Source: Dermabacter indicis
GTDB lineage: Bacteria > Actinomycetota > Actinomycetes > Actinomycetales > Dermabacteraceae
Direction: 5' to 3'
NCBI GenBank assembly: GCA_001403775.1
Contig: CYUG01000012.1
Location: 1 to 64,000 of the forward strand
DNA: 64,000 bases
This document shows, piece by piece, positions 1 through 64,000 of this stretch; position 1 is the stretch's first letter; every line of letters starts with the position of its first letter. The position numbers and the translations under genes are program-made. The notes beneath the pieces are model-generated. The model ran no database searches, was not told the DNA's origin, and saw only the letters and a list, made by a program, of their open reading frames with translations.

Positions 1-24
1 GGGGGGTGGGGTTGTTGTTGATTT

Positions 25-143
25 GTTTCGGTGGTCATTGCGTTGGGGAAACGCCCGGTTCCATTCCGAACCCGGAAGCTAAGCCCAACAGCGCCGATGG
101 TACTGCACTCGGGAGGGTGTGGGAGAGTAGGACACCGCCGAAC
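25..143 (+). rRNA. rrf: 5S ribosomal RNA
   Basis: The sequence has the conserved 5S core (CCATTCCGAACCCGGAAG, followed by TAAGCCC and GATGGTACTGC), and the 5' GTTTCGGTGG end pairs with the 3' CACCGCCGAAC end. Length is about 119 nt, normal for the family. It is the last gene of an rRNA operon whose 16S and 23S genes must lie left of the window. Ends are set by stem pairing and may be off by a few bases. Confidence 0.95.
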
Positions 144-158
144 TCCTCGTTGTGGGTT

Positions 159-185
159 GAGCCCCGGCCGTCACGGCCGGGGCTC
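159..185 (+). terminator. rrn operon terminator
   Basis: A perfect 12-bp inverted repeat (GAGCCCCGGCCG, loop TCA, and its complement) lies 15 nt after the 5S rRNA. The T-run is weak, as is common in high-GC actinobacteria. Confidence 0.8.
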
Positions 186-230
186 CCCGCATTTAAGCGC
201 TAAGCATGCCACCGCGTCTGATGTGGCGCG

Positions 231-242
231 GCAACCGTCGGA
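231..242 (-). repeat. 12-bp dispersed motif, copy 1
   Basis: GCAACCGTCGGA, the reverse complement of TCCGACGGTTGC, lies directly beyond the stop codon of the minus-strand gene at 244-870. It is one of 17 exact copies of TCCGACGSTTSC in the window. Its wider context (220-243) recurs at 63143-63166 with one mismatch. Confidence 0.75.
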
Positions 243-243
243 A

Positions 244-870
244 CTACCCGTCTTGCTTCTTGGCCTTGTGCATTTCGTCCACGAAGGCCTCACCCCACTG
301 CGCGATAATGAGCCTGTTGCGCCTGTCTGTTGAGCGCACGGCAATCAAGCCGATGCCTTCCACGGTACCCACGCATCCTGTTCCGTCACCGTTTTTGAAC
401 GGCTCGCACGTGAATTTTCCTATCTCTTGCTGGCCTCCTAAGGAGTCGAGAAGAGTTTGTCCTGAGCCGCCGTCCTCTGTTTTCACACCCACGATGTAGA
501 CGCTCCCATTTGGGTGTTCGTAGGTGGCATCAATGTCGAACCCGTTCGCGCTCTGACCCGGAGGAACAGAGTCCACGAGGGTCGTGGTCCACACGGCAAC
601 GGGCTCGCCAGCCTGGGATTCGGCCTGAGGGTGGACTGTTCCGCCGATCGGAGTCGCCGGAGCATCAAGTTCCTCCGACGCAGTTGTGTCGTTCTGAACT
701 TGTCCTGACGATGTGACTTCCGTGCTGTGGCCACCTGCCTGGGTGGCGAAAGCCCACACGAGACCACCGCTCGCGAGGATCAGTACGAGAAACAACGCGG
801 CGAAGCTGATGCCGAGCCAAAGGTCGATACGGGAGTGCCGCGGTGAAGCGGCCGAGATATAGCCGTTCAT
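244..870 (-). CDS. two-cysteine membrane protein A
   Basis: Unrecognised function. A short N-terminus is followed by one membrane span (about residues 15-42), a Thr/Ser/Pro/Glu-rich linker and a C-terminal domain predicted outside the cell. That domain has the pattern shared by its neighbours: a Cys after a Gly-x-aromatic (GKFTC), a second Cys about 12 residues later (GTGCV), hydrophobic strands, and a final WGEAF motif near the end. The two Cys probably form a disulfide (inference). The start codon overlaps the stop of the upstream gene B (ATGA), so translation is likely coupled. It is the last gene of a C-B-A operon. A fragment of a second copy lies at 2741-2830. Confidence 0.75.
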   Translation of the reverse strand: MNGYISAASPRHSRIDLWLGISFAALFLVLILASGGLVWAFATQAGGHSTEVTSSGQVQNDTTASEELDAPATPIGGTVHPQAESQAGEPVAVWTTTLVDSVPPGQSANGFDIDATYEHPNGSVYIVGVKTEDGGSGQTLLDSLGGQQEIGKFTCEPFKNGDGTGCVGTVEGIGLIAVRSTDRRNRLIIAQWGEAFVDEMHKAKKQDG

Positions 871-1660
871 TCGATGACCTGACTTGGTTCTGCGGTTGCG
901 AGTTGATCGCCGAACTGGACGGTCTCGTTAAGGTCCTTCACGTTGGAGGTCAAGATGAGTACGATCGCGCCGCCGGGGCCTTGTGCATAGCATTCGCCGC
1001 CGTTTTGGGCGAAGATATCTTCCTGGCACTTCCAGTTCCCGATCTGCTGCCCGGTGGCGTCAATATCTTGGACGAAGAGTTTCCCTGTTTCGGTATCGTG
1101 GAACACGTCGACCGCGAATGTTGCTTGGCTGTTGGGCGAGGAGTACGTTTTCTCAACGTCACCGAATTCGTACTTAGGCAAGTTGTCGTTGACGTAGAAA
1201 TTGCCCACTTGATTCGGGGGGATGTAGCCGCCGCCAGTGTTCGGACCCGGCGCGGGATCCGGCTTGTTTAGCCCCGGCGCCGGGTCGGTGGGATCATTGG
1301 GTCCTGGTGCCGGTGCCGGTTGAGGTCCGGGATGAGGAACCGGGTTCGGCTGTGGTGCCGGGTTCGGGTTTGGCTTTGGCACTGGGTTCGGTCTGGGGGC
1401 TGGAGCCGGGTTCGGTTTCGGTGCAGGGTTGGTCCCGCCGCCGTCGCTTGCCGGGGGCTTGGCTTTCGGGGCAGGTGCAGGTGCGCTTGTGGTTTGTGTC
1501 GTCCTTGGAGTCCGACGCTTCCTCGTCTTTATTGTTCATGAGCATGAAGGCGAGAACTCCACCGGCGATGAGAAGGAGTACGAACACGACGCCCATCCCG
1601 ATGGCGACCCATAGAACCGTCTTGTTTTTTCTGCGGCGGTGTGGTGTGGGAATACGTCAT
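867..1660 (-). pseudogene. frameshifted two-cysteine membrane protein B
   Basis: A family member whose reading frame is broken twice. The start is at 1660 (MTYSHTTPPQ) with GAGG just upstream. The frame is lost at a run of six A (1624-1632 region, before the membrane span), where five A would restore the expected KNKTVLWVAIGMG. It is lost again after EEASDSKDDT (about 1494-1499), where one A fewer gives the TTSAPAP linker seen in gene D. Downstream the frame is open through a long Pro/Asn/Ala linker and a two-Cys domain (GNWKC, GGECY, FGDQL) to the stop at 867. Both lesions are +1 A in A-runs, so slippage, phase variation or sequencing error are all possible. Gene D is the closest relative. 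Confidence 0.7.
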
Positions 1661-1695
1661 TGTGACCTCACTCCTAGCCGTGCGGTGCTGTGGAA

Positions 1696-2502
1696 CTATT
1701 TTTTCGCAGCGATGAATTCGTCGCCCCAGGCGGCTACGTCTTCAGGGCTCAGCGCTCCGGCGTTTGCGCCGATGATATAGACCATTGCGCCAGAAGAGTT
1801 CTGCGTGTAGCAGGTATGACTATTGGTGGTTTTGGTTTCGCATGTCCAGTTGCCTACGGTCTTCTTTTCTCCACTTCCGTACTTTGTGAACGCTTCCTGG
1901 GTTTCTTTATCACTGATAATCGAAGCGATATAGACGAGAGTCATATCCTGCGAGACGTAGGTTCCACCAACGTCGCCGATTCCAGCATCGCCGAATGAAG
2001 GATCGAGGCTTGTCGAGCCAACCTGCTGGGGCAGGTTCCCCGATGCTGCTTCGCCTCCGGCGCCAGGCTGGGGGATATTCTTACCGTCGCCGGGTTGAGG
2101 GCTGTCGCTGCTGTTTCCACCAGGTGCGGGATTCGGAGCAGGAGCTGAACCCCCGTTGCTATTCTTGTTCCCCTTGTCATCCTTGCCCTTGAGGTCCTTT
2201 TCCGCGGAGCTCACTTCCGAGGCGGGAACCTCTTTTTTGTCGTCGCCGTTGAGGAGCATGAACGCGAGAACACCTCCACCGACTAGGAGTGCGAGAAGGA
2301 GGAGAGCACCGCAGCCGATTCCAACCCATAGGCCCGCTTTGCTCTTTTTCTGCGGCGGTATGCTGCTCCCGGGGTATCCCGTGGGCTGGTTGTATTGCCC
2401 TTGGAAGCTGCCCTGATCGTAGGCGGGCTGCTGACCGTAGCCTTGGTTGCTGTTCGGATTTGCACTCGAAGCAGCTCCTGGCTGCCATTCGGGGTTGCTC
2501 AT
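1696..2502 (-). CDS. two-cysteine membrane protein C
   Basis: Unrecognised function; the best-preserved member of the local family (268 aa). The N-terminus is Gln/Pro/Gly-rich and probably cytoplasmic (residues 1-50, ending PPQKKSK). One membrane span covers about 56-84. A charged and then Pro/Gly/Ser-rich linker (90-160) leads to an outer domain with GNWTC, SHTCY and the terminal AAWGDEF motif. It starts the C-B-A operon; gene B begins 36 nt after its stop, with its own AGGAG/GAGG. The upstream region resembles that of gene F. Possible roles include surface binding or envelope stress, but nothing in the sequence decides. Confidence 0.8.
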   Translation of the reverse strand: MSNPEWQPGAASSANPNSNQGYGQQPAYDQGSFQGQYNQPTGYPGSSIPPQKKSKAGLWVGIGCGALLLLALLVGGGVLAFMLLNGDDKKEVPASEVSSAEKDLKGKDDKGNKNSNGGSAPAPNPAPGGNSSDSPQPGDGKNIPQPGAGGEAASGNLPQQVGSTSLDPSFGDAGIGDVGGTYVSQDMTLVYIASIISDKETQEAFTKYGSGEKKTVGNWTCETKTTNSHTCYTQNSSGAMVYIIGANAGALSPEDVAAWGDEFIAAKK

Positions 2503-2587
2503 GTTCGATGTCTTCCTGCTCTACTGAGTCGCGAGGGCGCGAGAAGTGGGTGGGACGTGTCGCAGACGCCAATATGGGCGCAGGCGC

Positions 2588-2645
2588 CAGTCAGTATTAC
2601 ACATCACATCGATGGAAACCTAGAGTTGTCTATCTCAAGATTGCG
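2588..2645 (-). promoter_or_regulatory. conserved upstream element of the C-B-A operon
   Basis: This segment matches the region ahead of gene F (4551-4602). Both carry TACACATCACA, then CGA, then GGAA, then CTAG(A/G)GTTG. Conservation in otherwise diverged flanks suggests a promoter or operator about 100 nt before the start codon. The exact -10 and -35 are not clear. Confidence 0.45.
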
Positions 2646-2740
2646 GTGAGAACGCCAGGGGTCGAACGGCGCGGGCGGGAGATCCTGGCGAGCTATTACC
2701 TACGGGGTGTCTTTCAACAGGTTTGCCTTGGCTTTCGCAT

Positions 2741-2830
2741 CTAACCCCAGCTGTGGGTGCTCCCGTTCGGGTGCTTGTAGGTGGGATCGATGTCGAATCC
2801 GCTTGCGCTCTGATAAGCCGCAGCGGGCTC
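2741..2830 (-). pseudogene. remnant of a gene A paralog
   Basis: About 30 codons ending at a stop at 2741 encode ASGFDIDPTYKHPNGS, matching ANGFDIDATYEHPNGS of gene A. Nothing before or after matches further. It sits downstream of gene D, as gene A sits downstream of gene B, so it is the decayed third gene of a duplicated operon. Confidence 0.7.
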
Positions 2831-2946
2831 CACCAGTCGCGCGCATCACACCGCAACGATCTCGCCGGTCCGCGGCGCTAGACCTGAGGGGCGGTTTCGC
2901 GAACGAAGCGGGCTTGGGGCCGGGCTGCAGTCGATCAATCGTTGGT

Positions 2947-3650
2947 CTAGCGAGGCGTGGTTGCGAGCTGATCGCCGAACTGGACGATCTCGTTGAGGTC
3001 CTTCACATTGGAAGCCATAATAAGCACGATTGTGCCGCCGGGGCCCTGGGCGTAGCAGTCGCCGCCGTTCTCTACGAAGGCGTCTTCTTGGCACTTCCAG
3101 TTGCCGATCTGTTTTCCGGTCGCGTCAATATCTTGGACGAAGAGTTGACCGCTCTCGGGATCGTGGAAGACCTGGACCCAGAAGATCGCAGCGCTGTTTG
3201 GTGAGGAGTACACCTTCTCAACATCACCGAAGTCTAGTTTCGGCTGGTTTTCGTCGACTCTAAAATCTCCCACTTGATCCGGGGGAGTGTAGCCGCCGCC
3301 GGGATTCGGGCCCGGGGCGGGATCCGGCTCGTCTGACCCCGGGTTCGGCTGGGGGCCTTGGGGTTCGGGGCCGGCGCGGGTGCGCTCGTGGTCGTGTCGT
3401 CCTTGGGGTCCGACGCTTCCTCGTCTTTATTGTTCATGAGCATGAACGCGAGAATCCCGCCGGCGATGAGAAGGAGTACGAAAATTACGCCCATCCCGAT
3501 CGCGACCCATAGAGTCATCCTATTTTTCTATTCCGGACCCGGTTGGGGCGTTGGAGCACCGCTCTGTGGTACCTGGTAAGGGCTTCCAACCTGATACTCG
3601 GTCGGTTCAGCGTGGGGATCGGGGGTCTGCTGCCAACTATTGTTGTTCAT
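2947..3650 (-). pseudogene. broken two-cysteine membrane protein D
   Basis: A close paralog of gene B with two lesions. The N-terminus starts at 3650 (MNNNSWQQTPDPHAEP) and runs to a TAG at about 3531-3533, immediately before the membrane span (MTLWVAIGMGVIFVLL). A second break is in the Pro-rich linker at about 3368-3376, where one C is missing from a C-run (four instead of five) after SAPAPAP. The C-terminal frame then gives a complete outer domain (GNWKC, GGDCY, FGDQL) ending at 2947. The nonsense codon plus the frameshift argue for a true pseudogene more than a single sequencing error. Confidence 0.75.
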
Positions 3651-3711
3651 TCAGCGCTCCCAGGAGTTCGTTTCCCCATGCCGCGAGTTCGTTGGAGGCG
3701 TTTGCGGTCGG
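3637..3711 (-). pseudogene. C-terminal remnant of another family member
   Basis: Codons ending at 3637 read ASNELAAWGNELLGAL, the terminal signature of the family (compare PEDVAAWGDEF in C and STIAAWGDEF in G). No upstream part remains. The stop overlaps the first codons of gene D. It occupies the slot between F and D. Confidence 0.65.
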
Positions 3712-3748
3712 AATTCCGGGACGGGGCCGCCGTGCGGTGAGAATGGGG

Positions 3749-4476
3749 TCATGAGCTCGCGCCTCCGGCTGCAATGAACTGATCACCGAAATCCGCGAGG
3801 GTTTGCGCGTCCGCACTGCCAATAATCTTGATGACGTTCGTGCCATTAGTGGACTTCACGCAGACGCTTTCGTTGCCCGACGCACCCCCAAAGAAGGGGC
3901 CGCACGTCCAGCCGCTGATCTCCTGGGCGCTTCCGCCCAGGGTCAGCATATCTATCTCGTCTTCGATCGGTGCGAGGGGGTTCTCAGCACCGGAGACGTT
4001 GATTTGGCCGGTCGAGGAAGTATAGATGGCGCCGTAGTCGGCGCCGACGACGTTGTCTGTTGCGGCTTCGCTCAGGGTGTATTCGCCAACTTGCTGAGGC
4101 AGATTGGAGTTGCCGCCATTCGGCGCAGGGGCCGGATCGGCTGCAGGAGAGTCTCCGCCACCATGAGGTGCAGGCGCGGGATTGGGAGCTGGGTTGTCCC
4201 CGCCGTCGTTGGGGGCGGGTGCTGGGGCCGCGGCCGATGTGGTTGTACCGCCGTCGCCCGAGTCCTTCGAATCATCCCCGCCCATGAGCATCACTGCGAG
4301 CACGATGACGCCGATCAGGAGCGCCAGGAGTGCGAGGCAGCCGCAGCCGAGGCCGACGTAAAGACCAGTCTTGCTCTTTTTCGCCGGAGGCATCGCACCC
4401 GGGTACCCCATATAGGGGGTTGCCCTTGCGGCGCTCCTTGACCGGCTGGAGCCTGGTTCCACTGATTGCTCGACAT
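3749..4476 (-). CDS. two-cysteine membrane protein F, N-terminal frameshift
   Basis: The family N-terminus begins at 4476 (MSSNQWNQAPAGQGAP) with GAGGA about 10 nt upstream. It runs out of frame at a run of five C (plus strand G at 4415-4419); six would read PPYMGYPGAMPPAKKSK and join the main frame. Downstream the frame is intact: membrane span, Asp-rich then Pro/Ala/Gly linker, and a two-Cys domain with SGWTC, ESVCV and FGDQF. A shorter product could start at the Met of MGYPGAM just after the tract, and the main frame stays open upstream to 4537. The C-tract makes an on/off switch conceivable; a sequencing error is equally possible. Confidence 0.65.
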
Positions 4477-4550
4477 ATGCGTAATCCTCATCGGATGGGG
4501 CGGTGTGTGCACGCGCACAAGGGATAGCGCAGCACACTGCAATGCAGGCC

Positions 4551-4602
4551 GTGCGTTAGTACTACACATCACACCGAAGGAATACTAGGGTTGCCCTAAA
4601 TC
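4551..4602 (-). promoter_or_regulatory. conserved upstream element of gene F
   Basis: It shares TACACATCACA and CTAGGGTTG with the region ahead of gene C. Within it, 4585-4599 reads CTAGGGTTGCCCTAA, a near palindrome. Its reverse complement shares TTAGGGCAACC with the site upstream of the metal ABC importer at 45499. Binding by a DtxR-type regulator is possible but untested. Confidence 0.4.
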
Positions 4603-4637
4603 TCTGCCGCGGTGTCGGTGGGCGAGGTCCCCCTCGG

Positions 4638-5201
4638 CTATTTGAGTTGCTCCATGAACTCATCGCCCCAGGCTGCAATGGTGCTGAGGTCGGCGTCCGA
4701 ATCAAGCGGAACGAGGAGAACTCTTCCACGTTCGTCGTCGGCCATGCACACGTTCATCTCGTACTGCGTCCCGCACACCCAAGGCCCGAAAGTCTGTGGA
4801 TTCGTGAGGTCGGCGGTGTCCTCTTCGAACGTGCGGCCCGGGTCATTTTCGATACCGATTTCGTAGCCACCGCCGCTCTCATCTTCGTAGCGGGCTCGCA
4901 CAACGTAGTCGTGGTCGGGGTCTTCTCCTCGGGCCTCGGAAAAGACGAGGTAGGTGTCGCCCACGTGCTCGGGTTCGCCCGACGCGGGGGTTGCGTCTTG
5001 GGAGGTCGACGTGTCGGGGGAGGGTTCCGACGCTTGCTCGCCCTTATCGCCCAAAAACATGAAGGCAAGAACTCCGGCGCCCGCGAGTGCCGCGAGCACA
5101 ACGAACGTGCCGCCGCATCCGAGCAGTGTCCACAGAAGCGTATTGCTCGTGCGTGCCGGCACTGCTGGTTGGGGATTCGGCTGACCCATTGGTGGTTGCA
5201 T
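4638..5201 (-). CDS. two-cysteine membrane protein G
   Basis: Intact distant member of the local family (187 aa). It has a short Pro/Gln N-terminus, a membrane span at about residues 22-50, an acidic Ser/Thr/Pro linker, and an outer domain with GPWVC, MNVCM and the terminal AAWGDEF motif. The first residue is 36 nt after the stop of the DUF1846 gene, so the two may be co-transcribed. The linker codons for GEQASEP contain a copy of the 12-bp motif (5026-5037). Function unknown. Confidence 0.75.
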   Translation of the reverse strand: MQPPMGQPNPQPAVPARTSNTLLWTLLGCGGTFVVLAALAGAGVLAFMFLGDKGEQASEPSPDTSTSQDATPASGEPEHVGDTYLVFSEARGEDPDHDYVVRARYEDESGGGYEIGIENDPGRTFEEDTADLTNPQTFGPWVCGTQYEMNVCMADDERGRVLLVPLDSDADLSTIAAWGDEFMEQLK

Positions 5202-5237
5202 GCCACAAGGCTAAAGGACGCCAGGTTCGATTGAGGT

Positions 5238-6725
5238 CTACTTGTGGAAAAGACTCTTCTTCCCGAACGCCGGCTCGCTTGTGACGAGCACGCCGAGGGC
5301 GCGGAACACCGATTCGTCTACGGAGCCGAGGATCGTCGTGGTGTGCACGTCGCAGCCGCGCAGGTTCTTGATCTGCGCGAGCGCCGCGGCGGCGTTTGCG
5401 TCGCTCCCCGCGGACACCGAAAGGGCAATGAGGACCTCGTCGGTGTGCAGACGCGGATTGCGCGAACCCAAGTGGTCCACCTTGAGAGTCTGGATCGGCT
5501 TGATCGATTCGGGCGACAGCAAAAGAGCGTCCTCGGGAATCCCCGCGAGATGCTTGAGCGCGTTGAGGAGCATGGCCGCGGAAGCGCCGAGCAGATCGGA
5601 GGTCTTCCCGGTAATCAGGGTGCCGTCGGAAAGCTCAAGACACGAGGCGGGCGCACCGGTTTTTTCTGCGAGCTCGAGCGCGGGCTTCACGGTGGGGCGG
5701 ATCGTTTCATCCACGCCGAGTTTGGCCATGACGAGCTTGATGCGCTGCGATTCGTCCGCGGGAAGCTCGAGCTTCTTTTCGGAGACGCGAGCCTTATAGA
5801 AGCGACGCACAACTTCTTGCGTGGCTGCCTCACGGCACGCCTCATCGTCGGTGATCGCGTAGCCCGCCATGTTCACGCCCATGTCTGTGGGGGAAGCGTA
5901 CGGGCACGCACCGAGGATCCGTTCGAGGAGGATCCTGAGCAGCGGAAACGCCTCAATATCGCGGTTGTAGTTCACGGCCTTCTCGCCGTAGGTTTCGAGA
6001 TGGAACGGGTCGATCAGGTTCACGTCGTCGAGGTCGGCGGTCGCCGCCTCGTAGGCGAGATTCACAGGATGCTCGAGCGGCAGGTTCCAGATCGGGAACG
6101 TCTCGAACTTCGCGTAGCTCGAATCGATGCCGCGCTTGTGATCGTGGTAAATCTGCGACAGGCACGTCGCGAGCTTGCCCGAGCCCGGCCCGGGAGCGGT
6201 CACGATAATGAGGTCGCGCTCCGTTTTTGCCCACTCGTTCTGACCGAGGCCCTCCTCGGACACGACGAGCGTGGGATCCGGGTAGCCCTTGATCGTGCGG
6301 TGCTTGATCACCGAGAGGCCGAGCCGCTCCATGCGGTCCTTGAATTGCGTCGCCGACTCGTTGTGGTCGTCCATCTGTGTGAGCACGATCGTGTTGACGA
6401 GGAAGCCGCGCTCGCGGAACACGTCCACGAGGCGCAGAACGTCTTCCTCATACGTGATGCCAAGGTCGGCGCGGATCTTGTCGTGCTCGATGTCGTGCGC
6501 GTTGATCGCGATGAGGATCTCGAGCTCATCCTTCAGCTCATACAGCATCGCGATCTTGTTATCGGGCGTGAATCCCGGAAGAACGCGCGAAGCGTGCAGG
6601 TCATCGAAAAGCTTGCCACCCATCTCGAGGTACAGCTTTCCGCCGATCTCCGCGCGCCTTTGAGCGATGTGCTTCGACTGCAATTCGATGTATTTCGTCG
6701 GGTCAAAACCCTGCTTGCGTGCCAT
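5238..6725 (-). CDS. DUF1846 domain protein
   Basis: A 495-residue protein starting MARKQGFDP, with AGGAGGGCC six nt before the ATG at 6725. The longer frame to 6776 has no ribosome site. It matches the DUF1846 family over its full length: an N-terminal [23 protein letters not shown] segment in pieces, a Rossmann-like [20 protein letters not shown] stretch, and a conserved DMGVNMAG region. The family is widespread in Firmicutes and Actinobacteria and has a nucleotide-binding-like fold, but its reaction is not established. It is divergent from ptsI and may be co-transcribed with gene G. Confidence 0.85.
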
Positions 6726-6838
6726 GCGTGGCCCTCCTGCTGCGAGATGTGCGAGACGGGGGCCGGTGGCACACAACCTGCATGTGCAGCCCTCGGCATT
6801 CTAGGGCACGATCGCCTCAGTTTTCGGGACCGTCCATT

Positions 6839-6850
6839 TCCGACGCTTGC
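6839..6850 (+). repeat. 12-bp dispersed motif, intergenic copy
   Basis: TCCGACGCTTGC lies in the gap between the divergent DUF1846 and ptsI genes, just before the hairpin at 6854. It encodes nothing, which helps show that the motif is selected as DNA. Confidence 0.7.
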
Positions 6851-6853
6851 TGA

Positions 6854-6872
6854 GCGCGTCACTGAGACGCGC
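6854..6872 (+). promoter_or_regulatory. hairpin in the DUF1846-ptsI gap
   Basis: A perfect 7-bp inverted repeat (GCGCGTC, loop ACTGA, GACGCGC) about 95 nt before ptsI. It could be a leader hairpin or a protein site. The 241-nt gap also holds an AT-rich TTATAGATTT at about 6898-6908 that may be the ptsI -10 region. Confidence 0.35.
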
Positions 6873-6966
6873 CTCTGGCGTGAGGATTCCAGGCCGTTCT
6901 TATAGATTTGGTCGGTAATCGTGCATCGAGGCTCCTGTGCTGAGGGCACAAAGCGGAGAGGTTTGT

Positions 6967-8685
6967 ATGAGTGAGTACACGGGTGTTGCCGTAAGCGCTG
7001 GCCGCGTCATCGATCCGGTCAAAGTCATGGCCCCTCCCGTATCCGAACCCGAGCGCGGCGAGGCGATCGCTCAGGGTGAGGCCCGTGAAGCGGAGGCATC
7101 CCGCATCGCCGAGGCAGCTGCCGCCGTCAAGGCCGATCTTGAAGCGCGCGCCGCGAGTGCGAGCGGAGATGGCAAGGCCGTGCTCGAAGCAACCGCGCAG
7201 ATGGCTGCAGACCCGACTCTGACGACGAGCGCCGAGCAGCTCGTACGTACCGCTGGCATGAGTGCCGAGCGGGCAGTATGGGAAGCCGGCGATCAGGTCG
7301 CGACCATGCTCGAGGGCCTCGGCGGGTACATGGCCGAGCGCTCGAGCGACGTGAAAGACGTGCGTGCGCGGATCGTCGCGCAGCTCCGCGGCGATGAGTC
7401 TCCCGGCATTCCGTTCTCGCAAGAGCGTTTCGTGCTTGTGGCGCAGGACCTCGCTCCGGCCGATACCGCGACCCTCGATCCGAGTATTGTCTCCGCGCTC
7501 GTGACCTCCGACGGTGGCCCGCAATCCCACACCGCGATCCTCGCGCGCCAACTCGGCATCCCCGCCGTGGTTGCCGCGAAGGGCGTTGACGGGCTCGAGC
7601 AGGGGACCGTCGTGTACATCGACGGTGCTGCCGGCACCGTCACGAGCGAGTTCGGTGAGCGCGAGCGCGAGCTCTCCGCGGCCTGGTACGAACTCCTGAA
7701 ACACCCCCTCACGTACGAGGGCGGGGGAGCGAGGCTTTCCGACGGTACCCGCGTACCGTTGCTTGCCAATGTTGGTGGCGCGAAGGACGCAACCCTCGCC
7801 GCCGAAGCCCATGCGGATGGCGTGGGGCTCTTCCGCACCGAGTTTTGCTTCCTCGACCGCGATGAAGAACCGAGCATAGAGGAGCAAGCCGAGGCGTACG
7901 CTGGTGTGCTTCGCCAGTTCCCCGGTAAGAAGGTCGTGATCCGCACGATCGATGCGGGCGCCGACAAACCCCTCCCGTTCCTGACCGACGCCGAAGAGCC
8001 GAATCCGGCGCTCGGTGTTCGCGCATACCGCACGTCATGGGAAAAGCGCTCGGTGCTCGAAAATCAATTGAAGGCGATTGCGAAGGCGAGCGCCGAGACC
8101 GACGCCGAGCCGTGGGTCATGGCGCCCATGATCTCGACCCTTGAGGACACCGAGGATTTCGTGGCAATGGCACGTGAGGCAGGCGTTGAGTGTGCCGGCA
8201 TCATGGTGGAAACCCCGAGCGCGGCCCTCACGAGCGATCACCTCATGTCAGTTGCGGACTTTGCTTCGATCGGCACGAACGACCTCGCGCAATACACGAT
8301 GGCCGCCGATCGCATGCTCGGCGCCCTCGCGAAGCTCAACGATCCGTGGCAGCCCGCCGTGCTCGCCCTCGTGGGTGCGACGGCGACCGGCGCACGTGTT
8401 GCCGGCGGCGACCTCGAGGCCTTTGGTGACACCGCACTCAAGCCCGTGGGCGTGTGCGGCGAGGCCGCTGGGGACCCCGCGCTCGCGGTCGTCCTCGTGG
8501 GGCTCGGCGTGAATTCGCTTTCGATGACCCCGCGCTCGCTGCCCGCGGTCGCGAAGGTGCTCTCGACCGTGTCGCTCGAGCAGGCACGCGACCTCGCCCG
8601 CATCGCGGTCAGTGCCCCCACTGCCGCCGAAGGTAAGCGCGCCGTTCGCGAGCAGCTGCCCGTTCTCGAGGAGATCGGCCTGTAG
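6967..8685 (+). CDS. ptsI: PTS enzyme I (PEP-protein phosphotransferase)
   Basis: Transfers phosphate from PEP to HPr, the first step of the PTS, in the cytoplasm. Length 572 aa, as usual. The GGPQSHTAILAR signature carries the phosphorylated His188. Further on are the PEP-binding FRTEFCFLDRDEEP and the C-terminal GTNDLAQYTMAADR and GVCGEAAGDP motifs. ATG 6967 is preceded by GGAGAGG; the upstream Met at 6937 has no ribosome site. It is convergent with ptsH, with a shared terminator between them. No complete IIB/IIC permease is in the window. Confidence 0.97.
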   Translation: MSEYTGVAVSAGRVIDPVKVMAPPVSEPERGEAIAQGEAREAEASRIAEAAAAVKADLEARAASASGDGKAVLEATAQMAADPTLTTSAEQLVRTAGMSAERAVWEAGDQVATMLEGLGGYMAERSSDVKDVRARIVAQLRGDESPGIPFSQERFVLVAQDLAPADTATLDPSIVSALVTSDGGPQSHTAILARQLGIPAVVAAKGVDGLEQGTVVYIDGAAGTVTSEFGERERELSAAWYELLKHPLTYEGGGARLSDGTRVPLLANVGGAKDATLAAEAHADGVGLFRTEFCFLDRDEEPSIEEQAEAYAGVLRQFPGKKVVIRTIDAGADKPLPFLTDAEEPNPALGVRAYRTSWEKRSVLENQLKAIAKASAETDAEPWVMAPMISTLEDTEDFVAMAREAGVECAGIMVETPSAALTSDHLMSVADFASIGTNDLAQYTMAADRMLGALAKLNDPWQPAVLALVGATATGARVAGGDLEAFGDTALKPVGVCGEAAGDPALAVVLVGLGVNSLSMTPRSLPAVAKVLSTVSLEQARDLARIAVSAPTAAEGKRAVREQLPVLEEIGL

Positions 8686-8703
8686 TTACCCCCTCGTACA
8701 AAA

Positions 8704-8737
8704 GAGAATGGGTACGCCGTGTGGCGTGCCCATTCTC
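8704..8737. terminator. bidirectional terminator between ptsI and ptsH
   Basis: A long inverted repeat, GAGAATGGGTACGCC then GTGT then GGCGTGCCCATTCTC, with one mismatched position. It lies between the convergent ptsI and ptsH stops and could end both transcripts. Confidence 0.8.
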
Positions 8738-8758
8738 GTCAGTTGGGGCAGTTGGTTC

Positions 8759-9031
8759 TCAGCCCTGTGCGTCGAGATCCGTCTCGAGGAGCGCCGCGAG
8801 AGCATTGACCGATTCCTCAGCACCATCGCCCTCGGCGCGAAGAACGACCTCGTCGCCGTGACCCGCACCAAGAGTCATGAGCATGAGAATCGAGGAAGCA
8901 TCGATTGGGGCGCCGCCAACCTTCTCGATCGTCACCTTCGCGGGCTGCTCGCCCGCAGCCTTCGAAAAAATAGCGGCGGGGCGGGCATGGAGCCCGGAAG
9001 CGGCCGCAATCTTGACGGTACGTTCTGCCAT
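8759..9031 (-). CDS. ptsH: PTS phosphocarrier HPr
   Basis: A 90-residue HPr that accepts phosphate from enzyme I at His15 in GLHARPA and passes it to IIA domains. Ser46 (DASSI) is present, but actinobacteria generally lack HPr kinase. Start MAERTV at 9031 was chosen because AAAGG lies 7 nt upstream and it gives the family length; an upstream Met would add 14 residues. Followed on the same strand, further left, by the terminator shared with ptsI. Confidence 0.95.
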   Translation of the reverse strand: MAERTVKIAAASGLHARPAAIFSKAAGEQPAKVTIEKVGGAPIDASSILMLMTLGAGHGDEVVLRAEGDGAEESVNALAALLETDLDAQG

Positions 9032-9154
9032 GATGTGCCTTTCGACGAGCCGGCCTGCCGCGCGGGCAAACACCAGCGGATAAAGATGAGTGAGGCCACC
9101 CTACCGAATGACGCTGCAGGTCACCTTGTCGGGAATATCAGGCGCGGGTCGCGC

Positions 9155-9715
9155 TCACAGCCCGCGAGTCTCCTCGAAATCCGGATCGAACACCGCAAGG
9201 ACCTCGAGTGGAGCCGCCGCCTCGCTCAGTGCTCGCCGGCGGTCCTCCTCCGCGAACACTTGCGAAATTGCCTGAAGCAGCATGAGGTGCTCATCGCCAA
9301 TACCGGCGATCGCCACGACATACGAAACCCGCTCCTCGCCATCATCGCCCCACGGAATCGGCTCGTCGTACTTCACGACGCTCATCGCCGTGCGATGAAT
9401 GCTGCGCTTCGCCTCGCTCGTCGCATGCGGCACCGCGACACCGTGGCCCATGAACGTGGATACCGCCGCCTCGCGCTCATGCATCGCTTCCACATACGCC
9501 GGATCAATCGCCTCGAGCTCCACGAGCAGATCGCCCGCCTCCTGGATCGCCTCGCTTTGAGTACGAGCGAGACCCGGGACACGAATCGCATGCGGCGAAA
9601 GAATGACCGACTCACCCGAGGCCGACGGGGAGCCTTTCCCGTGGTCGCGCGTCACATCGCATGTCCACCGCGGAGCCGCGTGCTCCGCACCCTCACGACG
9701 TTGTGAAATGTTCAT
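9155..9715 (-). CDS. PTS IIA component, mannitol/fructose type
   Basis: Cytoplasmic IIA domain of the mannitol/fructose (PTS_EIIA_2) class. The phosphorylated residue is probably His97 in GHGVAVPHAT. The domain starts near residue 37 (ILSPHAIRV), leaving an N-terminal extension of about 35 residues, so the true start could be internal, although ATG 9715 has AAAGG upstream. It is upstream of ptsH on the same strand. No partner IIB or IIC is encoded nearby, so it may serve a permease elsewhere or have a regulatory role. Confidence 0.88.
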   Translation of the reverse strand: MNISQRREGAEHAAPRWTCDVTRDHGKGSPSASGESVILSPHAIRVPGLARTQSEAIQEAGDLLVELEAIDPAYVEAMHEREAAVSTFMGHGVAVPHATSEAKRSIHRTAMSVVKYDEPIPWGDDGEERVSYVVAIAGIGDEHLMLLQAISQVFAEEDRRRALSEAAAPLEVLAVFDPDFEETRGL

Positions 9716-9750
9716 GACCCACGCCTTTCAAAAGAAGCTTCACCTTAAGT

Positions 9751-10236
9751 CTAGGTGGCGTCGGACCCCTCCGCCTCCGGAAAAACGAACCTGCCATACG
9801 TGAAATACCGGAACGTTGTGGAGACCGCCTGGCCGATCAACGTGCCGCTCACGTTATCCGCGAGGGGCGAGTCGAGGCCGAGCACATAGCGGGAAAAGCC
9901 CAGGCAGCCGAGCTGCAGCGCGCTCGCAATGACGTTCACGATGATGAACGCGAGAATCGACCTTCCCGTGTGCGGCTTCCCGCGATCCCCGTACGTCCAA
10001 AAACGATTCCCGAGATACGTGAGGCAGCTGGCCGTCGCGATCGTCAAGATCTTCGCGACGATGGGGTTGCCGTGCATAAGCCCTTCGCCCCAGCCGTGCC
10101 CCGGAGCCCAAAACACGAGGACGTTGTACATGGCCGCGTCGAAGAAAAACACGAGACCGCCCACGATGAGAAACTTCGAGCCGCGCAGCGTATGCGCAAG
10201 AGCGGCAGCTTTCGAGGGAGAGTCGTTGGCGGTCAC
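9751..10236 (-). CDS. GtrA family membrane protein
   Basis: A 161-residue protein with four predicted membrane spans and the GtrA-family pattern (KFLIVGG near the N-terminus, NRFWTYGDR after span two, a final FxYGRFVF). GtrA proteins are linked to flipping or transfer of lipid-linked sugars for cell-surface polysaccharides. The start is a GTG at 10236. It is divergent from fdhD with a 53-nt gap. No glycosyltransferase partner lies next to it. Confidence 0.85.
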   Translation of the reverse strand: MTANDSPSKAAALAHTLRGSKFLIVGGLVFFFDAAMYNVLVFWAPGHGWGEGLMHGNPIVAKILTIATASCLTYLGNRFWTYGDRGKPHTGRSILAFIIVNVIASALQLGCLGFSRYVLGLDSPLADNVSGTLIGQAVSTTFRYFTYGRFVFPEAEGSDAT

Positions 10237-10289
10237 GCCCCAACATTACAGGCCGTGCCGGGGCGAGGAAATGTGGTTAGGGTGGGCTT

Positions 10290-11171
<882 letters not shown>

Positions 11172-11243
11172 CGGCCGAGTTTCCCTCAGCACCGTATGCC
11201 ACGATGGTCGTGTCCGCAGACACACCTCTATGGAGGAGGAACC

Positions 11244-11624
11244 ATGAAGAACAAGCTTATTCTTGCGACCGGCATCGCCATCGGTTTCGTGATCGGCTCG
11301 AAGATGGGCCGCGAGCCCTACGAGAAGCTCGAGGCGACCGCGAAGCAGTACGTTGATGATCCGCGCGTGCAGGAGAAGGTTGGCCAGGCGCGCGAGACCG
11401 TGTCGAAGGCCGCGAAGGATGCCGCCGGCGCCGTGAAGGACAAGGCCCCCGAGGTTGCCGAGCAGGCGAAGACCGCAGCGAAGGGCGCGGCCGCGACGGC
11501 CAAGGACAAGGCGAACGAAGTTCGCGCCTCACACAAGGCCGATGCCCCCAAGGTGAAGGCCACCGACACCTCGAGCGACTCGAGCGTGGCGGGCGGCGAC
11601 GCCGAGGTGCACGAGGCGAAGTGA
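11244..11624 (+). CDS. YtxH-like small membrane protein
   Basis: A 126-residue protein. The first 20 residues form a hydrophobic segment (ILATGIAIGFVIGSKMG), followed by REPYEKL and a long Ala/Lys-rich helix with heptad-like repeats (AKDAAGAVKDKAPEVAEQAK). This is typical of YtxH or apolipoprotein-like stress proteins. ATG 11244 has GGAGGA directly upstream, so the longer frame from 11196 is rejected. It is likely membrane-anchored with a cytoplasmic helix; its function is unknown. Confidence 0.8.
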   Translation: MKNKLILATGIAIGFVIGSKMGREPYEKLEATAKQYVDDPRVQEKVGQARETVSKAAKDAAGAVKDKAPEVAEQAKTAAKGAAATAKDKANEVRASHKADAPKVKATDTSSDSSVAGGDAEVHEAK

Positions 11625-11654
11625 CGCCTCGCTGATAGAGCAGCGCGCGAAAGT

Positions 11655-11685
11655 AGGCGCCCCGGCCATGTGGCTCGGGGCGCCT
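11655..11685. terminator. bidirectional terminator
   Basis: A perfect 10-bp inverted repeat (AGGCGCCCCG, 11-nt loop, and its complement) lies between the convergent YtxH-like gene and the ABC permease gene at 11710. Confidence 0.75.
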
Positions 11686-11693
11686 TCGCGTAA

Positions 11694-11705
11694 GGAACCG
11701 TCGGA
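11694..11705 (-). repeat. 12-bp dispersed motif, intergenic copy
   Basis: GGAACCGTCGGA, the reverse complement of TCCGACGGTTCC, lies 4 nt beyond the stop of the permease gene at 11710 and next to a terminator hairpin. Confidence 0.7.
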
Positions 11706-11709
11706 ATTT

Positions 11710-12594
11710 CTAGCCTTTGACGCCACCCGCCGCGGCAAAGCCGGTGCCGAGGCTTCTGCCGAGCGCGAGGTACAGCACCACGATCGGAGCCGAGTAGAAG
11801 ATCGAGAACGCCGCGAGCTGACCGTAGGCGACCTGGCCGTACTGCGAAGAGAACGTGTACAGGGTGACGGCCGCGGGAAGTTTCTCGGGGCTCAGCAGCA
11901 GCATGAACGGCACGAAGAAGTTGCCCCACATGCCCACGAACGTGAAGATCGTGGCGACCGCGAGGCCGGACTTCATGAGCGGCAGGACCACCGACGTGAT
12001 CGTGCGGATCATGCCCGCCCCCTCGGTCCACGCGCTTTCCTCAATCTCGACGGGCACCGAATCGATGAAGCCCTTCGTGAGGAAGATGGCGTAGGGAAGT
12101 GACGACGTCGCGAGAAACAAGATCGCCGCGGGCATCGAATCCACGAGATTGACCTGCACGAACATCGAGTACACGGGGATCATGATTGCCGTGATCGGCA
12201 GGCCCGTGGAGAACAGGATGCCCATCAGAAGTGGCCGCCGAGCGCGGAATCGATAGCGCGAGAACGCGTACGCGCACAGCACCGCGACGACCATCGTGAT
12301 GATCGTGGCGAACCCGCACAGCACGAGCGAGTTGAAAAGCGGGCGGAATGTCGTTTGCTCGTTCCAGATCGCCTGATAGTTGCCGAAACTCCACTGCTTC
12401 GGCAGTTTCACGGCGAGCGTCGCCTCGGTGTCGAAGGAGGCGAGAACCACCCAAATGATGGGGATCGCGAAGCTCACGCTGATGAGAGCGATGAGGATCG
12501 AAGAAAGCGCGGAAGCAAGGCGCCCGCGTGCCGTGTGCGGCTGATCGATGCGGTCGCCTTTCGCCCGCTTTGTGGTGGAAGCTGCGGTGGTCAT
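11710..12594 (-). CDS. carbohydrate ABC permease, MalG type
   Basis: Second inner-membrane subunit of a CUT1 sugar importer (294 aa, six predicted spans). The ATPase-contact EAA loop is visible as EIEESAWTEGAGMIRTITSV (VEIEESAWTEGAG...P). The start overlaps the stop of the MalF-type gene by 4 nt, so the two are coupled. The C-terminus ends GFAAAGGVKG, as is common for MalG proteins. Third gene of the operon with the binding protein at 13532-14920. No ATPase gene is present, so a shared MsiK-type ATPase encoded elsewhere is expected. Confidence 0.92.
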   Translation of the reverse strand: MTTAASTTKRAKGDRIDQPHTARGRLASALSSILIALISVSFAIPIIWVVLASFDTEATLAVKLPKQWSFGNYQAIWNEQTTFRPLFNSLVLCGFATIITMVVAVLCAYAFSRYRFRARRPLLMGILFSTGLPITAIMIPVYSMFVQVNLVDSMPAAILFLATSSLPYAIFLTKGFIDSVPVEIEESAWTEGAGMIRTITSVVLPLMKSGLAVATIFTFVGMWGNFFVPFMLLLSPEKLPAAVTLYTFSSQYGQVAYGQLAAFSIFYSAPIVVLYLALGRSLGTGFAAAGGVKG

Positions 12595-13535
12595 CGCTTG
12601 TCCTCCTCGGGCAGAAGCTTCAGGTAAATGAGAGAGGCAATCGCCCCGATTGCGAGCAGGATGAGCGCGACCGCGGTGCCGTAGCCGAGCTGACCGTACG
12701 AAAACGCCTGCTCATACATGTACAGCGGGAGGGTTTGGCTGCGGCCGGAAGGCCCGCCGCCCGTCATGATGAAGATGAGACCGAACACGGAGAGCGTTTG
12801 CAGCGTAATCAGCATGAGGTTCGTGGCGATTGCCGTGCGCATGAGCGGCACGGTGATGCTTGTGAACCGTCTCCATGCGCCGGCTCCATCAATTTCGGCT
12901 GACTCGTACACGTCCTTTGGGATCGACGTGAGAGCCGCGGAGTAGATCAGCATCGTGAAAGCTGTGCCGCGCCAAATGTTCGCGAACGACACCGCGAGAA
13001 TCGGGGCGCTAAACAGCCAATCCTGCCCCGGCAACCCGATGCTCGTGAGGAGGGTATTGAGCGAACCTTGATCCGCGAAGAACGTGTACAGCAAGTAGCC
13101 GGCCACGACTTCGGGAAGAATCCACGCGAGGATCACGACCGATGTGCCAATGAAGGTGATGAGCCTATTCGCTTTCTCCATGAGGAGTGCGAGCACCATA
13201 CCGAGAAGGTTCTGGCCGATCACGGCGGAGACGATCGTGAAGATCAGGGTGAGAACGACCGCGTTCCAGAAGCGATCGTCCCCGAATGCCGTGAGGAAGT
13301 TGTCGATCCCTACGAACTTCACGGTCTTGGCGTTCTCGCCACGCACCGCCTTATTCGTGAAGGCCAAGTAGATCGAGTAGACGATCGGGCCGAGCATGAA
13401 GATCGCCATGAGCGCGAAGGCAGGGACCATGAGGAGGCCGCGGCGGGCTGTGAGGCGGTTGCCGAGCGGGGCCCGCTTTCGCTGTGGTGTCGCGTGTGAC
13501 GGGGGAGCAGTCACGGTATCGACTGATGTACTCAT
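12591..13535 (-). CDS. carbohydrate ABC permease, MalF type
   Basis: First inner-membrane subunit of the same CUT1 importer (314 aa). It has a short cytoplasmic Arg-rich tail, six predicted spans, and the EAA loop YESAEIDGAGAWRRFTSITVP. It overlaps the binding-protein gene by 4 nt (ATGA) and the MalG gene by 4 nt. This tight coupling implies stoichiometric production. The substrate is not readable from sequence, but the neighbour across the divergent promoter is a GH125 mannosidase, pointing to mannosides. Confidence 0.92.
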   Translation of the reverse strand: MSTSVDTVTAPPSHATPQRKRAPLGNRLTARRGLLMVPAFALMAIFMLGPIVYSIYLAFTNKAVRGENAKTVKFVGIDNFLTAFGDDRFWNAVVLTLIFTIVSAVIGQNLLGMVLALLMEKANRLITFIGTSVVILAWILPEVVAGYLLYTFFADQGSLNTLLTSIGLPGQDWLFSAPILAVSFANIWRGTAFTMLIYSAALTSIPKDVYESAEIDGAGAWRRFTSITVPLMRTAIATNLMLITLQTLSVFGLIFIMTGGGPSGRSQTLPLYMYEQAFSYGQLGYGTAVALILLAIGAIASLIYLKLLPEEDKR

Positions 13536-14920
13536 GCCTTACGCACCTCGATGTTCTCCTTGCCCACAAGCTCGGTGAGCTTGGCGTCGTACCAGGCCGC
13601 GGCCTGCTCGGGCGTTTTATCGCCCACCATCACAGTGTCCATCGCGTCCTGGAGGGCGGAGGACACTTCAGGGTAGATCGCGAACGCGGGACGGTAGTAA
13701 GCGGTCTCGAAAATATCGGTGAAGAAGCCGACGGTTGGCGAGTAAGTCCTGTACTCCTCGTTTTGCGCGACGTCCTTTCTCGTCGTGAGGTTGGCGCCGC
13801 TTTTATTGCGGTATACGAGGCTTTCGAGCGTACACAGCTCGTTGATGAGCTCAAACGAAAGCTTGCGATCACGCGCGTGAGTAGGAATCGTCCAACCCCA
13901 GCCGCCAGCGAGGGTCGTGGAACCCGGCTCCTCACCGTTTTGGGTAGGCATTTGTGCGAGGCCCACGTCGTCCTGCCACGTGGGCCACGGTGCTGGACCT
14001 CCCTCGGTCCACTGGTTCGAGATCCACGAACCATCGATCAGGATGCCAAGCTTCCCCGAAGGGAAGGTTGTCGATTGAATAGCCTCGGCGATATTCGGGT
14101 CGAGGTGCTGAGAGGTGGGGAGCGTGAGCTTCTCGTCGAACTGACGCTTATAGAAGCTCAAGGTGTCGAGAAAACCTTGCGCGCCCGCGACCCACTTCTT
14201 GGTGTCGGGGTTGTAGAGCGTGTCCTTCGTGCCGTAGAGCAGCATTTCGAAGCCCTGCATCGAGGCCTTTTCACCTTGGGCTTTGCCGCAGTACATGAAC
14301 ATGCCGGTCGCGTCGATATTCGCGTCGCGAATGGCGGTAGCGGCCTCGGCGATCTCGTTCCATGTGCGGGGCTGCCACTCGGTGGGAAGCCCCGCCTTTT
14401 CAAATACCTTCTTGTTGTAGTAGATGCCGCGCGTATCCGTTTCGGTTGGCACACAGTGCACGCGCCCTTCCGGGTCAACGGCCGCTGCTTGTGAGGCGGG
14501 GTAGAGGTTCTCCCATCCTTCCCATCCACGCACGAGATCATCGATTGGCTGAATATATCCGGCCGCAACATCCGAAAGAAGAATGAACGTATCTTCGAAA
14601 ACGAGATCGGGGCAGCTGCGCGGCGACGACATGAGGAGCTCGTTCTTTGTGAAGTAGTCGTTCTCCGCTGCCACGATCGGTACGAGTTCAACGCTTACCC
14701 CGGGATGCTTCTTCGTGAACTCCGCAATGATCTTCGTGAGCCATTGCTTGAGGGTCGTGCCCGAGCCAAATTGCTGGTAGGCAACCCGGAGTGTTGACGA
14801 ATCGCGGCCGCTCGAGCAGCCCGCGAGCATCGCAAGCGGAAGCGTGCTTGCGATTCCTCCGGTCACCTTCAAAAAGGTTCGCCGCGACGATTGGGGTGTC
14901 GCTCCGAGTGGCCGATTCAT
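13532..14920 (-). CDS. sugar ABC binding lipoprotein with Tat signal
   Basis: Solute-binding protein of a CUT1 importer (462 aa). The N-terminus has a twin-arginine motif, SRRTFLK, and a lipobox, LAGC, so it is probably exported folded by Tat and lipid-anchored. The mature domain shows SBP_bac_1 features (VELVPIV, YYNKKVFEKAGLP, GKLGILIDGSW). It is very similar along its full length to the orphan binding protein at 25480-26868, including the TPEQAAAWYDAKLTELVG tail. Divergent from the GH125 gene, with a 16-bp palindrome in the gap. Confidence 0.93.
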   Translation of the reverse strand: MNRPLGATPQSSRRTFLKVTGGIASTLPLAMLAGCSSGRDSSTLRVAYQQFGSGTTLKQWLTKIIAEFTKKHPGVSVELVPIVAAENDYFTKNELLMSSPRSCPDLVFEDTFILLSDVAAGYIQPIDDLVRGWEGWENLYPASQAAAVDPEGRVHCVPTETDTRGIYYNKKVFEKAGLPTEWQPRTWNEIAEAATAIRDANIDATGMFMYCGKAQGEKASMQGFEMLLYGTKDTLYNPDTKKWVAGAQGFLDTLSFYKRQFDEKLTLPTSQHLDPNIAEAIQSTTFPSGKLGILIDGSWISNQWTEGGPAPWPTWQDDVGLAQMPTQNGEEPGSTTLAGGWGWTIPTHARDRKLSFELINELCTLESLVYRNKSGANLTTRKDVAQNEEYRTYSPTVGFFTDIFETAYYRPAFAIYPEVSSALQDAMDTVMVGDKTPEQAAAWYDAKLTELVGKENIEVRKA

Positions 14921-14952
14921 GTCTCACTCCGTTGTAGACGCTGATCGATTAA

Positions 14953-14968
14953 AGCTCAATTATGAGCT
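14953..14968. promoter_or_regulatory. palindromic operator candidate
   Basis: AGCTCAATTATGAGCT has perfect 6-bp arms around ATTA. It lies 33 nt upstream of the binding-protein start and 150 nt from the divergent GH125 gene. A LacI- or GntR-type regulator is plausible. The 195-nt gap also carries CCTAGGTTGTCTACCTGG (14983-15000), which resembles the element ahead of gene C. Confidence 0.5.
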
Positions 14969-15115
14969 AGTTCACTCTCGACCCTAGGTTGTCTACCTGG
15001 GAATGCAAAGAAAAAATCTCGCTCGCCGCGTGTTGCACGCCTTCCCCGCGATGCGAGAAAGTAGGGGCGCAGCCAAAGTCGGCTGCCGAGAAGCCTCGAG
15101 CGAAATGAGCCTCAC

Positions 15116-16492
15116 GTGTCACGCTTTGCCACCGTCGGAACTCCCCACCCCCAGGGCGTTGAGCTTGCCCCCGCCCTCCTCGAAAGCGTTGCCGCACGTG
15201 TGCGCGAAGCGGCCGGCGACGATGTTGCCGAGGCAGTGGTGCGCTTTCTCGACAACACGGCTCGCACGACCGTGCGCAAGCGCGGAAAGAACGACACGTT
15301 CGTGATGACGGGCGACATTCCCGCGATGTGGTTGCGGGATTCGTGCGCGCAGCTTTCTCCGCTTCTTCGTCTTGTGGGGCACGACGAATCTCTCGGCGAC
15401 CTGATTGGCGGCCTGCTTACCACGCACTGGCGGATGATCCTCATTGACCCGTACGCGAACGCCTTCAACGAGGAGCCTCATGGCAAGCGATGGGATGACG
15501 ACGAGCCAGCGCAGGGGCCGTGGGTGTGGGAGCGTAAATTCGAAATTGACTCGCTCGCCTATCCTCTTGACCTGGCCGCGCGCCTCCTCGCCACGGGGAA
15601 CATGTCGTGGATCACCGCCGATACCCTTCCGGCGTTCGCGCTCATCCTCGATGTGCTCGAAACCGAAACCGATCATGAAGAACGCTCGAAGTACTACTTT
15701 CGCCGCACCGACTGTCCCGCCCAGGACACCCTTGTGCGCGACGGCCGCGGACGCCTCACGGCTCCGTGCGGGCTTGTGTGGCAGGGGTTTCGTCCAAGCG
15801 ACGACGCGTGCGCGCTCGGCTTCAACATTCCCGGGAATCTCTTCATGGCTTCGGCGCTTCGCGCGGTGCCCGCGCTCGTGGAGGCGTGTGCAAGGGCCGG
15901 GTTGGGCGAGAATGCGGGGGAGCAGGGCGAGGTCCGACGCTTGCCTCTTGCAGATCGCGCCGAAACTCTGCGCGAGGGAATCCTGAGGGGCATCGAGGGC
16001 CACGGAATCACGCGCGAGGGTGGTGTTTCGCGGCTCTGGTATGAGGTTGATGGCGCTGGTGCATCGCTCTTCATGGACGACGCGAATGTGCCCTCGCTCC
16101 TCTCGTTGCCGTATCTCGGCGTGATTGATGCGCGCGACCCGCTTTATCTCGCGACTCGCGCGGCGGTGCTGAGCGAGGAGAACCCGTTCTACTACGAGGG
16201 GTCGGCGCTCGCGGGTGTTGGTTCCCCGCACACGCCCGAGGGGTATGTGTGGCCCATTGCGAAGTCGATCGAAGGGCTCACCTCGACTGATATTGATGAA
16301 AAGCGTGCGCTCCTCGAGCTGCTGCTTGCGACGACGGGCGGGACCGGCTACATGCACGAGGGCGTCGACTGCAACGATCCCACGAAGTTTACGCGCGAGT
16401 GGTTTTCCTGGTCGAATGCGATGTTCTGCGAGCTCGCCCTCGACGTGGCGGGCTTTGAGAGGCCGGCGCTCATCGGCGAACCGCTTCTTTAG
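15116..16492 (+). CDS. GH125 exo-alpha-1,6-mannosidase
   Basis: Glycoside hydrolase family 125 enzymes remove terminal alpha-1,6-mannose, as found in N-glycans, with inversion. At 458 aa it has the family length. Landmarks are TGDIPAMWLRDS near residue 65, DPYANAFNE, YELDS-like FEIDSLAYPLDLAARL, MDDANVPSLLSLPYLG, and WSNAMFCELAL at the end. There is no signal peptide, so it acts in the cytoplasm on imported glycans. The start is GTG 15116; no in-frame ATG lies upstream. Convergent with the lacI-type gene (stops overlap). Confidence 0.92.
   Translation: MSRFATVGTPHPQGVELAPALLESVAARVREAAGDDVAEAVVRFLDNTARTTVRKRGKNDTFVMTGDIPAMWLRDSCAQLSPLLRLVGHDESLGDLIGGLLTTHWRMILIDPYANAFNEEPHGKRWDDDEPAQGPWVWERKFEIDSLAYPLDLAARLLATGNMSWITADTLPAFALILDVLETETDHEERSKYYFRRTDCPAQDTLVRDGRGRLTAPCGLVWQGFRPSDDACALGFNIPGNLFMASALRAVPALVEACARAGLGENAGEQGEVRRLPLADRAETLREGILRGIEGHGITREGGVSRLWYEVDGAGASLFMDDANVPSLLSLPYLGVIDARDPLYLATRAAVLSEENPFYYEGSALAGVGSPHTPEGYVWPIAKSIEGLTSTDIDEKRALLELLLATTGGTGYMHEGVDCNDPTKFTREWFSWSNAMFCELALDVAGFERPALIGEPLL
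15933..15944 (+). repeat. 12-bp dispersed motif inside GH125
   Basis: TCCGACGCTTGC lies within the GH125 gene, read there as VRRLP. Other coding copies read as SDGS, ATVG or QPSD, so the conservation is at DNA level. Confidence 0.65.
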
Positions 16493-17514
16493 CTCTGGTT
16501 GCTGCCTGGGAGTGTGTCGCGCGCGTGCAAGCGCGGGCACTCAAGCTCGCGCGTGCGCGGCTCAGGCCCCGGGTTGTCGCGCATGTCGCGAAGGAGTTCG
16601 ACCGCTGCCTGGCCCATATCCGCGGGGCTGCGCTCAAGCGTTGACACCGCGGGAGAGCGTAGCGTGAGCCCGGGGGAGGACTCCCATGAGACGACGCCCG
16701 CGACTGCAGGAACCCGGATGCCGAGGTCGCCGAGCGCGCGCAGAGTCGCAAGCGTGAGGTCCTCGCTCTCGCACACAAAGGTCGTCTTAGGAGCGAGGTC
16801 GAGCATCGAGAGGAAATCGCGGATCGCGGCGCGAGCTTCGTCAATGGTGCTCGAGGGAACGCCGTGCTCGATCGCAGTAAGGCCCGACCGATGACGCCGG
16901 AGGGCCGCGAGGCGAGCTTCTCCGTGGCTGTAGCGGGCGTGGGAGTGGAGGTAGGCGATCCGCTGCGCTCCGCGCGCGGCAAGATCCTCGATGAGAGTGT
17001 CCATGACGAGGGAGTCGTCTATGAAGACCGAGGAGAACGGTGCGCTCGTGCCCGGCTTGCCGATGAAAACGGTGGGGATGCCAAGCTGGTTCGTGAGCGC
17101 GGGCCGGGGATCCTCGGGGCGTGGGTTGACGAGGATGAGCCCATCGACACGGGACTCGCCGTGCCATTGGCGGATCGCGGCGAGCTCGTCCTCGAAGCTT
17201 TCAACGATTTTGAGAACGAGAGCGACGGGGCTCGCGGCGAGCATGCGTTCAACGCCTGCGATGAGTTGCAGAAAGAACGTGTCGCGCGCAAGTTCGGCGT
17301 AGGGCGCGGTGATGATGAGGCCGAGGGCATCGGCGCGTGATGTGGAGAGCGCCCTGGCTGCCCTATTGGGGCTCCAACCCATGTCTCGAGCGATTGCGAG
17401 GATCTTTTCGCGCGTGGGTTCGGCGACTCCCGGTCGCCCATTGAGCGCAAACGAGACCGCCGTGTTTGAGACGCCAGCGGCGTGGGCGATATCGGCGATA
17501 GTGGGTCGGGCCAT
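16489..17514 (-). CDS. LacI-family transcriptional regulator
   Basis: A 341-residue LacI/GalR regulator. The N-terminal helix-turn-helix is TIADIAHAAGVSNTAVSFALNG, split here as TIADIAHAAG and VSNTAVSFALNG, followed by the hinge helix NRAARALSTSRA. The rest is a periplasmic-binding-like effector domain (LGLIITAPYAELARD, VFIDD, AIEHG). It is divergent from the GH5-like gene, and a palindrome at 17536-17549 lies in the gap, so it probably controls itself and that operon. Similar sites precede the importer at 22139 and the GH38 operon at 34708. The effector is unknown; mannose or a mannoside is likely. Confidence 0.93.
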   Translation of the reverse strand: MARPTIADIAHAAGVSNTAVSFALNGRPGVAEPTREKILAIARDMGWSPNRAARALSTSRADALGLIITAPYAELARDTFFLQLIAGVERMLAASPVALVLKIVESFEDELAAIRQWHGESRVDGLILVNPRPEDPRPALTNQLGIPTVFIGKPGTSAPFSSVFIDDSLVMDTLIEDLAARGAQRIAYLHSHARYSHGEARLAALRRHRSGLTAIEHGVPSSTIDEARAAIRDFLSMLDLAPKTTFVCESEDLTLATLRALGDLGIRVPAVAGVVSWESSPGLTLRSPAVSTLERSPADMGQAAVELLRDMRDNPGPEPRTRELECPRLHARDTLPGSNQS

Positions 17515-17535
17515 GCGTTCATGATACCTTTTGAG

Positions 17536-17549
17536 CTAAATCGCTTTAG
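17536..17549. promoter_or_regulatory. LacI-type operator
   Basis: CTAAATCGCTTTAG has inverted CTAAA/TTTAG arms around a central CG, the standard layout of LacI-family sites. It lies in the 72-nt gap between the divergent lacI-type gene and the GH5-like gene. Related sequences are at 22073-22090 and 34654-34666. Confidence 0.65.
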
Positions 17550-17586
17550 GTAGGCGTGTGAACATCAGTGACAACGAGGTGACGCG

Positions 17587-18777
17587 ATGAATCAACAGCA
17601 TGCGTGGGGCGCGAACTACACCCCTCGAAAGGGATGGTTCCACTCCTGGGCGAACCTCGACCTCGGCTCGGTCGAAAACGACTTCGCCACCCTCGCCGAT
17701 CTCGGCCTCGACCACGTGCGCATCTTCCCCCTGTGGCCGCTCTTGCAGCCCAACCGCACCTTCATCGATCCACAAGCAATCGACGATGTTCTTGCCGTTA
17801 CCGATGCCGCCGGAAGCGTGGGCCTTGCGGTCTCCGTAGACCTCCTCCAGGGCCACCTCTCAAGCTTCGACTTCCTACCTGCGTGGGTAAGCACGTGGCA
17901 CCGGTGCAACATTTTTACCGACGGCGATGTTGTCGATGGCCAGCGCACACTCGCGCGAACCCTCGCCTCCGAGCTCACGTCACGCGAGCACGTCACCGGA
18001 ATGACCATCGGCAACGAAATTGGCCAGTTTGCGGCCCCGCGCCACCCCGAGCGCCATGAGATTACCCCTGAAGAAGCCTACGGGTGGCTCGACGGGATGC
18101 TTGCCGAGATCCGCGGCGCCTTCCCGCGCGGATCCCACCACCATTGCTTTGACGATGACACCTGGTTCGTTGACTCCCACCCGTTCACGCCCCGGGCCGC
18201 GGTCGAACTCGGCGATTCCACAACCGTGCACTCGTGGATCTTTGGCGGTGCCGCCCAGCGTTACGGAATCGACGCACCGGAGCTTCCCCACTTCGCGCGC
18301 TACCTGCTTGAAGTTGCGGATCTGTGGCACAGGGTGAGCGGGCAGCCGTCGGACCGCTCCGTGTGGCTCCAAGAAGTTGGCGCACCGACCCCTTGGGTGA
18401 GCCCCGACAATGCCGCCGATTTTCTCGAAGGAACCGTACGCGCCGCTCTCGGCTACCGAAACCTCTCGGGCATCACCTGGTGGTGCTCGCACGACGTGTC
18501 GCGAGCGCTGGCGGACTTCCCAGATCTGGAATATAGCCTGGGTCTCATTGATTCCGAAGGAGCGGTGAAACCCGCCGGCGAACGTCTCCGCGAGATCATC
18601 GCACTCGACAAATCGGGCGCACTCTCCACGATTGCGACATCGACGGCGAGCGTGATTGTGGAAGGGCTCAAGCCCGATGGCTCGAACCGCTCCCTCGTCA
18701 ATACCCAATCCGACGTCTTCGGTGAGTGGATGGACTTCGCTCGCCACGGAGAGTACCGAAGCCTCGAGCTCGGATAA
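17587..18777 (+). CDS. GH5-like glycosidase, probable GH5_18 beta-mannosidase
   Basis: A 396-residue clan GH-A (beta/alpha)8 enzyme without a signal peptide. The probable acid/base is the Glu of TIGNEIGQF and the nucleophile the Glu of VWLQEVGAP; GITWWCSHD follows as the strand-eight region. The start WGANYTPRKGWFHSW resembles the GH5_18 subfamily. In bifidobacteria and streptomycetes GH5_18 cleaves the Man-beta-1,4-GlcNAc core of N-glycans, beside GH125, GH38 and GH20 genes as here. The family is inferred from motifs and context; another GH5 or GH42-like activity is possible. Followed after 88 nt by GH38. Confidence 0.75.
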   Translation: MNQQHAWGANYTPRKGWFHSWANLDLGSVENDFATLADLGLDHVRIFPLWPLLQPNRTFIDPQAIDDVLAVTDAAGSVGLAVSVDLLQGHLSSFDFLPAWVSTWHRCNIFTDGDVVDGQRTLARTLASELTSREHVTGMTIGNEIGQFAAPRHPERHEITPEEAYGWLDGMLAEIRGAFPRGSHHHCFDDDTWFVDSHPFTPRAAVELGDSTTVHSWIFGGAAQRYGIDAPELPHFARYLLEVADLWHRVSGQPSDRSVWLQEVGAPTPWVSPDNAADFLEGTVRAALGYRNLSGITWWCSHDVSRALADFPDLEYSLGLIDSEGAVKPAGERLREIIALDKSGALSTIATSTASVIVEGLKPDGSNRSLVNTQSDVFGEWMDFARHGEYRSLELG

Positions 18778-18865
18778 GGCGAGCACTGCCCATCGCTCAG
18801 TGCCGACCACGGCCGTGCCCGCTTCCTACCCGATCGCGCCGCACCCCTCGACGAAAGGCCACCCG

Positions 18866-21800
18866 ATGTTCAACAATCGCGCGCACAGTGAGGACCGAGT
18901 CCGACGGTTCCTCGCCGAACAGCTCCCCGCAAGGCGCCACCTTGATACCGCGCCCGTCACGATCGAAGCGTGGGAGGTGCCCGGCGAACCCGTCTCCTTT
19001 GCCGAAGCGAAGGCGCAAACCTACAGCCCGATCGAGGTGGGTGCGCGCTGGGGCCGCCCCTGGTCGACGCTGTGGCTGCATGTCACGGGCGAGGTCCCCG
19101 AAGAATGGATAAGCGACGACGAACGCGACGTGGAACTCCAGCTCAACCTGTCGTTTACGAACATGCCGGGCTTCCAAGCCGAAGCGCTCATTTGGGGAGC
19201 CGACGGTGTTCCCGTCAAGGCGATCAACCCCTACAACCAGTACCTCACGCTCGAGCCGGGCGACACGAACTTCGAGTACTACCTCGAGCTCGCCGCAAAC
19301 CCGAACGTTGCGGGTGACTGGACGTGTACCCCCACGAACCTCGGCGAATGGGACACCGCGGGAGATGACCCGATCTACGACCTCACCGAGCTGCGCCTCG
19401 CGTGGCGCTCGAAGACTATTTGGGAACTTGAACAAGATGTCGTTGCACTCGACGGCCTCATGCGTGAGCTTCCCGAAGAAAGCACTCGCCGCCAGGACAT
19501 CCTGCGCTGCCTCGACGACGCGCTTGACGTTGCTGATCCCGACGACCTGCACGCAACCGCGAAGGACGCCCGCGTGGTTCTCAAGCGTGAACTCGACAAG
19601 CCCGCGAACGCCTCTGCGATGACGGTGATTGCGACCGGCCACGCCCATATCGATTCGGCGTGGCTGTGGCCCGTGCGCGAGACGGTGCGCAAATGTGCCC
19701 GTACCTTCTCCAACGTGTGCTGGCTCCTCGAACACTACGATGACCTCACGTTCTCGTGCTCATCGGCGCAGCAGTACCAGTGGATCCGCGATTTTTACCC
19801 CGAGCTTTTCGAGCGCATCAAGAAGCATGTGGCGAGTGGTCGATTCATCCCCGTTGGCGGTATGTGGGTCGAATCCGACACGAACATGCCCGGCTCCGAG
19901 GCGATGGCCCGTCAATTTATTCAAGGCAAAAGTTTCTTCCTTCGCGAATTCGGGCTCGAAACGAAAGAAACCTGGCTCCCCGACTCGTTCGGCTACTCGG
20001 GCGCCCTCCCGCAGATCTGCGCCGCCGCCGGCAACACGAACTTCCTCACCCAGAAGGTCAGCTGGAACCAATACTCCGTGTTCCCGCACCACACTTTCTG
20101 GTGGGAAGGCATCGACGGCACCACTCAGTACACGCACTTCCCGCCCGCCGACACCTACAACTGCCAGCTCACGGGCCAAGAACTCGCCTACGTCGAGAAG
20201 AACTACAAGGACAAGGGCCGAAGCCACGTCGCGCTGAGCCCGACCGGCTGGGGCGACGGTGGCGGCGGCCCCACACGCGAGCAGCTCGCCGCGGGTCGCA
20301 GGGCCGCAAACCTCGAGGGCTCGCCCAAGGTCGAGTTCTCGAGCCCCACAGACTTCTTCGAACGCAGCCGCGCCGAGTACACCGAGGCGCCGCTCTGGAA
20401 CGGCGAGCTCTACCTTGAGCTTCACCGCGGCACGTACTCCTCGCAGATCCGCGGCAAGCAGGGCAATCGCCGCAGCGAGGCCCTCATGAACGACATTGAA
20501 AAGTGGAGCGCGCTCGCGGCCCGCCTCGACGAGGCGTTCGAGTACCCCTACGACGAGATCAACGAGCTGTGGGAAAAGGTGCTACTCCTCCAATTCCACG
20601 ACATCCTCCCCGGCAGTGCAATCGCGTGGGTGCACAGGGAAACCGAGCACAACTACGAAGGAATCGCCGAGCGCGGCGAGGCGCTCGTGGAAAAGGCACT
20701 CGAGGCGATCGCGCGCGCTCACGGCAACGCGGGCATGGGTGAGAGCTCAGGCGCGAGCGAGGATGCGGTCACGTGCGAGGAGTCCGACGGTTCCTTCGCC
20801 CTCACAAACGGCCACGCTTTCGCGAGGATCGACGGCGACGGACATCTCGTGAGCCTCCGCGAAAGCGAAGACGGCCGCGAACTGCTCGCACCCGGCGCCA
20901 AGGGCGCGCTGCTTCAGCTTCACCGCGACACTCCCAACGCGTGGGACTCGTGGGACATCGACGAGTTTTATCGAAGGGTCGGCAGGGACCTGGCAGCCGT
21001 CGGACCCGTATGTGTTGAACGGGAAGGCGACGCGGTGCACGTGCGCGCCACCTACGAAACCCGCACGGAGGGCGTGCGCACGAAGGAGAAGCCGTACCCC
21101 GGTGCCCCTTCGAACGGCGCAGGTTCGCGGATCACGCTTACGTACGTGCTTGCACCGGGCGCGAAGGGCCTCGAGATCGTGCTCGATGTCGACTGGCACG
21201 AGCGCAAAAAGGTCCTCAAGCTCGCGTTCCCGTTTGACCTGCGAGCCTCGCACATGGCGAGCGAGATTCAGTTCGGGTACATCGAGCGCCCCATCCCCGT
21301 CAATACCCTTGACGACTTCGGCCGATTCGAGACGTGCGCGCACCGCTGGGTACGCGTCCACGAGGGTGGTCAGGCTGGGGCGGCGGTGTCGCTTTCGAAC
21401 GATTCGTCGTATGGCCACGATGTGCGTCGAGCCTTGCGTGAGGATGACGGCGGCACGACGACGATCGTGCGCGCGACCGTGATTCGCGCGGCGGAGTTCC
21501 CCGATCCTAGCGCGGAAGAGGGGCGGTATCAGATGCGGTACTCGCTCGTGCCGGGCGCCTCGATTGCCGAGGCGATCGACGAGGGAACGCGCCTCAACCA
21601 AGCGCCGCGCGAGATCGACGCGTCGCTCGTGGAGAGCGCGCTCGCGCGGATCGAGGGCGAGGACACCTCGCTGCGCATCCAGACGCTCAAGCTCGCCGAG
21701 GACAAATCGGGTGACGTGATCGTGCGCCTCTACGAATCCGAGGGCGTGCGAGGCGAAGGCGCCGTCGTCATTCCGGGCGCGAAGGAGATCGTCGCCGTGG

Positions 21801-21934
21801 ACCTCCTCGAGCGCGAGCTTACCGCGGATTCGGTGCTGCACTACCAGGCGCAGCGCGCCGAGGGGGAGCGGATTGAGATCGCAGCGCGACCGTTCCAGAT
21901 CGTGACCCTCCGCGCCCGCTTCCCCCGCCCCTAA
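18866..21934 (+). CDS. GH38 alpha-mannosidase 1
   Basis: Retaining alpha-mannosidase of family 38 (1022 aa). The metal-binding TGHAHIDSAWLWPVRET motif is near residue 256. The nucleophile Asp is in GGMWVESDTNMPGSEA, and WLPDSFGYSGALPQI, GWGDGGGGPT and LQFHDILPGSAI follow. It has the usual N-terminal domain, catalytic barrel, three-helix bundle and C-terminal beta domains. No signal peptide. The start at 18866 follows CGAAAGG; a long frame upstream overlaps the previous gene and is rejected. Likely co-transcribed with the GH5-like gene. The codons near 18900 and 20783 each contain a 12-bp motif copy. A paralog is at 34708. Confidence 0.94.
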   Translation: MFNNRAHSEDRVRRFLAEQLPARRHLDTAPVTIEAWEVPGEPVSFAEAKAQTYSPIEVGARWGRPWSTLWLHVTGEVPEEWISDDERDVELQLNLSFTNMPGFQAEALIWGADGVPVKAINPYNQYLTLEPGDTNFEYYLELAANPNVAGDWTCTPTNLGEWDTAGDDPIYDLTELRLAWRSKTIWELEQDVVALDGLMRELPEESTRRQDILRCLDDALDVADPDDLHATAKDARVVLKRELDKPANASAMTVIATGHAHIDSAWLWPVRETVRKCARTFSNVCWLLEHYDDLTFSCSSAQQYQWIRDFYPELFERIKKHVASGRFIPVGGMWVESDTNMPGSEAMARQFIQGKSFFLREFGLETKETWLPDSFGYSGALPQICAAAGNTNFLTQKVSWNQYSVFPHHTFWWEGIDGTTQYTHFPPADTYNCQLTGQELAYVEKNYKDKGRSHVALSPTGWGDGGGGPTREQLAAGRRAANLEGSPKVEFSSPTDFFERSRAEYTEAPLWNGELYLELHRGTYSSQIRGKQGNRRSEALMNDIEKWSALAARLDEAFEYPYDEINELWEKVLLLQFHDILPGSAIAWVHRETEHNYEGIAERGEALVEKALEAIARAHGNAGMGESSGASEDAVTCEESDGSFALTNGHAFARIDGDGHLVSLRESEDGRELLAPGAKGALLQLHRDTPNAWDSWDIDEFYRRVGRDLAAVGPVCVEREGDAVHVRATYETRTEGVRTKEKPYPGAPSNGAGSRITLTYVLAPGAKGLEIVLDVDWHERKKVLKLAFPFDLRASHMASEIQFGYIERPIPVNTLDDFGRFETCAHRWVRVHEGGQAGAAVSLSNDSSYGHDVRRALREDDGGTTTIVRATVIRAAEFPDPSAEEGRYQMRYSLVPGASIAEAIDEGTRLNQAPREIDASLVESALARIEGEDTSLRIQTLKLAEDKSGDVIVRLYESEGVRGEGAVVIPGAKEIVAVDLLERELTADSVLHYQAQRAEGERIEIAARPFQIVTLRARFPRP

Positions 21935-21961
21935 CTGGATTCCATAGAGGTTGTGGGGGTT

Positions 21962-21997
21962 TGAGCCCGCGGGTGGAGTGTTCTGCTCGCGGGCTCA
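21962..21997 (+). terminator. terminator after GH38
   Basis: A 10-bp perfect inverted repeat (TGAGCCCGCG and its complement) with a 16-nt loop begins 28 nt after the GH38 stop. Confidence 0.6.
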
Positions 21998-22072
21998 GCC
22001 TTGCCGCCGCCTGCAAGGTCGGAAACCTAGGGCTTTAGTCTTACGGCGACGGGAAGAGCCGTGTACACTCAA

Positions 22073-22090
22073 CTTTAGCGGTTTAGTTAT
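22073..22090 (+). promoter_or_regulatory. LacI-type operator candidate
   Basis: CTTTAGCGGTTTAGTTAT matches the reverse complement of the 17536 palindrome at 11 of 14 positions. It shares GCGGTTTAGYTAT with 34654-34666 at 12 of 13. It lies 49 nt upstream of the binding-protein gene at 22139, a good position for repression. Confidence 0.5.
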
Positions 22091-22138
22091 CATCAGCGTT
22101 GGGCCGCTCATGACATCTCAAGGAAGAGGTACACGGCA

Positions 22139-23419
22139 ATGAAAACAACTCGTCGCGCGATTCTCGGTGCAGGCGTGGGGCTCATGGGGCTCACCCTCGC
22201 CGGATGCGGCTTGAGCGGTGGCGGCGGAAGCGCCGAACAGGACGACGCCGCCAAGAAGGCCAAAGAAGGCAAGGTGGAAGGCGAGATTTCCTTCCAAACC
22301 TGGTCGCTCAAGAATGAAAAGTTCACCCCCTACTTCGAAGACCTCGTTGCAAGATTTGAAAAGGAAAATCCCGGCGTCAAGGTCAAGTGGATGGACCAGC
22401 CCGGAGAAGGCTACGAGGACAAGCTCCTCGGGCAAGCGAACTCAAACGCACTTCCCGACGTCGTGAACGTACCGCCAAACTTCGCGTACTCCCTCGCAAA
22501 AAACGGCATGCTCCTCGACCTTGCGAAGGCCGACGATGAGCTTAAAGACGTGTACGTTGACGGCGGCGTCAAAGCCTACGAAATGCCGGGGATCGACGGC
22601 AGCTATGGCTATCCCTGGTACCTCGGAACGGATATGTCGTGGTGGAACATGGAGGAACTCGGAAAGTTTGGCGTGACCGAGGACTCGCTTCCTCAGAACT
22701 TCGATGAACTCTACGAGCTGGCTATGGAAGCCTCAAAGCAAGGTGGAGCGGCGCCGATCATTTCTTCGCTCCCGGAAATCATCGTCACCTCGGATGATGA
22801 TGGGAAGTTCAATTTCAATACCGACGAAAACGTCGAGTTTCTCCAAAAGTACGTCGACCTCTACAAGGCGAAAGCCATGCCGGTTGAGGTACTGAGCGAC
22901 AATTACACCGGCAACGCCCAACTGTACAAGCAAGAAAAAGTGCTCTGGACGACCGCGACCTCGAGCTTCCCCACTGAGCTGAAGACCGACAACCCGGGCT
23001 TGCTTGAGAAGACTGTCGTCACGAAGCGCATGGGAGAGCCGCCCCTGTTCGTCCAGGGCATCGCGGTGTCGTCGAAGTCGAAGGCCCCCGCCGCGGCCCT
23101 AGCTTTCGCGAAGTTTGCGACGAATACCGAGAACCAGATTGCCTTCGTGAAGCTCGCGCAGGGGTTCCTTCCCGGCACCAAGGAAGCGGCCGCCGACCCG
23201 AGCAAGTTCGCCGAGAAGTCCGACATCGAGCTGCAAAATAAGGCGGTTGAACTCGCCGCGGAATCGATGAAGACGGCGGTCGACCCCACGAACGTGATGT
23301 GGACCGAAGACATGAAAACCAACCTCGGCCAGCAGATGGCACTCGCCATGCGAGGAGACATCACAGCCAAGGAGGCGCTCGACGCTGCCGTGAAGTACGG
23401 CAACGATCAGCTCAACTGA
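22139..23419 (+). CDS. sugar ABC binding lipoprotein
   Basis: CUT1 solute-binding protein (426 aa). The signal peptide has an Arg pair (TTRRAILGAG) and a lipobox, LAGC, then a Gly/Ser linker. The mature part has SBP_bac_1 features: VKWMDQPGEGYEDKL, the FNFNTDENVEFLQKYVDLYKA helix (given in parts), and a VQGIAVSSKSKAP stretch. RBS GGAAGAGG lies at -12. It heads an operon with MalF- and MalG-type permeases and follows a likely LacI-type operator. It differs clearly from the other binding proteins in the island, so it may take a different glycan piece. Confidence 0.93.
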   Translation: MKTTRRAILGAGVGLMGLTLAGCGLSGGGGSAEQDDAAKKAKEGKVEGEISFQTWSLKNEKFTPYFEDLVARFEKENPGVKVKWMDQPGEGYEDKLLGQANSNALPDVVNVPPNFAYSLAKNGMLLDLAKADDELKDVYVDGGVKAYEMPGIDGSYGYPWYLGTDMSWWNMEELGKFGVTEDSLPQNFDELYELAMEASKQGGAAPIISSLPEIIVTSDDDGKFNFNTDENVEFLQKYVDLYKAKAMPVEVLSDNYTGNAQLYKQEKVLWTTATSSFPTELKTDNPGLLEKTVVTKRMGEPPLFVQGIAVSSKSKAPAAALAFAKFATNTENQIAFVKLAQGFLPGTKEAAADPSKFAEKSDIELQNKAVELAAESMKTAVDPTNVMWTEDMKTNLGQQMALAMRGDITAKEALDAAVKYGNDQLN

Positions 23420-23493
23420 TAACACTCACGGCCGGGCGGCCCTCGCCGTCGCCCGGCCCTTCCACACTTCAGCGTTGAAAGGGAAGAGATAGC

Positions 23494-24378
23494 GTGCATT
23501 CATACAAGTGGTACGTGCCGTGGCTCCTCGTGGGCCCCGCGGTTTTGTGGGTCCTCGTTTTTGCACTGTGGCCGTTCTTTAACACGGTCATTCTCAGCTT
23601 CACGAATGCCCGTCCCCTCACGGGTGGAACCTTCGTGGCCTTCGACAATTACACGGCCCTCTTCAACGATGCGCGCGTATGGACTGCGCTCGGAACAACC
23701 TTGCTCTTCACTGTGGCCTGCGTTCCGCTCCTCACTTTCCTCCCGCTTCTGCTGGCGCTTCTCGTCCACCGCGTGATCCCAGGCATTTCGTTCTTCCGCA
23801 CAACGTTCTACTTCCCGGTGATCGCGTCGGTTGTGGTCGTAGCCCTCATCTTCCAGTGGCTCTTTGACTCGCGCGGCGTCATCAACGAAACCCTGCAGTT
23901 CCTCGGCCTAGTACAAGGACCGCTGCCGTTCCTCGCCTCGAGGTGGGGACTCATCTTCACCGCCGTCGTCCTCACCGTGTGGAAAGGCCTCGGCTACTAC
24001 ATGGTCGTGTACCTCGCGGCCCTCGCCAATGTTGGCGATGAGCTTCACGAGGCCGCCGCAATGGACGGAGCGAGCGCCTGGCGGCGCTTCTGGTCCGTGA
24101 CCGTCCCCGGCGTGCGCGGCGCCATGTTTCTCGTGAGCGCACTGATCACCGTGAGCGGCATGCGCGTGTTCTCCGAGCTTTACGTGCTCTCGAAAGGTTC
24201 GGGCGGCCCCGGCGGCGAAGCATCCTCCCTCGTCATGCTCGTGCAGCAAGTTGGCTCGGGGCTCGACGGCAGGCTCGGATACGCCTCCGCGCTGTCCGTG
24301 CTCCTCTTCCTCTTCACGGTCGGTCCGCTCATTCTCGTGGCCTACCTCAACAACCGGCCAGACTCGAACGCGCACTAA
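23494..24378 (+). CDS. carbohydrate ABC permease, MalF type
   Basis: Inner-membrane subunit of the CUT1 importer with the binding protein at 22139 (294 aa, six predicted spans). The EAA loop reads ELHEAAAMDGASAWRRFWSV. The start is a GTG at 23494, after GAAAGGGAAGAG. The gene is separated from the binding-protein gene by 74 nt, and the next permease starts 13 nt after its stop. Confidence 0.92.
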   Translation: MHSYKWYVPWLLVGPAVLWVLVFALWPFFNTVILSFTNARPLTGGTFVAFDNYTALFNDARVWTALGTTLLFTVACVPLLTFLPLLLALLVHRVIPGISFFRTTFYFPVIASVVVVALIFQWLFDSRGVINETLQFLGLVQGPLPFLASRWGLIFTAVVLTVWKGLGYYMVVYLAALANVGDELHEAAAMDGASAWRRFWSVTVPGVRGAMFLVSALITVSGMRVFSELYVLSKGSGGPGGEASSLVMLVQQVGSGLDGRLGYASALSVLLFLFTVGPLILVAYLNNRPDSNAH

Positions 24379-24391
24379 GGAGCTGATGGGC

Positions 24392-25336
24392 ATGTCCACT
24401 CTTGAAACTGAAGCCGGCAATGCGCGCAAGGCAACCGTCGGAACTCCCTCCCCACGCACGTACCGCAACACGAACCGCCCGTGGCGCAGCAAGGAATCAG
24501 GGGGATTTAACAAGCCGACGCTTGCCGGTTTGATCGTGCGCTACGTTTTGCTCGTCGTGGTTTTCCTCGTGTCGGTGGGGCCGTTCCTGTGGCAGCTCAG
24601 CACGAGCTTCAAGGGGCCGAGGGACCCGATCTACCAGTTCCCGCCATCGCTCCTTCCGAGCGATTTCACGCTCCACAACTACGTGGAGGTCGCGAACACC
24701 GTGCCGATTCTCGGCTACGCGTGGCACTCGCTCATCGTTGCCGTGACCCTCGCGATTGCGAACGTCGTGTTTTCGACCCTCGCGGGCTATGCCCTCGGCT
24801 GCCTCAAGTTCAAAGGCAAGAAGATCGCCCTCGGAATTCTCTTTTCTACGCTGCTTCTGCCCGGGGAAGTGACGCTCATGAGTCAGTTCCTCACCATCAA
24901 GTCGCTCGGTCTCGCTGACTCTCTCGCTGGTGTTGTGCTGCCCGGTCTCATCGGGGCGGTCAACGTGCTTCTCATGATGGCGGCATGCCGCTCGATTCCG
25001 CCGGCTCTTCTCGATGCGGCCGTCATCGATGGTGCGAGCACGTGGCAAATCATCACGAGAGTGGTGTGGCCGAACGTGCGCGGCATGGCCAGTGTCGTCG
25101 CGATCTTTGCCTTCATTGGAGGGTGGGATGACTTCCTGTGGCCGCTGCTCGTGCTGAGCGATCCCGACAAATACACGCTCACCGTAGGCATGCAGTACCT
25201 CAACTCAAACTTTGGCTCGAACCCGCGCGTTATCGCAGCGGGTACCATGATCGCGCTTGTGCCGATCATCATCTTCTTCGCCGTGTTCCAGCGTTTCTTC
25301 TTCAAGGGCGTTGAGGACGGCGCGGTGAAGGGCTGA
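24392..25336 (+). CDS. carbohydrate ABC permease, MalG type
   Basis: Third gene of the CUT1 importer (314 aa). It has an unusually long cytoplasmic N-terminus of about 48 residues (ATVGTPSPRTYRNTNRPW) before six spans. The EAA loop reads ALLDAAVIDGASTWQIITRV and the C-terminus is GVEDGAVKG. ATG 24392 sits about 8 nt after AAGGAGC; an ATG at 24386 is too close to it. A 12-bp motif copy (24431-24442) lies in the tail codons. No ATPase gene follows. Confidence 0.9.
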   Translation: MSTLETEAGNARKATVGTPSPRTYRNTNRPWRSKESGGFNKPTLAGLIVRYVLLVVVFLVSVGPFLWQLSTSFKGPRDPIYQFPPSLLPSDFTLHNYVEVANTVPILGYAWHSLIVAVTLAIANVVFSTLAGYALGCLKFKGKKIALGILFSTLLLPGEVTLMSQFLTIKSLGLADSLAGVVLPGLIGAVNVLLMMAACRSIPPALLDAAVIDGASTWQIITRVVWPNVRGMASVVAIFAFIGGWDDFLWPLLVLSDPDKYTLTVGMQYLNSNFGSNPRVIAAGTMIALVPIIIFFAVFQRFFFKGVEDGAVKG

Positions 25337-25479
25337 GCATCTCCGCTTCGCGAACGCGAAAGTCGCGCTCAGCGCCGCCATCGGTAAGCTAGGGGAGACC
25401 TCGCCGGGATAGACACCTGGAAAGCGAGGCGCTTCCAGCCGAGCGGACCGGCTGGCGCATGAGCGAGAGGACGGTGGCA

Positions 25480-26868
25480 ATGCACTCACCCGTGGCAGTC
25501 ACGAGCGGGGCGTCCCGCCGCACTTTCCTCAAGGTCGCGGGCGGTATTGCGGCTACGCTTCCGCTCGCCATGCTTGCGGGATGCGGCGCCGAGCGCGATG
25601 CCTCCACTTTGCGGCTCGCCTTCCAACAGTTTGGTTCTGACACGAACCTCCAGCGGTGGCTCGCGGGGGTTGCGGAGGCGTTTACCGCGAAAAACCCGGG
25701 CACGAGCGTTGAGCTCGTGCCAATTGTCGCCTCGACCAACGACTACTTCACGAAGAACGAGCTGCTCATGGCCTCGCCGCGCAGCTGCCCCGACGTGGTC
25801 TTCGAAGACTCCTTCATCTTGCAATCGGATATCGCCGCCGGCTACCTCCAGCCGATCGACGACCTCGTGGAGAAATGGGAGGCCTGGGACAGCTTCTACC
25901 CGGCCTCCAAAGACGCCGCCAAGGACCCCGACGGACGAGTGCACTTCGTTCCCACCGAGACCGATACGCGAGGCATCTACTACAACAAGCGAGTGTTCGA
26001 AAAGGCCGGGCTGCCCACAGAGTGGCAGCCCCGCACATGGGATGAGATCGCCGAAACCGCCGCGGTGATTCGCGACGCCAACATCGGCGCGACCGGCATG
26101 TTCATGTTCTGTGGAAAGGCCCAAGGGGAGACGGCCTCGATGCAAGGGCTCGAGATGCTGCTCTACGGCACGAAGGACACGCTCTACAATCCCGACACGA
26201 AGAAGTGGGTTGCGGGCTCGCAGGGTTTCATTGATTCGCTCGCGTTCTTCAAACGTCAATTCGACGAAGGGCTCACCCTTCCGGCCTCCCGACACTTCGA
26301 CCCGAACCTCATGGACGTCGTGCAGGCCACGATGTTCCCCGAAGGTGAGCTGGGCATCCTCGTCGACGGCTCGTGGATTTCGTTCCTGTGGGCAGAGGGG
26401 AGCATCGCGCCGTGGCCAACTTGGCCGGAAGACGTGGATGTTGCTGCCATGCCCACCCAGCACGGCGAAGCCCCGGGCTCGACGACGCTGTCGGGCGGGT
26501 GGGGATGGACGATTCCCACCCACGCGCGCGATCGCGACATGTCTTTCGAGCTCATTAAAGAGCTGTGCTCACTCGAGAACCAGGTGCAGCGGAACATCTC
26601 CGGCGGAACCCTCACCACGAGGAGGGACATCGCGGAGAACGAGGAGTACAGGTCATATTCGCCAACCGTCGGATTTTTCACCGACATGCTCGAAGCCGCG
26701 AACTATCGCCCCGCATTTGCGATCTATCCCGAAGTCTCGACCGCTCTTCAGGAGGCGATGGATTTCGTGATGGTGGGCGCTAAAACGCCCGAGCAGGCCG
26801 CGGCCTGGTACGACGCTAAGCTCACCGAGCTCGTGGGCGAGGAGAACGTCGAAATACGTGGGGCGTAA
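25480..26868 (+). CDS. orphan sugar ABC binding lipoprotein, Tat signal
   Basis: A solute-binding protein (462 aa) with Tat motif SRRTFLKVAGG and lipobox LAGC. It is a close full-length paralog of the protein at 13532-14920, sharing for example VPTETDTRGIYYNK, GTKDTLYNPDTKKWVAG and YSPTVGFFTDM. No permease follows: the next gene is convergent. It may feed the 11710-13535 permeases with an altered specificity, or be redundant. ATG 25480 was chosen by comparison with the paralog; an in-frame ATG at 25459 lacks a ribosome site. Confidence 0.9.
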   Translation: MHSPVAVTSGASRRTFLKVAGGIAATLPLAMLAGCGAERDASTLRLAFQQFGSDTNLQRWLAGVAEAFTAKNPGTSVELVPIVASTNDYFTKNELLMASPRSCPDVVFEDSFILQSDIAAGYLQPIDDLVEKWEAWDSFYPASKDAAKDPDGRVHFVPTETDTRGIYYNKRVFEKAGLPTEWQPRTWDEIAETAAVIRDANIGATGMFMFCGKAQGETASMQGLEMLLYGTKDTLYNPDTKKWVAGSQGFIDSLAFFKRQFDEGLTLPASRHFDPNLMDVVQATMFPEGELGILVDGSWISFLWAEGSIAPWPTWPEDVDVAAMPTQHGEAPGSTTLSGGWGWTIPTHARDRDMSFELIKELCSLENQVQRNISGGTLTTRRDIAENEEYRSYSPTVGFFTDMLEAANYRPAFAIYPEVSTALQEAMDFVMVGAKTPEQAAAWYDAKLTELVGEENVEIRGA

Positions 26869-26902
26869 GCGCCCCTGGACTTCGTGCAACCGCGTCACCG
26901 AG

Positions 26903-26914
26903 GCAACCGTCGGA
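26903..26914 (-). repeat. 12-bp dispersed motif, intergenic copy
   Basis: GCAACCGTCGGA lies in the 67-nt gap between two convergent genes, 34 nt after the orphan binding-protein stop. Confidence 0.7.
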
Positions 26915-26935
26915 CCCCGAGGCCCGAGCGGGCGC

Positions 26936-27802
26936 CTATGCCTTAACCGCGCCCTCTGCGATGCCGGCGATGAACTGTTTCGCGCCGATGATGAACACGA
27001 GGATGAGCGGCACCACCGCGATCAGTGCCGAGGCCATGAGCATGCCGTAATCGCTGCCGTGGGCAGTCTTGAGCTGGCTCAGCGCGACCTGCAGGGTGAG
27101 CTTGTCCGGGTTCGTGAGCACGATGAGGGGCCACATGAAGTCGTTCCACGCGCCGATGAAGGTGAACATTCCAAGGAACGCGAGTGCCGGTTTGATGATC
27201 GGCAGGCACACGTGAAGGTACTGGCGGAAGAACCCGCAGCCATCCATGCGGGCGGCCTCCAAGAGTTCCGTTGAAATCGAATTTGTGGCGTATTGCCGAA
27301 GCCAGAACACGCCGAAGGCACTCGCGAGCGACGGAAAGATGAGTGCCTTGAGGTCGCCGGTCCAGCCGAGTTTGCTCATGAGGAGGAACTGCGGGATGCT
27401 CGCGAGCTGCGCCGGCAAAAGGAACGTGGCCATGATGACGAGGAACAGCCCGTGCTTACCGGGAAACTCGAATTTCGCGAACGTGAAAGCGGTGATCGAC
27501 GAGATGAAAAGCCCCAGCACCGTGACCGAGAGGGCCACGACAAGAGTATTGCCCATCGCCGCCCAAATGTTGATCTTCGAGGTGATCGTTTCGATGTTTG
27601 TGCCGAGGCGATCCCCTGGCAGCACCGCCGGCGGGAACTTGTAGATCGCGGAGGACGGATGGGTCGCGAGAACGAACATCCAGTAGAACGGGAAGAGCGA
27701 AAAGAGTGCGCCCACGGCGAGCGCGACGTGCTTGAGAACATCGATGGGGCGGATCCGCTTGCGGCGCTGAGGAACGGCCGCGTTTTGAGTGTGTGCTGTC
27801 AT
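26936..27802 (-). CDS. carbohydrate ABC permease, MalG type (copy 1)
   Basis: Inner-membrane subunit of a CUT1 importer (288 aa, six spans). The EAA loop is ELLEAARMDGCGFFRQYLHV and the C-terminus AGIAEGAVKA. It is nearly identical to the permease at 31214-32089. Third gene of the operon 30039-26936; separated by 12 nt from the MalF gene. Confidence 0.93.
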   Translation of the reverse strand: MTAHTQNAAVPQRRKRIRPIDVLKHVALAVGALFSLFPFYWMFVLATHPSSAIYKFPPAVLPGDRLGTNIETITSKINIWAAMGNTLVVALSVTVLGLFISSITAFTFAKFEFPGKHGLFLVIMATFLLPAQLASIPQFLLMSKLGWTGDLKALIFPSLASAFGVFWLRQYATNSISTELLEAARMDGCGFFRQYLHVCLPIIKPALAFLGMFTFIGAWNDFMWPLIVLTNPDKLTLQVALSQLKTAHGSDYGMLMASALIAVVPLILVFIIGAKQFIAGIAEGAVKA

Positions 27803-27814
27803 GGCGGTGATTCC

Positions 27815-28735
27815 TTAGTCCTTTTTCTCGCGGGTCACGAGCCAGTTGATGATCGAGAAGAACATGACCACGACGAAGACGCCCCAGGCGATCGCGGCGC
27901 CGTAACCGTAGCGGTTCTCCTGGAACGCTACGGAGTAGAAGTACATGACCATCGTGAGGCCCGAGTTGTTGATGCCGCCCGCGTTCGCGGCGCCGCCGCT
28001 GTCCGATGACGTGAGGACCTGGGATTCGGTGAAGCTTTGGAGGGAGCCAATCGTGGACATAAGCGTCACAAACAGGATGATCGGGCGCAGCTGGGGGAGG
28101 GTGATGCGGAAGAAAATTTGCCACGAGTTCGCCCCGTCGAGTGCCGCGGCTTCATAGAGGGACTTATCGATCGCTTGAAGCCCAGCCAAGATCAGCAGAG
28201 CGTTATATCCCACGAACGCCCAGGTGGTGAGGCACGAGATCGCGATCTTGATGCCCCATTCGGTTTTGAGCCACGGGATGTTTTCAAAACCCAGAACATT
28301 GACGAACGCGTTGGCGATGCCGAACTGGCTCGCGAAGATCGAGCTGAAAAGCATACCCATGGCCACCATCGACGTGATGTTCGGGATGAGGTAGATGACC
28401 TTGTAGGTCGTCGAGAACCTGAGGGTCGAATTGAGCATGAGCGCGAGGATCGTCGCGAGGGTGAGAGTGGGGATGGTCCCCATGACCCACAGGATCAGGG
28501 TATTGCGAAGGGATTTGTAAAAGAGCGGATCGGTGATGAGGTATTTGAAGTTTGTCCCGCCGATCCATTGGAGCTCGCCCAACCCCGACCAGTTCGTGAA
28601 CGCGAGCGCCATCGTGAAGACGACCGGCATCGCGCCGAACATGAGGAAGAAGAAAAAGTACGGCGAAATGGCCAGGTACTGCGGTAGCGCCTTTCGTATG
28701 CGCGTCCCGAGTGGCCGGGGTTGGGGAGTTGTCAT
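27815..28735 (-). CDS. carbohydrate ABC permease, MalF type (copy 1)
   Basis: Inner-membrane subunit (306 aa) paired with the gene at 26936. The EAA loop reads SLYEAAALDGANSWQIFFRI. ATG 28735 lies 5 nt after the binding-protein stop, with AAGGTG inside that gene's end, so translation is coupled; the longer frame to 28804 is rejected. Nearly identical to the gene at 32102-33022. Confidence 0.92.
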   Translation of the reverse strand: MTTPQPRPLGTRIRKALPQYLAISPYFFFFLMFGAMPVVFTMALAFTNWSGLGELQWIGGTNFKYLITDPLFYKSLRNTLILWVMGTIPTLTLATILALMLNSTLRFSTTYKVIYLIPNITSMVAMGMLFSSIFASQFGIANAFVNVLGFENIPWLKTEWGIKIAISCLTTWAFVGYNALLILAGLQAIDKSLYEAAALDGANSWQIFFRITLPQLRPIILFVTLMSTIGSLQSFTESQVLTSSDSGGAANAGGINNSGLTMVMYFYSVAFQENRYGYGAAIAWGVFVVVMFFSIINWLVTREKKD

Positions 28736-28740
28736 GATCG

Positions 28741-30039
28741 TTAGTTCACCTTGATGCCGGACTGTTCTGCGATGCGCTTTGAGGCCGTGACAGCGTCGTT
28801 CCACGCCTTTTCGGGATCCTTGCCGGAGGCTTCGACTTGCTCTAGCTCAGCGGTAAACGGTGCGATGACAGCTTCGGAGTTCGGATCTTCGTAGAGCGGG
28901 CGCACGGTTTCGGCGGCGGCGCTGAACACCTCAGCAGCCTTCTGACCACCGAGGAATTCGACCTCGCCGTCAACCTCCGGCATCGAGTGAGCCTCGGTTG
29001 CCGCGGGGAAGTTGCCGCTGAAGGTGTATTCGACGGCCTGATTCTTCGCGTTGAGGATGAAGGACAGGATTTCGAAGGACTTCTCTGGATCCTTGGCGCC
29101 CTTCGGGATCGTGAGGAATGAGCCGCCCTGGTTGACTGCTTCACCCGGGTGCTTGCACACGCGCCACTTGCCGGCCGTCTCGGGGGCGTCGACTTTCATG
29201 TCGGCGAGGTGCCAGGACGCGCCGAAGTCGGCAGGCAGGCGGCCTTCGTTGACGGCTGCGGCGGCGTCAGTCGTGTTCGAGTCGAGCGCGGCATTGATAC
29301 CGGCTTGGTGCGCCTTGACCGACAGATCCCACGCTTCGCGCACGTGGTCCTGATCGCCGATGAACAGGCCTTCTTCGTCGATGAACCCCTTGCCGCTTTG
29401 ACGGTACGAGGTGCTGAAGACACCCGAGATGTTGCGGATGAGGTACGTGCCCGGTTTGTTCGCGATGAGTTCCTTGCCCACCTCGAAGAATTCGTCCCAC
29501 GTGCGGATTGCGGCTTCGAGCTCGGCGGGCTCAAAGGGGAGGCCCGCCTCTTCGAAAACGTCGATGCGGTAGAAGAGAGCGGTGGGGCCAATGTCGATCG
29601 GAACACCGAGCTGCTTGCCGTCTTTGGCGGTCGCTTGCTCCCACTTCCAGTCGAGGTAGTCGCCCTTGATGTCTTTCGCACCGAGGTCGTTGAGGTCTTC
29701 GAAGTAGTCGGTCTTCGAGCGGAAGAAGGCGATGTCTTCGCCCTTGACGCCCGTGATGTCGGGGAGACCGGAGCCAGAACTGAAGGTCGTGGTGAGTTTC
29801 TGCTTGAAGTCGCCGCCAATGACGTTTTGGCGGAAGTTGATGTCAGGGAACTTCTCCTTGACGGCCTTGAGAGTGTCCTCGCTGTACCCTTCGGGCCAGG
29901 TCCAGAGAGTGAAGTCGTTCGACCCTCCGCTTCCGGAGGAGGAGCTCGAGCTACCGGTCGAGCAGCCCGTGAGGGTGAGGGCGAGGGGGCCGAAAGCGAG
30001 TGCGCTCGCGCCCAGAAGTGAACGGCGTGAGATGTCCAT
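28741..30039 (-). CDS. sugar ABC binding lipoprotein (copy 1)
   Basis: CUT1 solute-binding protein (432 aa) with MDISRRSLLGASALAFG and a lipobox near TLTGC, then a Ser/Gly run. The mature domain has WTWPEGYSEDTLKAVKEKF and the PKGAKDPEKSFEIL region. GGAG lies 6 nt before ATG 30039; the much longer frame to 30498 crosses untranslated leader. It is closely similar to the protein at 33028-34314. The first gene of its operon. Confidence 0.92.
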   Translation of the reverse strand: MDISRRSLLGASALAFGPLALTLTGCSTGSSSSSSGSGGSNDFTLWTWPEGYSEDTLKAVKEKFPDINFRQNVIGGDFKQKLTTTFSSGSGLPDITGVKGEDIAFFRSKTDYFEDLNDLGAKDIKGDYLDWKWEQATAKDGKQLGVPIDIGPTALFYRIDVFEEAGLPFEPAELEAAIRTWDEFFEVGKELIANKPGTYLIRNISGVFSTSYRQSGKGFIDEEGLFIGDQDHVREAWDLSVKAHQAGINAALDSNTTDAAAAVNEGRLPADFGASWHLADMKVDAPETAGKWRVCKHPGEAVNQGGSFLTIPKGAKDPEKSFEILSFILNAKNQAVEYTFSGNFPAATEAHSMPEVDGEVEFLGGQKAAEVFSAAAETVRPLYEDPNSEAVIAPFTAELEQVEASGKDPEKAWNDAVTASKRIAEQSGIKVN

Positions 30040-30521
30040 GAAAAACTCCGTTAATCGGAAAGGAGGTGGGTGAGGAAGCGGGCGGATGAGCCGTGAAGGC
30101 TCAACGAGAACGCTAAACCTACCTCCAGCTATTGATGTTGTGTATACATGCGAGGTTGCGTTTGCGACTTCACATAGGTGTTTTCTTAGTGGTACCCCAC
30201 CGACGGTGGTGGGGTGGGGCGGCAGTGCCCCCACTAAAACAGTGGCTTCGCTGCCGTTTTGAGTATAGCTCGAACGCGGGGGACTGCCGCACGCAGGGTC
30301 CTGCCTACGGCAAGTCTCGCTAGGGAAAAGGAAAGTTCCCTGGGGTAGCGGCGTGCGCGACCGGGCGCTATTGCGCTTTCCCTGTGGCCGTAGGAGAAAC
30401 CCTGGCACCATTTTCCGGTATACAAAATGTTGCGCTTTGCGAGTGTGATCGCGAGGTGGACGGCCGCGGCATGTACCCGCCGGTCCTTCACTGATCAAGA
30501 AGCGATCGCTACCGTGGAGGC
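30040..30521. other. 482-nt structured intergenic region
   Basis: No gene recognised. It holds the leader of the binding-protein operon on the minus strand and the approach to the NUDIX gene on the plus strand. A TGTATACA palindrome at 30141-30148 could bind a GntR-type regulator. Several inverted repeats follow: TTAGTGG with CCACTAA bracketing 30187-30236, which also contains CCCCACC/GGTGGGG, and GACTGCCG with CGGCAAGTC at about 30281-30316. AGGGAA/TTCCCT lies near 30322-30341. The density of stems suggests an RNA or decayed repeat, but I cannot name one. Confidence 0.5.
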
Positions 30522-31031
30522 ATGAGCGACCTCCTCCCGAACCCGTACTTCTACCAGCAGCTGCCCAAGGTTTTCAGCTCCGGCGCCGCGATCATTCGTG
30601 ACGACAAGGATCGCATCCTCGTAGAGAAGCCCAACTACCGTGATCACTGGCTTTTGCCCGGCGGTGGGGTAGACGCGGGGGAGGATCCGCGAGAAGCCAC
30701 GAAACGCGAACTCATGGAAGAGCTCGCCCTCGATCTTTCCGTGGGCCGGCTGCTCTCGGTGAGCTGGGTGCCCTCGAGCGCGGCATACGGCGCGCCCATG
30801 GGCGTTCACTTTGTGTTCGACGCCGGAGTTGTTCCCGAGGCGGAACTTCGCGAAAGCGTGCGCATCCAGGAGGCGGAACTTGAGGATTGGGCGCTCATCG
30901 ACCCGAGCGAGGCGGCCATCCTCTCACCGTGGGGTGCCGAGCGGGTGCGTCACGCACTTGACGTGCTTGAGGGCCGCGCAGATGCGGATCTCTTTTCAGT
31001 CAAGAAAGACGGGAGTGCGGAAGCACCGTAA
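30522..31031 (+). CDS. NUDIX hydrolase
   Basis: A 169-residue NUDIX protein that would hydrolyse a nucleoside diphosphate linked to another moiety. The NUDIX box is GVDAGEDPREATKRELMEEL, with the catalytic REL-x-EE core intact and Ala in place of the usual Gly after it. The substrate cannot be read. It lies alone between two duplicated ABC operons, with GGAGG very close to the ATG. A broken copy is at 45570-45741. Confidence 0.9.
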   Translation: MSDLLPNPYFYQQLPKVFSSGAAIIRDDKDRILVEKPNYRDHWLLPGGGVDAGEDPREATKRELMEELALDLSVGRLLSVSWVPSSAAYGAPMGVHFVFDAGVVPEAELRESVRIQEAELEDWALIDPSEAAILSPWGAERVRHALDVLEGRADADLFSVKKDGSAEAP

Positions 31032-31061
31032 AGACCGCAGGAGCGCCGCGAGGTGGGCAGG

Positions 31062-31078
31062 CGTCGGAAATTCCGACG
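31062..31078. repeat. head-to-head pair of the 12-bp motif core
   Basis: CGTCGGAA-A-TTCCGACG: two motif cores facing each other with a 1-nt spacer, 30 nt after the NUDIX stop. It could fold as a small hairpin and act in termination. Confidence 0.55.
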
Positions 31079-31213
31079 GTCGCCGTGCAACCGCTGAACC
31101 CCACGAGCAAAGTGGTGCCCCGCGACGGGCCACACATGCTCCACCCATCGCGTGATCTACCCATCGCGGATTGACGGCGTTATATGGCTGTCATGCGTAC
31201 GCACGAGGGAGGG

Positions 31214-32089
31214 CTACTTGAGGGCTCCCTCTGCGATGCCGGCGATGAACTGTTTCGCTCCGATGATGAACACGAGGATGAGCGGCACCACCGCGATGAG
31301 AGCCGAGGCCATGAGCATGCCGTAATCGCTGCCGTGGGCAGTCTTGAGCTGACTCAGCGCGACCTGAAGTGTCAGCTTGCTGGGGTCGGTGAGCACGATG
31401 AGGGGCCACATGAAGTCGTTCCACGCGCCGATGAAGGTGAACATTCCAAGGAACGCGAGTGCCGGCTTGATGATCGGCAGGCACACGTGAAGGTACTGGC
31501 GGAAGAACCCGCAGCCATCCATGCGGGCTGCTTCGAGCAGCTCGGTGGGGATGGAATTAGTGGCGTATTGCCGAAGCCAGAACACGCCGAAGGCACTCGC
31601 GAGTGAGGGGAACACGAGGGCTTTGAGATCGCCGGTCCAGCCGAGTTTGCTCATAAAGAGGAACTGCGGGATGCTCGCGAGCTGGCTCGGCAAGAGGAAC
31701 GTCGCCATGACGATGAGGAACAGACCGCGCTTACCCGGAAAATCAAACTTCGCAAACGTAAACGCGGTGAGGGACGCGATGATGAGGGCGAGGACCGTCA
31801 CGGACACTGCTACGACAAGCGTGTTGCCCATCGCTGCCCAGATGTTGATCTTCGAGGTGATCGTTCCGATGTTTTGGCCGAGTCGATCGCCGGGGAGAAC
31901 ATCTGGCGGAAACTTGAAGATCGCAGATGAAGGGTGTGTCGCGAGGATGAACATCCAGTAGAACGGGAACAGCGAAATGAGCGCGCCGATCGTGAGCGCG
32001 ACGTATTTCAGCACGGTCGAAAGGCGAATGGGCTTTCGCCTGCGTGGAACCGCGTTCGCGAGGGGCTTTGCTTGCGTAGTCGAACTCAT
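31214..32089 (-). CDS. carbohydrate ABC permease, MalG type (copy 2)
   Basis: Duplicate of the permease at 26936-27802 (291 aa). Nearly all differences are in the first 20 residues and at scattered conservative positions; the EAA loop ELLEAARMDGCGFFRQYLHV is identical. Third gene of the operon 34314-31214, 12 nt after the MalF gene. The gap to the NUDIX gene holds the motif pair at 31062. Confidence 0.93.
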   Translation of the reverse strand: MSSTTQAKPLANAVPRRRKPIRLSTVLKYVALTIGALISLFPFYWMFILATHPSSAIFKFPPDVLPGDRLGQNIGTITSKINIWAAMGNTLVVAVSVTVLALIIASLTAFTFAKFDFPGKRGLFLIVMATFLLPSQLASIPQFLFMSKLGWTGDLKALVFPSLASAFGVFWLRQYATNSIPTELLEAARMDGCGFFRQYLHVCLPIIKPALAFLGMFTFIGAWNDFMWPLIVLTDPSKLTLQVALSQLKTAHGSDYGMLMASALIAVVPLILVFIIGAKQFIAGIAEGALK

Positions 32090-32101
32090 GACGTTGCTCC
32101 C

Positions 32102-33022
32102 CTAGTCCTTTTTCTCGCGCGTGACGAGCCAGTTGATGATCGAGAAGAACATGACCACGATGAACACTCCCCACGCGATTGCGGCGCCGTAGCCGTAGCG
32201 GTTTTCTTGGAATGCCACCGAGTAGAAGTACATGACCATCGTGAGGCCCGAGTTATTGACGCCGCCGGAGTTAGCTGCCCCTGAATTATTGGAGGACGTA
32301 AGAACTTGTGACTCGGTGAAGCTTTGAAGGGAGCCGATCGTGGACATGAGAGTCACGAACAGCACGATGGGCCGCAACTGCGGGAGCGTGATGCGGAAGA
32401 AGATTTGCCACGAGTTCGCCCCGTCGAGTGCCGCGGCTTCGTAGAGGGACTTATCGATCGCTTGAAGCCCAGCCAAAATCAGCAGGGCGTTGTAGCCCAC
32501 GAATGCCCAGGTGGTGAGGCACGAGATGGCGATTTTTATGCCCCACTCGTTTTGCAGCCAGGCGATGTTATCGAACCCCACCAGGTTGATGAGAACGTTG
32601 GCTACGCCGAACTGACTGGAAAAGATCGAGCTGAAGAGCATGCCCATCGCGACCATCGAGGTGATGTTCGGGATGAGGTAGATCACCTTGTAGGTCGTCG
32701 AGAACCTGAGCGTTGAGTTGAGCATAAGCGCCAGGATTGTTGCCAACACGAGGGTAGGAACCGTGCCCATCACCCACAAGATCAAGGTGTTGACGAGGGA
32801 TTTATAGAAGAGCGGATCGGTGACGAGGTATTTGAAGTTCGTCAGGCCGATCACGTCGAAATCGCCGAGGCCCGACCAGTTCGTGAACGCGAGCCCCATC
32901 GTAAACACCACGGGCATCGCGCCGAACACGAAGAAGAAGAAAAAGTACGGCGAGATGGCGAGATATTGCGGTAGTGCTTTTCTTATGCGCGTCCCGAGTG
33001 GTCGGGCCTTCGGTTCGATCAT
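32102..33022 (-). CDS. carbohydrate ABC permease, MalF type (copy 2)
   Basis: Duplicate of the permease at 27815-28735 (306 aa), with an identical EAA loop SLYEAAALDGANSWQIFFRI. It starts MIEPKARPLGTRIRKAL at 33022, five nt after the binding-protein stop, as in copy 1. Differences cluster in the outer loop (TSSNNSGAANSGGV against TSSDSGGAANAGGI). Confidence 0.92.
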   Translation of the reverse strand: MIEPKARPLGTRIRKALPQYLAISPYFFFFFVFGAMPVVFTMGLAFTNWSGLGDFDVIGLTNFKYLVTDPLFYKSLVNTLILWVMGTVPTLVLATILALMLNSTLRFSTTYKVIYLIPNITSMVAMGMLFSSIFSSQFGVANVLINLVGFDNIAWLQNEWGIKIAISCLTTWAFVGYNALLILAGLQAIDKSLYEAAALDGANSWQIFFRITLPQLRPIVLFVTLMSTIGSLQSFTESQVLTSSNNSGAANSGGVNNSGLTMVMYFYSVAFQENRYGYGAAIAWGVFIVVMFFSIINWLVTREKKD

Positions 33023-33027
33023 TGTGG

Positions 33028-34314
33028 TCAGTTCACCTTGATGCCGGATTGTTCAGCAATGCGCTTGGCAGCCGTGACTGCATCGCTCCACGCCTTTTCG
33101 GGGTCCTTCTTTGTCGATTCCACCTGCTCGAGTTCCGCGTAGAAGGGGGCGTTCACTGCTTCCGAGTTCGGATCCTCGTAGAGCGGGCGCACGGTTTCGG
33201 CGGCAGCGCTAAATACCTCAGCGGCCTTCTGACCACCGAGGAATTCGACCTCGCTGTCAACTTCGGGCATCGAGTGTGCTTCGGTTGCTGCGGGGAAGTT
33301 TCCGCTGTGCTTGTACTCGAGCGCCTGGTTCTTGGCGTTGAGCATGAAGGAGAGGATCTCGAACGATTTCTTCGGATCCTTGGCGCCCTTCGGGATGGTG
33401 AGGAACGAGCCGCCCTTGTTCACGGCCTCACCCGGGTGCTTGCACACGTGCCACTTGCCGGAGGTCTCGGGAGCGTCCGACATGAGATCGGCGAGATGCC
33501 ATGAAGCTCCGAAGTCGGCCGGAAGGCGTCCCTCGCTCACTGCTGCCGCCGAGTCGGTGGTCTGTGCGGCGAGCGCGCCGTTGATGCCGGCAGCGTTGGC
33601 CTTGACCGCGAGATCCCACGCGGCACGGATGTGCTCCTGGTCGCCGATGAACGCGCCGTTTTCGTCGATGAAGCCCTTACCGGCCTGACGCCAAGCTGTG
33701 CCGAACACGCTGGCCGTGTTGCGAACGAGGAAGGTGCCGGGCTTCTTCGCAATGAGTTCCTTGCCGAGTTCGAAGTACTCATCCCACGAGCGGATCGCGT
33801 TCTCGAGCTCCGTGGGATCGGAGGGAAGGCCCGCCTCTTCAAACACATCGAAGCGGTAGAAGAGTGCGGTCGGGCCGATATCCGTGGGGATGCCGAGCTG
33901 CTTGCCGTCCTTTGTGGTGGCTTGCTCCCACTTCCAGTCGAGGTAGTCGCCTTTGATGTCCTTCGCGCCGAGCTCGTTGAGATCCTCGAAGTAGTCGGTC
34001 TTCGAGAGGAAGAAGGAGATGTCTTCGCCTTTGACGCCGGTGATGTCGGGAAGGCCGGAGCCGGCGCTGAAGGTAGTCGTGAGCTTCTGCTTGAAGTCGC
34101 CGCCGATCACGTCCTGGCGGAGCGAAATGTCAGAAAATTTTTCTTTGACGGCGTTGAGAACGTCGTCACCGTAGCCCTCGGGCCACATCCACAGGATGAA
34201 CTCGTTGCCGTCGCCGGCGCTTGACCCGGAGTTGCTCGTCGAGCAACCGACGAGAGCCAGTGGGCCAAGCGTGAGCGCGCTGGCTCCGAGGAATGAACGA
34301 CGGGAAATATTCAT
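33028..34314 (-). CDS. sugar ABC binding lipoprotein (copy 2)
   Basis: Duplicate of the protein at 28741-30039 (428 aa), starting MNISRRSFLGASALTLG with lipobox near LVGC. GGAG lies 6 nt before ATG 34314, exactly as in copy 1; a TTG start at 34326 is less likely. It is more diverged than the two permeases, as expected if the copies are changing ligand range. Head of the second copy of the operon. Confidence 0.92.
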   Translation of the reverse strand: MNISRRSFLGASALTLGPLALVGCSTSNSGSSAGDGNEFILWMWPEGYGDDVLNAVKEKFSDISLRQDVIGGDFKQKLTTTFSAGSGLPDITGVKGEDISFFLSKTDYFEDLNELGAKDIKGDYLDWKWEQATTKDGKQLGIPTDIGPTALFYRFDVFEEAGLPSDPTELENAIRSWDEYFELGKELIAKKPGTFLVRNTASVFGTAWRQAGKGFIDENGAFIGDQEHIRAAWDLAVKANAAGINGALAAQTTDSAAAVSEGRLPADFGASWHLADLMSDAPETSGKWHVCKHPGEAVNKGGSFLTIPKGAKDPKKSFEILSFMLNAKNQALEYKHSGNFPAATEAHSMPEVDSEVEFLGGQKAAEVFSAAAETVRPLYEDPNSEAVNAPFYAELEQVESTKKDPEKAWSDAVTAAKRIAEQSGIKVN

Positions 34315-34505
34315 TGAAAACTCCAAGTAAGCCTCGGTGGGATGCGCCGTGGATGATTCCTGTACGGCTGCGTTGCCGTGCCAGTCAATACCCGTGCGGT
34401 TAACGTCGAGTAAATGGAAAATGATGACGTAAGTAAACTTTTATCGATGCGGTTTGCGCCGACCGAAGAGTGCACTTTCTTCGAGCTAGGCCGACGGCGT
34501 GTTTT

Positions 34506-34525
34506 CCCCTGTCATGGGGGTTTTT
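34506..34525 (+). terminator. terminator-like hairpin in the GH38 leader
   Basis: CCCC-TGTCAT-GGGG followed by GTTTTT, preceded by TTTT. It points toward the GH38 operon although no plus-strand gene ends before it. This suggests an attenuator in a long leader, or the end of an unseen small RNA. Confidence 0.5.
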
Positions 34526-34653
34526 CTGGGTCGGTGCGTGAGATGCCCGGTCGTGCCTCATCGAAAGCGTGGTTTCTTCCCAGGGGTAAAAGGTCATTAA
34601 GTGTGTGTTTAGTTACACGAGGTGTTTTTGTGGCTGATAAGCTCGCTGCGTGC

Positions 34654-34666
34654 GCGGTTTAGCTAT
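34654..34666 (+). promoter_or_regulatory. LacI-type operator candidate
   Basis: GCGGTTTAGCTAT matches 22078-22090 at 12 of 13 positions and the 17536 site (reverse strand) at about 10 of 13. It lies 41 nt before GH38 gene 2, consistent with control by the same LacI regulator. Confidence 0.45.
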
Positions 34667-34707
34667 GGTGCTGGCCGTGAAACGAGGGCGATGTTCTGGA
34701 GGGTGGA

Positions 34708-37700
34708 ATGTTTGACGATTCAACGCTTGTGGAGGACCGCATCGAGCGTCTCCACGAGAGGCTGGGCAAGGAGCTCTTCAGGGTTCTCGCGCCCGTTCAC
34801 GTCACCGCGTGGAAGGCGCCGGGTGAGCCCGTTGACTTTGCAACGGCGGCGGGCGCGAGCTATACCCCGATTGCCTCGGGGGATCGCTGGGGGCCGGCGT
34901 GGAGCACGTGGTGGTTCAAGCTTTCGGGCACGGTTCCCACCGAGGTGAAATCTGAGCGCGTGCAGCTGCGCGTGGACCTCGGCTTCGAGGGGGATTGGGC
35001 TGGCAATCAGTCCGAAGGCCTCGCCTACACCACCTCTGGCACGCCGCTCAAGGGCGTCAACCCCATGAATCGCCTCATCCCACTCACGGGCAAGGGCCTT
35101 CCCGAAACGATCGCGAAGGCGGGCGAGAGTCTTCTCGACGAGAACGGGAATGTGGACCTCTTCATCGAGGCCGGCGCCAATCCCAACATGGGTGACTACA
35201 TGAACAACCCCACCGATCTCGGGGATCTCTCGACTCGCCCCGATAAACCCGTGTGGACGTTCGGTGGTGCTGACCTCGTGGTGCGCAACGAGAGCGTGTG
35301 GCACCTGTGGCTCGACATCGAAGTGCTCTGGGGCACCCTCAAAGAGCAGCCCAAAGACTCGACTCTCCGCGCGACCCTCCTGCGCACGCTCGAAGAGGCG
35401 GCCGACATCGTCGATGCCGAGGGTATCCACGAGGGTGCCGACGCCGCCCGCGCCCACCTCGCGCCCGTGATCGCGAGTGGTGCCGGAGCCTCCGCTCAGG
35501 TGATGAGCGCCGTGGGGCACGCGCATATCGATTCCGCGTGGCTGTGGCCCTTGCGCGAAACCCGCCGCAAGGTCGCACGCACCTTCTCGAACGTCCTTGC
35601 CCTTGCCGAGGACTACCCCGAGTTCACCTTCGCGTGCACGTCGGCGCAGCATTACGCGTGGCTCAAGAGCGGAGCGCCGGCTCTTTTTGAACGCGTGAAG
35701 GACTCGATCGCGAAGGGTCAATGGCACCCGGCGGGCGGCATGTGGGTTGAATCCGACACCAACCTCCCCGGTGGCGAAGCCCTCGTTCGACAGTTCACCG
35801 TGGGGCTTAACTGGATGGAGCGCGAGCTCGGAGTTGCCCCCACGTGCACGTGGCTTCCCGACTCCTTCGGGTACACGGGCGCTCTCCCGCAGATTGCGAG
35901 ATTGAGTGGCATGACCACGTTCTTCACGCAGAAGCTCAACTGGAGCCAAACGAACACGCTCCCGCACCACACCTTCTGGTGGGAGGGGATCGACGGCACC
36001 CGCATCTTCACGCACTTCCCGCCCGTGGACTGCTACGACTCGATCGTGAGTCCCGAAGAGGTCTACAAGGCCGAACGCAACTTCAAGGAGAAGGGGCGAG
36101 CGAAGCGTTCACTCCTCCCATACGGCTACGGTGATGGCGGCGGCGGACCCGTCGCGGAAATGGTGGAGCGCGCGCGGCGATTCGCCGATATGGAAGGTGC
36201 GCCCCGCATTGAGTTCGATTCGCCCGACGGTTTCTTCGACAAGGCGCGTGCAGAGTACTCGAACGCCCCCGTCTGGAGCGGCGAAATGTATCTCGAGTTC
36301 CACCGCGGTGTGTACACGTCGAGCGCCGAGCTCAAGCGCGGCAATCGCGAAGTTGAAGCGAAGCTCGCCGTTCTCGAATGGCTCGGAGCCCTCGCGACCG
36401 AGCACGGGATCGACTACCCTCTCGGCGAGGTTGAGGAGCTGTGGCAGCGCGCCCTCCTTCTCCAGTTCCACGACATTCTGCCCGGCTCGTCGATCCACTG
36501 GGTCAACCGTGAGGCACGCGCCGAGTACGAGGCGCTGCGCACCGATATCGAACGCCTCATCGACTCGCTCTTCGCCTCCCTCGCAGGTGAGCACAAGAGT
36601 CAGGTGGAGGTGCGCGAGGGCGGCCACGGTCAGGCCGCGGCGCTCGCGGGCTCTGAACCCACCGTTCTCAATCCCTCGCCCGTGGTTCGCCGCGAGGTGT
36701 GGGAGCATTCCGACGGTTGCTCGCTTATCGAGGTTGCTCCATTTTCCGCTGCACCTCTCTCCTCGGTTGAGGTGGAGCCGGAGAACCCCGTGACGTGTGA
36801 AAAGCGCGAAGGTGGCACCGTGCTTGCCAACGGCCTCGTGGAGGTTGTGATCGACGAGAGCGGTCTCGTGTCGTCCCTTCGCGACCTCCAGGCGGGCGGC
36901 CGGGAGTTGCTTGCTCCGGAAGCGAAGGCGAACGCGCTCAGCATCCACCCGGACTTCCCGAGCTGCTTCGATGCGTGGGAGCTCCAGCACCAGTACAAGC
37001 GAAGCGAGACCGTGCTGAGCGAAGCGCTCGACGTGAAGGTCGTGCGCGACACCGACTTCAAGGCGTGCGTCGAGGTACGCCGTGCCCACGGCGACTCCAC
37101 GTTTACGCAGCGGATCACGCTCGATGCGGATTCGCGCGCGGTCGACTTCGAGGTGCACGTCGATTGGCGCGAGAAGCATCGCGTTCTCCGCGTGGGCTTC
37201 CCGCTTGCGCTGAGTGCGCGCACGGACCGCTCGGAGATCCAGTTCGGGCATATCGATCGTGCGATCGCGAAGAACACGTCGTGGCAGGAGGCGCAGTTCG
37301 AGGTGAGCGGTCACCGTTGGGCGCTCCTCGAGGAGCCCGGCTACGGGGTCGCATTCGCGAACTCGCAGACCTACGGTCACGACGTGCGCGTACTCGATGC
37401 ACCCGGCGCTGAGAGGCGCGGCGGCGTGGCCTTCGGCTACACGCTCTTGCGTTCCGCCACGGCCCCCGATCCCGAAGTTGACCTCGGCGAGCACACGCTT
37501 CGCTACAGTCTCGTGTGCGACGCGAGCCTCGAAGAAGCACATGCGGCCGGGCTTCGCCTCACGCAGCCGCTTCGCGAAGCAACGCCCGGTTTCGAAGTCT
37601 CGCCCGTCGTAAGTATCGACCGCCACGAGGGCGACACGCTCGCCTTCATCGACGCGGTGAAGCCCGCCGACGACGGCACGGGTGATCTCATCGTGCGCCT

Positions 37701-37899
37701 GCACGAGGCCGAGGGTCGCGCGGGTATCGCGCATGTGCGCTTCGCCTCCGCTCCGGCAGAGATCCGCGCGACGAACCTGCGCGAAAAAGACGCGCCAGAG
37801 GTCGCGCCCGGCCTGACCGCTTGTGGCGAGGATTCCTCGCTCTATGAAGTCTCTATGCACGAATTCCAGATTGTGACCTTGAGGGTGGCACGCGCATGA
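34708..37899 (+). CDS. GH38 alpha-mannosidase 2
   Basis: Family 38 alpha-mannosidase (1063 aa). The metal site is GHAHIDSAWLWPLRETRR, the nucleophile Asp lies in GGMWVESDTNLPGGEA, and WLPDSFGYTGALPQI, GYGDGGGGP and LQFHDILPGSSI follow. It is clearly paralogous to gene 1 but with longer C-terminal domains. The two may prefer different alpha-mannosidic links. No signal peptide. GGAGG lies just before ATG 34708. First gene of a four-gene operon in which every junction overlaps (ATGA or GTGA). The codons for HSDGCS carry a 12-bp motif copy (36709-36720). Confidence 0.94.
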   Translation: MFDDSTLVEDRIERLHERLGKELFRVLAPVHVTAWKAPGEPVDFATAAGASYTPIASGDRWGPAWSTWWFKLSGTVPTEVKSERVQLRVDLGFEGDWAGNQSEGLAYTTSGTPLKGVNPMNRLIPLTGKGLPETIAKAGESLLDENGNVDLFIEAGANPNMGDYMNNPTDLGDLSTRPDKPVWTFGGADLVVRNESVWHLWLDIEVLWGTLKEQPKDSTLRATLLRTLEEAADIVDAEGIHEGADAARAHLAPVIASGAGASAQVMSAVGHAHIDSAWLWPLRETRRKVARTFSNVLALAEDYPEFTFACTSAQHYAWLKSGAPALFERVKDSIAKGQWHPAGGMWVESDTNLPGGEALVRQFTVGLNWMERELGVAPTCTWLPDSFGYTGALPQIARLSGMTTFFTQKLNWSQTNTLPHHTFWWEGIDGTRIFTHFPPVDCYDSIVSPEEVYKAERNFKEKGRAKRSLLPYGYGDGGGGPVAEMVERARRFADMEGAPRIEFDSPDGFFDKARAEYSNAPVWSGEMYLEFHRGVYTSSAELKRGNREVEAKLAVLEWLGALATEHGIDYPLGEVEELWQRALLLQFHDILPGSSIHWVNREARAEYEALRTDIERLIDSLFASLAGEHKSQVEVREGGHGQAAALAGSEPTVLNPSPVVRREVWEHSDGCSLIEVAPFSAAPLSSVEVEPENPVTCEKREGGTVLANGLVEVVIDESGLVSSLRDLQAGGRELLAPEAKANALSIHPDFPSCFDAWELQHQYKRSETVLSEALDVKVVRDTDFKACVEVRRAHGDSTFTQRITLDADSRAVDFEVHVDWREKHRVLRVGFPLALSARTDRSEIQFGHIDRAIAKNTSWQEAQFEVSGHRWALLEEPGYGVAFANSQTYGHDVRVLDAPGAERRGGVAFGYTLLRSATAPDPEVDLGEHTLRYSLVCDASLEEAHAAGLRLTQPLREATPGFEVSPVVSIDRHEGDTLAFIDAVKPADDGTGDLIVRLHEAEGRAGIAHVRFASAPAEIRATNLREKDAPEVAPGLTACGEDSSLYEVSMHEFQIVTLRVARA

Positions 37900-38951
37900 A
37901 ACTCCTTCTCATTTGCCTCGACGGCATGAGGGCCGATGTGGCCCTTCCCGAATTCGTGGCGGCCGATCCGCACTTCGCGAAGCCCGATCATGACGCGGAT
38001 CCCCGATTCCGTGCCGTGAACGATGCGGGTGAGCCTGCCGTCGGACCCCACGACCCCCCGCTCGACCGCACCCTCCCGCTCGAGGAGGCCCCGAAGAACC
38101 TCGCGCCCACGCTCGCCCGGCTTGCACGCGGGGATGAACAATCGGGCGGGCGCATCACGCCCATGTGGATGACGCCGCCCACGGACTCCGCGCCCGGGTG
38201 GTCGTCGATCCTCACGGGGTCGACCCACGAGGAATGCAATGTGTGGTGGAACGAATTCGTGGGGCATGACCTCGCGCGCCACCCCGACATCCTCTCGCGC
38301 GTGTACTTTGCGAACCCTGCGGCACGCACGCTTGCCGCGGCTACATGGGAGGCGTTCTGCGCGCCACACGGGCTCGGCCCGCTGCTCCAGCACCGTATGG
38401 ATCAGCAGCGCACGGGCCAGCACCAGGCTTTCCATCCCGACCTCAAGGACGGTCTGGACAGCGCAGACGATGACGTTGCGCACTGGGCGACGTGGAAGCT
38501 CCTGCACGAAGGTCCCGATGCGGCCGTCGTGTACTTCGAAGGTGTGGACGGCGCGGGTCACGCGCATGGCGCGGAATCGGAGCAGTATCGCGAGGCGATT
38601 CGGCACGTTGACGAGCTCACGCGCCATCTCGTCAAGGCTGTCGCCGAGCGTTATGAACAGCTCGGTGAGGACTGGCTCGTCGCCGTCACGACCGATCACG
38701 GCCACAAACCCGAGGGTGGGCACGGCGAGGATGAGGTCGAGGTGCGTCGCAGCTTCCTCATCACGCACCGTTTTGGTGCGCCTCTGCCCGAGGCGCTGAC
38801 CTCGCGAGACGTGCTCCATAGCGAAGAGGTCATGTGGATGCTCCTTGACGCAATGGGAGTGACCCAGGGCAGTTACGACGCTGAAAACGTGGGCGTGCTC
38901 CGCGGCATCGAGCAGGTGGGCCCCACGCGCAACCTCGCTTTCGAGTGGTGA
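37896..38951 (+). CDS. alkaline phosphatase-superfamily phosphodiesterase
   Basis: A 351-residue member of the alkaline phosphatase superfamily, nucleotide pyrophosphatase/phosphodiesterase-like. Metal ligands are visible in LLICLDGMRAD, in VYFEGVDGAGHAHG and in VTTDHGHKPEGGHG. The nucleophile should be a Ser or Thr in PPTDSAPGWSSILTG. There is no signal peptide, unlike many family members, so it is cytoplasmic. Its start overlaps the GH38 stop by 4 nt. The mannosidase context suggests a sugar phosphodiester such as phosphomannose as substrate; that is inference. Confidence 0.82.
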   Translation: MKLLLICLDGMRADVALPEFVAADPHFAKPDHDADPRFRAVNDAGEPAVGPHDPPLDRTLPLEEAPKNLAPTLARLARGDEQSGGRITPMWMTPPTDSAPGWSSILTGSTHEECNVWWNEFVGHDLARHPDILSRVYFANPAARTLAAATWEAFCAPHGLGPLLQHRMDQQRTGQHQAFHPDLKDGLDSADDDVAHWATWKLLHEGPDAAVVYFEGVDGAGHAHGAESEQYREAIRHVDELTRHLVKAVAERYEQLGEDWLVAVTTDHGHKPEGGHGEDEVEVRRSFLITHRFGAPLPEALTSRDVLHSEEVMWMLLDAMGVTQGSYDAENVGVLRGIEQVGPTRNLAFEW

Positions 38952-39622
38952 GCCCGCCCGTGGTGGAGGCACTTCCGGGCAAGGTTGCCGGCGTTATTTT
39001 TGATATGGACGACACGCTTTTCGATTCCGAAAAGGCGTGGCACGAGGCGGCCGCGGCCCTCTGGCGCGAGGCTGGCGGGGTTTTCCGCGGCCACGATGAT
39101 CGCGGCGGTACCGTCGAGGATGTCGCCAATGACTACCTCGACGAATTCGGGTTCGAGGGCGCGCGCGAGGACCGGATGGCGGAGGTGTGCGCTCGGCTCG
39201 AGGCCTCGATCCGCGAGCGGCTTCGAACCGACCTCGAGCCTATGCCCGGCGCCGATGCACTCACGTCGCGTCTCGCGCGGGTCATGCCCATCGCGATCGG
39301 CTCCAACTCGCCTCAGGCCATCGTCGAGCAGTGCGTGCAGGCGATTGGCTGGGAGGACCGCTTCACCGCCGCCCTCGGCGTGAGCGCCGGCATGAACCCG
39401 AAGCCGGCCCCCGATCTTTACCTCGAGGCAGCACGGAGCCTGGGCGCCGATCCCCGCGACTGCGTCATCTTTGAGGACTCGCCCACGGGTGCCCGCGCCG
39501 CGGTCGCCGCGGGTGCGTTTGTCGTGACGATTGGCGAGGCTGCGCGCGGAATCGGCTCAGCGGCGGTCGATACGCTTGAACACGACCTGATTACCTCGTG
39601 GACACCGGAGAAGCTGACATGA
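38945..39622 (+). CDS. HAD-family sugar phosphatase-like protein
   Basis: HAD subfamily IA hydrolase (225 aa). Motif I is FDMDDTLFDSE, motif II is IAIGSNSP, and KPAPDLYLEAARSLG and IFEDSPTGARAA give motifs III and IV. Such proteins act on sugar phosphates or as beta-phosphoglucomutases. The start is GTG; 38945 and 38948 are both possible, the latter giving a 4-nt overlap with the previous stop. It follows the phosphodiesterase and may remove the phosphate left by it. Confidence 0.85.
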   Translation: MVSPPVVEALPGKVAGVIFDMDDTLFDSEKAWHEAAAALWREAGGVFRGHDDRGGTVEDVANDYLDEFGFEGAREDRMAEVCARLEASIRERLRTDLEPMPGADALTSRLARVMPIAIGSNSPQAIVEQCVQAIGWEDRFTAALGVSAGMNPKPAPDLYLEAARSLGADPRDCVIFEDSPTGARAAVAAGAFVVTIGEAARGIGSAAVDTLEHDLITSWTPEKLT

Positions 39623-41142
39623 GAACACTCATCCCCGAACCGACCACCGTGCGCGAAATGGGCGGCGAGTTTGCCCTTCCTTCGCCCCTCCCGATCGCGG
39701 GTGGTGGGAACGCTGCCGCGGAGCTTGAGAAGCGGCTCGGTCGTGCCGCGGGCGTGCGCACGAGCGACGGCGCTGGCGGAATCGAGTTTGCCCACGATGC
39801 CTCTCTCGGCGAGGAGGCTTACCGCATGCGTGTGAGCACCGAAGGCATCCGCATCGAAAGCGCCGACGAGCGAGGTGCCGGATGGGCGGTGCAGACCCTG
39901 CTTCAGCTTCTTCCTCCAGCGATTTATTCGGCCGGACCCATGGAGCCGTCCTCTCTCGTCGTCCCCTGCGTCGAGATCGAGGACGCGCCGCGCTACCACT
40001 GGCGCGGCTCCCACATCGACGTGGCCCGCAACTTCCTTCCGCTCGAGGGCCTCTACAGGCACCTCGAGATGATGGCGATGCACAAGCTCAACGTTGTGCA
40101 TCTCCACCTCACCGACGACCAGGGTTGGCGAATCCCCATCGAGGGCTTCCCGAAGCTCATCGAGAAAGGATCCACGCGCCCCGGGACCCTCGCGGGGCAT
40201 CAGCCGCCTCCCGACGAAAACGACTGCGACGATGTTGCCGAGCATGACGGCATCGAATGCGGCGGTTACTACACGCGCGAGGAGATCACCGCTCTGGTTG
40301 AACGCGCGGGGATGCTCGGCATCCAGGTGGTCCCCGAGATCGACATGCCCGGCCATATGGAATCGGTCGTCGCTGCCTACCCCGAGCTCGGCTGCGTGCC
40401 GATCGAGCATCCACGCACGTGCTGGGGCATCTCCGAGCACGTCCTCGCCCTCACTGACGAAGCCGTCGAGTTCTGCCGCGCCGTGCTCACGGATGTCGCC
40501 ACCCTTTTCCCGGGCTCGCCGATCCACGTCGGTGGCGACGAATGCCCTGGAAAGGAATGGCGCGAACACGAACCGTCACGCGCAACCATGGAACGCATCG
40601 GTGCCACGACGCCTGCCGAGGCCCAGGCCTGGTTTGAGAACGAAGTGTGCACGCACGTTCTCGGCATGAACCGCCGCGTGATCGCATGGGATGAGGTGCT
40701 CGAAGGCGGGGTTCCAAACGACACGACCGTGATGGTGTGGCGCAAGTCGGAAGCAATTGAGGAAGCGCTCCGCGCGGGCCACGATGCGATCGCCGCGCCC
40801 ACGGAGTTCACGTATTTCGACTACCGCCAGCACTCCGGGGAGGACCACCCGCTCACGATCGGCGGCAACCTCCCGCTCAGCAAGGTCGCGGGCCTCAGCG
40901 ACCTCCTCGATGCCGTGGGTGGCGGGGGTGAGGGGGCCTTGCTCGGCGCACAGTTCCAGCTGTGGAGCGAATACGTGCACGATTGGGCGAAGGCCGAATA
41001 CCTGCTGTGGCCGCGCGGGTGTTCCGTTGCGCAGCAGCTGTGGTCCGGCTCGGCCGGCAACGCTCGCGAGCTCGCGACCATGGAGGAGCATCTTTCGCGC
41101 CTCACGGCACGCGGCCTCAACTGGTGCCGCACGGCTGAATAG
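39619..41142 (+). CDS. GH20 beta-N-acetylhexosaminidase
   Basis: Family 20 enzyme (507 aa) that releases terminal GlcNAc or GalNAc using substrate-assisted catalysis. The catalytic Asp-Glu pair is D307-E308 in HVGGDECPGKEW. KLNVVHLHLTDDQGWRIPI and VVPEIDMPGHMES are the classic barrel motifs; an N-terminal GH20b domain precedes them. No signal peptide, so it acts inside the cell. GGAG precedes ATG 39619, which overlaps the HAD stop. In N-glycan use it would remove antennary or core GlcNAc. Confidence 0.94.
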   Translation: MRTLIPEPTTVREMGGEFALPSPLPIAGGGNAAAELEKRLGRAAGVRTSDGAGGIEFAHDASLGEEAYRMRVSTEGIRIESADERGAGWAVQTLLQLLPPAIYSAGPMEPSSLVVPCVEIEDAPRYHWRGSHIDVARNFLPLEGLYRHLEMMAMHKLNVVHLHLTDDQGWRIPIEGFPKLIEKGSTRPGTLAGHQPPPDENDCDDVAEHDGIECGGYYTREEITALVERAGMLGIQVVPEIDMPGHMESVVAAYPELGCVPIEHPRTCWGISEHVLALTDEAVEFCRAVLTDVATLFPGSPIHVGGDECPGKEWREHEPSRATMERIGATTPAEAQAWFENEVCTHVLGMNRRVIAWDEVLEGGVPNDTTVMVWRKSEAIEEALRAGHDAIAAPTEFTYFDYRQHSGEDHPLTIGGNLPLSKVAGLSDLLDAVGGGGEGALLGAQFQLWSEYVHDWAKAEYLLWPRGCSVAQQLWSGSAGNARELATMEEHLSRLTARGLNWCRTAE

Positions 41143-41201
41143 CCTTTGATCGGCTCAGCCGTGAGCCGCTCATGAGAGTGCTGTGTTGCTACTGTGGTGG
41201 C

Positions 41202-41879
41202 GTGTCAGTAGAGAAGCTCTCCGGTAGCGTGCAGGATTACCTCAAGGCTGTGTGGGTTCTAGGCGAGTGGTCGAACGAACCCGTGACGACCTCGAAGATT
41301 GCCGCGCGCGTGGGCGTGCGGCCGGCAACGGCATCCGAGACGATTAAGAAACTGGCTAAGCAGGCGCTCGTGGAGCATTCGCCTTACGGGGCGATCACGC
41401 TCTCGGAGGAAGGCCGCTGCCTCGCCCTCGCTATGGTGCGTCGGCATAGACTCATCGAGACCTTCCTCGTTGAAAAGCTCGGCTACGGGTGGGAGGAGGT
41501 GCATGCCGAAGCAGAAGTGCTTGAGCATGCGGTCTCCGATCTTATGGTGGAGAGAATCGACGCCGCGCTGGCGCATCCCACGCGAGACCCGCACGGTGAC
41601 CCGATTCCAGGGCCCGACGGAACATTCGAAACGATCCCCGCATTCCAGCTCACGGATCTTGCGGCTGGGGAGTCGGCACGGGTGGAGCGAGTGTCGGATG
41701 CTGACCCAGCGCTTTTGCAGTTCCTCGCCGGGAAAGGGCTCACCTTTGGGGCGATTGTGCGTGCACGCGAAGCGGAGCCTTTCTCCGAGACGCTCGACCT
41801 TGAGGTCGACGGCGTGAATGGGATAGCGGCGCTCGGCAAGACTGCGACTGACGCTGTGTGGGTCACGGTTCTCGAATAG
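41202..41879 (+). CDS. DtxR-family metal-dependent regulator
   Basis: A DtxR/MntR-type repressor (226 aa). The N-terminus VEKLSGSVQDYLKAVWVL leads to a winged helix (TTSKIAARVGVRPATASETIKKL, in parts). A metal-binding dimerisation domain follows (RHRLIETFLVEKLGY, EAEVLEHAVSD), and then an FeoA-like SH3 domain. GTG 41202 was chosen because VEKLSGS is the normal start of the family; an ATG at 41172 would add ten Cys-containing residues. Convergent with the metal ABC operon, which it probably controls. Confidence 0.9.
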   Translation: MSVEKLSGSVQDYLKAVWVLGEWSNEPVTTSKIAARVGVRPATASETIKKLAKQALVEHSPYGAITLSEEGRCLALAMVRRHRLIETFLVEKLGYGWEEVHAEAEVLEHAVSDLMVERIDAALAHPTRDPHGDPIPGPDGTFETIPAFQLTDLAAGESARVERVSDADPALLQFLAGKGLTFGAIVRAREAEPFSETLDLEVDGVNGIAALGKTATDAVWVTVLE

Positions 41880-42729
41880 AGGGGCGAACCCGAGAGAGCG
41901 CCGTGCGGGCGGCGAGTACGCAGAAAAAGATGAGGCCATAGACGACAGCCATACCCGCGCTCGTCGCCGCGCCGAGCACGTAGGCGAGCCAAAACCCAGC
42001 GAGCGTTCCGAGCGTTGCGACGAGAGCGCTTCCGATGATCATTTCTCGAATGCTTCTGCACCACAGCCTCGCGGTCGCCGCGGGAACCACGACGAGGGCA
42101 AGCACGAGGACGGCTCCAGCTGCGTGAAAAGCGGCCGTCACGGTGAGCGATGTGAGAAACATGAACACCACATTGATGGCTCCCGTGCGCACGCCGATTG
42201 ATTGGGCGAATGCTGGATCGTAGGTCGTGACGGTCAAACGTGGGAACAGCGCGGCGATTACGCCGATGTTAAGGGCGAGAACCGCGAGCATGACGTAGAG
42301 GTATTGCGGTCCAACGTCGATGCCGCCGATGGTGAGAGGTGTCCATGCGGCGAGATTGACATCGCCCACCAAGACCGCGTGTTCATCGAGGTGGACATTG
42401 CCGAAATCGATCGAGATGAGAAGAACGCCGACGCTGAAAAGAGCGGGAAACACAAGGCCCTGCGACGCATCTCCCGCGAGCAAACGCGTGCGTGAGAGTG
42501 CTTCGCTTCCGAGCACGACGAGGAGCCCCGCGCCTGCGGCGCCGACGATGAGCAGGGGAGAGGTAAGAGAGTGCGTCAGCGCATAGCCGATCACGACTCC
42601 CGGAAGAACCGCATGGCTCATACCATCGACCATCATCGAACTCTTGCGAAGTACGACGAAAACTCCGGGAAGGGCAGTAGCGAGTGCCGTCGTGACGGCT
42701 AGGGCACACGTACCAAGGATGAAGTTCAC
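41863..42729 (-). CDS. Mn/Zn ABC permease 2
   Basis: Membrane subunit of a metal importer of the ZnuB/MntB family (288 aa, eight or nine predicted spans). It shows MVDGMSHAVLPGVVIGY, which matches the ATPase-contact region, and FPALFSVGVLLIS. The start is GTG 42729, with GGAGG five nt upstream. It overlaps permease 1 by 4 nt. Its end overlaps the regulator gene's end by 17 nt on the opposite strand. Confidence 0.9.
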   Translation of the reverse strand: MNFILGTCALAVTTALATALPGVFVVLRKSSMMVDGMSHAVLPGVVIGYALTHSLTSPLLIVGAAGAGLLVVLGSEALSRTRLLAGDASQGLVFPALFSVGVLLISIDFGNVHLDEHAVLVGDVNLAAWTPLTIGGIDVGPQYLYVMLAVLALNIGVIAALFPRLTVTTYDPAFAQSIGVRTGAINVVFMFLTSLTVTAAFHAAGAVLVLALVVVPAATARLWCRSIREMIIGSALVATLGTLAGFWLAYVLGAATSAGMAVVYGLIFFCVLAARTALSRVRPSIREP

Positions 42730-43658
42730 GGTTTCCTCCCTTGCCCGGGTGACGATCGAAAAGTGCGGCGCGTCGTCGAAGACGCGACCATGCGCGCAAG
42801 GATTCCACGTCGAGGGGCGCACAGGAGTGACACGACGAGAGCCCCGACGAGCACGAGAACGGTCACGGGTCCGCTCGGCAGTTCCCCGAGCGCGACAGAT
42901 GCATAGGCGCCGAGGCTGCTTGCGCCCGCACCAACGAGAGCGGAGCAAAGTGTCATGGAGGAAAGCTCGCGGGTCCACTGGCGTGCGACCGCCGGAGGGG
43001 TCACAACGAAAGCCACCATGAGCACGAGCCCGACGGCTTTTACTCCCGCGACCGTGGCGATCGCGAGCATGGCGAACATGGCCGCATCGATCGCCTTGCC
43101 GTTCAGTCCGAGTACCGTGCAAAACTCCGGATCGAACGCGCGCAGCGAAAACTCTTTCCACAGGGCGAGCGTCACGAGGATTGCGCACCCGCCGACTATC
43201 GCGCTCGAGGTGATGTCGGCTTTCGTGAGCGTTGAGGCGTTACCGAAAAGAAACGCACCGATCCCACCCTTACCGGGGAGGGAACTTTTACTGATGAACT
43301 GAAGGAGCAGCATACCGGTGCCGAAAAAGAGCGAGAGCGTCGTGGCCATCGCTGCATCGATCGTGAGCGGTGTGCGAGACGCGACGATGTTCGCGACGAG
43401 ATGCGCTGCCGTTCCGGTGACCGCCGCTCCTATGACGAGTAGAAGTGGCGAATGTATGAAGGCGCCCGGACCAAGCGTTGAAAAAAGGAAGGCGAGGAGA
43501 ACCCCGGGGAGGGCTGAATGCGAGATGACGTCGCTCGCAAGCGACTGGTGGCGCACATAGGCGAAGCAGCCGAGCGCCCCAGCGATAGCCCCGATGAGGC
43601 TCGTCCCCACAAGGACGCTGCGGTAGGTGTAGACCGAAAGAAAATCGACGATGCTCAC
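42726..43658 (-). CDS. Mn/Zn ABC permease 1
   Basis: A second membrane subunit of the same importer (310 aa). It contains ASDVISHSALPGVLLAF and the AFVVTPPAVARQW segment typical of the family. The two different permeases suggest a heterodimeric channel, as in Mn/Fe SitCD-type systems. GTG 43658 overlaps the ATPase stop (GTGA) and has AAGG upstream; the longer frame to 43700 is rejected. Confidence 0.9.
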   Translation of the reverse strand: MSIVDFLSVYTYRSVLVGTSLIGAIAGALGCFAYVRHQSLASDVISHSALPGVLLAFLFSTLGPGAFIHSPLLLVIGAAVTGTAAHLVANIVASRTPLTIDAAMATTLSLFFGTGMLLLQFISKSSLPGKGGIGAFLFGNASTLTKADITSSAIVGGCAILVTLALWKEFSLRAFDPEFCTVLGLNGKAIDAAMFAMLAIATVAGVKAVGLVLMVAFVVTPPAVARQWTRELSSMTLCSALVGAGASSLGAYASVALGELPSGPVTVLVLVGALVVSLLCAPRRGILARMVASSTTRRTFRSSPGQGRKP

Positions 43659-44440
43659 GAGTGACCTTCTTCGCGAGAGACGAGGGCGCGCGAGAGACAT
43701 CCATCGAGGTCATACGCGCGCCGAATAGCCACGTCTGTGAGGGTGCGTTCCACGGGGCCCGACGCGATGAGTTCAGTATTGAGAATCGCAACGTCAGAGC
43801 AAAACTCCCGAACAGTCGCAAGATTGTGATGAACGAGCACAACGGTGCGCCCTTTCGACCGGAAGTCGGCAAGAACATCAAAGATTGCACGCTCGCTTCG
43901 CGCATCGACCCCTTGGAATGCTTCGTCGAGGATGAGGAGGTCTGGCTCTTGTACGAGGGCGCGGGCGAGAAAGACGCGTTGGCGCTGACCACCCGAGAGC
44001 TCATTAATGTGGCGTGTGCTCAGATCCTCGAGGCCGACCTGGCGAAGCGCCGCGAGCGCACGCTCACGCTCGCGGCGCCCCGGCCGGCGAAACCACCCGA
44101 GAGTGCCGTAGGTCCCCATTGTCACAACGGTGAGCGTGGTCGCGGGAAAGTCCCAATCGACGCTCAGAGATTGCGGCATGTACCCCACTCGCGAACGCGC
44201 CACGCGGAGGCTTTGTCCGAAAAACTCGGCCGTGCCCGTGAGGGGTGGAACGAGCCCAAGCATGGCTTTGAGCAGAGTGGATTTTCCCGCCCCGTTGGGC
44301 CCGACGATTGCCATGCAGGCGCCGCGTGCCACCTCGAGCGTGACACCTTTGAGGACGATATTTTCGCGGTAGGCGACTGTCATGTCGGTGACGCGACACG
44401 CGGGCGCGGCGACACTCTTAGCAGGGGGTTGCGCCGTCAC
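43655..44440 (-). CDS. Mn/Zn ABC ATPase
   Basis: ATP-binding subunit (261 aa): Walker A GPNGAGKST at residues 47-55, signature LSGGQRQRVFLARAL, Walker B LLILDEAF, and the H-loop VLVHHNL. The start is GTG 44440, overlapping the stop of the binding-protein gene. Part of the four-gene metal import operon. Confidence 0.95.
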   Translation of the reverse strand: MTAQPPAKSVAAPACRVTDMTVAYRENIVLKGVTLEVARGACMAIVGPNGAGKSTLLKAMLGLVPPLTGTAEFFGQSLRVARSRVGYMPQSLSVDWDFPATTLTVVTMGTYGTLGWFRRPGRRERERALAALRQVGLEDLSTRHINELSGGQRQRVFLARALVQEPDLLILDEAFQGVDARSERAIFDVLADFRSKGRTVVLVHHNLATVREFCSDVAILNTELIASGPVERTLTDVAIRRAYDLDGCLSRALVSREEGHS

Positions 44441-45378
44441 TTCGCAAGCGCCTCCGCGACAGCGTCAACGTTGTGGGTGAAAGCTCCCAGGTACGTGTCG
44501 ACCCCGGGTTCCGCTCCAAGGGAATCCGCGTACAGCTTGGCATCCGAGATCTTGACGTCCCACCCTTTCGCGTGCACGGCTTCTTGGAGACTCTTGATGG
44601 CCTGCGGGTTGGCCTGGTTGTCGAGGAAGATCGTGGGAACTTTCTTCGAGGCGATGAGGGCTGCAAGCTCGTCGATTTCCTTTGCGCTCCGCTTGGCTTC
44701 CGTCGAGATGAAATCGGTCGCGTGAACCTCGAGATCGAAATGCTTTCCGAAATAGTTGAAGGCGTCGTGTCCCGTCACGAGGATGCGGGGCGCATCGATC
44801 TTTGCGAGTTTTGCGTCGGCCTCACTCACTGCTGCGCGAATTTTTTCCTTGTATTTCTCGGCGTTCGCGCGATAGGTTTTTTCGTTTTTGGGGTCGGCCT
44901 CGGCGATCTTGTCGGCAACCGAGTCAACGGCGATGAGCCATGCTTCAGGGCTGTTCCAGATGTGCGGGTCATGGAGCGGGCGCCCTTTGTCGTCCTTTTC
45001 TGGCCACGGCAGGAGAAGCTTCTCGGGGATCTTCGAGCCGACAGCGAGTTGACGATCGCCGAAGCTTTCGAGCTGAGAGGTCATGTGGGCCTCGAGGTTC
45101 AAGCCGTTCCAGAAAACGAGGTCGGCGCTTCGCATTTTTTCGATGTCTTGGGTGGAGGGCTGGTAGGTGTGGGGATCCCCTCCGGGACCCACCATCGTCG
45201 TGATCTCGGCGTCTGGGGCGATGTTCGCGACGGCATCGGCGAGGTAGCCCGTCGTCGCGTACACGGAGAGTTTCTTGCCGTCGTCTTGGCGTGCGGTTTG
45301 GCCTGAGCAGCCTGTGAGTGCGAGCGCCATGGCAGCGAAGGCAACGACGGCAGCGCGTGCTGACTTTCGAAGGTTCAC
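44437..45378 (-). CDS. Mn/Zn ABC binding lipoprotein
   Basis: A cluster A-1 metal-binding lipoprotein (313 aa) with lipobox LTGC. Metal ligands are the His of GGDPHTYQPS, the His of LHDPHIWNSP and VTGHDAF, and the Asp of AEPGVDTYLG. There is no His-rich loop, which favours manganese or iron over zinc, in line with the DtxR-type regulator. First gene of the operon; a palindrome at 45499 lies 121 nt upstream. Confidence 0.92.
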   Translation of the reverse strand: MNLRKSARAAVVAFAAMALALTGCSGQTARQDDGKKLSVYATTGYLADAVANIAPDAEITTMVGPGGDPHTYQPSTQDIEKMRSADLVFWNGLNLEAHMTSQLESFGDRQLAVGSKIPEKLLLPWPEKDDKGRPLHDPHIWNSPEAWLIAVDSVADKIAEADPKNEKTYRANAEKYKEKIRAAVSEADAKLAKIDAPRILVTGHDAFNYFGKHFDLEVHATDFISTEAKRSAKEIDELAALIASKKVPTIFLDNQANPQAIKSLQEAVHAKGWDVKISDAKLYADSLGAEPGVDTYLGAFTHNVDAVAEALAK

Positions 45379-45498
45379 GTTATCCCTTTGATGCTGGAGT
45401 GAAGACGTGCCGAGCAGGCGTGCATCCGTGCACGTCGGATGTCGATCCGTCTCTCGCGCCCTATGACGCGAGAAATCCAGGATGCACTAACAACGAAG

Positions 45499-45512
45499 TT
45501 AGGGCAACCTAA
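45499..45512. promoter_or_regulatory. DtxR-type operator candidate
   Basis: TTAGGGCAACCTAA has TTAGG and CCTAA half-sites four nt apart, the spacing of the core of the DtxR/IdeR box (TTAGGTTAGCCTAA). It lies upstream of the metal importer and is the obvious target for the regulator at 41202. Confidence 0.65.
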
Positions 45513-45569
45513 AATCGTGAGTGTTGTGTGTCACGAGAGCGCGGTCGAGCAAGGAAGATGCATCGTTAT

Positions 45570-45741
45570 GCGCCCTCGCGCCTCGATTTAACCGTGGGTC
45601 GGCTTCTCTCGATCAGCCGGGTGTTCTGGAGTGCTACGTATGGAGCATCGAAGGGTGTCCGCTTCGTGTTCGACGCTGACATCGTTCCCGAGGGGAGCTT
45701 CGTGGGATAGTCCGTTTACAGGAGGCGGAGCTTGAGGCTTA
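45570..45741 (+). pseudogene. NUDIX gene remnant
   Basis: The reading frame encodes LDLTVGRLLSIS and GVRFVFDADIVPE, matching LDLSVGRLLSVS and GVHFVFDAGVVPE of the gene at 30522. A second frame then gives VRLQEAELEA before a stop. Both the NUDIX box and the C-terminus are gone. A duplicate that has decayed. Confidence 0.75.
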
Positions 45742-45822
45742 GGCGCCAGAGAGTTTCTTCGCGATCCGGGCAAACGGGGTGAAATCCCCGGCGGGGGAGC
45801 GAAACACCTCGGGGTTTGCGAT

Positions 45823-45849
45823 TCCGACGGTAGTCAGGCAACCGTCGGA
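45823..45849. repeat. inverted pair of the 12-bp motif
   Basis: TCCGACGGT, nine-nt spacer, ACCGTCGGA: a perfect 9-bp inverted repeat. The right arm belongs to an exact copy of the motif (45838-45849). It lies 82 nt after the NUDIX remnant and 59 nt beyond the stop of the next gene; it may double as a terminator. Confidence 0.65.
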
Positions 45850-45907
45850 TTTCACATCAAGAGCTGATGCCGCCGGGCCTAGCTTCCCGGCTACGCCAGC
45901 CCAACAT

Positions 45908-47080
45908 TTAGCCTTGCGCGTTCTTCGCGGCCTGTGCACGTGCCGCATCATGTGCGAGGGCAAAGGCATCGGTGTTGCGCATGAAATCTCGTGCCCACTC
46001 CGCTCGTCTCGTGGCTGCACGTCGGTACTGACTGCGCTGAACCGTGTCCCCGGAAGTAGCAAACCCCTGCACGTTCTCGAGCCTCTCAAAGTGTTCCATG
46101 ACCCTCGCGAAGGCATCGTCGGGGGAGGCGAGAGCGTGCGTGACGCTCTCGCCGTTCTCGATTTCGTCGTACAGCCAGCGCCCCTGAGCGTTCCGAAGCG
46201 CCCACGCGGGGGCTCGGTCGCCAATCTCCCTGCGCAGGTACGCATCGGGTTCCTCGGCCACGGTGATGTCGATACGCGCATACCGATCGCGCACGGCGGG
46301 CGAGCAGCGGAAGAGACGGCTAATGTCCCGCGCGTCGAATCCGGAAAAGTAGGGAACCTGCCCTGCAAGGGAACCGTCGGGCTGAATCAGGTGATTGAAG
46401 AGGTAACTCGCGCTCCCGATGTACAGGCGGTCGCTGCCGGAGGTTAACGGAGAGAGGTACTCCTCGACGTAGTACACGCACGAAAGGATGGCGGCCATGT
46501 CGGCGGCAATGGCCCGATCGAACTCTTCCGTACTTTCGGGGCGGAACTCCCACGTTGCGCTTCCGTATTCCTTGTAAATTAGGTCGCGGAAAGCATCAAC
46601 GGCTTCGTCGATTTCGCCCGTCACGCGTGGATCCCCTTCACCGGAATCTTTCGTCGAAAACCGATGCCTAACGTGCTTATCCGCGCGATCGGCGAACACG
46701 AGCTTCCACGTACCGCTTCCGTCGCTCCTTACGTTACGAAAGATCCCATACGAAACCGGTAAAACCCGACTCGTCGCCGTGGTCACCATGTTTACACCCT
46801 TAATTTCGCCCGGCTCGCTCCCCTCAAATTTCTCGTCGAGGTCATCTTTGAGGGACCGAAGGAAGCGATCGGGAGCCCCGCTCCTCGGCCGCACACGCCT
46901 CAGCTCACGAATGTGGAAACCCGAAATGTGGTCGATGACACTCTCGGAGCGCAACTCATCGAGATAGAGGCTTGCAGCAATCTTCGTGGGGAAGTGGTGT
47001 TCGGGCGGCTCCTGCGAGCACGCCTCTGCGCTCTGGGCGGTGCACTGTTGAATCTTGTCGAGCGGGGTAATGTGCCACAT
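45908..47080 (-). CDS. unrecognised 390-residue protein
   Basis: I do not recognise this gene. ATG 47080 (MWHITPLDKIQQC) has GGAG six nt before it. The N-terminus has Cys13, Cys21 and a His28-His29-Phe, spaced like a small metal-binding tag seen at the front of some accessory proteins in actinobacteria (from memory, weak). The rest is soluble and charged, with no membrane span or signal, a YYVEEYLSPL stretch near the middle, and an Ala/Arg-rich C-terminal helix. It sits between a gene remnant and an insertion sequence, and its GC is lower than its neighbours by eye. Accessory origin is likely. Confidence 0.7.
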   Translation of the reverse strand: MWHITPLDKIQQCTAQSAEACSQEPPEHHFPTKIAASLYLDELRSESVIDHISGFHIRELRRVRPRSGAPDRFLRSLKDDLDEKFEGSEPGEIKGVNMVTTATSRVLPVSYGIFRNVRSDGSGTWKLVFADRADKHVRHRFSTKDSGEGDPRVTGEIDEAVDAFRDLIYKEYGSATWEFRPESTEEFDRAIAADMAAILSCVYYVEEYLSPLTSGSDRLYIGSASYLFNHLIQPDGSLAGQVPYFSGFDARDISRLFRCSPAVRDRYARIDITVAEEPDAYLRREIGDRAPAWALRNAQGRWLYDEIENGESVTHALASPDDAFARVMEHFERLENVQGFATSGDTVQRSQYRRAATRRAEWARDFMRNTDAFALAHDAARAQAAKNAQG

Positions 47081-47184
47081 GCGAGACTCCAGGCGCCGGT
47101 CGTCGCTTCGTCGTGATTGAAAGGGGTGCGCACCGAGTTTACGTACCGGTTCTGGTGGAACTGCGAGAGCCCCAGCGCGAAAAA

Positions 47185-47224
47185 CGGGCACCGGCCCAAC
47201 CGTGAAGGCTGAGGCCGGTGCCCG
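47185..47224 (-). terminator. original terminator of tRNA-Ser, now displaced
   Basis: A perfect 12-bp inverted repeat (CGGGCACCGGCC and its complement) with a 16-nt loop. On the minus strand it is followed by TTTTT. Without the insertion element it would start about 8 nt after the tRNA 3' end. The element now separates the two by 1.4 kb. Confidence 0.75.
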
Positions 47225-47230
47225 CTCAAT

Positions 47231-47245
47231 CCGCGGAGGATAGGG
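47231..47245. repeat. 15-bp target-site duplication, left
   Basis: CCGCGGAGGATAGGG, identical to 48678-48692 at the other end of the element. It duplicates the last bases of the tRNA-Ser gene. Confidence 0.9.
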
Positions 47246-47391
47246 TGTCCGAGGTCATGACATATTTGACGGGGTGTGCCTGGGGAAGGCGTTGTGATCC
47301 TTGACAGGTCAGTCGCGTCACTGTTGACACTTAGGGTTACCTCACTCGTGTCGGTGACGCTTGACTGGTGAGTCGGGACATGGTTGACACC

Positions 47392-48585
47392 ATGAACAGT
47401 CCCAACCGCAACCTCGCCATCGTCAGAGCCGTTCAAAACCAAGGCGGCACACCCACCAACGTCGCCAAACGCTTTGGCATCTCACGCCAACGCGTCCACC
47501 AGATACTCAACGCCTACGACGCAGGCGGCGCCGAGGCAATCGCACCGAAATCACGTGCCCCTCACACCCACCCACACGCGGTACCGGACGCGTTGCGCAA
47601 CGAAATCATCGATATCCGCAAACAGCTCACCCGGCACGGACTTGACGCAGGACCCGAAACCATCGCCTACCACCTCGAACAGGCCGGCAAACGCACCCCG
47701 TCAACTTCGACGATCCGTCGCATCCTCACCAACGAAGGCCTGATCACCCCGCAGCCGCAAAAGAAGCCAAAAAGCTCCTACATCCGCTTCGAGGCCGCAA
47801 TGCCCAACGAATGCTGGCAAGCCGACATCACCCACCTCTTCCTTGCCGACAACACACGCATTGAAGTCCTCGACTTCCTCGATGACCACTCGCGATACCT
47901 GTTGTCAATCACCGCGGCCGCCGCATTCACAGGCCCCGCCGTCGCCGCCGAACTCACACGCTTAATCCACACATACGACCCGCCAGCATCCACGCTTACG
48001 GACAACGCACTGGTATTCACCGCACGCCTAGCCGGACGCAAAGGTGGGAGAAACGCTTTCGAAAAAGTGCTCGTCGCACACAAAATCCAACAGAAAAACG
48101 GCCGGCCAGGCCACCCTCAAACCCAAGGAAAAATTGAGCGGTTCCACCAAACCCTCAAAAAATGGATTAAAGCCCGACCCCCAGCACAAAACATTGATGA
48201 GCTGCAACAACTCCTCAATGAGTTTCGCCAATACTACAACTGCACCCGACCCCACCGCGCCCTGGGCAGACGCACCCCACAGCAGGCATACACCACCGGA
48301 GTCAAAGCCACACCCAACAACAACCCCAAAGAAGAATGGCGAACCCGAAACGACACAATCGACAAAAACGGCAAAGTCAGCGTGCGCTACGCCGGCAAAC
48401 TTTTCCACCTCGGCATCGGACGCGCCTACAAACACAAGAAAATTCTCATGGTCATCACCGACAACCACATCATCACATCACTGGTTGAAACCGGAGAAGT
48501 ACTCACCGAGCACTACATCGACACCGCCCGCGACTACCAAAAGGCCTACTGGAAACACGGCGACCCACCGCTCTACCCCAAATGA
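47392..48585 (+). CDS. IS481-family transposase
   Basis: DDE transposase (397 aa from 47392). The N-terminal helix-turn-helix is TNVAKRFGISRQRVHQIL, followed by an HTH-29-type region. The rve integrase core has Asp145 in WQADITH, Asp204 in LTDNALVF and Glu249 in QGKIERFHQTLK. Starts at 47368 (GTG) or 47380 (ATG) are also possible and lie inside the second internal repeat, so the transposase may bind its own promoter region. Codon use is richer in A-ending codons than in neighbours, fitting a foreign element. Confidence 0.93.
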   Translation: MNSPNRNLAIVRAVQNQGGTPTNVAKRFGISRQRVHQILNAYDAGGAEAIAPKSRAPHTHPHAVPDALRNEIIDIRKQLTRHGLDAGPETIAYHLEQAGKRTPSTSTIRRILTNEGLITPQPQKKPKSSYIRFEAAMPNECWQADITHLFLADNTRIEVLDFLDDHSRYLLSITAAAAFTGPAVAAELTRLIHTYDPPASTLTDNALVFTARLAGRKGGRNAFEKVLVAHKIQQKNGRPGHPQTQGKIERFHQTLKKWIKARPPAQNIDELQQLLNEFRQYYNCTRPHRALGRRTPQQAYTTGVKATPNNNPKEEWRTRNDTIDKNGKVSVRYAGKLFHLGIGRAYKHKKILMVITDNHIITSLVETGEVLTEHYIDTARDYQKAYWKHGDPPLYPK

Positions 48586-48591
48586 ACAAAA

Positions 48592-48626
48592 CCGGCACCC
48601 CAGAACAAAAACAACTGGGATGCCGG
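48592..48626 (+). terminator. terminator of the transposase gene
   Basis: CCGGCACCCCAG, 11-nt A-rich loop, CTGGGATGCCGG, beginning 6 nt after the transposase stop. There is one G-T type mismatch. Confidence 0.7.
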
Positions 48627-48677
48627 CCCGTCCAGCATGTCGCGACTCATGCGTCAAGCATGACGCGACTCATGACA

Positions 48678-48692
48678 CCGCGGAGGATAGGG
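48678..48692. repeat. 15-bp target-site duplication, right
   Basis: CCGCGGAGGATAGGG. Positions 48681-48692 are also the 3' end of the tRNA-Ser gene, so the duplication restored an intact tRNA. Confidence 0.9.
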
Positions 48693-48765
48693 GATTTGAA
48701 CCCCTGAGGGCGTGAACCCAACACGCGTTCCAGGCGTGCGCCATAGGCCGCTAGGCGAATCCTCC
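48681..48765 (-). tRNA. tRNA-Ser (GGA)
   Basis: An 85-nt type II tRNA. The acceptor stem pairs GGAGGAT with ATCCTCC; the anticodon stem-loop is CACGC-CTGGAAC-GCGTG with anticodon GGA. It has a long variable arm, a TTCAAATC T-loop and discriminator G. CCA is not encoded. Its 3' end abuts the IS481 element, and transcription from it now runs into the transposase gene antisense. A serine tRNA near ffs-dnaX-recR is a conserved arrangement. Confidence 0.95.
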
Positions 48766-48890
48766 ATTGGCTGCCGGCCGCGAAAAACTCGCGTGCGCAA
48801 GGCAACGCGCTCCAGTGTACCCAAAAAGCCCTGGGTGGCGCATGCGGAGATTGGCGGCAGTCGGCATAGAGGGGGCGAAGGTCACACGGC

Positions 48891-49007
48891 CTAGTCGTCT
48901 TCGGCGGAGAGGTCGGGGTGGCGAACGAGGTTGATGATCGCGGCTCCAAGCCCGCCCCACAGCATGAGCATCGAGACGATGAGCAGAGTGATCGCGGAAG
49001 CATTCAT
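48891..49007 (-). CDS. metS: MetS, small subunit of methionine/alanine importer
   Basis: A 38-residue single-span protein (TLLIVSMLMLWGGLGAAIINLVRHPD as the core, in parts TLLIVSMLMLWGG and LGAAIINLVRHPD). It matches MetS, the essential small partner of the NSS-family transporter MetP in corynebacteria. Its ATG overlaps the metP stop (ATGA), so the two are coupled. Confidence 0.88.
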   Translation of the reverse strand: MNASAITLLIVSMLMLWGGLGAAIINLVRHPDLSAEDD

Positions 49008-50794
49008 CGGTTCTTTCCCTTCGTGAACAGGCGCGTGAAGAGGTTCTTTCCCTTCGTGAAGAGGCGCGTGAAGAGGCCGGCGCGCGCGGGGTCGTCATCC
49101 GCGCGCAGCTCGTGCGGGAACTGGGTGTCGGGCGCGGGGACCTCGAGAGGCTTGCCGCGCACGACCCCTTGGGCGATCGGGTCGCCATCGGAATCGAGCT
49201 TGCCGACATTGGAGGCTTTCGGCCACGGGATCCGGCTCATGATGAGGGCGAGAGCAACGAGCGCGGCCGCCATGCCCCATCCGAATGTGTTGACGAACCA
49301 CGAGGGCATGCCGCCGTAGCCGTTCGTGAGGATTTCGCGAGCATCCAGCACGAGAGTGACAGCGAGGATCACGGGAATGACGACCGACACCATGACGTAC
49401 CAGAAATCGCCGACCTTGAACGAGCCGTACATGTTGAGATGGTCGCGCAGCGCGGGGATACCTCGAACGACGTAGGCGAGGATGAGTGTGCCAGCGAGGG
49501 CCGCGACCACGATGCCGAACGAGTTGACGAATTTATCGGAAACATCGAGCAGATTCAGGCCCGTCGCCGTGGAAAAAGCGAGGGTCGAGAGAACCGCCAT
49601 GGGAATACCCACGGCGAGCGTGCCCTTGGTGCGGCTCAGGCCGAGTTTGTCTTGCACAGCCGCGATGATGACCTCGAGGATCGAGATGAGCGACGTGAAA
49701 CCCGCGAGTAGAAGCGAGCCGAAGAACAGTACCCCGATGAGCACGCCGAGCGGTGCCTCGTTGATGATCGCCGGGAAGGCGATGAAGGCGAGCCCGATGC
49801 CGTCGGTGGCAACGTCGGTGACCTGCTGGCCCGTGGAGGCCGCCATGAAGCCAAGTGCCGCGAAGACGCCGATGCCCGCGAGGAGTTCAAAGCCCGAATT
49901 GGAAAAGGCGACGACGAGCCCCGAGCCCGTGAGGTCGGTCTTCTTCTTGAGGTAGGAGGAGTAGGTGAGCATGATGCCGAACGCCACCGAGAGCGAATAG
50001 AAGATCTGCCCGTACGCGGCGATCCACACCGATCCGTTCGTGAGGGCGCCCCAGTCGGGCGTGAAGAGTGCATCGAGGCCGAAGCCTGCGTTGGGGAGTG
50101 TCACGGCACGGAGCACGAGAATCAGGAACATCACGATGAGCAGCGGGATGAAGATCGTGCTTGAGCGGGCGATGCCTCCTTGCACGCCGAGCGCGAGGAC
50201 GGCGACGCTCGCGACCCACACGATGATCATGGCGATCAGGATTTTCGGTACGAAGTCGAAGCCGATGCCGGTGGTTTCCGCCGGGACGGATGCGGTGAAG
50301 GACCCGAAGAATGAGCCTGGATCCTCACCCCAGGCCTTCGTGAAGCTGAAGATGAAGTACCACGCGGACCACGCGAGAATCGCCGCATAGTACGCCGCGA
50401 TGACGACGCAGATCATGACCTGCCACCAGCCGATGGCCTCAACTTTGCGGTTCATGCGGCGCCACGCGAGCGGCGCGGAGCTGCGCCAGCGGTGCCCAAT
50501 CGCATAGTCGATAAAAAGAAGGGGGACCCCGGCTGTGAGCAGCGCGATCAGGTAGGGGATCATGAACGCGCCGCCGCCGTTTTCGTAGGCGGTGTAGGGG
50601 AAGCGCCAAATGTTGCCAAGCCCCACCGCTGAACCGATTGCCGCGAAAATGAAGGCGCTCCTGCCTGAGAATGCGCCGCGGTTTGCTCGTTGCTGCTGCT
50701 CGGGCGCAGCGTGGGCGGTCGACTGCACGCCCGCGGGCCGGCTCGTGCTCGGGGCCGACGGTTCCGCTCCCAAATGGTGGGAATGCTCGGTCAT
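49004..50794 (-). CDS. metP: MetP, Na+-dependent methionine/alanine transporter
   Basis: A neurotransmitter:sodium symporter family protein (596 aa, about twelve spans). The family signature is AAIGSAVGLGNIWRFPYTAYENGGGAF (in parts), with the Na+ sites in span one and YGQIFYSLSVAFGIMLTYSSY in span six. ATG 50794 has AGGAAAG upstream; the frame to 50884 is rejected. The N-terminal 50 residues are an unusual Ser/Pro/His-rich tail. The C-terminus ends in an exact 11-residue tandem repeat LFTRLFTKGKN from a 33-bp duplication. Confidence 0.92.
   Translation of the reverse strand: MTEHSHHLGAEPSAPSTSRPAGVQSTAHAAPEQQQRANRGAFSGRSAFIFAAIGSAVGLGNIWRFPYTAYENGGGAFMIPYLIALLTAGVPLLFIDYAIGHRWRSSAPLAWRRMNRKVEAIGWWQVMICVVIAAYYAAILAWSAWYFIFSFTKAWGEDPGSFFGSFTASVPAETTGIGFDFVPKILIAMIIVWVASVAVLALGVQGGIARSSTIFIPLLIVMFLILVLRAVTLPNAGFGLDALFTPDWGALTNGSVWIAAYGQIFYSLSVAFGIMLTYSSYLKKKTDLTGSGLVVAFSNSGFELLAGIGVFAALGFMAASTGQQVTDVATDGIGLAFIAFPAIINEAPLGVLIGVLFFGSLLLAGFTSLISILEVIIAAVQDKLGLSRTKGTLAVGIPMAVLSTLAFSTATGLNLLDVSDKFVNSFGIVVAALAGTLILAYVVRGIPALRDHLNMYGSFKVGDFWYVMVSVVIPVILAVTLVLDAREILTNGYGGMPSWFVNTFGWGMAAALVALALIMSRIPWPKASNVGKLDSDGDPIAQGVVRGKPLEVPAPDTQFPHELRADDDPARAGLFTRLFTKGKNLFTRLFTKGKNR
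49011..49076 (-). repeat. 33-bp tandem duplication at the metP 3' end
   Basis: Two adjacent 33-bp units (49011-49043 and 49044-49076) differ at one base. They add an extra amphipathic, basic 11-residue unit to the C-terminal tail of MetP without breaking frame. Confidence 0.85.
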
Positions 50795-50970
50795 GGTGTT
50801 CTTTCCTCGGTTTTTCGCTCGCGTGGCGAGATCAGACTTCACAGTCTGGAGAAAGGGAGCGCCCCTGTCCACCGTCGTCCGCATAATGGTCGGGTCGGTC
50901 GGTGAGGCTCGGCTATGTCACAGAGGCCGACGGTGACTGTGCGAAAAATCCGGTGAGGCTGTATCGTTGT

Positions 50971-51065
50971 GGGCGACTCCCCGTGTGGTGTCATCCATCG
51001 GAATCCCCCAGGGCTTGACGGCAGCAAGGGTACGAAGGCTCTGGCAGGTGCGCGGGGAGTCGTTT
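50971..51065 (+). ncRNA. ffs: signal recognition particle RNA, small bacterial type
   Basis: A hairpin RNA with closing stem GACTCCCCG pairing with CGGGGAGTC (50975 with 51061), and the SRP-type internal loops and apical segment (CCCCAGGGCTTGACGGCAG, then CAAGGGTA). A GTTTT run follows as terminator. It binds Ffh in co-translational targeting. Position upstream of dnaX and recR, and near a serine tRNA, matches the conserved gene order in Gram-positives. Confidence 0.88.
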
Positions 51066-51086
51066 TATGCCGTCAGTGTGCGGGGG

Positions 51087-51677
51087 CTAGTCGAGCGAAT
51101 CGTCTTCGGGAAGAACAAATTCCTGGCCCACGACTCCCGTGATGAGGAGGGGGTCAATAGTTTCTCCCTCGCGGATGACGCTAATGAAGCCGTTCGGCTC
51201 CATAATCGCGCACTGAACCTGGTTCCGGGTAGCGATGCCGGAGCGACGGAACGCGAATGCGAGGTCCTGGTCCGTGACGCGGGCCCGCCGCGCATAGTGC
51301 TCGATTTTCTTACCGTGCGCGAAGACGACGACGGGCCGTTTGTTGAGGCCAAGAGCGGGATATCTCGTTGATCGCGATAGCGCCGTGTTGAGCGCGCCGA
51401 AGACCACTTCCATGAGAACGAGGGTGACGAGCCCGATCACACCTGCGGCGAGTGTCGGTGGATGCCCGATCACGACGCGGCCTGCAACCGCGCCGAGCAT
51501 GATGATGACGGCAGCGTCGAAGCTCGTGGAGCCAGTGAGGATGCGCGGCCCGAAAATGTGGATGAGGAGATAGAAGACGAGGTAAATCACGACGGCGGAG
51601 AGGATCACGATGGGAATCCGCCACCATTCGATGCCGATCGCTGAGATCAATGCCGCGGTCCACTCCTCAAACGTCAT
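51087..51677 (-). CDS. DUF421 (YetF-like) membrane protein
   Basis: A 196-residue protein with three N-terminal membrane spans and a cytoplasmic C-terminal domain, matching the DUF421/YetF family (RPVVVFAHGKKIEHYARRARVT, then RNQVQCAIMEPNGFISVI, each a standard segment). The role is unknown; the family has been linked to spore germination and stress in bacilli. CTAGGGCAACC at 51687-51697, just before its start, resembles the metal-importer operator. Divergent from dnaX. Confidence 0.85.
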   Translation of the reverse strand: MTFEEWTAALISAIGIEWWRIPIVILSAVVIYLVFYLLIHIFGPRILTGSTSFDAAVIIMLGAVAGRVVIGHPPTLAAGVIGLVTLVLMEVVFGALNTALSRSTRYPALGLNKRPVVVFAHGKKIEHYARRARVTDQDLAFAFRRSGIATRNQVQCAIMEPNGFISVIREGETIDPLLITGVVGQEFVLPEDDSLD

Positions 51678-51736
51678 GCCTTAAGCCTAGGGCAACCAAC
51701 GAGAGCGGCGGTGCTCGCCTCCATTAGGCTGGTGTC

Positions 51737-54670
51737 GTGGCTACAGCTCTTTACCGTCGTTATCGCCCCGAGTCCTTCGCCGAAGTGATCGGCCAGGACC
51801 ACGTCACCGAGCCGATCCGGCGCGCATTGAAGTCGGGCCGCATCGGTCACGCTTATCTGTTCTCCGGCCCCCGCGGCTGCGGCAAGACCACCTCGGCGCG
51901 CATTCTCGCGCGGTGCCTCAACTGCGCTGAAGGCCCCACCGATACGCCGTGTGGCACGTGCGATTCGTGTCGCGATCTCGCGCGAGATGGGGCGGGCAGC
52001 CTCGATGTTGTCGAGATCGACGCGGCGAGCCACGGTGGCGTTGACGATGCTCGTGACCTGCGTGAACGCGCGGCCTTTGCCCCGGTCCGCGACCGCTTCA
52101 AGGTCTTCATTATCGACGAGGCTCACATGGTGACCTCGGCCGGCTTCAACGCGCTGCTCAAGCTTGTGGAGGAACCGCCCGAGCACGTGAAGTTCGTGTT
52201 TGCGACGACCGAGCCGGACAAGGTGATTGGCACGATCCGTTCGCGCACCCACCACTATCCGTTCCGCCTCATTCCGCCGCAGGTGCTCCTTCCGTATCTC
52301 GAAGAGATCTGTGCGCAGGAGGGCGTCGCCGTTGAGGATGGAGTCCTCTCTCTCGCCGTGCGCGCTGGCGGCGGCTCTGCCCGCGACACCTTAAGCGTGC
52401 TCGACCAGTTGATCGCGGGTTCCGATGAACGCGGCGTTGAACTGGAGGTCGCGACCAACCTGCTGGGATTCACCGACGTGGAGCTGCTCAATCGCGCGGT
52501 TGAGGCGATCGCTGAGCACGATGCCGCGACCCTGTTCGGTGTGCTTGACGAGGTGATCGGTTCAGGCCACGAGCCTCGACGTTTCGTTGAGGATCTGCTC
52601 GAGCGCTTCCGCGACTTGATCGTTCTCGTTGCCGCTCCGGAGCGTGCCCGCGATCTTCTTCCCGATGTGCCGCTCGATCAGCTCGACCGGCTGAGTGCCC
52701 AGGCCGAGCGCTTCGAACCGCGCACTCTTACGGACTTGGCGCAGATCGTGAGCGAGGCCCTCAACTCCATGGTGGGCGCCACGTCGCCGCGTCTGCACCT
52801 CGAGCTTCTCGCCGCGCGCCTCATCCTTGGCTCATCCGCAGGCACCGGCGCCGCAATGGGCGGGGCACACACGAACGCGAGCGGCACCGGCGGCTCGGCT
52901 CGCGGTGGTGCGCCGGGTGGGGCTTCTCAGTCCGACGCTTCCGGGCAAACCCTGTCGCCACGTCAGCGCGCTGTGCAGGTCGCACGTGAACAAGCGGCAG
53001 CGGCCGCAGGGCGCGACAACGGTCAGGCTTCGCACGTGCGCGAAACTGAGGAGACTGCGCCCGAGACCTCTCGATCGACGCCGGAGCAGACTCAGCGGCA
53101 GGCGCAGCCTCAGTCACAAGAACAGCCTCAGCCACAAGAACAACCTCAGCAGCAGGCACAGCCTCAGGCGTCGGCACGGCCTCAGGCAGCGAGCAGCAGC
53201 GAGGACTCATGGGGCGACCTTGTGGCGCCGCAACCGTCGGACTCGCCGAAGCAAAGCCCCGCCACCGCACCACCGGCACCTTCCTCGCAGAGCGCCCCAA
53301 CCCCGCAGGGTGCGCCGGCGAAGTCGGGAGCGAGCGTGAGCGATGTCGAGGGGCACTGGTCGGCGCTTATGGATACGCTCCAGACGCTCAAGCGCGCGTC
53401 GTGGGCGCTCATCGCCCAAAACGCGGGCCTTCACTCGTTTGACGGATCAACCCTCGTGTTGAGTTTCCGCAGCCAGGGGCTCGTGAACGCGTTCTATCGA
53501 GGCCAGCACGCGCCGAATATGGCCGAAGCTGTGCGCCGCATCATGCGTGTGGACGTAACGGTCGAAGCTACTTCCGGTGAGGCGCCGCCGAGCGGCGGAA
53601 ATAGCGCGGGGGGCGCTGGCCCTTCCCGCGGTGGCGCGCCCAGCGGCGGGATGCCGAACGGCGCTCCTGCGAATGGAGGGCGGCCGAGTGGGCAGCCCAG
53701 TCAGGGAGGGCCCGCACCGGGTGCGTCGTCGAGCTCGGCTCAGAGCGAGCGGTGGGGCGATGCGCTCAACACGTCGGCGCCGAGCCGGGTGCACGAAGCG
53801 GAAGCGAAGAATGCGCCCGCGCGGGGCGTGGAGAACTCTCGCGGTGGGCGAGGCGCCCTCGATGATGCGCCGCCGTTTGTGGACGACGAACCGCCATTCG
53901 ACGAAGACGCACCGCCAGAGGACTGGACGCCAGCACCGGAACCCAAGGCTCCCGAATCGCCCGCTTCGGAAATTGCGACGCCGGAAAACCCGCGAGGCGC
54001 CCGTGAAATGCCGCGCGGCGTGACGGAGCCGGTGCGGATTCCGGCGCAACCCGGCGAAGGTGAGCCTCGCACGCACGGCCAGCAGGCTCTCGAACGCGCG
54101 ATGCGGCAAGCCTTCGGTGAGGGCTTCGAACCGGCAGCGACCCTCGTGGAAGAACCCGAGGCGAACGTCCCGGCGGGGCACGAAAAGGATCCGGCAATCC
54201 GGCGGGCTCAGGCCGAGGTTGATGCGGAGCAGGCCGATGCATGGTCGGGGACAGCAACCGCTTCTTCGACGGATGGGGACAGCTGGGGACTACGCACGCA
54301 ACCAGATGCACAACCTGATCCGGCTCCCGAACGACAGGAGCTCACGCGGGGCCCGGGTTTGGGTCCCGCCGGCGCGCCGCGTCTGACGGGTGCCGCGCTC
54401 GCGCGTCAGGCCCTCCACGAAGCGCAGGCCAATCGACACGGCAACGGTGAACATGCTGGCTATGGGCTCAATGGGCGCAGCCAGCACTCGCCCAAGCCTC
54501 AAGAATCGCACGCGAGCGCCGAGGGTCAGAACTACGATGACCCTTTCCAGGGGGCTTCGCTCGATGACGAGGACGCGTCGTCGACCGGCTCGCAGCGCCG
54601 CCCCGGTCGCGACATTGTTGAGGAATTTCTCGGCGGCGAGGTGCTCGAGGTTATCGACGAGCAGCCCTGA
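51737..54670 (+). CDS. dnaX: DNA polymerase III subunits gamma/tau
   Basis: Clamp-loader ATPase (977 aa, long for the family). The N-terminus LYRRYRPESFAEVIGQ precedes Walker A GPRGCGKTTSA. The zinc site uses the cysteines of CLNCAEG and CGTCDSC, then IIDEAHMVT and the sensor-1 region. From about residue 375 it becomes a long disordered Gln/Pro/Gly/Ala tail with QPQPQEQPQ repeats, split by a folded segment (VEGHWSALMDTLQTLKRASW) that is probably tau domain V. GTG 51737 has little ribosome site and may be leaderless. Two 12-bp motif copies (52931, 53230) lie in the tail. Confidence 0.95.
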   Translation: MATALYRRYRPESFAEVIGQDHVTEPIRRALKSGRIGHAYLFSGPRGCGKTTSARILARCLNCAEGPTDTPCGTCDSCRDLARDGAGSLDVVEIDAASHGGVDDARDLRERAAFAPVRDRFKVFIIDEAHMVTSAGFNALLKLVEEPPEHVKFVFATTEPDKVIGTIRSRTHHYPFRLIPPQVLLPYLEEICAQEGVAVEDGVLSLAVRAGGGSARDTLSVLDQLIAGSDERGVELEVATNLLGFTDVELLNRAVEAIAEHDAATLFGVLDEVIGSGHEPRRFVEDLLERFRDLIVLVAAPERARDLLPDVPLDQLDRLSAQAERFEPRTLTDLAQIVSEALNSMVGATSPRLHLELLAARLILGSSAGTGAAMGGAHTNASGTGGSARGGAPGGASQSDASGQTLSPRQRAVQVAREQAAAAAGRDNGQASHVRETEETAPETSRSTPEQTQRQAQPQSQEQPQPQEQPQQQAQPQASARPQAASSSEDSWGDLVAPQPSDSPKQSPATAPPAPSSQSAPTPQGAPAKSGASVSDVEGHWSALMDTLQTLKRASWALIAQNAGLHSFDGSTLVLSFRSQGLVNAFYRGQHAPNMAEAVRRIMRVDVTVEATSGEAPPSGGNSAGGAGPSRGGAPSGGMPNGAPANGGRPSGQPSQGGPAPGASSSSAQSERWGDALNTSAPSRVHEAEAKNAPARGVENSRGGRGALDDAPPFVDDEPPFDEDAPPEDWTPAPEPKAPESPASEIATPENPRGAREMPRGVTEPVRIPAQPGEGEPRTHGQQALERAMRQAFGEGFEPAATLVEEPEANVPAGHEKDPAIRRAQAEVDAEQADAWSGTATASSTDGDSWGLRTQPDAQPDPAPERQELTRGPGLGPAGAPRLTGAALARQALHEAQANRHGNGEHAGYGLNGRSQHSPKPQESHASAEGQNYDDPFQGASLDDEDASSTGSQRRPGRDIVEEFLGGEVLEVIDEQP

Positions 54671-54748
54671 GCTCTTCTGCCGCTACGGATGATGAAGAAA
54701 GTGCGGGTCAGGGGCCTGGTTGGGGGTTGTGCCGGTAGTTTTTTCATG

Positions 54749-54816
54749 AAGTGTGACGGCGAAGAAGCCAGAGTCGGTAGGAGCGGCAAAGTGTGACGGC
54801 GCGAGAGCCAGGGTCG
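54749..54816 (+). repeat. imperfect direct repeats after dnaX
   Basis: AAGTGTGACGGCG followed by GCCAG and GTCGG occurs twice, 41 nt apart (54749-54777 and 54790-54816). The 206-nt gap between the convergent dnaX and amidase genes holds nothing else I recognise. Origin unknown. Confidence 0.5.
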
Positions 54817-54876
54817 GAACTGGAAACTGCGGCGGGGCAGTGCCGGGGCCGGTGCGAGCGGGGAATTTGGCGAGCC

Positions 54877-56382
54877 TCAGGGGGTGATCAGCGTGGGCCA
54901 GGGGTCGAGGGCCTCGAGCTGGGCGGCGATGCTCAGCAGCACTCCCTCGGCTCCGGGGCGCGTTCCCCCGAGGTGGACGCCCACGGGGAGCGTGACTCCC
55001 TCCACCACGGTGCGGTGAATCGGCACACTCATCGCGGCAAAGCCGTTCATGTTCCACACACTCGTAAACGGCGTGAAGCGCGACTGGAAGTCGAAGTCCT
55101 CGTGCGGGTCGTCGGGGATGCGATCCGCGAGCACGGGCGGCTCGGACAGCATCGGCGTGAGGATCGCCTCGAAGCCCTGCCACGCCTCGGCCATGCGCCT
55201 CGTCAGCTCTTGAATCCGTGCGAGGGCAGCGGCGTATTCGATTCCGCTCACGCCGGCGCCAATGCTGCGTAACCAGCGTGTCAACGCACCCACCCCCGCG
55301 GCTTCCTCGCCGACACGAGCCTCGGCACTCCCGGCCGGCCCGAAGGGCAACGGCAACGAGGCGGCGCCCACCGCCCACACGGGCATAAACGTTTGCCAAT
55401 CCTCGGGCGTCATGGGGGCGGGGATCTCCACGACCGTGTGTCCGAGGGCTTCGAGAAGCGAGCGGGCACGCTCGACGGCTTCGAGAGAGGAGGCCGCGAG
55501 CTCTACCTCGGCGACCATGGGCGAGGTGAGCACACCGATCTTGAGCGGTGAGACCTCTCGCGCATCGAGGGCGGCGAGCGACGACTCGACTGAAGAGGTT
55601 GCGCCGCAGCCGGCACTCCGTATGGACCGCGTGCCTGCGAATGCATCGCCTGGCCGTGCGTGGGCGATGAGATCAATGCCGAGGGCGAGATCCGCGACCG
55701 TTCGCGCGAGCATCCCGTGACGCGCAAGACCCGGCCCATCGAGCCCATGCGGGCCAGAGCTCACCGTGCCGCGCGAGGTCACCATACCGAGCACGCCATT
55801 GCACGCCGCGGGCACCCGCACGCTCCCGCCGGCATCGTTGCCGTGGGCGAGCGGCGCGATACCGCTCGCGACGGCTGCTCCGGCACCGCCACTCGAGCCA
55901 CCGGCGGTGCGCCGCGTATCCCACGGGCTGCGCGCTGCCCCAAGCGGCGATTCGCTGAACACACTCATGCCGAATTCGCTCGTGGTCGTTTTCCCGATCG
56001 TGAGTGTCCCGGCATCCATGATGTCCTGAGCCACGCCATCGGTGTGTGTCGAGACGTTCCCGGCGAGAGCTGGAGAACCGGCCTCGAAGGGGAGACCCTC
56101 GACCTCGACGAGGTCCTTGATCGGTACGGGAATGCCCGCGAGAAGCGGCGCCTTGACTCCATTTCCCGCACGGAGCATCTCCTCGGCGCGCGCGGCCTGC
56201 CTCCTCGAGAGATCATCAGCAAAGCACGAAAAAGCTCCGAGCTTCTCTCCTCGTTCGTGGGCGCGCTCAAGCACACGCTCAATGTGGACGCTCGGCGTGA
56301 GCTCCCCGTCGCGATAGGCGTGCGCGAGGCGCAGCGCGCTGAAATCGAGCGGATCTTCTTGAGTGCCGGCGCCCACCATCAT
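54877..56382 (-). CDS. amidase signature family hydrolase
   Basis: A 501-residue amidase (AS family, GatA-like). The Ser-cisSer-Lys triad is visible: the Lys in IPVPIKDLVEVEG, the cis-Ser in TAGGSSGGAGAA, and the nucleophilic Ser in GNDAGGSVRVPAA. Context has no gatB or gatC, so it is more likely a catabolic amidase than the tRNA amidotransferase. Two adjacent Met codons leave a one-codon uncertainty in the start. Probably co-transcribed with the GyrI-like gene, 7 nt upstream. Confidence 0.9.
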   Translation of the reverse strand: MMVGAGTQEDPLDFSALRLAHAYRDGELTPSVHIERVLERAHERGEKLGAFSCFADDLSRRQAARAEEMLRAGNGVKAPLLAGIPVPIKDLVEVEGLPFEAGSPALAGNVSTHTDGVAQDIMDAGTLTIGKTTTSEFGMSVFSESPLGAARSPWDTRRTAGGSSGGAGAAVASGIAPLAHGNDAGGSVRVPAACNGVLGMVTSRGTVSSGPHGLDGPGLARHGMLARTVADLALGIDLIAHARPGDAFAGTRSIRSAGCGATSSVESSLAALDAREVSPLKIGVLTSPMVAEVELAASSLEAVERARSLLEALGHTVVEIPAPMTPEDWQTFMPVWAVGAASLPLPFGPAGSAEARVGEEAAGVGALTRWLRSIGAGVSGIEYAAALARIQELTRRMAEAWQGFEAILTPMLSEPPVLADRIPDDPHEDFDFQSRFTPFTSVWNMNGFAAMSVPIHRTVVEGVTLPVGVHLGGTRPGAEGVLLSIAAQLEALDPWPTLITP

Positions 56383-56389
56383 CAGCCTC

Positions 56390-56965
56390 TTAGTTCAGCG
56401 GTGCGAGAGGCGCGAAAAGGTCGGTGCGCGAGGTCGTCACGACCGTATCGTTCTCGCCCACCGGGACCGACACTTCCCAAAACGGAGGCGTGGGCTCGAG
56501 CCCACGGTCGGTCAGTGTTGTCAGCAGGGCATTCCACGAGTCGTCGCGCGTGCTGTAAGGGCCGTTGTGGGAAAGGGCCGCGATGCGCCCCTCGGGCAGG
56601 GTAACGGTGCGCGCCGCGAGGTCGGTGAAGGCTGAGGTGGCGTCGGAGACCACCGCGATTTCCTCCTCGAGCGGCGTTTCGATCGGGAAGCCGATCGCCA
56701 CATCGCTTTTGGCGTGCGCGCTATCGATGCCGCCCACGCGGTAGAACACGACGACGAGATGCCCCGTGATCGCGACCCCTTCGCGTTCGAGCGCCGGGGG
56801 AAGGGCCTCGGCAACCACGCGTGCACATTCTGCGAGAGCGTCCATCGCGAGATCGTTGACGCGGACGGCGGCGAGAGGCACGGAGGGCTGGTCGAGCACG
56901 GTCAGTGTCGAGTAGCCGCGGCCGTTTTCAACATCGCTGCCGCCGGGAGTCGTGTGGATGGTCAT
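56390..56965 (-). CDS. GyrI-like small-molecule-binding domain protein
   Basis: A 191-residue stand-alone GyrI/effector-binding domain protein. It has two repeats of the SHS2 fold pattern, with the diagnostic ALSHNGPYSTRDDSW then GLEPTPPFWEV in the second half. Such proteins bind hydrophobic or cyclic small molecules, and some hydrolyse them. It precedes the amidase on the same strand and may be functionally linked. Confidence 0.75.
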   Translation of the reverse strand: MTIHTTPGGSDVENGRGYSTLTVLDQPSVPLAAVRVNDLAMDALAECARVVAEALPPALEREGVAITGHLVVVFYRVGGIDSAHAKSDVAIGFPIETPLEEEIAVVSDATSAFTDLAARTVTLPEGRIAALSHNGPYSTRDDSWNALLTTLTDRGLEPTPPFWEVSVPVGENDTVVTTSRTDLFAPLAPLN

Positions 56966-57043
56966 GGTGAGCTTTCGCGTTGAGAATAGGCGTGGGGCGA
57001 GTTTACGAGTTTATTTGTCTCACCCGTGCCATAGAGTTTAGGT

Positions 57044-57637
57044 GTGTTTCAGGGAATCGTGCAGGATCTGATCGACGAACTCGGGATGCTTCCCGGGGTG
57101 GGCCCCAAGTCGGCGCAGCGCATCGCGTTTTACGTGCTCGGTGCGGAAAGCGCGTCGATCGAGCGGCTGGCCTCGACCCTCATCGAGGTGAAAAGGCGCA
57201 TCCGCTTTTGCGAGGTGTGCGGCAACATCGCGGAAGAAGAGCGTTGCGCGATCTGCCTCGATGAGCGCCGCAACGGTGCACTGCTGTGCGTTGTGGAAGA
57301 GCCGCGCGATGTCTTCGCGATCGAGCGTCTTCGCGAGTATCGGGGCCGCTACCACGTGCTCGGTGGGGCGATCGACCCCATCGGCGGGGTTGGCCCGGCG
57401 GATCTGCGCATTCAGGAGCTTCAGGATCGCGTCTCGCAGGGAGGCGTCACCGAAGTCATCCTTGCGTTGGACCCGAACGTTCAGGGCGAGGCCACGAGCA
57501 CGTACATCGCGCGCACGCTTGCCGATTCCGGAGTCGAGGTCACTCGCCTCGCCTCGGGGTTGCCGGTTGGCGGGGATCTTGATTATGCGGACGAAATGAC
57601 ACTCGGGCGCGCGTTCGCGGGGCGCCGGGCGTTTTAG
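57044..57637 (+). CDS. recR: recombination protein RecR
   Basis: RecR (197 aa) acts with RecO and RecF to load RecA. It has the N-terminal helix-hairpin-helix ([20 protein letters not shown]), the four-Cys zinc finger (CEVCGN and CAICLD) and the Toprim domain ([13 protein letters not shown], then [17 protein letters not shown]). The start is GTG 57044. In most actinobacteria ybaB/ebfC sits between dnaX and recR; here that space holds two minus-strand genes. Confidence 0.96.
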
Positions 57638-57645
57638 GGGGATCG

Positions 57646-59352
57646 ATGGTGCAGGTCGTTCAACCGGGTGCGGCGCCACAGGGGGGAGTCGGGGGTCCGA
57701 CGCCTCCTGCGCTCACCGCGCAGCCACTTCCTCCACTGCTCGGCTTGCCTGAGCCGGAAAAGCTGCCGACGGGGGATCAAGTGGTCGATCTTCCGGAAGA
57801 GGTTCTTTTCGAATCAGCGCAAGTGATGCGCACGAAGGCTCGCTGGAAGATTTGGGTGTGGATGGCCCTCGTCGGGGCCGCGTCGTGGGGAACCCTCGGC
57901 ATGGTTTTTCTTGGCTCGCTCACGCCCCTGTTCATGTTCCTTCCTCTTTTCGCTCTTGCGGAGCCGGGCTTCGTCACCTCGCTTTTGAGCGGCCTCGGGG
58001 TCTCCCTGTGGGAAGTGCTGGTCGTGGCTTTGGGATCGGCACCTTTTGGCGCGCTCGCGGGCCTCGGCGCGGCGGCACTTGGTTTGCGTTCCGCCGCGAG
58101 GCTTCGCCCCCGTGAGTACCTCACGGAGCAGCTGTTTCGGCGGGCGATTGGTTGGTCGTTTGCGAAGTGGCTTTTATGGCCGCAGCTCGCGGTGCTTGGG
58201 CTCTCAATGCTGCTCACGGCCCTTCCTGGCAATAGTTTTATGCTCGCCGATTTCTCCTACATCGTTGTCGCGGGCTATCTTTCGATGCTCGCCGTAGCGA
58301 TCGTGAGTGTGCCGGTCGCGAGCGGGTGTGCCCGCGCGGCGAACCCTCTCGGGCTCCCGGGGTACAACGCACTTGAAGGAAAGCGGCAAGCGGCTGTGGG
58401 CACACCCAAGTTTGCCCAGTACACGCGCGTGATGTTTGCGCAGGATCGCCGACACTTGCCGCGCAACAAGCTTGTAGTGAACTCGCGCATGTTTCTCGAA
58501 TCGTTCTGGACGATTCTTCGCTACCGCGCGTGGCAGATCGTGCTTTTTGCCGCTCTCCTCGCCCCGTTCTACTTCCTCTCCGATATAGCCCAGCTTTTCA
58601 GCAACATTGACGATCTGAAGCAGGCGAGCGACGCGACTGATTTCTCTCTTGGTACGCGCCTTGCGTTCGTTCTTCTCGTGATCGCGTGGGGGAGTGCCTT
58701 CGCGTGGCTTCCGCCCCTCGTGCTCTCGCTCTTCCACCTCATTCCCTCGTCAAAGCGAGGGGTTCGTGATCAGCGCACGTACCCCACGATCACCGAGCGA
58801 CTCGCCGTGAACCGCTGGGAACGCGGAGTCGTGTGGGTGACGACCCTTGGGCTCGCGGCGATCGAGGCCACGTGTCTCCTCGCGTTCCTGATCGTGTTGA
58901 ACGCTTCCGGTGATGCGGGCGGGGCGGGCAGCGTGCACATCATGGCCCTTGTGTTTGCCGGGTTCAGCGCGAGTGCGCTCGGCATGATCGCCACGTATCG
59001 CGCGATCGCGATTGACCTGCGCACGATCGTGTACGGCCCCGCGGGCTGGTACGCGCGCCGCGAAGTCCCCTTTGCGGCGATCGCTCCAAAGCGAGGAACA
59101 AGAGCAGACATGGCCGACGACCCGCGCGTGAGGGCGGCCCTGCGAGAGCGCCAAGCGATGGCCCTTGGCCTACCAAAAAATGCGAGCCTCGAGCAGATCG
59201 CGAAAATTGCCTCGCGCACCGGGGTCCTCCCCGATTTCGGGCTCGGTGAGCAGCAGATGGTCCCCGCGACCATCGAGCCGCCAAGAGTGAAAGGCGAACA
59301 CGATATTCCGGAAACTCTCGAGGAACTCCACGCGGGACGCCTCACACTGTGA
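57646..59352 (+). CDS. large integral membrane protein, unknown
   Basis: Unrecognised family (568 aa). A Pro/Gly-rich cytoplasmic N-terminus of about 65 residues is followed by roughly eight membrane spans in two groups (about 67-230 and 280-450). The C-terminal tail of about 100 residues is soluble, basic then acidic (RGTRADMADDPRVRAALRER). It starts 8 nt after recR, so the two are probably co-transcribed. Transport or envelope roles are guesses; no motif decides. Confidence 0.75.
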   Translation: MVQVVQPGAAPQGGVGGPTPPALTAQPLPPLLGLPEPEKLPTGDQVVDLPEEVLFESAQVMRTKARWKIWVWMALVGAASWGTLGMVFLGSLTPLFMFLPLFALAEPGFVTSLLSGLGVSLWEVLVVALGSAPFGALAGLGAAALGLRSAARLRPREYLTEQLFRRAIGWSFAKWLLWPQLAVLGLSMLLTALPGNSFMLADFSYIVVAGYLSMLAVAIVSVPVASGCARAANPLGLPGYNALEGKRQAAVGTPKFAQYTRVMFAQDRRHLPRNKLVVNSRMFLESFWTILRYRAWQIVLFAALLAPFYFLSDIAQLFSNIDDLKQASDATDFSLGTRLAFVLLVIAWGSAFAWLPPLVLSLFHLIPSSKRGVRDQRTYPTITERLAVNRWERGVVWVTTLGLAAIEATCLLAFLIVLNASGDAGGAGSVHIMALVFAGFSASALGMIATYRAIAIDLRTIVYGPAGWYARREVPFAAIAPKRGTRADMADDPRVRAALRERQAMALGLPKNASLEQIAKIASRTGVLPDFGLGEQQMVPATIEPPRVKGEHDIPETLEELHAGRLTL

Positions 59353-59403
59353 GCCTCGCCGGGCGTGCTGCGCTCGCACCTGCGCGCCGGGCTGCCACAA
59401 TGA

Positions 59404-59423
59404 CATGAGCATTAATATTCATG
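59404..59423. promoter_or_regulatory. palindromic site upstream of lysC
   Basis: CATGAGCATTAATATTCATG is a near-perfect palindrome (16 of 20) centred on ATTAAT, 41 nt before the aspartokinase start. It may be an operator or overlap the promoter -10. Confidence 0.4.
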
Positions 59424-59464
59424 CCACCTTCGCGGGAAACCGCGCATGAAAGGGAAACTCGCCC

Positions 59465-61922
<2,458 letters not shown>

Positions 61923-62109
61923 AAACTCTCAAGCTGTGCAATACTGGTGGTAACTGCTGTAAATATTGGTATTCGTCCGTGAATTTTCCCCCACCAGCAT
62001 CACGGTAACTTACCGAACGCGCAGGTCGAGCCTCGAAGGTGCGGTTCGAATCGTACGTACGCGGCAGTCACTCGAAAGCACCGTTGAAAAAGCCTAGGAG
62101 TGTTGACAC

Positions 62110-62778
62110 ATGACCCCCGATCGCCGCACCTCCCGCCTCACGGTCGAACCCTCGCGTGAGCCCGGCGCACGAGTCAACCTCACCCGCGCGCGAGGTGAAC
62201 GCACGCGCGAGGTCATCCTTGAAGAGGCCACGCTCCTGTTCTCCTCGTATGGCTACCGCGGCACGTCGCTTCGCGACATTTCCGAGCGGGTGGGCATTTC
62301 CCACCCCGGCATGCTTCATCATTTCTCCCGGAAGGAAGCCCTGCTTCAGGCCGTTCTTGAACGCGTTGCGCGCCACTTCGAAGAGCTTATTGACGATTTC
62401 GTGGCGACCGCGCAGGAGCCGGCCGCCATCCGTGAGTGGGATGCCGTGCGCCAGTATCAGTCGGTGATGTTCGCCGTGGTGCGGGCCGAGGCTGTCGAAA
62501 AGGACCACCCGGGGCACGAAGCCATCGTGGGTATGCAAACGATGGCCGAAGAAAAACTCACCGCACTTTTCGAGATGTACGAGGAAAAAGGGTGGCTTGA
62601 GGAAGGCGCGGCTCCAGAGTGGATCGCCCGATCGATCGTCGCGATGTGGACCGGAGTGTTCATGCGCGATGCACTCATGGATGATGGTCTCTATGATCAT
62701 GACCTCTCGATCTTCCTGCGCATGTTCGTGATCCCCCTGCGCGAAGCTGACCCGTTTCCCCCGAAGGAGAGAAAGTAA
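62110..62778 (+). CDS. TetR-family regulator
   Basis: A 222-residue TetR/AcrR regulator. After a 25-residue basic N-terminal extension comes the helix-turn-helix (GERTREVILEEATLLFSSYG, then TSLRDISERVGISHPGMLHHF). The C-terminal ligand domain is unlike any I can name. AGGAG lies 11 nt upstream of the ATG. The PRC-barrel gene begins 5 nt after its stop, so the two form a unit. The ligand and target are unknown. Confidence 0.9.
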   Translation: MTPDRRTSRLTVEPSREPGARVNLTRARGERTREVILEEATLLFSSYGYRGTSLRDISERVGISHPGMLHHFSRKEALLQAVLERVARHFEELIDDFVATAQEPAAIREWDAVRQYQSVMFAVVRAEAVEKDHPGHEAIVGMQTMAEEKLTALFEMYEEKGWLEEGAAPEWIARSIVAMWTGVFMRDALMDDGLYDHDLSIFLRMFVIPLREADPFPPKERK

Positions 62779-62783
62779 GGCCT

Positions 62784-63128
62784 ATGGCGACCGAGGTTGA
62801 GCTCGACCGGCTCCGCAACGCTACCGTTCGAGAGTCATCAGGCGCGCGCCTCGGAAAGGTGTGCGAAATTTTCCTCAATGATCGCACGCAAAAAATCTCG
62901 TTTGTCACCATCGCACTCGGCCCTTTTGGGATGCGCGAAGTCTATATTCCCTATGAATATATCGACCTCGATAATGAAGGCCCCAAAACCTCTCTCTGTC
63001 GCGAAATACTCGAGGCTGCCCCCCGCGCGAACGGGCTTGGTCATTTGACGTTCACGCAAGAAGAACAACTGCGTTCCTACTACGAGTCGGCCGTCGTGGT
63101 CGATCCGCACTCCGCCCCGAAGTTCTGA
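62784..63128 (+). CDS. PRC-barrel domain protein
   Basis: A 114-residue protein with one PRC-barrel-like domain (ESSGARLGKVCEIFLNDRTQKISFV, given in parts ESSGARLGKVCEIF and NDRTQKISFV). PRC barrels occur in RimM and in photosynthetic and stress proteins and mediate binding. No other domain is present. Tightly linked to the TetR gene upstream. Confidence 0.8.
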   Translation: MATEVELDRLRNATVRESSGARLGKVCEIFLNDRTQKISFVTIALGPFGMREVYIPYEYIDLDNEGPKTSLCREILEAAPRANGLGHLTFTQEEQLRSYYESAVVVDPHSAPKF

Positions 63129-63153
63129 TCCGCCGAGGCTTCGATGGGGCGCG

Positions 63154-63165
63154 GCAACCGTCGGA
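63154..63165 (-). repeat. 12-bp dispersed motif, intergenic copy
   Basis: GCAACCGTCGGA lies 26 nt after the PRC-barrel stop. The flanking GATGGGGCGCGG also matches the copy at 231, giving 23 of 24 identical bases. Confidence 0.75.
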
Positions 63166-63321
63166 AAATCAGACCTTGTTAACGGGCGCGTGAACGCCCG
63201 AAAGTACCCGGTGAACTCTCGGTGACCCCGGCGGGCGCGCACGTGCGCGGTCGATAGAGTCGAATCAATGGCATTTTTTCGCCACTGGATAATGGTTTAC
63301 TGATTCGGCACGAGGGTGTAT

Positions 63322-64000
63322 ATGAAAATCTCGGTGATTGGGCTCGGATATCTTGGCGCGGTTCATGCAGTCTGCATGGCAGAACTGGGGCACGATGTCG
63401 TGGGGATCGATGTTGACACCGAGAGGATCGCCAAACTTGAGCGCGGCGAAGCGCCCTTTTTTGAGCCCGATTTCCCCGAAAAGCTCTCCGCTGCACTTGA
63501 GCGCGGAACACTCCGGTTTTCAGCAGACCTTTCGGATGTACGCGAGTGCGATGTGCACTTCGTGTGCGTGGGCACGCCGCAGGGGTCCGACGGTTCCGCC
63601 GACCTCGGTGCGCTTCACGCCGTTCGCGAAGGTCTTCAGAAGGTCCTCGCTGATTCCACTCGCGAAAAAGTTCTCGTGGTGGGCAAATCGACCGTGCCAG
63701 TGGGCACGGCGCGTGGCCTGAGCGAGGCCTTCGCCGAATTGCCAAACATTGAACTCGCCTGGAATCCGGAATTCCTGCGCGAGGGATACGCGGTGAAGGA
63801 CACGCTCGGTCCCGATCGCCTGGTATACGGCGTGCACGAGGATCAGCAGTTTTCCATCGCGCACCTTGACGCGGTGTACGCCCCCATCCTCGAAGCCGGT
63901 ACGCCCCGACTCGTGTATGGCTATGAGAGCGCCGAACTCGTGAAGGTGAGCGCAAACGCGTTCCTCGCGACGAAGATCAGCTTCGTCAATGCAGTCGCGG
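63322..64000 (+). CDS. UDP-glucose/GDP-mannose dehydrogenase (partial)
   Basis: The N-terminal 226 residues of a nucleotide-sugar 6-dehydrogenase that runs off the window. The NAD fold is VIGLGYLGAVHAVCMAELGHDVVG (in parts VIGLGYLGAVHAVC and AELGHDVVG); VGTPQGSDGSADL, KSTVPVGTAR, WNPEFLREGYAVKD and ELVKVSANAFLATKISF are family motifs. UDP-glucose dehydrogenase is the likeliest activity, giving UDP-glucuronate for surface polysaccharide. GAGGG precedes ATG 63322. A 12-bp motif copy (63586-63597) lies in the codons for GSDGS. Confidence 0.92.
   Translation, partial: MKISVIGLGYLGAVHAVCMAELGHDVVGIDVDTERIAKLERGEAPFFEPDFPEKLSAALERGTLRFSADLSDVRECDVHFVCVGTPQGSDGSADLGALHAVREGLQKVLADSTREKVLVVGKSTVPVGTARGLSEAFAELPNIELAWNPEFLREGYAVKDTLGPDRLVYGVHEDQQFSIAHLDAVYAPILEAGTPRLVYGYESAELVKVSANAFLATKISFVNAVA

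What the first reader, a model, noticed from the sequence alone, without database searches (positions are those of the whole stretch)
47185..48765. An IS481-family element inserted in the tRNA-Ser 3' end, rebuilding the tRNA and cutting off its terminator
The 15-bp duplication CCGCGGAGGATAGGG includes the last 12 bases of the tRNA, so an intact tRNA remains at 48681-48765 and a 12-base piece at 47234-47245. The tRNA's own terminator (47185-47224) is now 1.4 kb away. tRNA transcription should run antisense through the transposase, which could damp transposition or alter tRNA processing.
Basis: seen in the sequence. Interest (0 to 1): 0.6.

Follow-up and report, generated by a model that had tools for sequence, protein, structure and literature searches.

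The report
Insertion sequence that targets tRNA genes
This small jumping gene is not a chance hit in one tRNA gene: it belongs to a large family in actinobacteria that inserts at one exact position at the 3' end of many different tRNA genes, in a fixed direction, leaving each tRNA intact and usually supplying a hairpin where transcription can stop, and I found no published description of the habit.

Summary
A 1432-bp IS481-family element (47246-48677, TGT...ACA, one 405-aa transposase) is flanked by CCGCGGAGGATAGGG and abuts an intact tRNA-Ser(GGA). Two congeneric genomes carry the empty site with a single 15-mer. The host genome holds 8 identical copies, and 7 sit at the 3' ends of 7 different tRNA genes, in the same orientation and at the same base (tRNA nt 61/62 on one strand, about nt 76 on the other). 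Across Actinobacteria a monophyletic clade (>=38% identity, 111 loci) does the same: 88 of 103 testable loci join a tRNA or tRNA remnant, over 24 tRNA species, with 15-16-bp duplications. A separate IS481 lineage (13 loci) targets tRNA 3' ends in the opposite orientation. The duplication regenerates nt 62-76. The native terminator is displaced, but the element carries a hairpin facing the tRNA (59 of 66 relatives; with U-rich tail 27/66 against 2/198 controls), so long antisense read-through into the transposase is unlikely. Best explanation: a self-contained DDE transposase that recognises the tRNA T-arm/acceptor region as a safe, universal target. Recognition by the transposase itself is inferred, not shown. 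I found no report of it.

The parts
47185..47224 (-). native tRNA-Ser terminator hairpin, now separated from the tRNA by the element
   Evidence: 12-bp perfect inverted repeat; -40.5 kcal/mol, z -7.3; directly downstream of the tRNA in the empty sites of L244/L245
47231..47245 (.). left (tRNA-distal) copy of the 15-bp target-site duplication, carrying a 12-13-nt tRNA 3' remnant
47246..48677 (+). IS481-family element, 1432 bp, TGT...ACA; 8 identical copies in the genome
47246..47390 (+). left end: terminal TGTCCGAGGTCATGACA and further GTC...TTGAC-type repeats, candidate transposase binding sites
   Evidence: sequence reading; partial inverted-repeat match to the right end (I1); binding is inferred
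47368..48585 (+). transposase, 405 aa: HTH-HTH, RNase H DDE core, C-terminal beta-barrel
   Evidence: NF033577 257.3 bits against cut-off 224; Pfam rve, rve_3, HTH; AlphaFold model pLDDT 76.8; top PDB fold matches IstA, TnsB, MuA, retroviral integrases
48591..48627 (-). hairpin with T-rich tail facing the tRNA, candidate replacement terminator
   Evidence: -31.7 kcal/mol on the tRNA-sense strand against -19.7 on the other; enriched in relatives
48629..48677 (.). right end: two 23-bp direct repeats (91% identical) ending ...CATGACA, candidate transposase binding sites
   Evidence: family D1
48678..48692 (.). right copy of the duplication = tRNA nt 62-76, restoring the tRNA 3' end
48680..48765 (-). 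intact tRNA-Ser(GGA)
   Evidence: ARAGORN; RF00005, 50.1 bits

Best explanation
The element is a member of a tRNA-targeting clade of IS481-family insertion sequences. Its single DDE transposase brings the two asymmetric ends (TGT...ACA) to the T-arm/acceptor part of a tRNA gene. The two strands of the target are cut about 15 bp apart: next to C61 (just past the T-loop GTTCRANNC) and at or one base past the CCA position (nt 76). Gap filling duplicates nt 62-76, so the tRNA next to the right end is complete again and a copy of the old 3' tail stays at the left end. Orientation is fixed: the transposase is antisense to the tRNA and the right end faces it. The element's own hairpin near the right end replaces the displaced terminator. 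Because the target is conserved in essentially every tRNA gene and is regenerated, the element can spread to many tRNA genes, and to the same one again, with little harm. Shown: site, orientation, duplication, empty site, clade-wide conservation, hairpin enrichment. Inferred: recognition by the transposase itself, termination at the hairpin, and harmlessness.
For: Eight identical 1432-bp copies, 7 at tRNA-Ser(GGA), Ser(CGA), Arg(ACG), Leu(TAA), Gly(CCC), Val(TAC), Arg(CCG), each with a 15-16-bp duplication followed by the T-loop. Empty sites in two congeners. Clade A: of 103 loci with enough right flank, 73 have an ARAGORN tRNA there and 15 more the exact junction motif; 24 tRNA species; 50 elements with left and right copies, 45 of them identical over 15 nt; junction 15 nt (39) or 16 nt (35) from C61 out of 78. 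Clade A is one branch (SH-aLRT 100; 77 rows). Multi-copy genomes G652 and G479 repeat the pattern, four copies at four tRNAs each. Tandem copies occur at one tRNA (L085, L112, L121). Right-end hairpin at or below -12 kcal/mol in 59/66 against 48/198 control segments, with U-rich tail 27/66 against 2/198. Single-protein element, fold like IstA/TnsB/MuA.
Against: One of the 8 copies (L008) has a clean 15-bp duplication at a non-tRNA site, and L051 sits in coding-like sequence, so targeting is not absolute. About 15 clade loci show no tRNA at the right end; several are truncated, or keep a tRNA 3' tail at the left end. T-loop conservation exists for tRNA function, so the recognised bases cannot be read from it. 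Not every relative has a hairpin with a U tail (27/66).
Confidence: 0.88

Rival explanations
1. Isolated insertion: an ordinary IS481 element happened to land in the tRNA-Ser 3' end.
For: The local anatomy alone fits it.
Against: 7 of 8 copies at the same base and orientation of different tRNAs; clade-wide pattern.
Confidence: 0.01
2. Survivorship: insertion is nearly random, and only harmless insertions such as those at tRNA 3' ends survive.
For: The insertions leave the tRNA intact and usually carry a hairpin, so they are tolerable.
Against: Selection cannot explain single-base and single-orientation precision. Neutral intergenic insertions at other places should be common. Other IS481 groups sampled in the same way show no tRNA next to either end, apart from clade B.
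Confidence: 0.04
3. Target found through a host factor or feature of tRNA genes (bound processing enzyme, RNA polymerase, T-arm cruciform) rather than direct reading of the DNA by the transposase.
For: The 11-mer GGTTCRANNCC occurs 106 times in the genome against 46 tRNAs, yet all 7 targeted copies are at tRNAs (about p 0.003 if the motif alone sufficed). IS1202-family dif hunters are suspected to use bound XerC (PMC10132070).
Against: Copies next to 3' tRNA remnants (L057, L061, L116, L134, plasmid copy L243) suggest that an expressed tRNA may not be needed, although later disruption of the tRNA is possible. A longer DNA site including the T-stem would explain the counts too.
Confidence: 0.2
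4. RNA-guided targeting, as by IS110/IS1111 seekRNAs.
For: tRNA-wide targeting by sequence could in principle be guided.
Against: No T-loop motif in 4.8 kb of non-coding DNA of 41 elements; all 35 internal matches are in coding sequence. DDE, not DEDD, enzyme.
Confidence: 0.02

Closest known systems
IS481 family (e.g. ISLxc2, target NCTAGN)
   Same: DDE transposase above the NCBIfam IS481 cut-off, TGT...ACA ends, single ORF
   Different: Known members with a described site, such as ISLxc2 of Leifsonia, use NCTAGN (PMC2516522); here the duplication is 15-16 bp at tRNA 3' ends, in fixed orientation
ISAjo2 group of the IS1202 family, 'dif hunters' (PMC10132070)
   Same: Single-protein DDE IS, fixed orientation at a conserved chromosomal feature, TGT/ACA ends, extra binding sites near the ends, HTH-HTH-DDE-beta-barrel
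   Different: Targets dif/pdif sites 5 bp from the XerC side with 5-bp duplications; not tRNA genes
Tn7-like elements and CASTs with tRNA att sites (PMC11406308)
   Same: DDE chemistry, TGT/ACA ends, tRNA genes used as safe sites, related TnsB-like fold
   Different: They use separate target selectors (TnsD/TniQ or guide RNA) and TnsC; here there is one gene only
Dada DNA transposons of eukaryotes (PMC3706591)
   Same: DDE transposons inside tRNA and snRNA genes
   Different: 6-7-bp duplications, each family limited to its own RNA gene, inserted inside the gene; relies on multicopy targets
Tyrosine-integrase islands and ICEs at tRNA 3' ends
   Same: Rebuild the tRNA 3' end on insertion (general knowledge)
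   Different: Different enzyme and att-site recombination; no duplication generated by staggered strand transfer

Membership tests
IS481 family | Transposase matches the IS481 model above the curated cut-off | tested here: met
   NF033577, 257.3 bits against 224; IS3, IS21, IS630, ISNCY models below their cut-offs
IS481 family | DDE catalytic triad in an RNase H core | tested here: met
   D153, D212, E257 invariant in the 12-sequence alignment; predicted RNase H fold
IS481 family | TGT...ACA termini and one ORF in a 1-1.5-kb element | tested here: met
   47246-48677, 1432 bp, one 405-aa ORF; clade elements TGT...ACA
IS481 family | Terminal inverted repeats | tested here: inconclusive
   Ends share TGTC and about 12 of the first 18 bases when read inward; subterminal inverted match I1 is 83% over 18 nt
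IS481 family | Target of the NCTAGN type with a short duplication | tested here: not met
   15-16 bp at tRNA 3' ends. NCTAGN is the habit of some members (PMC2516522), not a family-wide defining rule, so membership is not lost
IS1202 family (ISAjo2 group) | Insertion beside dif/pdif sites with 5-bp duplications | tested here: not met
   tRNA sites, 15-16 bp
Tn7-like transposons | Separate TnsC AAA+ regulator and target selector (TnsD/TniQ) | tested here: not met
   Only one ORF of note within the element
IS110/IS1111 guided elements | DEDD transposase and non-coding guide RNA | tested here: not met
   DDE rve core; no T-loop sequence in the non-coding parts

The most novel reading that the evidence does not exclude
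A lineage of single-gene bacterial DDE transposons reads a structure common to almost all tRNA genes (T-arm plus acceptor 3' strand) as its universal safe target, regenerates the tRNA by a duplication of nt 62-76 and brings its own terminator. Within IS481 the habit exists in two separate lineages, inserted in opposite orientations and in different registers.
Probability: 0.75. Interest if true: 0.78.

Novelty: new variant of a known kind. Interest (0 to 1): 0.7.

Why it matters
tRNA genes are the classic docking sites of phages and genomic islands through tyrosine integrases, and of Tn7-like elements through dedicated selector proteins or guide RNAs. A one-protein DDE insertion sequence that finds the same place by itself, across at least 24 tRNA species and many actinobacterial genera, would be the simplest known tRNA-targeting transposon. 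It is directly testable, and it could become a tool for low-harm insertion at sites present in every bacterium. It also affects annotation: such IS copies mark tRNA genes and remnants, and two lineages allow comparison of how a DDE transposase acquires a target.

Tried and rejected
Isolated insertion: rejected by the other copies. tRNA adjacency as a general property of IS481-like elements: rejected, since other groups sampled the same way lack it. RNA guide: no T-loop sequence in non-coding parts. T-loop 11-mer alone as the target: disfavoured (106 sites against 46 tRNAs). Off-target copy L008 as a hidden tRNA: ARAGORN finds none and the flanks show no T-loop at the junction. Extra accessory genes inside the element: none seen. 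Clade A-specific residues (e.g. around 144, 157, 167, 298, 341-350; numbering offset by one) were listed but do not single out a target-reading domain. Literature searches found no tRNA-targeting IS481; subscription papers and ISfinder notes could not be read, so an earlier mention cannot be excluded. The promoter scan found nothing.

Full report
Observation. The 15-mer CCGCGGAGGATAGGG is at 47231-47245 and 48678-48692. Between them lies a 1432-bp element, TGTCCGAGG...ACTCATGACA, with one 405-aa ORF at 47368-48585. The protein exceeds the curated IS481 cut-off. An intact tRNA-Ser(GGA) is read on the minus strand from 48765 to 48680. Its native terminator at 47185-47224 is now on the far side of the element. 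In two genomes of the same genus the site is empty: alignment of the joined flanks runs through at 94% identity with a single copy of the 15-mer, and the terminator closely follows the tRNA. The insertion and the rebuilding of the tRNA are therefore shown.

It is not a single accident. The host genome (2.23 Mb, 17 contigs) has 8 copies, all 1432 bp and without a mismatch. Seven end next to seven different tRNA genes: Ser(GGA), Ser(CGA), Arg(ACG), Leu(TAA), Gly(CCC), Val(TAC), Arg(CCG). In each, the right end is followed by 15-16 duplicated bases and then by GNNT(C/T)GAAC, the complement of the T-loop GTTCRANNC. In standard tRNA numbering (my reading) one strand is cut between nt 61 and 62 and the other at nt 76 or 77. 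The genome has 46 tRNA genes, so a random insertion would hit this base and orientation with a probability of about 1e-5. The eighth copy (L008) has a clean 15-bp duplication at a site without a tRNA, so the specificity is strong but not absolute.

Relatives. Searches of about 1,270 genomes in the same phylum and one scan of genome contigs gave about 170 loci. Transposases at least 38% identical, apart from a small side group (L089, L169-L172), form one branch (SH-aLRT 100, 77 rows), called clade A here. Of 103 clade A loci with enough flank, 73 have an ARAGORN tRNA antisense at the right end and 15 more have the exact junction with a T-loop (partial or degenerate tRNAs). Of the 15 others, several are truncated or keep a tRNA 3' tail at the left end (L050, L059, L133), and L162 is in fact at a tRNA-Pro tail. 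Twenty-four tRNA species are hit. Fifty elements have both duplication copies recognised, 45 of them identical over 15 nt; the junction lies 15 nt (39) or 16 nt (35) from C61 in 78 measured cases. Genomes with several copies repeat the pattern: G652 with tRNA-Arg, Tyr, Ala, Ser and G479 with Pro, Ser, Ala, Ser. Tandem copies at one tRNA (L085, L112, L121, also L058) show that a rebuilt site can be used again. A plasmid copy (L243) and a provirus contig (L250) follow the same rule.

A second lineage. Thirteen loci, only 28-33% identical to the window protein and in a separate part of the tree, sit at tRNA 3' ends the other way round. The tRNA is upstream of the left end and co-directional with the transposase, and the element begins about 8 nt past the tRNA 3' end. 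The duplication, where resolved (12-18 bp, mostly 15-17), includes the last 7 or so bases of the tRNA. IS481-like elements without tRNA neighbours lie between the two lineages on the tree. The tree cannot tell gain from loss, so two origins are likely but not proven.

Terminator. On the tRNA-sense strand the right end of the window element folds into a strong stem-loop with a T-rich tail about 45 nt from the tRNA (-31.7 kcal/mol, z -5.5; only -19.7 on the other strand). In 66 clade A elements a hairpin at or below -12 kcal/mol lies between the transposase stop and the right end in 59, against 48 of 198 same-length segments inside the genes. With at least 5 T in the next 12 bases the counts are 27/66 against 2/198. 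The 66 include near-identical copies, so they are not all independent. The sequence of the hairpin differs between elements while the position is kept. Without RNA data it stays a prediction.

Mechanism. The predicted structure (12 sequences, pLDDT 76.8, pTM 0.48, so domain arrangement is uncertain) has two N-terminal HTH domains, the RNase H DDE core (D153, D212, E257 invariant) and a C-terminal beta-barrel. The best solved matches are IstA of IS21, TnsB and MuA. The ends are unequal: repeats at the left end and two 23-bp repeats at the right, which would suit an orientation-specific complex (inference). No other gene is present, so the selector is presumably the transposase itself. The T-loop 11-mer GGTTCRANNCC occurs 106 times in the genome against 46 tRNAs, so a longer site, or a feature specific to tRNA genes, is probably read. 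Non-coding parts of 41 elements contain no T-loop motif, against an RNA guide.

Comparison with the known. An IS481 member with a described site uses NCTAGN (ISLxc2, PMC2516522). The nearest functional analogue is the ISAjo2 group of the IS1202 family: single-protein DDE insertion sequences in fixed orientation beside dif sites (PMC10132070). Tn7-like elements use tRNA att sites through TnsD/TniQ or guide RNAs (PMC11406308). Eukaryotic Dada elements sit inside tRNA genes (PMC3706591). I found no account of tRNA-targeting IS481 elements; ISfinder and subscription papers were out of reach. I rate it a new variant of a known kind.

Host and spread. The nearest relative (95%) is in Corynebacterium sp. 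HMSC05H05 (L046), and the window element groups inside Corynebacterium elements, while three congeners of the host lack close copies. The eight identical copies and the empty sites point to a recent arrival and burst, possibly by transfer between actinobacterial families (inference; the host's name is not given).

Noticed in passing
L097, L101, L103, L180, L181, L190, L192, L202, L205, L206, L209, L211, L212: A second, distant IS481 lineage inserts about 8 nt downstream of tRNA 3' ends in the opposite orientation with duplications of mostly 15-17 bp.
   Followed up: partly
L098, L099, L100, L198, L199 (left flanks): IS481-like elements with ~600-aa transposases share a flank motif (GCCTTGA...GTA.AGAAA) about 35 bp outside the left end, suggesting another specific target, perhaps the end of a coding gene.
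   Followed up: partly
L178, L179: Two copies of another IS481-like element sit within inverted repeats (e.g. TTGTGTGGCTGAGGGGA / TCCCCTCAGCCACACAA), as if hairpins were the target.
   Followed up: no
L008 (G000:C11, about 335937-337371): The only copy in the host genome that is not at a tRNA; clean 15-bp duplication GCGGGTAAGAACGTA.
   Followed up: partly
L085, L112, L121, L058, L161: Tandem or adjacent copies of the element at one tRNA or in one array, implying no strong target immunity.
   Followed up: partly
L057, L061, L116, L134, L243: Elements next to 3' tRNA remnants; these may be distal attachment sites of islands or tRNAs broken later, and could show whether an intact tRNA is needed.
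   Followed up: partly
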